Virus record (IMG/VR): IMGVR_UViG_3300020172_003141
Location: 1 to 26,870 of that record
Source: a virus
DNA length: 26,870 nt
Strand: one strand, 5' to 3'
A program made the position numbers and the translations under genes. Shown here in pieces: positions 1 to 26,870 of this stretch. Every line of letters begins with the position of its first letter. The stretch's first letter is position 1. A model generated the notes under the pieces. It was not told the origin of the DNA and ran no database searches. It saw nothing but the letters and a program-made list of their open reading frames with translations.

Positions 1-4
1 ATAT

Positions 5-12
5 AATAAATA
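5..12 (+). promoter_or_regulatory. Putative late promoter octamer AATAAATA
   Basis: The octamer AATAAATA matches the T4 late promoter consensus TATAAATA at seven of eight positions and lies seven bases before the ATG at 20. With T4 spacing (start point about six bases past the last A) the leader would be about two bases. No Shine-Dalgarno sequence is visible. Inferred from similarity and from recurrence before other genes in this window. Confidence 0.55.
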
Positions 13-19
13 TTCAACT

Positions 20-415
20 ATGAGCACAATACTAGCAACATATAATATTTGTACACAAGACTGGACTATTGAAAAAAATACTGTAGTTGGGTATTACATC
101 GATTTACAAATTGGATTCGTGGATAAAGAAACACCTGTAGTGTTTAATAATGTTTCTTTGGGTTTCGAGTTTAGTCAAAACTCTAATAATATACAATCCT
201 TTCAATATCCTCCTGAAGGTGCTGTTATTCATAGTTCAGATCAACCTTATATAGTCAGCTACAGATTAGAAACTGAGTATTCAACAACTTACAATTTAAA
301 AATTTGGGCAGAAAATGATGGAGTGTATTCAGAAACTCTATATCAATTCGAAAGTATTGCTGCTCCAAATTTTGACGAAATGGAATTAGCAACAATTGAA
401 TACGAGGTAGAATGA
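20..415 (+). CDS. Beta-rich protein of unknown function, possibly virion-associated
   Basis: A 131-residue protein that I do not recognise. The composition is polar with alternating hydrophobic residues and no signal peptide or membrane segment. Residues from about 75 to 110 (SYRLETEYSTTYNLKIWAEN) look like paired beta strands of an immunoglobulin- or fibronectin-like sandwich, a fold common on phage fibres and capsid decorations. The start is supported by a late-promoter-like octamer seven bases upstream. Its stop overlaps the start of the next gene (ATGA), so the two are probably translationally coupled. It sits upstream of two fibre-like genes, which suggests a structural or fibre-accessory role, but that is inference from position only. 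Confidence 0.6.
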   Translation: MSTILATYNICTQDWTIEKNTVVGYYIDLQIGFVDKETPVVFNNVSLGFEFSQNSNNIQSFQYPPEGAVIHSSDQPYIVSYRLETEYSTTYNLKIWAENDGVYSETLYQFESIAAPNFDEMELATIEYEVE

Positions 416-585
416 TAGAATTTGTAGAAAAATCCATAGCACAAGCCAGATATGATATCTGTAAACTTTGCCCTAGATTCAATCCAACTATAGCAACCTG
501 CAAAGAGTGCGGTTGTTTTATGAAGTTCAAAGTCAAACTCATAGATTCCGAATGCCCGTTGAAAAAATGGGGATCAAGCAAGTAA
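412..585 (+). CDS. Small Cys-rich zinc-ribbon-like protein (57 aa)
   Basis: The reading frame starts in an ATGA overlap with the preceding gene and ends at TAA 583-585. It encodes 57 residues with a striking cysteine pattern: C17-x2-C20, C30-x2-C33-G-C35 and C48-P, ending in a CPLKKW-type tail. Two CxxC pairs suggest binding of one structural zinc (inference). From memory, small proteins with this CxxC ... CxxCGC ... CPxxKW layout recur in aquatic T4-like phages close to structural genes, with no known function. The conserved cysteine spacing and the overlap with the upstream gene argue for a real gene despite its size. A long antisense frame over the same DNA has no such features. Confidence 0.75.
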   Translation: MIEFVEKSIAQARYDICKLCPRFNPTIATCKECGCFMKFKVKLIDSECPLKKWGSSK

Positions 586-656
586 CAGCGTCAAGATCCA
601 GATTTTAAATTTAGTTTTAATACTACTTTGCGGACTTAAACTGTACTCTAGCTATA

Positions 657-664
657 CATAAATA
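657..664 (+). promoter_or_regulatory. Putative late promoter octamer CATAAATA
   Basis: CATAAATA lies 11 bases before the ATG at 676. With T4-like geometry transcription would start near 670, leaving a leader of about six bases with no Shine-Dalgarno sequence. The surrounding 586-675 gap is AT-rich and holds no hairpin or gene that I can see. Confidence 0.5.
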
Positions 665-675
665 TATAAAAGACT

Positions 676-1356
676 ATGACCGTACAAACAAAAAAATTCA
701 GGTCCGAAGATGGCTTCCAAACAACAGGCTTTTCTGTAGCTGACGGATTATTACAGGTCAACAATTTAGACAGTGATTCATTTGTAACAAATTCGTTAGT
801 AATCGGCAGTTCATTATCAGTTGTTAACGGTGTAGTTACAATTAATAGCGATCCAGGAATTCCTGGTTCTATTAATAATATGAATATTGGTAACGCAACT
901 CCTGCTAATGCTGTTATTACTAATCTTAATGTAACATCAAGTTTAACTGCTAATACTACAGGAAACATTTCTATTGTTCCTAGCGGAACAGTTACAATCA
1001 ATCCCAGTCTTACTGGCATTATTAATAATGTCACTATTGGTGCTACTACACCTAGAGAAGCAAGTTTTACCACTACAAACGCAATATCATTAATCAGTAC
1101 TACAGGTACAATTACTACTTTAAATAGTAATACTGGTACAGTAACAACTTTAAATAGTACTACAGGTAATATTACTACTGTAAATTCTACAACAGTCACA
1201 GCTACTAATGTAACTATTAGTAATAGTTTAACTGTTGATAGTATTTCCGCAGACGAAGTTACCATTAATAATGCGCCTTCAGGTCCTAGTAAAGCAACTA
1301 GAAAAGATTATGTTGACGCCACTGCTACAGCCCTAGCAATAGCTCTTGGCGGATAA
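676..1356 (+). CDS. Short tail-fibre-like virion protein with Thr/Asn/Ser repeats
   Basis: A 226-residue protein very rich in Thr, Asn, Ser, Val and Ile, with a regular hydrophobic alternation typical of beta-helical or triple-beta phage fibres. Residues 143-172 hold three consecutive 10-residue repeats of the form TGxhTThNSx. The C-terminal segment (PSGPSKATRKDYVD, then an Ala-rich end) resembles the ATRKDYVD-type ends seen in phage fibre and tail proteins, which would act in trimerisation or attachment to a partner (inference). It is followed after 11 bases by the giant fibre gene, which has its own Shine-Dalgarno, so both are probably on one transcript. A late-promoter-like octamer precedes the start. 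Likely a virion surface protein; the exact structure it joins is unknown. Confidence 0.65.
   Translation: MTVQTKKFRSEDGFQTTGFSVADGLLQVNNLDSDSFVTNSLVIGSSLSVVNGVVTINSDPGIPGSINNMNIGNATPANAVITNLNVTSSLTANTTGNISIVPSGTVTINPSLTGIINNVTIGATTPREASFTTTNAISLISTTGTITTLNSNTGTVTTLNSTTGNITTVNSTTVTATNVTISNSLTVDSISADEVTINNAPSGPSKATRKDYVDATATALAIALGG
1102..1191 (+). repeat. Three in-frame 30-bp tandem repeats
   Basis: Three consecutive 30-base units (1102-1131, 1132-1161, 1162-1191) encode TGTITTLNSN, TGTVTTLNST and TGNITTVNST. A decayed fourth unit follows. The period is a multiple of three and the repeat stays in frame, as expected for an elongating fibre shaft. Confidence 0.85.
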
Positions 1357-1367
1357 CGGAGAAATTA

Positions 1368-4300
1368 ATGTCAAAGAAAAGAATTCAAAATTATGTGTTT
1401 TTACCAGGTACAGCAAGTAGCAGTAATGCTTATCCCAATGCCTATACACTGTTAGTTAATAATAAGTCATTTATTCAAAAAGAAGCAAATGCTTACATTA
1501 ATGATAGTATCACAGTAGATCAAGCAGTTAATCTAAATCTTAATGCTGTAACATTACTAACTAATAACAAAGAATTTTTAAAGAAAGAAATAAGAGCATA
1601 CATAGCAGCTAGAGTAGCTGCCAGTACCGGTCCATTCTCAGGATTTACATATGATGCGGATAAATGTGAACGGGATGTTGGTTATATTATAGATGCGTAC
1701 ATATATGATTTAAAATATGGCGGAAATGAACAGATTAGATATGTAGCAGCTCAATATTGGTTAGGAGGAGTACCACAAGTCGATGGTACTCGTCAAGCAG
1801 AAATATGGGCTCATACTAAATTAAGAGACATAATAATCAAATATGTTTTTACAAAAACCCTTTATTCATCAGAACAGATAGGCGGTGTGGCACAAAACAC
1901 GTCAGGTACTAGTGCCGAAGTTCACATGCAGCAACGACTAAGTTCTTTATCTGAAATTTTATTAGATGTCATCACTAACGGATTGAGTGTTTTACAAGAT
2001 ACAAGTTTTAATCCAAATGCTGTTAGCCTAATTACAAGAAATAAAGAATTTTTAAAAGACGAAATAACTGCCTGGATTGCTACTCAAGTAGCAGGCAGTA
2101 TCGCTCCATTCGTTGGATTTACCTATAATGCATCTAAGTGTAAACGAGATGTAGGCTATGTTCTTGAAGCATATATATCTGATTTAAAGAACGGCAGCAC
2201 TGAAAAAACAAGAGAAGCAGTACAGCAATATTGGCTAAATGGCGTTGCTCAGATAGACGGAGACCGAACACCAGAAGTAGCTGCTCACACTAAATTACGT
2301 GATATTATTAATAATTTTATCCTAGCTAAATTGCCTTATGCTAGTGATCAAAATCCTGTAATTACCACACAAGATTTATCAGGTAGTGTTGCTGAGGCTG
2401 GTTCAACAACTGTAATCGCTACTCTAGCAGGAATCACTACTACTGTAATTGCTGGTGGACTTGCTGCCCTGACAGCAGTAAACCTATATCCAAATGCTGT
2501 GGCCCTATTAACCAATAATAAAGAATTTTTAAAAGACGAAATAACTGCCTGGATTGCCACTCAAGTAGCAGGCAGTATCGCTCCATTTGTTGGTTATACA
2601 TACGATGCTGCTAAATGTAAACGTGATGTGGGATATATTTTAGACGGTTACATTTATGATATTCGATACAATGGCAAAGAAGGTACTAGAGATAGCATTA
2701 GTCAGTATTGGGTTGGCACTACCGCACAAGTTGACGGGGATCGAACGCCAGAAGTAGCTGCCCATACTAAATTACGTGATATTATTAATAATAATATTTT
2801 ACCCAAAGTAGCTTATAGTAGTGTTCAAAGTCCTGTTACTAGTACACAAAACTTGTCCGGTTCAGCAGCTGAAACCGGTGTAACAGCAACAGTAACTAGT
2901 CTAGCAAGTATCGTTACTGGGGTGATAACCAACGGCCTAAGCAGTTTACCTTTAGTACCAATTACTCAAAGTCTAAGAAACTTTGCCGGGTATGTGTACG
3001 ATACTAGTAAGTGTGAAAGAGATATTGGATATGTATTAGATGCCTATGCCAATGATTTGCGCTATGGCGGTAATATAGAAATACGATTTGTAGCCAGTAG
3101 ATATTGGGAAGGACAAACACCCCAAGTAGACGGAGATCGCCGGCCTGAAATTAAAACACATGAATTTATTAGGGATTTAATTAATAACTACATTTTTACT
3201 CAAGCTGCCTACACACCATTGCAGTTAATTGTATTACGCTATACTAATAACGGAATTACATATGAATCAGCTGCCAGTTCAAGAATTTATTCTTTAGAAG
3301 CTGTGCTAACCAATGTAATTGAAAATGGATTATCAAGTCTTCCTACAAGAAGTAACGGTGTTACCCAGTTAAAAATTCAAGGAAAGATAAATCTTGAAGA
3401 AGTACTGTTAATTACTAATACTACAAATAATCAAATTCTTTATAATTTTAGCAGTTCAGATTATGGAGCTACTATTGATTATTTTGCTGCCTATAGCAGT
3501 AATGGAAATTATAGCGACGATGACTATCCTGCTTTTTTACAGACAGCAGACTATATTACTACAATTACCTTAGACGTCGATACTACTGCTTGTAGCTCTA
3601 CAGATGATATACAGATTTTTGTAGAAAAGAATGAGATGACCATACGTCCTTGGGACTTTGGTACTGATGCTATTGAACGTATGCGTGTGGCAACACCGCA
3701 GTCTATGCTAGATGCTGACTTTGAGTATGGCTTACAGCCAACTAAATGGCAGGCAATTGGATTGTTAAGACAGTACCCCAGTGTTTACGAAATCCCAGGA
3801 ACTGATACTACAGTCGCTACTGTAGTTACAGATGCCAGTGCAGGCACCGCTAGTATTGGTGCTAGTTTAATCACAGTCACTACGCAAGGACCCCATGGAT
3901 TTTTTGTTGGCACACCAATCACTATTAAAGCCTTGGCCAATACTGTCACTGGATTCAGCAGAGCAGAAGGAACATTTTTAGTTAACAGTGTACCAACCAG
4001 TACAACATTTACCTATTACAGTGCCAGTAAAGTTGGTACAACTAATGGTCAAGTATTAGCTACTACATATACACAACTTAGGAAAGCAGCATTTTATACT
4101 GGTGCTAGTCTAGGAACGCCGGCGTTTAGTGTATACAGTCCAGGTAGTGCGGGTACTATGACATCAGAATTCATTACACTATCCGGATCAGATCAAATAG
4201 CATTTATTGGTGCTGCGCCAAGTCTAGGATCACCATTAACCGCATCTGGTATTAATCCAGGTACGCAGGTTACTGGTATAGTAGGAACCGGTGGAGTCAT

Positions 4301-7300
4301 GGTACAGACTGGAGTGGCTCTAAATGCTAGTATCGGCGACACATCAATTGAGATAGACAGTGCTGTCGGCGTGCTAGAAGGCATGGCTATAGATAACGGC
4401 ACAGGTACGGCTATCTTTGTCACAGGAATCAGCGGAACAACGGTAAGTTTAAGTGCTCCACTCACTGCAACTAAATCTGGATCAAACGAAACATACTTAA
4501 ATGTGTCTCCTACATTAACTAGCCCAATAGGCACAGGTGCTACATTTAATTTTGCTAGAATAAATGGAAGCTATCAATATGTTGGAGTAGCTAACGGCGG
4601 ATCAAATTATTTAAAAGGCGATAGAGTAAAGATTTTAGGCAGTGCTCTAGGTGGTACAGATGTAGCTAATGACATCACTATAACAATTTTAAGTGTAGAT
4701 AGTGGCGGATCAGTAGCAAATATTGACAGCTCGATACCTATTTTTTTTACAGGCACTAGTGTAAACGGATCAGTAACATATTCTCCAGTAAGTCAATCTA
4801 CTACCACAGGCTCAGGTATAAATTCTACTTGGAGTATAATAAGAAGCGATACTGGAGATTCTAGTGCTGGACTTTATTCTGCTACTAATATAAATCCAGG
4901 TAGTAATTTTAATCCAGGTGATCAAGTTGTGATTACTGGCAATCTTCTAGGAGGATCGACTCCTACAAATAATTTGTTTATTAATGTTACTAGTGTTGGT
5001 GGATTAGGAGAAATTACAGGATATACTATACTAGGCAGTGCTCTTGGAACTGATACATTATTTTCCAACTTATCAACTACAAATTTACCAAATCTGGGTG
5101 CTGGAGCATTGTTTACCATAACAAGATTTGCCGGAGCGTACACAGCTGCAGTTACAACTAGTGGAACAGGTTATGAAGTAGGAAATGTATTAACTATTCT
5201 TGGTAGTGCTATAGGAGGTACTGATCCTACAAATAATTTAACATTAACAATAACAGCCTCAAGTGGTGGAGGAATTAATGGCGTTTTAGAATCAGGAAAC
5301 GCTACTGCTGGAAATGTAATAGATTTTGTTTCAGCATTATCTCTAAGTGAAGTAACAACACTAACTATAGCAGACGGTACATCGATTACCTATGCTGCTA
5401 TTGCTGGTATACAAGTATCGTTTAATACAGCACATGGTCTGGTGCCTGGTGCTAGTATTACTATTGATATTAATAGTAATGGCGCTAATCATGGATTTGC
5501 TGCTGGACCATTCTTTGTAGAAAGTATTCCAACTCCAACAACTATTCGATATACCGCTAGAACTAGTGGAACCGTTGATGTTTCTAGTGTGTCACTTACT
5601 GGTACTGTGTATACTAGATCTGATGCTTACTTTATTCACAGACCATACGACGGCGGCGTCCAGTTAGGCACAGGCGGTCCACAACATGGCGCCCAAGCAA
5701 TACGTATGAGTAAAAAATATATACGTTATCAATCAGGTAAAGGTGTGATGTACACAACTGGAGCATTGTTCGCTCCTAGTTACGATTTACAAAGTTTGAA
5801 CGCTACAGGCACAGCTATTGGGTCATATATCACTGTGTTAACTGATGATGTAGATCATGGCTGTCAAGTAGGCGGTGTGATTAAGATTCAAGGCGTGGAA
5901 ACTGCTGGATATAATGGCACTTACACTATCACAGACGTTATTAATGAAAGACAGTTTAGAATACAAGCACAAACAGTACTAAGCAATGTCTATGCCACAT
6001 TATCAGGACAGAGTCAGATGAGTCTAGTAAACTGGCATGGTGCCACAGTTCGTGCTGGCTGTTTTGATGAACAAAATGGTATGTTTTGGCAATATGATGG
6101 CACCTCGTTAAGTGTGGGTAGACGGACTAGTACCTTCCAATTAGCAGGCACAGTTAGTATTGTAAGAGATACTAATCTAATTACAGGATCAAATACTAGA
6201 TTCAGGGATCAGTTACAAGCAGGAGATAAGATTGTTATTAAAGGAATGACACATACTATTTCTAGTGTTGACAGTCAGACTAGCATGACGGTGACTCCTG
6301 ACTATAGGGGAGCAGTTGACGCAACTAATAGTAAATTATGTAAAGTTAATGATATCATTATTCCACAACATGAATTCAACATAGATAGATTAGATGGCAG
6401 CGGCCCTAGTGGATATAATGTTGATGTAAGTACCATGCAGATGATTGGTATTCAGTATACATGGTATGGTGCTGGATTTATCGATTATATGTTGAGGGGC
6501 AGCGACGGTAATTATGTGTTTGCTCACCGTATCAGAAATAGTAACACTAATACCGAAGCATATATGCGTACTGGTAACTTACCTGTTAGATATGAAGTTA
6601 TTAATGAAAGTGCTAGAAATAAATTAATCAACTCGATTACTGCTACACAAACAACTATTCCATTAGTAGATGCGACTAATTTTCCAAATGAATCTGGAGT
6701 CGTATTAATAGACAACGAGCTAGTCGCATTCACTGGTAAGAGTGGAAATACCTTAACTGGTTGTACTAGAGCAGCACCGATGACTAATTTTGTAGCAGGC
6801 GCATCACGAACATTTACAGCAGGCACTGCTGCAACACACGAATACAATACTGGAGTAGTATTGATTAGCAATACTATTAGTCCAATTATTAGTCACTGGG
6901 GTAGTGCTTTCCTAACAGACGGTAGATTCGACGATGATCGAGGCTATTTGTTTAACTATGCTGCTACTAATGTGGCTATTACAACTACTAAGAAAACAGC
7001 TTTCCTAATTAGACTATCACCTAGTGTGTCTAACGCAATCGTTGGAGATCTAGGAGAACGCGAATTGCTAAATCGTGCTCAATTACTATTGAAAGGCATT
7101 GAAATTACCAGTGATACAGGCACAGGTGGTATCGTTGTAGAAGGAGTATTAAATCCACAAAACTATCCTACAAGCCCATCGGATATTTCCTGGTCAGGAT
7201 TACAAGGATCAGCACAAGGTGGCCAGCCAAGTTTTAGCCAAATCGCACCTGGTGGTTCGGTAGTTTGGAGCGCAGCAGCAAATACCACTGCTACAGCTAC

Positions 7301-8063
7301 TACACTAGCATTTCCAACAGGCACTATCACAGCTAGGGCACTGTCTTGGCGCAGTAATAGAAGCTTTCAAAATGGCGAAAACTATTTTGCAATTACAGAA
7401 TCTGACAGGAATACATACGTAGGTCAAGGACTGGCAGTAGGTGACAGGATCAGTGGTACTGGTATTCCGTCTAATGCTACTATTACGCAAATAAGTTTCT
7501 GGTATAATGATGGAACATTAGGACCTCTTTGGTTCGTTTTGATGAGTCAAAATGCTAATGCTAATGTTAGCGGTAATAGCACACCAACTGTGACTAAAGC
7601 TTATAACATAACAGCCACTTCAGTTCTGTTCTTCCAAAGCGCAAGTTGGGTATCTGCTGGAGCAACAACAGGCACAGAAGTTGACGACAACACTAAGTTC
7701 CCAGGCGGTACTTTTGTAAGTAATGCAATTGTTCAAACTTACTTTGGTACATCTTACTATCGTGTAAACTTTAACCAGTCCAGTCTAGGCGCAGCATTTA
7801 CTCCAGGTAGTACTACAATTCAGTTTAAATTTGGTGTTCCACCATATGCGCAGCCTGGAGAAACTGTATTTTCATTCGTTGCTGGACCAGGAACAACATC
7901 TGTACTTGATTTAAGCGAGTTGAAAGAATTGACAAATACTACATTAGGTGGACGAGGAACTTATCCTAACGGACCAGATGTATTAGCCATCAATGTCTAT
8001 AAAGTGTCTGGAACAGCAATTAACTCTAACATTGTTCTACGTTGGGGCGAAGCGCAGGCTTAA
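1368..8063 (+). CDS. Giant tail-fibre/virion structural protein (2231 aa)
   Basis: A single uninterrupted frame of 2231 residues, preceded by a Shine-Dalgarno GGAG six bases before the ATG. Residues about 57-660 hold a module repeated about four times, each about 158 residues, with NAVxLLTNNKEFL, FTYDAxKCxRDVGY, and YWxxGxxQhDG landmarks. Residues about 1070-1300 hold three copies of a Gly-rich unit (YxxGDxVxIxGxxLGG). A long C-terminal half follows, with segments such as FDEQNGMFWQYDG and IQYTWYGAGFIDYMLRG that I recognise as typical of very large structural proteins in aquatic T4-like phages. No signal peptide, membrane segment or enzyme motif is seen. It is most likely a long or accessory tail fibre, or another external virion protein contacting the host. 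Its stop overlaps the convergent Nudix gene by four bases. Confidence 0.8.
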   Translation: MSKKRIQNYVFLPGTASSSNAYPNAYTLLVNNKSFIQKEANAYINDSITVDQAVNLNLNAVTLLTNNKEFLKKEIRAYIAARVAASTGPFSGFTYDADKCERDVGYIIDAYIYDLKYGGNEQIRYVAAQYWLGGVPQVDGTRQAEIWAHTKLRDIIIKYVFTKTLYSSEQIGGVAQNTSGTSAEVHMQQRLSSLSEILLDVITNGLSVLQDTSFNPNAVSLITRNKEFLKDEITAWIATQVAGSIAPFVGFTYNASKCKRDVGYVLEAYISDLKNGSTEKTREAVQQYWLNGVAQIDGDRTPEVAAHTKLRDIINNFILAKLPYASDQNPVITTQDLSGSVAEAGSTTVIATLAGITTTVIAGGLAALTAVNLYPNAVALLTNNKEFLKDEITAWIATQVAGSIAPFVGYTYDAAKCKRDVGYILDGYIYDIRYNGKEGTRDSISQYWVGTTAQVDGDRTPEVAAHTKLRDIINNNILPKVAYSSVQSPVTSTQNLSGSAAETGVTATVTSLASIVTGVITNGLSSLPLVPITQSLRNFAGYVYDTSKCERDIGYVLDAYANDLRYGGNIEIRFVASRYWEGQTPQVDGDRRPEIKTHEFIRDLINNYIFTQAAYTPLQLIVLRYTNNGITYESAASSRIYSLEAVLTNVIENGLSSLPTRSNGVTQLKIQGKINLEEVLLITNTTNNQILYNFSSSDYGATIDYFAAYSSNGNYSDDDYPAFLQTADYITTITLDVDTTACSSTDDIQIFVEKNEMTIRPWDFGTDAIERMRVATPQSMLDADFEYGLQPTKWQAIGLLRQYPSVYEIPGTDTTVATVVTDASAGTASIGASLITVTTQGPHGFFVGTPITIKALANTVTGFSRAEGTFLVNSVPTSTTFTYYSASKVGTTNGQVLATTYTQLRKAAFYTGASLGTPAFSVYSPGSAGTMTSEFITLSGSDQIAFIGAAPSLGSPLTASGINPGTQVTGIVGTGGVMVQTGVALNASIGDTSIEIDSAVGVLEGMAIDNGTGTAIFVTGISGTTVSLSAPLTATKSGSNETYLNVSPTLTSPIGTGATFNFARINGSYQYVGVANGGSNYLKGDRVKILGSALGGTDVANDITITILSVDSGGSVANIDSSIPIFFTGTSVNGSVTYSPVSQSTTTGSGINSTWSIIRSDTGDSSAGLYSATNINPGSNFNPGDQVVITGNLLGGSTPTNNLFINVTSVGGLGEITGYTILGSALGTDTLFSNLSTTNLPNLGAGALFTITRFAGAYTAAVTTSGTGYEVGNVLTILGSAIGGTDPTNNLTLTITASSGGGINGVLESGNATAGNVIDFVSALSLSEVTTLTIADGTSITYAAIAGIQVSFNTAHGLVPGASITIDINSNGANHGFAAGPFFVESIPTPTTIRYTARTSGTVDVSSVSLTGTVYTRSDAYFIHRPYDGGVQLGTGGPQHGAQAIRMSKKYIRYQSGKGVMYTTGALFAPSYDLQSLNATGTAIGSYITVLTDDVDHGCQVGGVIKIQGVETAGYNGTYTITDVINERQFRIQAQTVLSNVYATLSGQSQMSLVNWHGATVRAGCFDEQNGMFWQYDGTSLSVGRRTSTFQLAGTVSIVRDTNLITGSNTRFRDQLQAGDKIVIKGMTHTISSVDSQTSMTVTPDYRGAVDATNSKLCKVNDIIIPQHEFNIDRLDGSGPSGYNVDVSTMQMIGIQYTWYGAGFIDYMLRGSDGNYVFAHRIRNSNTNTEAYMRTGNLPVRYEVINESARNKLINSITATQTTIPLVDATNFPNESGVVLIDNELVAFTGKSGNTLTGCTRAAPMTNFVAGASRTFTAGTAATHEYNTGVVLISNTISPIISHWGSAFLTDGRFDDDRGYLFNYAATNVAITTTKKTAFLIRLSPSVSNAIVGDLGERELLNRAQLLLKGIEITSDTGTGGIVVEGVLNPQNYPTSPSDISWSGLQGSAQGGQPSFSQIAPGGSVVWSAAANTTATATTLAFPTGTITARALSWRSNRSFQNGENYFAITESDRNTYVGQGLAVGDRISGTGIPSNATITQISFWYNDGTLGPLWFVLMSQNANANVSGNSTPTVTKAYNITATSVLFFQSASWVSAGATTGTEVDDNTKFPGGTFVSNAIVQTYFGTSYYRVNFNQSSLGAAFTPGSTTIQFKFGVPPYAQPGETVFSFVAGPGTTSVLDLSELKELTNTTLGGRGTYPNGPDVLAINVYKVSGTAINSNIVLRWGEAQA
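1536..3356 (+). repeat. About four tandem 474-477-bp repeats inside the giant fibre gene
   Basis: Unit 1 starts at 1536, unit 2 at 2010, unit 3 at 2487 and a shorter unit 4 near 2964. Spacings are 474, 477 and about 477 bases (158-159 codons). Units 2 and 3 are nearly identical at DNA level in blocks: 2046-2116 against 2523-2593, and 2271-2316 against 2748-2793, differ by only a few bases. Units 1 and 4 match mainly as protein. A further partial copy of the unit's first 25 residues lies near residues 22-45. Confidence 0.9.
4573..5259 (+). repeat. Three copies of a Gly-rich YxxGD...LGG protein module
   Basis: Three related segments occur at about 4573-4690, 4876-4990 and 5137-5256. They share a Tyr/Gly-rich turn, then GDxVxI or GNVLTI, then G(S/N)xhGG and a (T/A)NxhxhxV strand. 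The copies match in protein more than in DNA, so they are older than the 477-bp repeats upstream. Confidence 0.7.
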
Positions 8064-8506
8064 AGACTATCGATAATATCAATGATAGATTGGATCTTAG
8101 TTTGTATAATTTTATTACGCAGACTAAGATCCAAAGCTTTATGTAAAGGTTTAGGAGTAGCAGTTAAAGTAAACCACCCCCAGGCTTGATGTTCATCACT
8201 TAGAATAGGAATAAATTCCTGAGGAACTACACAGAAGAATGTGTGGAAATTAAACATACTATCGCTACTAACAAAACGTTCTAAAGGTATTGTTTTTTTG
8301 ATCTCTGGAAGGTACCCTAATTCTTCTTCTATTTCTCGTTGAAGTCCTTGCCAAGCAGTTTCATCAGATTGATTAGTGCCTCCGACTAGCCCCCAGTGAC
8401 CACTGTGTTTACCATGCCGTTTCTGTAATAATAAGAATCGTCGAGTATCTTTTGAACAAATCAAAGCACCAGAACAATCTATTAATTCTAAAACTCTAGT
8501 CTCCAT
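8060..8506 (-). CDS. Nudix hydrolase
   Basis: A 148-residue protein with a complete Nudix box, GX5EX7REUXEEXGU: G43, E49, R57-E58, E61-E62 and G64, within GGTNQSDE...REIEEELGY. The family hydrolyses nucleoside diphosphates linked to another moiety (for example damaged dNTPs, ADP-ribose, ADP-sugars or capped RNA) using divalent metal bound by the glutamates. The substrate cannot be told from this sequence. Residues before the box (FLLLQKRHGKHSGHWGLVGG) fit the usual beta strand and loop. It lies on the minus strand, overlaps the end of the gp15-like gene by 19 bases and has a Shine-Dalgarno-like GGGAC close to its ATG, so it should be co-expressed with gp15 and gp14. It meets the giant fibre gene tail-to-tail. 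Confidence 0.92.
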   Translation of the reverse strand: METRVLELIDCSGALICSKDTRRFLLLQKRHGKHSGHWGLVGGTNQSDETAWQGLQREIEEELGYLPEIKKTIPLERFVSSDSMFNFHTFFCVVPQEFIPILSDEHQAWGWFTLTATPKPLHKALDLSLRNKIIQTKIQSIIDIIDSL

Positions 8507-10083
8507 TGTCCCTTTTTATATTCGCCTTCAAACGATTTTACCCAGCTGACGCCGTTCCATTTATATTGAGTAAGTGTATACAGATTTGTTTGATAAATCA
8601 ACTGATCTGAGCTTTCTTTAGCAGAAAATACTATGTACCATCTTGAGCCATTCCACTCTATAATATCATTTGCGTCGGCTATGAAGTCACTGTTGTCTGA
8701 ATTTTTCCAAGCATCAGGACCGTCTTGATTTAAGTTCAGTTTGTAAGTAACTGTACTGCCGATAGGAATAGCAGTGGCAGTTACAAGATAATATACTCCA
8801 TTGCTGTTCAATGAACTAGATGATGTGTATGTACCATCAACATACAGTTCGTGATTAACTACCAGATCAAACTCTATACCTGTGTTTATTCTTTTAGATG
8901 AATTACTAGTTACAAAAGTATCAATAACACCGCCTCCGATACTTTCTAATATAAGATATCGAGAGCCTGCTACAGGATCTAACCCAGAACCATTTGGGCC
9001 TACTTTTGTAGGATCTACGATGGCATCAAAACTTCCCCAACTAGCGGATACTCTGCTAGGACCTTCTATCATATCATTAGTAGGAAAAGTATCTTCATCC
9101 CAATTGGAAATCATCTGAGTTTCGTCTAATGGATTTAGACTTAGATATCCAACTACTTCGCTTCCATCATTTTGAAGAAGAAAAATTTTACTTAAACCTG
9201 CTTGATATTTTCCAGGATGCTGATCGATTATCACACGCCAATTTAACCAAGGGCCTGTATCTGACTTGTTAGTAATTTTAATTACATTCTGCTCTACTAA
9301 TATGTCAAAATTACCTATAGTAACTTTGTCTTCAGAAAGTAGCTCACTAAAACTAGGATATCCACCAGTACCTAAATCCATACCAAATCCTTCTATGTAT
9401 CCAGGATCATTTGCGACATCTCCAAAAATATTAGAAATAATTTTAGTAATTACTCCTAATTTTTTAACTTTTACAGGAGGACTTAGGTAGATAGGTGTCT
9501 TTAAATTTAATGTAGCAATATCTATAGATATGTTAGTACCTTGAGGAATAGATCTGCTGCTAAATGTAACGTCTTCTAATTCTACCACAGTAAGACTAGC
9601 CCAATCTACATAATTGTCTGTAGTTTGAATTTCCAAACTTGGATTAAAGAATGTTAAAATTTGTTCTAAAATTTGTAATTTCTGATCAGTACTAGTACTC
9701 CATATATCCACTTTTACAGTTAAAGTAAACGGAGTAGGCATAGGCCGTTCAATAGTAAATCCTTGACCAGGACTGCTGTTATATTGATTTAGGTCTTGAT
9801 CTATATCTCTTTCCTTAATATGGATCTTACCTACAAATGAAGCATCGGCTAATCTACTTCTGTCTAAATCTAAATCTGAAATATACACAGCGATGCGAGG
9901 AGCAGAGGATAATGTATTTTCACTATTTTGATTTATAACATGAGCAGCTTGCCTATCAGCATCGCCGTACATAACTGGTACACGAACAATAGTGCCGTCA
10001 CCATACTTGACTGTAAAATTGCTTAATAGCCTAATAATTTGAAGCAAATATCTTCTTACTTGCCCGTCATAAAAATGCAACAT
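8488..10083 (-). CDS. 15: gp15-like tail terminator / sheath stabiliser with C-terminal extension
   Basis: Residues 1 to about 205 align by eye with T4 gp15: an N-terminal FYDGQVRRY...LLSNF, then IVRVPVMYG, a QYNSSPGQGF-like segment (T4: QYNPSP), then hIWSTSTDQKLQILEQILTFFNPSL, and a closing strand ending YLSPPV. gp15 caps the contracted or extended sheath and joins the tail to the neck. The T4 protein is about 272 residues; this one is 531. The extra 310 residues after about 220 are Ser/Gly/Asn-rich and contain two aromatic motifs, IEWNGSRW and YKWNGVSW. The gene begins in a TAATG overlap with gp14, as expected for co-translated neck genes. It lies on the minus strand, opposite most structural genes here. 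Confidence 0.8.
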   Translation of the reverse strand: MLHFYDGQVRRYLLQIIRLLSNFTVKYGDGTIVRVPVMYGDADRQAAHVINQNSENTLSSAPRIAVYISDLDLDRSRLADASFVGKIHIKERDIDQDLNQYNSSPGQGFTIERPMPTPFTLTVKVDIWSTSTDQKLQILEQILTFFNPSLEIQTTDNYVDWASLTVVELEDVTFSSRSIPQGTNISIDIATLNLKTPIYLSPPVKVKKLGVITKIISNIFGDVANDPGYIEGFGMDLGTGGYPSFSELLSEDKVTIGNFDILVEQNVIKITNKSDTGPWLNWRVIIDQHPGKYQAGLSKIFLLQNDGSEVVGYLSLNPLDETQMISNWDEDTFPTNDMIEGPSRVSASWGSFDAIVDPTKVGPNGSGLDPVAGSRYLILESIGGGVIDTFVTSNSSKRINTGIEFDLVVNHELYVDGTYTSSSSLNSNGVYYLVTATAIPIGSTVTYKLNLNQDGPDAWKNSDNSDFIADANDIIEWNGSRWYIVFSAKESSDQLIYQTNLYTLTQYKWNGVSWVKSFEGEYKKGQWRLEF

Positions 10084-11378
10084 TATAAATCTGCCCTTGG
10101 TCGTAATGCTTTAGATAAACTTTGACGCTCTGACACTGCTTCTCCGTCTACTACTATAGTATTAGTGTTGTTTACAAATTCTGTCTTGGCAGATTTTCTT
10201 GTATCAAGATTAGTCATTGTCATTCTAACATTATCTTCTCGCTTGACCCAACGAGCTCCGTTAAATCTAAATAATCTATTAGGCATAAAATCTGTTCTAA
10301 GAAAATAATTTCCTTCTCTTGCGGATACAGGAAACTGTGTGCCGTGTCCAAAATCAACTCCGTTTTCTGGTATGCCATCTCCTAACAGATATCCAGTGTA
10401 TCCTGACCTATCTGGTCTTTCGTGTATACGACTAGCATCTAACGCAGTTGAACTAGCATCTTCATTGGTAATGTCGGCTGCTGTTAGAGCAGGCTTGCCT
10501 TCGGAATCTACAGCTAGTGTATAAAACGATCTTGTGTCATAGCCACTCTTAGGAGCGTCTGCTTCTGCTTGTGCGAGTATAGCATCGTTAATTTCGATAT
10601 TTTTATCAAAAGTACTTAATAAATCTTGTATAGTGTTTCCGCTATACACACCAAAGTAACTAGTATTAGGCGGAGTATTACCTGTAGTAGTAGCAGTTAC
10701 AGTATAAAGAATTCCTTGATATCTAATTATTTCGCCTGGATTATAAGTTCTATCGTCGTCATAATCCCCAACATAATTAGCATCTTGATTAGTAGGTCTT
10801 TTAAGTATGTCAGCGTACTGCTGAGTATCGCTAATCTTCTTTAATTTTAATCTATATAGATGTGGCCACCAAGTTTGACTAAATCCTTCTGATGCTCGGT
10901 TAACATCTTCCACTACAAAAAATCTAGGCATAGCACTATCACGGTCATTTAGAGCAAACTGATCTCTTAAATGAGGTAATTCTAGAACATCACCTGCTAT
11001 TGGTTTACGACCAATAATAGTTACAAAATCGTTAATGTGTACAGTCATGTAGACCATGTCATTGTCTAAAAATAAGCCAAATTGACTTAGATTAAAATCA
11101 ATATCTTGTACCTGATAGTGTCCACGTATTCTGTAGATATCTTCACTGTATTTTCTATCTCGGTTTTCTAAAAATAATAGATCTTGTATGTTTGTTTCTT
11201 TGAGCACATCATAATGGGGCTGATCCGCAGTTGCTTGGTCTACAGGAGTATTCTGGGGTCCAAGATATTTGTGTAAGTAAACATCTGTGCCGCCCACAAT
11301 AAACATTTCCCTAATTTGACGGTCTATAAACTTATAATCGTGTCCTTTTTCAGGACGATAGAGTGATATACGTGGCAT
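10083..11378 (-). CDS. 14: gp14-like neck protein with inserted carbohydrate-binding-like module
   Basis: I place the start at the ATG at 11378 (431 residues, MPRISLYRPEKG). A TTG start 45 bases upstream would lie above the promoter octamer and is unlikely. Residues about 1-185 follow T4 gp14 in layout: a short GTDVYLHK segment like T4's VECYYVPR, then DNDMVYMTVHINDF...PIAGDVLELPHL, matching QDEVTLSI...EPKEGDLIYFP, then FFVVEDVNR. gp14 forms the neck with gp13 and joins head to tail. Residues about 203-245 (YNPGEIIRYQGILYTV, then a TPPN segment) look like a short chitin-binding or CBM5/12-type fold. Near the C-terminus is NRLFRFNGARW. T4 gp14 is about 256 residues, so this version is much enlarged. 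The downstream gp15 overlap supports the assignment. Confidence 0.7.
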   Translation of the reverse strand: MPRISLYRPEKGHDYKFIDRQIREMFIVGGTDVYLHKYLGPQNTPVDQATADQPHYDVLKETNIQDLLFLENRDRKYSEDIYRIRGHYQVQDIDFNLSQFGLFLDNDMVYMTVHINDFVTIIGRKPIAGDVLELPHLRDQFALNDRDSAMPRFFVVEDVNRASEGFSQTWWPHLYRLKLKKISDTQQYADILKRPTNQDANYVGDYDDDRTYNPGEIIRYQGILYTVTATTTGNTPPNTSYFGVYSGNTIQDLLSTFDKNIEINDAILAQAEADAPKSGYDTRSFYTLAVDSEGKPALTAADITNEDASSTALDASRIHERPDRSGYTGYLLGDGIPENGVDFGHGTQFPVSAREGNYFLRTDFMPNRLFRFNGARWVKREDNVRMTMTNLDTRKSAKTEFVNNTNTIVVDGEAVSERQSLSKALRPRADL

Positions 11379-11385
11379 AGTACAA

Positions 11386-11393
11386 TATTTAGC
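11386..11393 (-). promoter_or_regulatory. Putative late promoter for gp14 (GCTAAATA)
   Basis: On the minus strand GCTAAATA ends seven bases before the gp14 ATG at 11378. The predicted leader is about two bases, with no Shine-Dalgarno. It abuts the divergent gp13 octamer at 11394. Confidence 0.55.
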
Positions 11394-11401
11394 GATAAAT
11401 A
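11394..11401 (+). promoter_or_regulatory. Putative late promoter for gp13 (GATAAATA)
   Basis: GATAAATA lies 15 bases before the gp13 ATG at 11417. The predicted transcript would begin near 11407 and still include AGGA just before the start codon. An out-of-frame ATG at 11404 is followed by a stop after seven codons. Confidence 0.6.
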
Positions 11402-11416
11402 CTATGGGAGATAGGA

Positions 11417-12196
11417 ATGCCAACTAACGAAATAACAAGTACGAATCCACAAGAAATCAAGCAGAAAGTGTACGACTACTGTCGCGTCATGTTAGGTGAC
11501 GGCATGATTGATGTCGAACTAGATCCTATTCACTATGAAACTGCGTTAGAAAAAGCTCTAACTAAATTCAGGCAGCGTAGTCCTAACAGTGTAGAAGAAA
11601 GCTATGTTTTTTTGACCTTAGAAAAAGATAAGAATGATTACGTACTACCGCAGGAGATAGTGAATGTACAAAGTGTTTTTAGACGCACATTAGGATCAAG
11701 AACAGGCGGCGGTACTGGTACTAATTTTGAACCATTTAATCTAGCTTACACTAATACCTATTTGCTTAATAGCACTATGCTAGGGGGCATCGCTACTTAC
11801 TTTATGTTTGCTGGTTATCAAGAAATGGTAGGTAAAATATTTGGTAGCTACATAGAATTTCAATGGATTCCTACCAGTAAAGTTTTAAGGATATTACAGC
11901 GTCCATTTACTGAAGGCGAAGTGATCATGATGAGATGTCAAAATTATCGCCCAGATTATACCATTATAGACGATTATTTGGCTAAACAATGGGTAAAGGA
12001 TTATACCTTAGCTACTTGTAAACTAATGCTAGGCGAAGCACGTAGTAAGTTCGGAGCTATAGCAGGTCCTGGCGGCAGCGGCCAATTAAATGGAGCTGAT
12101 TTAAAATCGTCTGGTAAAGAAGAAGTAGAAAAACTAGAAAAAGAATTAGAAACATTAGTAGCAGGTGGCACTGGATATACATTTATTATTGGTTAA
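11417..12196 (+). CDS. 13: gp13-like neck protein
   Basis: A 259-residue protein whose N-terminal third (IKQKVYDYCRVMLGDGMIDVELDP, then YETALEKALTKFRQRSPN and YVFLTLEKDKNDYVLP) has the layout of T4-like gp13: a small helical domain with an acidic 'LG...hxVELxxxxhxxxhxxAhxxF' motif followed by a beta strand after a charged turn. gp13 and gp14 form the neck that closes the filled head and receives the tail. T4 gp13 is about 309 residues, so the size is compatible. Residues about 185-205 (LAKQWVKDYTLATCKLMLGEARSKFG) are a helix common near the C-terminus of this family. It is divergent from gp14, with back-to-back late-promoter octamers between them, and is followed by an unknown gene after one base. 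Confidence 0.65.
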   Translation: MPTNEITSTNPQEIKQKVYDYCRVMLGDGMIDVELDPIHYETALEKALTKFRQRSPNSVEESYVFLTLEKDKNDYVLPQEIVNVQSVFRRTLGSRTGGGTGTNFEPFNLAYTNTYLLNSTMLGGIATYFMFAGYQEMVGKIFGSYIEFQWIPTSKVLRILQRPFTEGEVIMMRCQNYRPDYTIIDDYLAKQWVKDYTLATCKLMLGEARSKFGAIAGPGGSGQLNGADLKSSGKEEVEKLEKELETLVAGGTGYTFIIG

Positions 12197-12197
12197 C

Positions 12198-12575
12198 ATG
12201 AAAGTATACGATATTATTACCGAAGTAGCACAGCCCAAGCCTACAAAAAGGCAAAAGCAATCTACGAAAGGATTAAACATCTACGGTGATGTAGAAAAAG
12301 CTAACAGTGACTATGTGGCATTTAAACTTGGTCAGGCTATGGCATCCACAGACGGAACGAATGTTCCAGAAATTGATGCAAAAAGCTGGCATGGTAAAAA
12401 GAAAACTATTCACCCTTATACAGAAGTTGAACAGCAGATGTTTGAAAAAGCAGCGAAAGCAGTGGGTGCAGATTACAAAGACTTAAATAAAGGCAACATG
12501 AAAAGTATGGAACTAGATACTATTAACAAAGTTAGTCCTGTTGCTGCCCGAAAATTAAATAAATATGGCGTTTAA
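12198..12575 (+). CDS. Unknown 125-aa protein with capsid-targeting-like N-terminus
   Basis: The best start is the ATG at 12198, one base after the gp13 stop; a longer frame starting at 12165 inside gp13 is less likely. The protein is lysine-rich, with no membrane segment. The first residues, MKVYDIITEV, resemble the T4 internal-protein capsid targeting sequence (MKTYQEFIAEA) and include I-T-E, matching the (I/L)-x-E site cut by the T4 prohead protease gp21. The C-terminal half contains SWHGKKKTIHPYTEVEQQMF, AVGADYKDLNKG and an RKLNKYGV end, which I recall from uncharacterised proteins of other aquatic T4-like phages. Function unknown. Its position between the neck gene and a lysozyme gene suggests a virion or head-internal role. 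Confidence 0.65.
   Translation: MKVYDIITEVAQPKPTKRQKQSTKGLNIYGDVEKANSDYVAFKLGQAMASTDGTNVPEIDAKSWHGKKKTIHPYTEVEQQMFEKAAKAVGADYKDLNKGNMKSMELDTINKVSPVAARKLNKYGV
12558..12565 (+). promoter_or_regulatory. Possible late promoter octamer AATAAATA
   Basis: AATAAATA lies 15 bases before the ATG at 12581, inside the last codons of the upstream gene, where it encodes Asn-Lys-Tyr. The predicted leader is about ten bases. The coding constraint makes chance occurrence more plausible than at the other sites. Confidence 0.35.
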
Positions 12576-12580
12576 AAATA

Positions 12581-13411
12581 ATGAGACTATTTGAATTAGA
12601 TACACGAGCAGATAAAGATATAATTGATCTTAGATCTTTAATTAATACAACTATTTTAGAGTTTGGGGCAGACGGACCTGATGTAAAATTATATCAAAGA
12701 GCTCTTCAGTCTGTAGGTATCACACCTGGCCCTATAGATGGAAAATTTGGTCGTCAGACCAAAGCAGCGACCATAGTGTTTCAAAATAGTGTTCGCATTG
12801 AACCAGATGGTGTCGCCGGTCCTAAAACTTTAAAAAGTTTACAGGATATTATAGACGGAAAACGCGATTTAAAAGTAGCCCCTAAGCCCGACACTTCAAA
12901 AATCAAAGTAAAAGATATTCCTAATCCTGAAAACGCAAAGAAAATTTTTGAAAAGTTTAAAGACGAAGGATTTAACGATGTTCAATCCGCAGCATGGGTT
13001 GGCTGTATCACCGGCGAGAGTGCTAATAATCCTAACGCAGTAGGTCCTGAAATTAACAAAAAAACTGGAGAGAAGTATTATAGCTACGGTTTATGTCAAT
13101 GGAACAAAGGCAGATTTAAAAACTTACAAAAGTTTGCTAAAAGTAAAACTGGAAATTCCGACGGATGGAAGAATAATGTGAATCTACAAGTAGATTATGT
13201 CATGTGGGAACTAGATAACTGGGATGATATCATGGGATCTTCGACGAATCCATTAAGCATGATAACACCTCATGGTAACAGTCTAGAAAAAACACTGTAT
13301 AATCTTATAGCACATTTTGAAAAACCTGCGAATAAAGAATCAGCTTTTAAAACGAGATTACCATATGCTAGATCAGCATTGAGTAATTTTGGATCAGCAG
13401 ATATAAAATAA
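12581..13411 (+). CDS. Peptidoglycan-binding plus lysozyme-like muralytic protein
   Basis: A 276-residue protein with two domains. Residues about 32-90 form a PG_binding_1-type repeat (GPDVKLYQRALQSVGI, PIDGKFGRQTKAATIVFQ, DGVAGPKTLKSL). Residues about 117-215 match the phage tail lysozyme type (Phage_lysozyme2): IFEKFKDEGFNDVQSAAWVG, then GES (candidate catalytic E146), NPNAVG, SYGLCQWNKGR and a WELD segment. It should cleave host peptidoglycan, either as endolysin or as a virion lysozyme used on entry. There is no signal peptide, so an endolysin would need a holin, which is not seen here. The N-terminus MRLFELDTR contains L-F-E, a possible prohead-protease-like site. The neighbouring neck genes slightly favour a virion role, but this is undecided. 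Confidence 0.8.
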   Translation: MRLFELDTRADKDIIDLRSLINTTILEFGADGPDVKLYQRALQSVGITPGPIDGKFGRQTKAATIVFQNSVRIEPDGVAGPKTLKSLQDIIDGKRDLKVAPKPDTSKIKVKDIPNPENAKKIFEKFKDEGFNDVQSAAWVGCITGESANNPNAVGPEINKKTGEKYYSYGLCQWNKGRFKNLQKFAKSKTGNSDGWKNNVNLQVDYVMWELDNWDDIMGSSTNPLSMITPHGNSLEKTLYNLIAHFEKPANKESAFKTRLPYARSALSNFGSADIK

Positions 13412-13415
13412 TTTA

Positions 13416-13444
13416 TTGACAAGCCGACAAATTTAGTATAAATT
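13416..13444 (+). promoter_or_regulatory. Possible host-type (sigma70-like) promoter before dNMP kinase
   Basis: A perfect TTGACA at 13416-13421 is followed by TATAAA at 13437-13442 (15-base spacer) or TAAATT at 13439-13444 (17-base spacer). This differs from the late octamers and fits an early gene of nucleotide metabolism placed among late genes. The start codon is preceded by AAGGAG with five-base spacing. Confidence 0.5.
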
Positions 13445-13463
13445 ATAGTGTCAAGGAGATGCT

Positions 13464-14147
13464 ATGATTATTGGTTTTGTTGGGTTCATCGGTTCGGGCA
13501 AAGACACTGCTGCGGACTATCTAGTTAACTTTCATGGGTTCAGAAGAGATTCATTCGCCGCAACTTTGAAAGATGCTGTGGCCAATGTGTTCGGGTGGGA
13601 TAGAACTCTGTTGGAAGGCAGAACTAAAGAAAGTAGAGAGTGGCGCGAGCAAGTAGATACATGGTGGGCTACCCGGTTAAATATGCCTAATCTAACTCCA
13701 AGATTAATGCTTCAATTATGGGGTACCGAAGTATGTCGTAATGGATTTCATAATGACATATGGATAGCTAGTCTAGAAAATAAACTTCGAAAAACCACTG
13801 ACAATGTGGTTATCACAGACGTTAGATTCACTAATGAAATTAAATCCATTAAAGATGCTGGCGGTAAAGTATTTAGAATCAAGCGCGGCGAGGATCCTAG
13901 TTGGTATGAATACGCAGTAAATTTTAATCAAGGTCCTACAAACATGCGCTGGTCTTTGAGTAAAATGCAGTTAGATAGAGATAATGTTCACGCCAGCGAA
14001 TTTAGTTGGGTAGGAAATAGAAGTATAGATGCTGAAATAGACAACAATGGCACAATTGATGACTTATATAGTCAGCTTAGAAGTCAGGTTGAAGATCCCC
14101 TTGACGCCATTGAACGCCCTCTTTATGCAGGACTCGCTGGCAATTAG
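13464..14147 (+). CDS. 1: Deoxynucleoside monophosphate kinase (gp1-like)
   Basis: A 227-residue P-loop kinase. Residues 7-15 (GFIGSGKDT) form the ATP-binding loop. Then follow ADYL, the FAATLKDAVANVFGW segment typical of phage dNMP kinases, RLMLQLWGTE, and VVITDVRFTNEIKSIKDAGG, which holds the conserved DVRF-type motif. The enzyme phosphorylates dNMPs to dNDPs to feed phage DNA synthesis in the cytoplasm. T4 gp1 is 241 residues, a similar size. An AAGGAG Shine-Dalgarno precedes the ATG by five bases, and a sigma70-like promoter lies upstream. The conserved fold appears to end near residue 207 (DNNGTIDDLYSQ); the last 23 residues are encoded on DNA that is antisense to the C-terminus of the convergent HNH gene, with a 71-base overlap. 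Confidence 0.9.
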   Translation: MIIGFVGFIGSGKDTAADYLVNFHGFRRDSFAATLKDAVANVFGWDRTLLEGRTKESREWREQVDTWWATRLNMPNLTPRLMLQLWGTEVCRNGFHNDIWIASLENKLRKTTDNVVITDVRFTNEIKSIKDAGGKVFRIKRGEDPSWYEYAVNFNQGPTNMRWSLSKMQLDRDNVHASEFSWVGNRSIDAEIDNNGTIDDLYSQLRSQVEDPLDAIERPLYAGLAGN

Positions 14148-14418
14148 CACATACTGTTTTTAAGTTAAGTGGTCTAGTATTGTTAAGATTGCCGTCGACA
14201 TGAAATACATTAAATTGCTCTTTAAGTTTACTTTTAAATCCACACTTATCACAACTTAACTTTTGCCTATAACCGTCTTTGTACCATTTGGGTACACCGT
14301 GTGCTAGGCCTCCGTGTTTAATACATATTTCGCATTTTTTACGATAGTATGTTTTATTATTTTTAATATAGTTAACAGCGGCAGGTCTAAGATTACAAAT
14401 ACATAGTGGTCTAGTCAT
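14077..14418 (-). CDS. HNH homing-type endonuclease
   Basis: I place the start at the ATG at 14418 (113 residues, MTRPLCICN), because a late-promoter-like octamer ends five bases upstream; an ATG at 14445 gives nine more residues and would lie above it. Cysteine pairs CEIC, CDKC and CANC suggest zinc-ribbon knuckles. The nuclease core is FNVFHVDGNLNNTRPLNLKTVCANCQ, with His, Asn and a later His in the usual H-N-H spacing, followed by RVLHKEG and a WRQGDLQPDF end. I recognise this as a free-standing HNH type frequent in aquatic T4-like phages. Such enzymes cut related phage DNA and spread by repair. It lies opposite its neighbours between dNMP kinase and the sheath gene, overlapping the former by 71 bases. 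Confidence 0.85.
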   Translation of the reverse strand: MTRPLCICNLRPAAVNYIKNNKTYYRKKCEICIKHGGLAHGVPKWYKDGYRQKLSCDKCGFKSKLKEQFNVFHVDGNLNNTRPLNLKTVCANCQRVLHKEGVQWRQGDLQPDF

Positions 14419-14423
14419 ACTAG

Positions 14424-14431
14424 TATTTACC
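14424..14431 (-). promoter_or_regulatory. Putative late promoter for the HNH gene (GGTAAATA)
   Basis: On the minus strand GGTAAATA is followed by five bases (CTAGT) and then ATG at 14418. With T4 geometry the first transcribed base would be the A of the start codon. Confidence 0.55.
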
Positions 14432-14488
14432 CCGAGCCTTTTCATGCCCTTTTCTCAAAGGTATAAGTAGTCAATTTTGTGTTTTTCC

Positions 14489-14496
14489 AATAAATA
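14489..14496 (+). promoter_or_regulatory. Putative late promoter for tail sheath (AATAAATA)
   Basis: AATAAATA lies 30 bases before the gp18 ATG. The predicted transcript keeps a leader of about 25 bases carrying AGGAGA at 14515-14520, with normal spacing to the ATG. This is the arrangement expected for a very abundant structural protein. Confidence 0.65.
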
Positions 14497-14526
14497 ACAT
14501 TAGAACACCAAATTAGGAGATGCAAG

Positions 14527-17500
14527 ATGGCATTAAGTTCACCAGGCGTAGAAGTCAAAGTTATTGACGAATCTTTTTATACACCAGCCGAACCTGGCAC
14601 AACACCTTTAGTTATTGTTGCCTCGGCCGAAAACAAACCCAACGCGGCAGGCACTGGAACCGCTCCAGGAACTACTAAGGCCAATGCCGGTACTGTTTAT
14701 TTACTAACCAGTCAGAGAGATCTAGCAGACACATTTGGAGATCCAATCTTCAAAACTGATGCTGGCAATAATCCAATCCATGCTGGTGAACAGAATGAAT
14801 ATGGTTTACAGGCTGCTTACAGCTTCCTAGGAGTCAGTAATCGTGCGTTTGTAGTACGTGCTGATCTAGACCTAGCACAGTTAGATGCCAGCGCAGATGC
14901 TCCTATCGCTTTGCCAGCAAATGGCACACATTGGCTCGACACTAGTACTACAGTATTTGGAATTTTTGAATGGAACGGCGCTGCTATTAGCACAACAGGA
15001 GGACAAAAATTTTCCAACAAAGTGCCTTTAGTAATTACAGATTCTACAAAAGTAGATCTTTCAAGTCAAGGTCCTTTAGGTAGCGTAGGTGCCATTGGCG
15101 ATTACGCAGTCGTGATAACTGATGTAGATTCAGATACTCCTGCTCTAACAACTAGCCATCCAGGAACACTGTGGTACAAGAGCAAAGGAAACACCAACGC
15201 AGGTGTTCCAGCAGGCACATGGGTTAATGTAGGTAGTGAAGATTGGCACAAGTCTGTTGCTGTTATAGCTGGTACTGTTTCTAACCCAGCATTTACAGCA
15301 GGCGACAATTTTTATATTAACGGTGTGTTAGTCACTGCTAGCGGCACCACAGTAAGTAGTTTGGCAACAGATATCAATAACGCATTTGGTGTAGGCACAG
15401 GTCCTGTTTATGCTCAAGCATATAACAGTAAATTAGAACTTTACACTAATGGTATGGCTTCGAGCGGTGGCGATAGTACACAATCTAATGCTATTATTAT
15501 TGCATCCGGTACTCAAGGAAGTTTAGTTGCTGGTAGTGTTGCAGCAAGTGCTTTAGGTATTAAAACAGGAACATATTACGGTGCTAAACTGAATATCAGT
15601 AAGCATACTGAAGTCCCACAATGGAAGTCTTCAACAACTGGTCCACGTCCAACAGGCAGCGTGTGGATTAAAACTACGGAACCAAATTTAGGCGCTCGTT
15701 GGAGAGTAAAACGTTGGAACAGCGCAACGGCAGCATGGGTAGCAGTAGACGCTCCAATTTATCTAAACGGCCATGAAGCAATTTATAACATAGACAAAGC
15801 AGGCGGCGGAATAAATTTAAGCACTGGAGCATTATATGTTCAGGCCAACTATACAGAAGATAGTGGTACCGATGCTACTCCGATGTTAGGTAATTTTAAA
15901 ATATTTAGAAGAGCGGCAGCAGGAGAATGTTCGATTGTAAGTACAAAAATTATTGCTAGTACATTTACAAATGCTACAAGTTATACATTTAGAATTGCTG
16001 AAAGTTTAGTAGGAACTAGTGTACTAGGTGATTACAATGAAACTGGTACTTATAGTTTTAAAACAATTAGTTTTCAAGGATCTGGAGCAGCTAGCGACAA
16101 CGCAGAAGTAGTAGCTAACGCAATTAACGCAGCCGGATTTACTAACATTGTAGCTAGTATTGATAGTCAGAATCGTTTAGTAATTACTCATACTAGAGGA
16201 GGCGATTTCAGATTAACAGAAGGTACAAACAGTCCGTTAGTAGACTTAGGATTCGCTTCTTATGACTTCGAGCCTAGTAATGTTACTTTTGGTTCAGGAA
16301 CAGCTAATTTATCTGCTGCTCCTGCTGGCGATGTGCTACATAATTTTGTAGCTAGTTTATGGCATCCTCTGGTTTACGTGTCTAATGGAGATGCTCCAGG
16401 TAGTTTAACAGATTCCGGACGATTATGGTACAGTAGCGTCATTGACGAAATTGATATTATGATTCACGATGGTAGTGATTGGGTAGGGTATCGGTCAGCT
16501 ACTGCTCCTTACTATGTTAATGGTACCGACTTAAATGGTCCAATTGTAGGAGCAACAGCACCAGAAACACAAAGTGATGGTAGTGCTCTAGTAACTGGCG
16601 ACTTATGGATCAGTACTGATGACATTGAAAATTTTCCACAGATATATCGATTTAATAACGAGTTAACTGCTCCAGTAGTTAAGAGGTGGGAATTATTAGA
16701 TAAATCAGATCAAAGTACAGAAGACGGTGTTCTGTTTGCTGATGCTCGTTACAATACAGCAGGTGCTAACAGTGATGCAGCCGGTGCTATTCTAGATTTA
16801 CTTGAGAGTAATTATTTAGATCCAGATTCTCCAGATCCAGCACTATATCCTCGTGGTATGCTACTATGGAATCTACGTAGAAGTGGATTTAATGTAAAAC
16901 GGTTTGAAAGAAATTATATAGACATCGCTGCTGATAATACAAGATTTAATGGCGAGGCAATGGAAGCGTACTATCCACATCGTTGGGTAACCACAAGTCC
17001 AAATCAAGGTGATGGGTCTGGTAGTTTTGGACGTAAAGCACAAAGATCGGTGGTTGTAAAAGCTCTTCAAGCTACAGTTAATGCTAATCAAGATATCAGA
17101 GATGATGAAAGCAGAATCTTTAACTTAATTGCTTGCCCAGGTTATCCAGAGCTAATAGGCGAAATGATCAGTCTAAATTATGACAGAGGATTAACAGCAT
17201 TAGTTATAGGTGATAGTCCTGCTAGATTAACTCCAGATGCAACTTCATTGTTAGCATGGGGTAGTAATCAAAACTTAGCATTTGAAGATAACGATCTTGG
17301 AGCAGTAAGCTTTGATGAATATATGGCAATGTTTTATCCATCAGGTTTTACCAGCGATAATTTCGGTAACAATATAGTTGTTCCACCAAGTCATATGATA
17401 CTAAGAACTATTGCCTTAAACGACCAAGTTGCTTATCCTTGGTTCGCCCCGGCTGGTATTCGTAGAGGCGGTATTACTAATGCTACTGCGGTAGGCTATG

Positions 17501-17976
17501 TTGATAGTCAAGAAGGCGAATTTAAATCAGTGGCATTAAATGTAGGTCAGCGCGACACATTGTACGAACAAAAAATTAATCCTATTACATTCTTAACAGG
17601 TACAGGATTAGTTAACTATGGACAGAAAACTCGTGCTAAAGGGGCCAGCGCACTAGATCGTATCAATGTTGCTCGCTTAGTAATATATCTGCGTAGTCAA
17701 TTAAACAAGTTGGCTAAACCGTATATTTTTGAACCTAACGATAAACTTACACGCGATGAAATTAAATTAGCGGTAGACAGTCTATTGTTAGAATTAGTAG
17801 GTCAACGTGCTATATATGACTTCTTGGTGGTGTGTGATGAAAGTAATAATACTCCAAGTAGAATTGATCGTAACGAGCTGTATGTTGACATAGCAATTGA
17901 GCCAGTTAAAGCGGTTGAGTTTATATATATTCCACTTCGCTTAAAGAATACTGGCGAAATAGCAGCGTTAGGTTAA
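14527..17976 (+). CDS. 18: Tail sheath protein gp18, enlarged
   Basis: A 1149-residue contractile sheath protein. The N-terminus ALSSPGVEVKVIDES, followed by VASAENKPN, LLTSQRDLADTFGDP, and AAYSFLGVSNRAFVVRADL, is the usual start of T4-like sheath proteins. The C-terminal third holds the conserved core: AYPWFAPAGIRRGGI, INPITFLTGTGLVNYGQKT, INVARLVIYLRSQL, and YVDIAIEPVKAVEFIYIPL. Subunits polymerise around the gp19 tube and contract on infection. T4 gp18 is about 659 residues. The extra length lies in the middle (about residues 130-740) and carries several Gly-x-x-Trp segments such as GTLWYKS, GSVWIKT, GRLWYSS and GDLWIST, which probably form surface domains (inference). A strong Shine-Dalgarno and a late octamer precede it, and gp19 follows directly. 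Confidence 0.95.
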   Translation: MALSSPGVEVKVIDESFYTPAEPGTTPLVIVASAENKPNAAGTGTAPGTTKANAGTVYLLTSQRDLADTFGDPIFKTDAGNNPIHAGEQNEYGLQAAYSFLGVSNRAFVVRADLDLAQLDASADAPIALPANGTHWLDTSTTVFGIFEWNGAAISTTGGQKFSNKVPLVITDSTKVDLSSQGPLGSVGAIGDYAVVITDVDSDTPALTTSHPGTLWYKSKGNTNAGVPAGTWVNVGSEDWHKSVAVIAGTVSNPAFTAGDNFYINGVLVTASGTTVSSLATDINNAFGVGTGPVYAQAYNSKLELYTNGMASSGGDSTQSNAIIIASGTQGSLVAGSVAASALGIKTGTYYGAKLNISKHTEVPQWKSSTTGPRPTGSVWIKTTEPNLGARWRVKRWNSATAAWVAVDAPIYLNGHEAIYNIDKAGGGINLSTGALYVQANYTEDSGTDATPMLGNFKIFRRAAAGECSIVSTKIIASTFTNATSYTFRIAESLVGTSVLGDYNETGTYSFKTISFQGSGAASDNAEVVANAINAAGFTNIVASIDSQNRLVITHTRGGDFRLTEGTNSPLVDLGFASYDFEPSNVTFGSGTANLSAAPAGDVLHNFVASLWHPLVYVSNGDAPGSLTDSGRLWYSSVIDEIDIMIHDGSDWVGYRSATAPYYVNGTDLNGPIVGATAPETQSDGSALVTGDLWISTDDIENFPQIYRFNNELTAPVVKRWELLDKSDQSTEDGVLFADARYNTAGANSDAAGAILDLLESNYLDPDSPDPALYPRGMLLWNLRRSGFNVKRFERNYIDIAADNTRFNGEAMEAYYPHRWVTTSPNQGDGSGSFGRKAQRSVVVKALQATVNANQDIRDDESRIFNLIACPGYPELIGEMISLNYDRGLTALVIGDSPARLTPDATSLLAWGSNQNLAFEDNDLGAVSFDEYMAMFYPSGFTSDNFGNNIVVPPSHMILRTIALNDQVAYPWFAPAGIRRGGITNATAVGYVDSQEGEFKSVALNVGQRDTLYEQKINPITFLTGTGLVNYGQKTRAKGASALDRINVARLVIYLRSQLNKLAKPYIFEPNDKLTRDEIKLAVDSLLLELVGQRAIYDFLVVCDESNNTPSRIDRNELYVDIAIEPVKAVEFIYIPLRLKNTGEIAALG

Positions 17977-17991
17977 TAAAGGAAAAATAAA

Positions 17992-18600
17992 ATGGCAATT
18001 ACATCATTAAATAGATTTACAGTCCCGTTAGCTGGCGGGGAAACCCAAGGCACATTGATGCCTAAACTAAAATATCGTTATAGAATATTTTTTGAAGGCT
18101 TTGGCGCCACTGGGTCTAACTCAGAATTAACCAAACAAGTTCAAACTGCTGCAAGACCAAGTGTCAGTTTTGCTCCGCAAACTATTGAAGTTTATAATAG
18201 TAAAATTAACTATGCTGGCAAACATACTTGGGCACCAATGGCTGTTGTATTGCGTGACGACGTTACAGGTGAAGTCAGTAAACGTGTTGGCGAACAGATA
18301 CAGAAACAATTCGACTTCTTAGAGCAAAGTTCTGCTGCTAGTTCAAGTGATTACAAATTTACTATGAGTGTTGAAATGTTAGATGGCGGTAATGGTACTG
18401 CTGTACGACGTTTAGAGCGATGGGAATGTTACGGATGCTTTATTGTAACTGCTAACTATAACTCATTAAGTTATTCTGAAGCAGCACCACAGACGATCGA
18501 TCTAAGCATTCAAGCAGACAACTGTATCCTTGTACCAGCAGGAGAAGGTAGTCCAATATTTGCTACAGCAGGACGAGCTTTAGGCACGTTAGCTACATAA
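17992..18600 (+). CDS. 19: Tail tube protein gp19
   Basis: A 202-residue tube subunit. Typical features are the short N-terminus MAITSLNRFTVPL, the KLKYRYRIFFEGF strand, ARPSVSFAPQTIEVYNSKI with the conserved YNSK turn, WAPMAVVLRDDV, FKFTMSVEMLDG-like strand and RRLERWECYGCFIVTANY, ending with QTIDLSIQADNC. It forms the rigid inner tube through which DNA passes. T4 gp19 is about 163 residues; the difference is mostly in loops and the C-terminal tail. The order gp18-gp19 is the T4 order. AAAGGA stands eight bases before the ATG. A strong hairpin terminator lies two bases past the stop, so gp18-gp19 form a closed transcription unit. Confidence 0.93.
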   Translation: MAITSLNRFTVPLAGGETQGTLMPKLKYRYRIFFEGFGATGSNSELTKQVQTAARPSVSFAPQTIEVYNSKINYAGKHTWAPMAVVLRDDVTGEVSKRVGEQIQKQFDFLEQSSAASSSDYKFTMSVEMLDGGNGTAVRRLERWECYGCFIVTANYNSLSYSEAAPQTIDLSIQADNCILVPAGEGSPIFATAGRALGTLAT

Positions 18601-18601
18601 T

Positions 18602-18630
18602 AAAAAGGCAGCGGAAACGCTGCTTTTTTT
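18602..18630 (+). terminator. Rho-independent terminator after gp19
   Basis: A six-pair GC-rich stem (GCAGCG 18608-18613 with CGCTGC 18618-18623) closes a GAAA tetraloop and is followed by seven T. The A-run before the stem pairs with the T-run, so it could act on both strands, though no gene converges from the other side. Confidence 0.92.
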
Positions 18631-18665
18631 ATGGGTTTTTATTAACTACATAGTTAATGAATTCT

Positions 18666-18673
18666 GATAAATA
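18666..18673 (+). promoter_or_regulatory. Putative late promoter (GATAAATA), zero-leader geometry
   Basis: GATAAATA is followed by TTTTT and then ATG at 18679. The spacing of five puts the predicted transcript start on the start codon. No Shine-Dalgarno is present: the bases before it are only A and T apart from one G and one C. Confidence 0.6.
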
Positions 18674-18678
18674 TTTTT

Positions 18679-19749
18679 ATGGCAAAAGACTTCGGACAAT
18701 TTGTAAGCGGATTAACAAATCCTAAAGGTATCTTAGGCGATTTTCGCCATGCTGCTAGACTATTTGTTGACGACAATTTAAGGTTAGCTCCTAAGCAAAA
18801 GTTTCAATTTCATTGTATCTTTAGTATCAATACTAATGCTCTAAAAAGTCAAAATCTATCTGATAGACACAGAAATGAAATTAACATGCTGGTAAAATCA
18901 GCTGAATTACCTAAATTTGCTGTTTCGACTGAAACAATTAATCAATATAATAGAAAAAAAGTCGTACAAACAAAAGTAGATTATCAACCTGTTTCAATAA
19001 AGTTTCACGACGACAATCTAGGTATAGTAAGGACCATGTGGGAAAACTATTATGCCTACTACTATGCTGACTCTATTAGTGCTAAATTGCCAGGAGCGTA
19101 TAATAGAACAGCCATGCTGAATTCGTCACAGATAAGAACACCATATGGATTTGACAATAATAGTTCATATCCTTTTTTTAATAAAATAACCATTTATCAA
19201 ATGGCTAAAAAATACTGGAATAGCTATACTTTAGTAAATCCATTAATCACAACTTGGTCTCATGACAGTCTAGACTATTCGGGCACTAGTCCTAGTGAAC
19301 AAAGTATGACCTTAGCCTACGAAGCAGTATATTATGAAACTGGACGAGTTGGCAGAAATAATCCGTCAGGGTTCGGACTTGAACATTATGATACTATACC
19401 TAGTCCATTAACACTAGCAGGCGGAGGAACAAAGTCATTATTAGGCGAAGGCGGCGTATTGGCTGGCGCTGACCAAGTCTTTGGAAATGTAGTGAATATG
19501 CTACAGAATCCTCAAGAAGCTACACTAGGAAATATTTTAGGTACAGCTATTCTCGCTAATAATACATACAGCAATGCTGGCCAGTTATCTAAAACTGGTG
19601 TAAAAGCAGAACTGCTTGGCATCACAAGTGCTTCTTTAGGCAAAGTTGCCAATCAAGGAATAAGTGGTATCGTAGGCACATCGTTTCCTGTTGCTAATAC
19701 AGGAAGCGGCTCTACCACAGCATCTTCTAGAAATCTTACAGGTAGATAA
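18679..19749 (+). CDS. Tube-like virion structural protein (possibly gp54-type)
   Basis: A 356-residue protein. Residues about 30-120 contain LRLAPKQKFQFHCIFSI, INMLVKSAELPKF, ETINQYNRKKVVQTKVDYQP and IKFHDDNLG, which parallel the gp19 segments ARPSVSFAPQTIEVYNSKI, WAP and VVLRDDV. It therefore probably has the tail-tube fold. A mid-section rich in Tyr (MWENYYAYYYAD), then YQMAKKYWNSYTLVNP and a closing MTLAYEAVYYETGRVG strand follow; the last 110 residues are Gly/Ala/Ser-rich and probably flexible. In T4, gp54 initiates the tube on the baseplate and shares the tube fold, so gp54 or another tube-extending protein is the best guess. Proteins of this type occur beside tail genes in aquatic T4-like phages. 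The start is set by a late octamer five bases upstream. Confidence 0.7.
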   Translation: MAKDFGQFVSGLTNPKGILGDFRHAARLFVDDNLRLAPKQKFQFHCIFSINTNALKSQNLSDRHRNEINMLVKSAELPKFAVSTETINQYNRKKVVQTKVDYQPVSIKFHDDNLGIVRTMWENYYAYYYADSISAKLPGAYNRTAMLNSSQIRTPYGFDNNSSYPFFNKITIYQMAKKYWNSYTLVNPLITTWSHDSLDYSGTSPSEQSMTLAYEAVYYETGRVGRNNPSGFGLEHYDTIPSPLTLAGGGTKSLLGEGGVLAGADQVFGNVVNMLQNPQEATLGNILGTAILANNTYSNAGQLSKTGVKAELLGITSASLGKVANQGISGIVGTSFPVANTGSGSTTASSRNLTGR

Positions 19750-19752
19750 TAT

Positions 19753-20127
19753 ATGAGTATTGTTACAAACTTGCCACCATCAGAATCTACTGATAGTGCC
19801 GAAGAAGTAAAAAGTTTTTTTGATAAATTTTTTACTCATGAAATCACTTTTCCTGCCGCTGTAATAGATGCTGCTGTTGGATTCTTTTTAAAGAGAGGAT
19901 TTCAAGAACAGTCTGCTAGAACCACAGCAATTGTGATACTTACTCAGAGCAGAATCGATGATATCAATCCTTTTGTAGTTTTAGACACATTAAAAAAGCT
20001 CGACGAAACACAGTTAAGTGAAGTAGTAACGCAGATAATGAATATATCAAGAGAAAAAACTTCTACGCTAGGTTACAAAATTCAAATTTTAGAAGATACT
20101 TTCGAAAGTCGTAATATAGCGCAATGA
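19753..20127 (+). CDS. Conserved-type unknown protein (124 aa)
   Basis: A 124-residue, mostly helical, soluble protein. Its core, FPAAVIDAAVGFFLKRGFQEQSA then NPFVVLDTLKKLDETQLSEVVTQIMN and a TSTLGYK segment near the C-terminus, is a pattern I recall from uncharacterised proteins beside structural genes of aquatic T4-like phages. No motif gives a function. It starts three bases after the previous stop and overlaps gp4 in ATGA, so it belongs to the tube-like/gp4/gp16 operon and is probably involved in head or tail assembly (inference). Confidence 0.75.
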   Translation: MSIVTNLPPSESTDSAEEVKSFFDKFFTHEITFPAAVIDAAVGFFLKRGFQEQSARTTAIVILTQSRIDDINPFVVLDTLKKLDETQLSEVVTQIMNISREKTSTLGYKIQILEDTFESRNIAQ

Positions 20128-20561
20128 GCAAATTTGCCAACGGAAAGTTCATGCTAACAAATGCTGGAAAATACGTTGGCAATCATCAACCAACCTATCG
20201 TAGTAGCTGGGAATGGAAGTTTATGAATTTCTGCGATAAAGATCCTAGAATTCTTAAATGGGCCAGCGAAGCAATAAAGATACCTTACAAAGATCCATTT
20301 ACTGGAAGAAACACTGTCTATGTACCAGACTTCTTTATTCAGTACGCAGATAAAAATGGCATCATGCAGGTAGAATTAATCGAAGTTAAACCTCAAAGTC
20401 AAACACTATTAGAAAAAGCTGGCAAAAATCGTAACAATCAATTACAGTGGGCTAAGAATCAAGTCAAATGGAGAGCAGCCCAGAGTTGGTGTAGCAAACA
20501 AGGTATAAAATTTAGAGTGTTGACTGAAAATGATTTATTCGTTAACGGCCGTCTAGGATAA
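20124..20561 (+). CDS. 4: Head completion protein gp4 (nuclease-fold)
   Basis: A 145-residue protein, close in length to the T4 gp4 head completion protein (about 150). The conserved start YRSSWEWKFMNFCD, ILKWASEAIKIPY, VYVPDFFIQY and QVELIEVKP give the residues E30, D69 and E87-x-K89 of a PD-(D/E)xK (TnsA-like) nuclease core. gp4 acts after packaging, when filled heads are finished before tail joining; its nuclease-like site may trim DNA ends, although that function is inference from the fold. It begins in an ATGA overlap with the upstream gene. Its stop codon TAA lies inside the GATAAGTA octamer preceding gp16. Confidence 0.88.
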   Translation: MSKFANGKFMLTNAGKYVGNHQPTYRSSWEWKFMNFCDKDPRILKWASEAIKIPYKDPFTGRNTVYVPDFFIQYADKNGIMQVELIEVKPQSQTLLEKAGKNRNNQLQWAKNQVKWRAAQSWCSKQGIKFRVLTENDLFVNGRLG

Positions 20562-20564
20562 GTA
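20557..20564 (+). promoter_or_regulatory. Variant late promoter octamer (GATAAGTA) before gp16
   Basis: GATAAGTA differs by one base from GATAAATA and is followed by ACAGT and ATG at 20570, the same five-base spacing as other sites. It includes the gp4 stop codon. An AGGA at 20555-20558 is about 11 bases before the ATG, so weak Shine-Dalgarno initiation from a longer transcript is the alternative. Confidence 0.4.
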
Positions 20565-20569
20565 ACAGT

Positions 20570-21043
20570 ATGAAAAAGTTAGAAGAAATCCTAAATTTAC
20601 CTGAAAGCAAGAAGCTTATTAAAAAAGAAGAAATGTCCAAAGCTGAAGAAGCAGTACAGCCATTACTTAGAGATATTTCAGAATTTGATAAAATAGCGTC
20701 AGCCCTGCCGCAAGTAAAAGGATTAGGCGATATCAGCGACAAAGAATTCGATGAGCTGGCCCAACGTGCTACTGATGCGTTTGATGATCTCATGGATTTA
20801 GGCATGAATGTCGAAGCACGTTATAGTGGACGAGTGTTTGAAGTAGCAGGAACCATGCTTAAAAATGCTATTGACGCTAAGGCAGCTAAGATTGATAAAA
20901 AGCTCAAAATGGTAGAGCTACAGCTTAAGAAGCAAAAATTAGACCAAGATGTCAAGACCGATGATACCACAGATATCACTGGTAACGGTGTTATTATAAC
21001 AGATCGCAATAGTCTAATTGAAAAACTTAAGAATATGAAATAA
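20570..21043 (+). CDS. 16: Terminase small subunit gp16
   Basis: A 157-residue protein, close to T4 gp16 (164). The central segment FDELAQRATDAFDDLMDLGMNVEARYSGRVFEVAGTMLKNAIDAKAAKIDKKLKMVELQLKK, of which LMDLGMNVEARY and the helix KLKMVELQLKK are most typical, matches T4-like small terminases with a coiled-coil core (about residues 65-125). gp16 forms rings that recognise concatemer DNA and regulate the gp17 motor. The gene lies directly downstream of gp4 and two genes before gp17, with a terminator between; in T4, gp16 and gp17 overlap. The N-terminus is charged and the C-terminus ends in a short SLIEKLKNMK helix. Confidence 0.88.
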   Translation: MKKLEEILNLPESKKLIKKEEMSKAEEAVQPLLRDISEFDKIASALPQVKGLGDISDKEFDELAQRATDAFDDLMDLGMNVEARYSGRVFEVAGTMLKNAIDAKAAKIDKKLKMVELQLKKQKLDQDVKTDDTTDITGNGVIITDRNSLIEKLKNMK

Positions 21044-21046
21044 ATA
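21039..21046 (+). promoter_or_regulatory. Putative late promoter octamer AATAAATA
   Basis: AATAAATA overlaps the gp16 stop codon (TAA 21041-21043) and lies 18 bases before the ATG at 21065. The predicted leader is about 13 bases, with only a weak CGGG as a possible ribosome site. Confidence 0.45.
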
Positions 21047-21064
21047 TAATATCGGGATTGACAC

Positions 21065-21697
21065 ATGAAATCATTTAAAGATTACTTAACAGAAAGCGTA
21101 GAAGAGAAAAAATACTCTTTTAAAATTAAAGTGGCGGGCGAACTACCTGAGCATTTTGAAGACACTGCTAAAGCAGCTCTCCAGAAATATCAAGTAGCAT
21201 CTTTTAACAAAGGTAAAACCACTCCAATACAATCAAAATTAGTAGATTTTCCTACTTTGGAAAACATGCAGATAACAGTATTTGACATCGATTTAGATTA
21301 TCCTACTACCAGTCAAGTGCTTACTTCGTATGTAGCAGAACACACAGGTGTAGATCTTTGTTGTATCCGTGTGCGTAGTCTTAAAGAAGAAGAAGAATCA
21401 GAAATTAATGCTAAGAATTTAATAGATGGTGATACAGGGGCTTTGTTAAATCAAGATTACACAAAAGAAAATAATCAAAATTTAGTAGGTGATAAGCATG
21501 TAACTAGTTTTTTAAAAGAACTAGCAAAAGTTAGTAAAGAGTATCAGCCTACACAGTATAAAGGTGTCAACGAAAAGATCTTGGCTAAGGCACCGCCGAA
21601 AGAAAAAGCCTCAGCTTCAAGTAAAGCTGGACCTGCTAAGAGTGTACTAAAAGGTCTATCAGGTAATCCAAATCCAAGGAAAGGAACAACAAAATGA
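21065..21697 (+). CDS. Unknown 210-aa protein with capsid-targeting-like N-terminus
   Basis: A soluble protein of unknown family. Its N-terminus MKSFKDYLTES aligns residue for residue with the T4 internal head protein signal MKTYQEFIAEA, and L-T-E fits the (I/L)-x-E cleavage rule of prohead protease gp21. After it, residues about 16-105 form an alternating beta/alpha domain (YSFKIKVAGELPEHFEDTAKAAL, TPIQSKLVDFPTL, MQITVFDIDLDYPTTSQVLTSYVAEHTG), followed by an acidic segment (EEEESE) and a basic, Pro/Ser/Lys-rich C-terminus. The domain resembles uncharacterised proteins of other aquatic phages. If the signal is real the protein is packed into the prohead and processed. It overlaps the next gene in ATGA. 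Confidence 0.75.
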   Translation: MKSFKDYLTESVEEKKYSFKIKVAGELPEHFEDTAKAALQKYQVASFNKGKTTPIQSKLVDFPTLENMQITVFDIDLDYPTTSQVLTSYVAEHTGVDLCCIRVRSLKEEEESEINAKNLIDGDTGALLNQDYTKENNQNLVGDKHVTSFLKELAKVSKEYQPTQYKGVNEKILAKAPPKEKASASSKAGPAKSVLKGLSGNPNPRKGTTK

Positions 21698-22344
21698 ATT
21701 TCAACGAATTATTTCAAAAAATGAGAGAACTGGATCAGCCAGTTCAAGAATCAGATAAAGCATCTAAAGATTATGACGGCGATGGCGAAGTCGAATCTGG
21801 TAAAGATGAGTACATGGGTTCAAGAGATAAAGCAATTAAAAAAGCTACAGGCAAGGATGATGAAGACACAAGTGAAAGCTTAGATCAACTAGCTACAGAA
21901 GTACAGCAAGAGATGGACGAATGTGGAATGCCAGGCATGAGCAGTATGCCAAATGGAATGATGGGTATGAACAAACAACAAGATAGTGTAAGTATGAATT
22001 TAAGTATGAATGGTTCTGGCAGCGGCGGCATCCGTGATTTAATGGATATTCTTCGTAATTTAGAACAAGATGATGAACACCACGGTGATCATGACGACGG
22101 CTTAGATATGAAAATTGGCGGTCCTGCGCTAATGCTTAAAAAAGATCCTATAATAGGAGACGACTGGGATAATAGTCCTGATCCACAAGTAAAGACAGCA
22201 GGCGCATTTCCTAGCGACACAGGCAATGATATACATCGCCCTAAAGGATCTTATCCAGCTGTGTCAGGAGGAGATAATCCAATGGCTCTAGAAAACATTG
22301 TAAGTAGATTAGATAGACTATATAAAGAAGTAAGAGAGAAGTAA
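21694..22344 (+). CDS. Unknown acidic protein with EF-hand-like DYDGDG loop
   Basis: A 216-residue, strongly acidic protein. Residues 26-40 (DYDGDGEVESGKDEY) look like a calcium-binding EF-hand or dockerin loop with D26, D28, D30 and G31; the glutamate expected at position 12 is Lys, so binding is uncertain. Residues about 77-113 are rich in Met, Gly, Asn and Ser, with several MxM and GM steps. An HHGDHDDG cluster follows, then PALMLKKDPIIGDDWDNSPDPQ. The last residues (MALENIVSRLDRLYKEVREK) form a basic amphipathic helix. No family of known function is recognised. The start overlaps the preceding stop, and a strong terminator follows. It may be a scaffold or head-associated protein, which is inference from location. 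Confidence 0.75.
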   Translation: MNFNELFQKMRELDQPVQESDKASKDYDGDGEVESGKDEYMGSRDKAIKKATGKDDEDTSESLDQLATEVQQEMDECGMPGMSSMPNGMMGMNKQQDSVSMNLSMNGSGSGGIRDLMDILRNLEQDDEHHGDHDDGLDMKIGGPALMLKKDPIIGDDWDNSPDPQVKTAGAFPSDTGNDIHRPKGSYPAVSGGDNPMALENIVSRLDRLYKEVREK

Positions 22345-22362
22345 TAGTGTAAACAGGCACTC

Positions 22363-22390
22363 AAAACCGGGCATGTTGCCCGGTTTTTTA
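22363..22390 (+). terminator. Rho-independent terminator before gp17
   Basis: Seven-pair stem CCGGGCA (22367-22373) with TGCCCGG (22377-22383), a three-base TGT loop and six T; flanking A-run pairs with the T-run, lengthening the stem. It closes the tube-like/gp4/gp16 operon 18 bases after the stop. Confidence 0.93.
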
Positions 22391-22391
22391 T

Positions 22392-22399
22392 TGTAAATA
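22392..22399 (+). promoter_or_regulatory. Putative late promoter for gp17 (TGTAAATA)
   Basis: TGTAAATA starts right after the terminator T-run and is followed by five bases (ATATT) and the ATG at 22405. No Shine-Dalgarno is present. Terminator and promoter together insulate gp17 from the upstream operon. Confidence 0.6.
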
Positions 22400-22404
22400 A
22401 TATT

Positions 22405-24003
22405 ATGGCAAGTAAGAGTTTAGACGGTGTTTTAACTAAAAAAGCACACACCAGGGAAACGTTCACAGAAAAACAAATTCAAGATTTGTTAACGTGTGCC
22501 AACGATGAAGTTGGCTATCATTATTTCTGTGGTAATTTCTTTTATATTCAGCATCCTGTAAAAGGAAAGATGCTGTTTGAACCTTTTGAATATCAAACAA
22601 AGTTATTAGATGCTTATCATGGACACAGATTTAATATCAATATGCTTCCTCGACAGATGGGCAAGACAACCTGTGCCGCGGGATATCTGTTATGGTATGC
22701 TATGTTCCATCCAGATCAGACCATATTAATATCAGCACACAAATATACAGGCTCACAGGAAATTATGCAGCGTGTACGGTATGCCTACGAACTATGCCCA
22801 GACTATATTCGTAGTGGTGTTATTAATTATAATAAAGGTAGTATAGAATTTGACAATGGCAGTCGTATAATATCAACCACTACAACTGGTAATACTGGTC
22901 GTGGTATGAGTATATCATTATTATACTGCGACGAGTTTGCTTTTGTCCCTCCTAATATTGCCGACGAATTTTGGACTTCAATTTCTCCTACACTGGCAAC
23001 TGGTGGTAAGGCAATTATCACTAGTACTCCGAACAGTGACGAAGACACATTTGCTACTATTTGGAAAGAAGCAAATAAAAAGTTCGATGAGTTCGGTAAT
23101 GAGCAAGACGTAGGTGTTAACGGTTTCTTTCCATTCACTTGTAAATGGGACGAACATCCAGATCGGAATGATGCTTGGGCTGTACAAGAACGTAGTCGTA
23201 TCGGTGAAGAACGCTTCCGCCGAGAATATAATTGTGAATTTTTAATTTATGACGAGACGTTAGTTAGCAGTATGTGTCTAGCAACCATGGAAGGAAAAAC
23301 TCCTATAATGAATATGGGACAGACCCGCTGGTATAAAAAACCCAATTCCGAATCTATCTATGCTATTTCCCTAGATCCAAGTTTAGGAACTGGAGGAAAC
23401 AGCGCAGGAATTCAAGTATTCGAATTACCTAGTTTTACACAGGTAGCAGAGTGGCAGCACAATTTAACACCCATCCAGGGCCAAGTTCGAGTGTTGAAAG
23501 AAATTTTAAAATATATTATCGACGAAGTAGGGGAAGAAAATGGCAGAAATATATACTGGAGTGTTGAAAATAACACTGTAGGTGAAGCTGCTCTCATTTG
23601 TATACGGGACATAGGAGAAGAAAACTTTCCTGGACTGTTCATAAGTGAACCGATTAGAAAAGGGCATATTCGTAAGTTTCGTAAAGGGTTTAATACCACC
23701 CATAACACAAAAATAGCTGCTAGTGCTAGATTAAAGTATCTTATAGAATCGGGAAAGATGACAATTAATAGTAAACCTTTGATATCAGAACTTAAGGCTT
23801 TTATAGCTAAAGGTATTACATTTAAAGCCAAAGAAGGGGAACAGGACGATTTAGTCAGCGCCTGCTTGCTTATTATCAGAATAAGTCAAGTGTTAGCAGA
23901 CTGGGATTCTAGAGTATTTGATAACTTTAGCAGTAACGAAAACATTTCTAACGAGGACTTTGAACTTCCTATGCCTATTTTCATTTCGTCTAGCATAGGA
24001 TAA
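22405..24003 (+). CDS. 17: Terminase large subunit gp17
   Basis: A 532-residue packaging motor (T4: 610). The ATPase half has Walker A LPRQMGKTT (about 81-89), Walker B LLYCDE (about 172-177, catalytic Glu) and the coupling motif ITSTPN (about 205-210). The nuclease half has the RNase-H-like acidic residues D324 in ISLDPSLGTGG, E388 in SVENN and D481/D482 in EQDDLVSACLL. It translocates DNA into the prohead and cuts the concatemer. The shorter length comes mostly from the N-terminus and loops. The start is fixed by the late octamer and by lack of upstream frame. The gene is separated from gp16 by two unknown genes and a terminator, unlike the T4 order. Its stop codon lies inside the next octamer. 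Confidence 0.97.
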   Translation: MASKSLDGVLTKKAHTRETFTEKQIQDLLTCANDEVGYHYFCGNFFYIQHPVKGKMLFEPFEYQTKLLDAYHGHRFNINMLPRQMGKTTCAAGYLLWYAMFHPDQTILISAHKYTGSQEIMQRVRYAYELCPDYIRSGVINYNKGSIEFDNGSRIISTTTTGNTGRGMSISLLYCDEFAFVPPNIADEFWTSISPTLATGGKAIITSTPNSDEDTFATIWKEANKKFDEFGNEQDVGVNGFFPFTCKWDEHPDRNDAWAVQERSRIGEERFRREYNCEFLIYDETLVSSMCLATMEGKTPIMNMGQTRWYKKPNSESIYAISLDPSLGTGGNSAGIQVFELPSFTQVAEWQHNLTPIQGQVRVLKEILKYIIDEVGEENGRNIYWSVENNTVGEAALICIRDIGEENFPGLFISEPIRKGHIRKFRKGFNTTHNTKIAASARLKYLIESGKMTINSKPLISELKAFIAKGITFKAKEGEQDDLVSACLLIIRISQVLADWDSRVFDNFSSNENISNEDFELPMPIFISSSIG

Positions 24004-24006
24004 ATA
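23999..24006 (+). promoter_or_regulatory. Putative late promoter (GATAAATA) before the 680-aa gene
   Basis: GATAAATA contains the gp17 stop codon TAA (24001-24003) and is followed by TCAGT and ATG at 24012. An AGGA at 23997-24000 is about 11 bases from the ATG, too far for a good Shine-Dalgarno but not excluded. Confidence 0.55.
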
Positions 24007-24011
24007 TCAGT

Positions 24012-26054
24012 ATGGATATCAATCTAAACTTAATTGCTAAAGAACTTTTTGCTAAAATTAGGACTCAATTTCCTAGTATCGAACTAGAGGACGAGAAAAA
24101 CGACCCTACGGACGAACCTGCTTTAGCAAGAACCTTCAAATTTGATTTTAAGAAGAATCGATTAGATCTAGGATCAATAGAAGTTAGCATATCAGATGAA
24201 GACGGTATGGTAGTGCTGTTCAGTAACGACATAGTGTCAACACAACCTGATCGGGTGCGAAAACTATGGTTCAATTTTATAAGAGAACTTAGAGAATTTG
24301 CCAAACAAAAAATGCTAAACTATCAAATAAGAGATATCAATTTAAATCAATTAGAAAAACGAGACGGAGAAACGCAAATGACTGAGAGTAAGTTAAGCGG
24401 CACTAGTAAAACCAGTTACCAAGATTTAGGCGAAACAAAGATTATTATCAAGCACACACAGCCTGTAAATCTTAATTTGCCTGCTGGTAGAACTATGCAC
24501 ATTGAGAGTATTTTTATTGAAAATGCTCAAGGAGAACGTTTTCGTTATCCGTACAAACATTTAAATGGTGCTCGTGCACTAGCTCAACATGTATCGCATG
24601 GCGGCACTAGTTATGATGACATTGGTACACATATTATTAGCCTGAGTGAAGAAATGAATAAACTCAGAATGTTTAAAGGATATGTAGAAAGAAATCCTAT
24701 GGTATCAGAAGCTATGGGTGAAATTAACAATAGAGTGTTAGAAAGAATTCAAGAAGTTAAAAAAGAAATCACTAGTTTGCAAAAAAGTGCTTACTACGAA
24801 CAGTTTGCTGAATCATTTACAGGCAAAGCTAACGAAGAAATTCCAGAAGAAATCATTAATGACTGGGTTGATAGATTAACTATCAGAAGCTTCAACGAAG
24901 AATTGAAGAATGTATTTCCTTATATCTATAAGTTAGTAGGTGAAAATAATTTACCAATTAAAGTACTTAACCCTGAAGATATACCAGGCATACAGATTGG
25001 TAATACCACAGAACAGATTCAAGATGAGATAGATGAACTTATTGATTTTGAAAGTTATTTAAATAAATTAGTTGGTGAAGGAATAGATATTTTCAGCAGT
25101 GACGAAGACCAACAAGCAGAAGCAATTCAAAAATTGAACGGATTAGTCAGTCAAGAGTTTCCAGTAGGACCTGACGGAAGTAATGCTAAAGGTAGCCTGC
25201 AGGATATAATAGACGATGACGAATTATTTGATATTTTTAAAGAATTATCAGATGTAAGTCCTGAAAGCGATATTCGTCCTATTCTTAAAGATTATATCAA
25301 GATTAAAGATGAAGAAAATGGCACAGATGTTTTAGGAAAAATTAATTTTCCAGAAGGTAACGAAGAGCCAGCAGAGCCAGCAGCACCTGAGGCTCCTGAA
25401 ACACCCGCTGAGCCAGCAGCACCAGCAGCACCGGCAGCAGCACCTAGTATGCCGATGTCGCCTGGAGTAGCGATGGAAGAAAACATTAAGCGAGTGATCG
25501 AAAAAGCAAAATCAGCAGGAATGACAGCAGAAGATACATTTACTTTATTCGGCGAGGAAGTAACATTATCAGATGCTATCAAACGTGTTGGATTAGATAT
25601 AAATGAATTTTTTGATCAGGCCGGTTATGAAGACAGCGGTGACGAAGTTGTAGAATTTGTTCGCAGTATGTTCGACGAAGAAGGTAATACTCCAAAAGGA
25701 CCAACTGGTGTACTGATTAGTGTTGAAAAGAAATTTGGGGAAGAAGCTGTAGAAAAAGCCAAAGACACTATGAACGAATTAATAGGACAATCAGAAGTAC
25801 AGCGTATTCGAGAATTGTCCGGTATTGGTGAAGAGCAAGATGATGGAAGAGATTTACTTGATTTGACCTATGGGGCATTAACAGGCGGGAAACGTCGTCC
25901 AGAACCAACCACACCAGGTCAAGGAGCTCAACCAACGCAAGGGAAAAAACCAACTACACCAGGGCAAGCAGGTCAACCAGTAGGCGGGCAAGCAGGTCAA
26001 TATCAAAGTCCTAGTTACTTAGATAAACTCAAAAAATTGGCTGGTGTCAAGTAA
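24012..26054 (+). CDS. Unknown 680-aa protein downstream of gp17
   Basis: Not recognised as a family of known function; the segment MTESKLSGTSKTSYQDLGETK and FRYPYKHLNGARALAQHV resembles uncharacterised proteins of other aquatic T4-like phages. Residues 1-110 form an alpha/beta domain. Residues about 115-260 include the HLNGARALA motif and a long charged helix (NNRVLERIQEVKKEITSLQ, possible coiled coil). Residues about 265-440 are acidic and helical. Residues about 450-480 are an Ala/Pro/Glu linker, and about 630-666 a Pro/Gly/Gln/Thr-rich tail with PTTPGQ repeats, ending YLDKLKKLAG. No membrane segment is seen. The large size, linkers and late promoter suggest a structural or head-internal protein; this is inference. 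Confidence 0.75.
   Translation: MDINLNLIAKELFAKIRTQFPSIELEDEKNDPTDEPALARTFKFDFKKNRLDLGSIEVSISDEDGMVVLFSNDIVSTQPDRVRKLWFNFIRELREFAKQKMLNYQIRDINLNQLEKRDGETQMTESKLSGTSKTSYQDLGETKIIIKHTQPVNLNLPAGRTMHIESIFIENAQGERFRYPYKHLNGARALAQHVSHGGTSYDDIGTHIISLSEEMNKLRMFKGYVERNPMVSEAMGEINNRVLERIQEVKKEITSLQKSAYYEQFAESFTGKANEEIPEEIINDWVDRLTIRSFNEELKNVFPYIYKLVGENNLPIKVLNPEDIPGIQIGNTTEQIQDEIDELIDFESYLNKLVGEGIDIFSSDEDQQAEAIQKLNGLVSQEFPVGPDGSNAKGSLQDIIDDDELFDIFKELSDVSPESDIRPILKDYIKIKDEENGTDVLGKINFPEGNEEPAEPAAPEAPETPAEPAAPAAPAAAPSMPMSPGVAMEENIKRVIEKAKSAGMTAEDTFTLFGEEVTLSDAIKRVGLDINEFFDQAGYEDSGDEVVEFVRSMFDEEGNTPKGPTGVLISVEKKFGEEAVEKAKDTMNELIGQSEVQRIRELSGIGEEQDDGRDLLDLTYGALTGGKRRPEPTTPGQGAQPTQGKKPTTPGQAGQPVGGQAGQYQSPSYLDKLKKLAGVK
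25363..25450 (+). repeat. Ala/Pro/Glu codon repeat encoding a flexible linker
   Basis: Reiterated GCA, CCA and GAG/GAA codons encode alternating EPAAPE/APAAP units inside the 680-aa gene. A second low-complexity tract (PTTPGQ, AGQPVGGQAGQ) lies near 25900-26010. Both are likely disordered linkers and prone to slippage. Confidence 0.7.
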
Positions 26055-26105
26055 ACGGCAAAAAAAGTCGAAAAAAAACTGTTATTTCTCTTGTAAGACT
26101 AAATA

Positions 26106-26140
26106 AAAGCGCATACAATACAACGTATGCGTTTTTTGTT
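26106..26140 (+). terminator. Rho-independent terminator after the 680-aa gene
   Basis: Stem CGCATAC (26110-26116) with GTATGCG (26125-26131), an eight-base loop AATACAAC, and six T. It separates the gp17 unit from gp32. The preceding 26055-26105 stretch is A-rich with no gene visible. Confidence 0.85.
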
Positions 26141-26196
26141 TTAGTAGGTACTAGAACAAACTAAAGGCAAATATAGGCTAAAAATAGGAGATAATC

Positions 26197-26870
26197 ATGG
26201 CTACATTAGCAGAAATTCGTGCGAAACTTAAAGAGCAAGAAACCCGCAGCAGCGGCGAATCAAAAGGCGGAGATAATTCAATCTATCCGTTCTGGAACTT
26301 AAAAGAAGGTTCCGAATCCACAGTACGCTTCCTTCCAGATGGCAATGCAGATAACACATTCTTTTGGGTAGAACGTGCGATGATCAAACTTCCATTCGCT
26401 GGAATCAAAGGTCAAGCAGAAAGTAAACAAGTAACAGTAAACGTTCCGTGTATGGAAATGTATGGCGAAACTTGTCCAATTCTCGCAGAAGTAAGAGGCT
26501 GGTTCAAAGATCCTAGTCTTGAAGATCAAGGTCGTAAGTATTGGAAAAAACGTAGTTATATTTTCCAAGGCTTCGTTGTTGAAGATGGATTAAAGGAAAC
26601 TGAGAAATCAGAAAATCCAATTCGTAGATTTATTATTGGTCCTCAAATTTTCCAACTTATCCGTGGTGCGTTACTTGATCCTGAAATGGATGACTTGCCT
26701 ACTGATGCGGTTAATGGCGTCGACTTTAAGTTGATTAAAACTAGCAAAGGCGGATACGCTGACTATAGCACTAGCAAATGGTCACGTCGTAGTCGTCCAT
26801 TAGATGATAAAGAAGCCGCTGCTCTTGAGGCAAATGGTTTGTTTAGTCTTAAAGATTACTTGCCTAAAAA
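26197..26870 (+). CDS. 32: Single-stranded DNA-binding protein gp32 (3' end cut by window)
   Basis: The frame is open from the ATG at 26197 to the window edge (224 codons seen; T4 gp32 is 301). The N-terminus MATLAEIRAKLKEQE corresponds to the basic B domain used for cooperative binding. The core contains IYPFWNLKEGSESTVRFLPDG, VNVPCMEMYGETCPIL, DPSLEDQGRKYWKKRSYIFQGFVV and NPIRRFIIGPQIFQLI, all typical of T4-like gp32. It coats single-stranded DNA in replication, recombination and repair. T4 gp32 binds zinc with one His and three Cys; only two Cys are visible in the equivalent part here, so the site may be altered. AGGAG lies six bases before the start. No late octamer precedes it, which fits an early/middle gene. 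Confidence 0.95.
   Translation, partial: MATLAEIRAKLKEQETRSSGESKGGDNSIYPFWNLKEGSESTVRFLPDGNADNTFFWVERAMIKLPFAGIKGQAESKQVTVNVPCMEMYGETCPILAEVRGWFKDPSLEDQGRKYWKKRSYIFQGFVVEDGLKETEKSENPIRRFIIGPQIFQLIRGALLDPEMDDLPTDAVNGVDFKLIKTSKGGYADYSTSKWSRRSRPLDDKEAAALEANGLFSLKDYLPK

Follow-up and report, generated by a model that had tools for sequence, protein, structure and literature searches.

Late promoters placed against start codons point to a probable class of leaderless late mRNAs in T4-like phages

In five genes of a T4-like myovirus fragment, an octamer of the late-promoter type stands exactly five bases before the start codon, which raises the question of whether the late mRNAs of these genes begin on the AUG itself. 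The fragment (hereafter the window) is the whole virus record, 26,870 bases long. It encodes the sheath, two tail-tube-like proteins, a head closure protein, the small and large terminase subunits and virion proteins; gp32 (a name taken from the original prediction) begins inside it. Megablast of the window against sequenced phage isolates found no close relative. The nearest gp17 among sequenced phages, 54% identical, was that of the Pseudomonas jumbo phage PA5oct and its kin, and the gene order of PA5oct resembles that of the window. A gp17 relative (68% identical) came from a MAG with the label Euryarchaeota; this is most likely a phage contig binned in error, and the match was uninformative as to the host.

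Octamers and start codons in the window

Five sites fit DRTAARTA-N5-ATG exactly, where 0.58 was expected, and they lie at the very positions given in the original prediction:

14416–14431, minus strand: HNH gene (14418 to 14077); late octamer GGTAAATA at 14431–14424, spacer CTAGT, ATG at 14418–14416
18666–18681, plus strand: second tail-tube-like gene (18679–19749); octamer GATAAATA, spacer TTTTT, ATG
20557–20572, plus strand: gp16-like small terminase gene (20570–21043); octamer GATAAGTA, spacer ACAGT, ATG
22392–22407, plus strand: gp17 large terminase gene (22405–24003); octamer TGTAAATA, spacer ATATT, ATG
23999–24014, plus strand: 680-aa virion gene (24012–26054); octamer GATAAATA, spacer TCAGT, ATG

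None of 100 shuffled versions of the window reached five such sites (the maximum was four). Chance was ruled out by these shuffles, by permuted hexamers and by the clustering in gene families as compared with other spacings and motifs (see below). The spacers differ from site to site, as had been pointed out, while the octamer and its distance are kept; sequence duplication was therefore rejected as the cause of the fixed spacing. The core TAA(A/G)TA was present at all sites and enriched at gene starts, the first two bases of the octamer being variable (G/T, A/G).

The HNH gene is the weakest of the five cases. In the window a second in-frame ATG lies upstream at 14445, with no equivalent in G001, and the relatives of this gene show weak SD-like purines; its spacing was N4–5 in 25 of 27 relatives. 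The octamer of the second tail-tube-like gene is preceded by a terminator (18602–18629). An inverted repeat, TTAACTACATAGTTAA (18642–18657), was also observed 5' of this octamer, with variants in several relatives, for example TTAACTACGTAGTTAA in G001.

A spacing of seven bases had been proposed for the first gene and for a minus-strand structural gene, then called gp14, and it is correct for both. These sites are listed with other octamers of the window whose genes carry longer leaders:

5–22, plus strand: first gene (20–415); octamer AATAAATA at 5–12, N7, ATG at 20; predicted 2-nt leader
11376–11393, minus strand: virion structural gene (11378 to 10083); octamer, N7, ATG at 11378; predicted 2-nt leader
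11394–11419, plus strand: head-tail adaptor gene (11417–12196); divergent octamer (TAAATA at 11396–11401), N15, Shine-Dalgarno (SD) leader; SD class
14491–14529, plus strand: sheath gene (14527–17976); octamer (TAAATA at 14491–14496) and SD leader; comparator of the SD class
21041–21067, plus strand: 210-aa gene (21065–21697); TAAATA at 21041–21046, 18 nt to the ATG; leadered comparator

For the minus-strand structural gene (TAAATA at 11391–11386), the spacing in relatives was N7 in seven cases and N4 in three. Its octamer core and that of the head-tail adaptor gene were found back to back and diverging (TATTTA-GCGA-TAAATA, 11386–11401), and the pair appears to feed one near-leaderless message, for the minus-strand virion gene, and one leadered message, for the adaptor. 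For the 210-aa gene, 69 of 70 relatives had TAAATA at a spacing of 13–24 from the ATG. A hairpin resembling a two-way terminator (26105–26136) was visible downstream of the 680-aa gene and adjoins the TAAATA (26100–26105) ahead of gp32.

Spacing and leader classes across relatives

Eighty relatives were fetched via gp17, and the spacing survey covered 1.0 Mb of relatives. These contigs were collected by one gene and are related, so that counts among them are not independent trials; safer evidence comes from the family counts and from the second lineage. The original prediction had suggested examining the distribution of spacings. Among the 915 TAAATA sites in the 1.0 Mb, spacings to an open reading frame's ATG peaked sharply at five (180 sites) and four (58 sites). 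Distances of 9–13 were nearly empty, and a second peak was observed at 18–19 (66 sites), where the leaders carry an SD. The scarcity of sites at about N9–N13 fits the proposed start on the AUG, since leaders of a few nucleotides would be too short for an SD and yet not leaderless. The candidate fused genes, 325 in total, corresponded to 11 families and 17 singletons. With TAAATA at N4–6, nine families were found in at least three contigs, the largest in 74, 73, 50 and 25 contigs, compared to two families (the largest in four contigs) at N8–10 and none at N11–13. Five control hexamers at N4–6 gave one to five families each, none of them in more than 11 contigs.

In the comparison of ortholog families, the start codons were picked by protein alignment and not by the octamer. 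The spacing was N4–6 in 36 of 38 relatives for the tube-like gene, N4–5 in 59 of 64 for gp16, and N4–6 in 73 of 80 for gp17 and 74 of 79 for the 680-aa gene. An SD motif was rare in front of the same genes (1/38, 4/64, 6/80 and 14/79, respectively, the last figure falling to 2% by anti-SD energy) and in front of the HNH gene (2 of 27). All six gp17 relatives that carry an SD motif are without the octamer and group together, with AAGGAAG at its position, and other genes of this group still have octamers at N4–6. Conversely, an SD was present in all of the sheath (31), main tube (46) and gp32 (52) relatives and in 49 of 50 relatives of the 216-aa gene. The genes for the sheath, the main tube and the capsid, as well as gp32 and dNMP kinase, belong to the SD-leader class. 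The median anti-SD energy was −7.3 for sheath and gp32, versus 0.9 for gp17, −0.1 for the tube-like gene and −0.6 for the 680-aa gene; the HNH gene, with −4.4, has kept a weak SD-like potential. The two classes of message originally proposed were supported, class membership following the gene family across relatives, and the SD leaders assigned to gp18, gp19, gp13, dNMP kinase and gp32 were recovered.

The original prediction had also raised, against itself, an AGGA approximately 11 nt upstream of gp16 and of the 680-aa gene. This motif is real in the window and comes from the final codon, GGA, of the gene before, but it is rarely conserved: it was found in that position in 2 of 54 (gp16) and 9 of 57 (680-aa gene) distinct relatives, and a function as SD was ruled out on this ground.

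Start point, late sigma factor and alternative explanations

Bacterial transcripts start preferentially at a purine (+1) that follows a pyrimidine (−1). A pyrimidine preceded the ATG at all 164 distinct N5 sites of the five families (T 152, C 12), at 40 of 45 N4 sites and in 134 of 212 SD-class genes. Because A was the commonest base before the ATG in two families devoid of both SD and octamer, the pyrimidine is not a general trait of SD-less starts. In the leadered sheath promoters, the fifth base after the octamer was T (71%) and the sixth A (89%), in the same phase as at the N5-ATG sites. The T4 late octamer spans −13 to −6, its first base being numbered −13 (PMC2988020), and with this numbering the A of an N5 ATG is +1. 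At the level of sequence, the pyrimidine-A step five to six bases past the octamer fits the T4 placement.

The region in front of gp17 contains a further element:

22363–22391, plus strand: intrinsic terminator (11-bp stem, 3-nt loop, T-run); hairpin at 22363–22387, directly before the gp17 octamer

Almost all relatives show the same succession upstream of gp17, with a GC-rich hairpin, a T-run, TTGTAAATA or similar, four to six varied bases and the ATG. In 56 of the 62 distinct relatives, a hairpin with an energy of −6 kcal/mol or lower (median −13.2) stood together with a T-run that begins 5–9 nt ahead of TAAATA.

A gp55-family gene (phrog_234/phrog_12791) was found in the four longest relatives, G001–G004 (98–199 kb), and in PA5oct, Phosso, HTVC008M, Mosig and Melnitz. 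The shorter relative contigs gave no gp55 match, as fragments may, and none was seen among the annotated ORFs of the window, itself a fragment. The gp55 homologues of the relatives are longer and more diverged (frames of 277–285 codons, E about 1e-25 versus 1e-70 for T4), and that of HTVC008M matches the family profile closely (E 3.5e-66).

We propose that late promoters read by gp55 are, very probably, fused to the start codons of a fixed set of late genes, with the RNA starting on the AUG. In this model, a gp55-class sigma factor would read T4-type octamers and the RNA would begin at the A of the AUG, giving a leader of 0 nt for N4 and N5 and of about 2 nt for N7; at the N4 sites, approximately a fifth of the fused ones, initiation would have to occur one base closer to the octamer than is normal in T4. 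Ribosomes would engage the 5' AUG of the fused messages without an SD. The other late genes would have the same octamer at least about 13 nt farther from the start codon and an SD in the leader, one promoter type thereby giving two translational classes, of which the leadered one includes the abundant sheath and main tube. The leaderless late mRNAs of the original prediction were supported by every sequence-based test able to speak against them, which argues strongly for the leaderlessness of the fused late genes. The sequences themselves show the fixed spacing and its conservation, the loss of the SD, the pyrimidine in front of the ATG, the adjoining terminator and, in the longest relatives, gp55; the transcript start and the translation of leaderless RNA are inferred, as would be any effect on protein dosage.

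Translational coupling, although improbable, is the alternative that survives best. Ribosomes would restart 8 nt past the upstream stop, and the octamer would be there since its TAA is that stop. The overlap is real at gp16, whose octamer includes the TAA (20559–20561) of the head-closure gene, and at the 680-aa gene, whose octamer includes the TAA (24001–24003) of gp17; in addition, the head-closure and 124-aa genes, which are SD-less too, overlap or abut their upstream gene. However, coupling is inapplicable to gp17 (terminator and intergenic gap), to the tube-like gene (78-nt gap) and to HNH, and it is the entire (G/A)ATAA(A/G)TA that is kept, not TAA alone, together with the pyrimidine before the ATG. 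For gp16 and the 680-aa gene, it is possible that coupling on read-through RNA provides a second route. It is less likely still that the octamer acts in translation, as an A/U-rich landing element for the ribosome or S1 on a longer mRNA. The octamer is A/T-rich and at a fixed distance from the ATG, and a U before the AUG can aid pairing of the initiator tRNA, but genes with an SD leader have the same octamer at distances from 18 to over 24 nt, and in the sheath promoters it is followed by the pyrimidine-A step at an unchanged distance. Moreover, there is little space for a leader at gp17, where a terminator comes directly before the octamer; the octamer-less SD-less genes show no pyrimidine preference before the ATG; and a gp55-family sigma factor is encoded. 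The least likely explanation, a gp55 geometry unlike that of T4 with the start point elsewhere and either another leader or the first AUG missing, could appeal to the longer and more diverged gp55 homologues, but at N4–N5 it is the ATG that coincides with the pyrimidine-A step, which occupies the fifth and sixth bases in the leadered sheath promoters, and HTVC008M, whose gp55 is near the family profile, has the same N5.

Given promoters fused to start codons, a low copy number of the products would be a plausible reason why certain genes are concerned. A tentative extension, which we regard as possible but on balance doubtful, is that two channels set the stoichiometry of assembly, perhaps exploiting a late shift in the state of the ribosomes: the high-copy virion parts (sheath, main tube, capsid) would be SD-led and the low-copy parts leaderless (terminase, second tube protein, DNA-end protector, neck and baseplate pieces). 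The ribosomal protein bS21 is a participant in SD pairing. A bS21 gene was present in HTVC008M, Mosig, Melnitz, PA5oct and Phosso and was not found in G001–G007, T4, S-PM2, Syn9, CBB or phiM12. With PA5oct and Phosso encoding it and G001–G007 without it, there is no clean link to the fused class and phage bS21 was rejected as the enabling factor; a possible role for it in the choice of late translation is worth testing.

Distribution among phages and comparison with known systems

The number of genes with TAAATA-N4..6-ATG was counted per genome and compared to the expectation from permuted hexamers, some of which overlap the real motif, making the expectations conservative. In the group of the window, observed and expected counts were 8 and 0.7 (G001), 5 and 0.3 (G002), 6 and 0.5 (G003), 4 and 0.6 (G004), and 6 and 0.6 (G005). 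The pelagiphages HTVC008M (12 versus 0.9) and Mosig (6 versus 1.6) also possessed the class, and the methylophage Melnitz showed it weakly (3 versus 0.4). It was absent or at chance level in T4 (1 versus 0.9), PA5oct (2 versus 2.6), S-PM2, Syn9, CBB and phiM12 (0 each). The fused sites of HTVC008M match starts annotated by others, including those of gp2 (18916, minus strand) and, on the plus strand, gp4 (18943), gp48 (19456) and gp25 (31132). The gp2 gene is fused in HTVC008M, Mosig and Melnitz and has a strong SD in T4; gp18, gp19 and gp23 have SD leaders in the same three phages. The succession terminator-octamer-N5-ATG could also be read in HTVC008M (6280, plus strand, a 2OG oxygenase gene) and Mosig (106670). 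The layout thus appears to be shared by cultured SAR11 phages and by T4-like phages that form a large uncultured group. Neither PA5oct nor cyanophages belonging to the same family (Kyanoviridae) have the class, which makes more than one gain, or loss, of it probable. An alphaproteobacterial host was rejected as the cause, as the Sinorhizobium phage phiM12 has no such gene and host class alone is not predictive. Isolated SD-less octamer-N5-ATG starts were noticed in PA5oct (36095 in L086, and 84079) at a structural protein and the gp21-like protease; the PA5oct lineage may carry a trace of the class, although its counts are not above chance.

The late promoters of T4 (TATAAATA; gp55/gp33/gp45; PMC2988020) share with those described here the octamer consensus and the placement at virion genes, and a gp55-family sigma factor is encoded in the longest relatives. 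In the T4 late region the octamers lie 9–46 nt from the ATG and nearly all leaders have an SD, whereas an SD-less fused set recurs here. The single N4–6 case in the T4 genome is a 62-codon ORF, and the difference from T4 originally put forward was supported, T4 having no fused class. Cyanophage late promoters (NATAAATA; PMC2984593) have the same octamer and gp55, but S-PM2 and Syn9 are without N4–6 genes. In pelagimyophages, the prediction of late promoters by cyanophage methods was reported to be unsuccessful (PMC7029224). Promoters abutting the ATG may explain this failure. The lambda cI message is a phage mRNA beginning at its AUG, but it concerns a single repressor gene, whereas the present case involves an entire class of late genes, structural and packaging ones. 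In bacterial leaderless genes, a −10 box is located approximately 10–12 bp before the start codon (PMC3160421, where lambda is also mentioned). They likewise combine a −10-type element at a fixed distance, a start point coinciding with the start codon and no SD; they use a promoter of the host sigma-70 type, whereas here a phage late promoter would be used, in phages that otherwise have strong SDs. Phage transcripts in general are reported to be often leaderless (PMC5312081), and we found no report of leaderless late genes in T4-like phages in the open-access literature searched.

The octamer-N5-ATG arrangement is a direct signal for the annotation of start codons, and the cultured SAR11 phages HTVC008M and Mosig make leaderlessness testable. 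If true, abundant aquatic T4-like phages would offer a natural system for the competition of leaderless mRNAs during infection. Textbook T4 late messages carry SD leaders; with a conserved leaderless late set, the placement of the promoter alone would switch the mode of translation.
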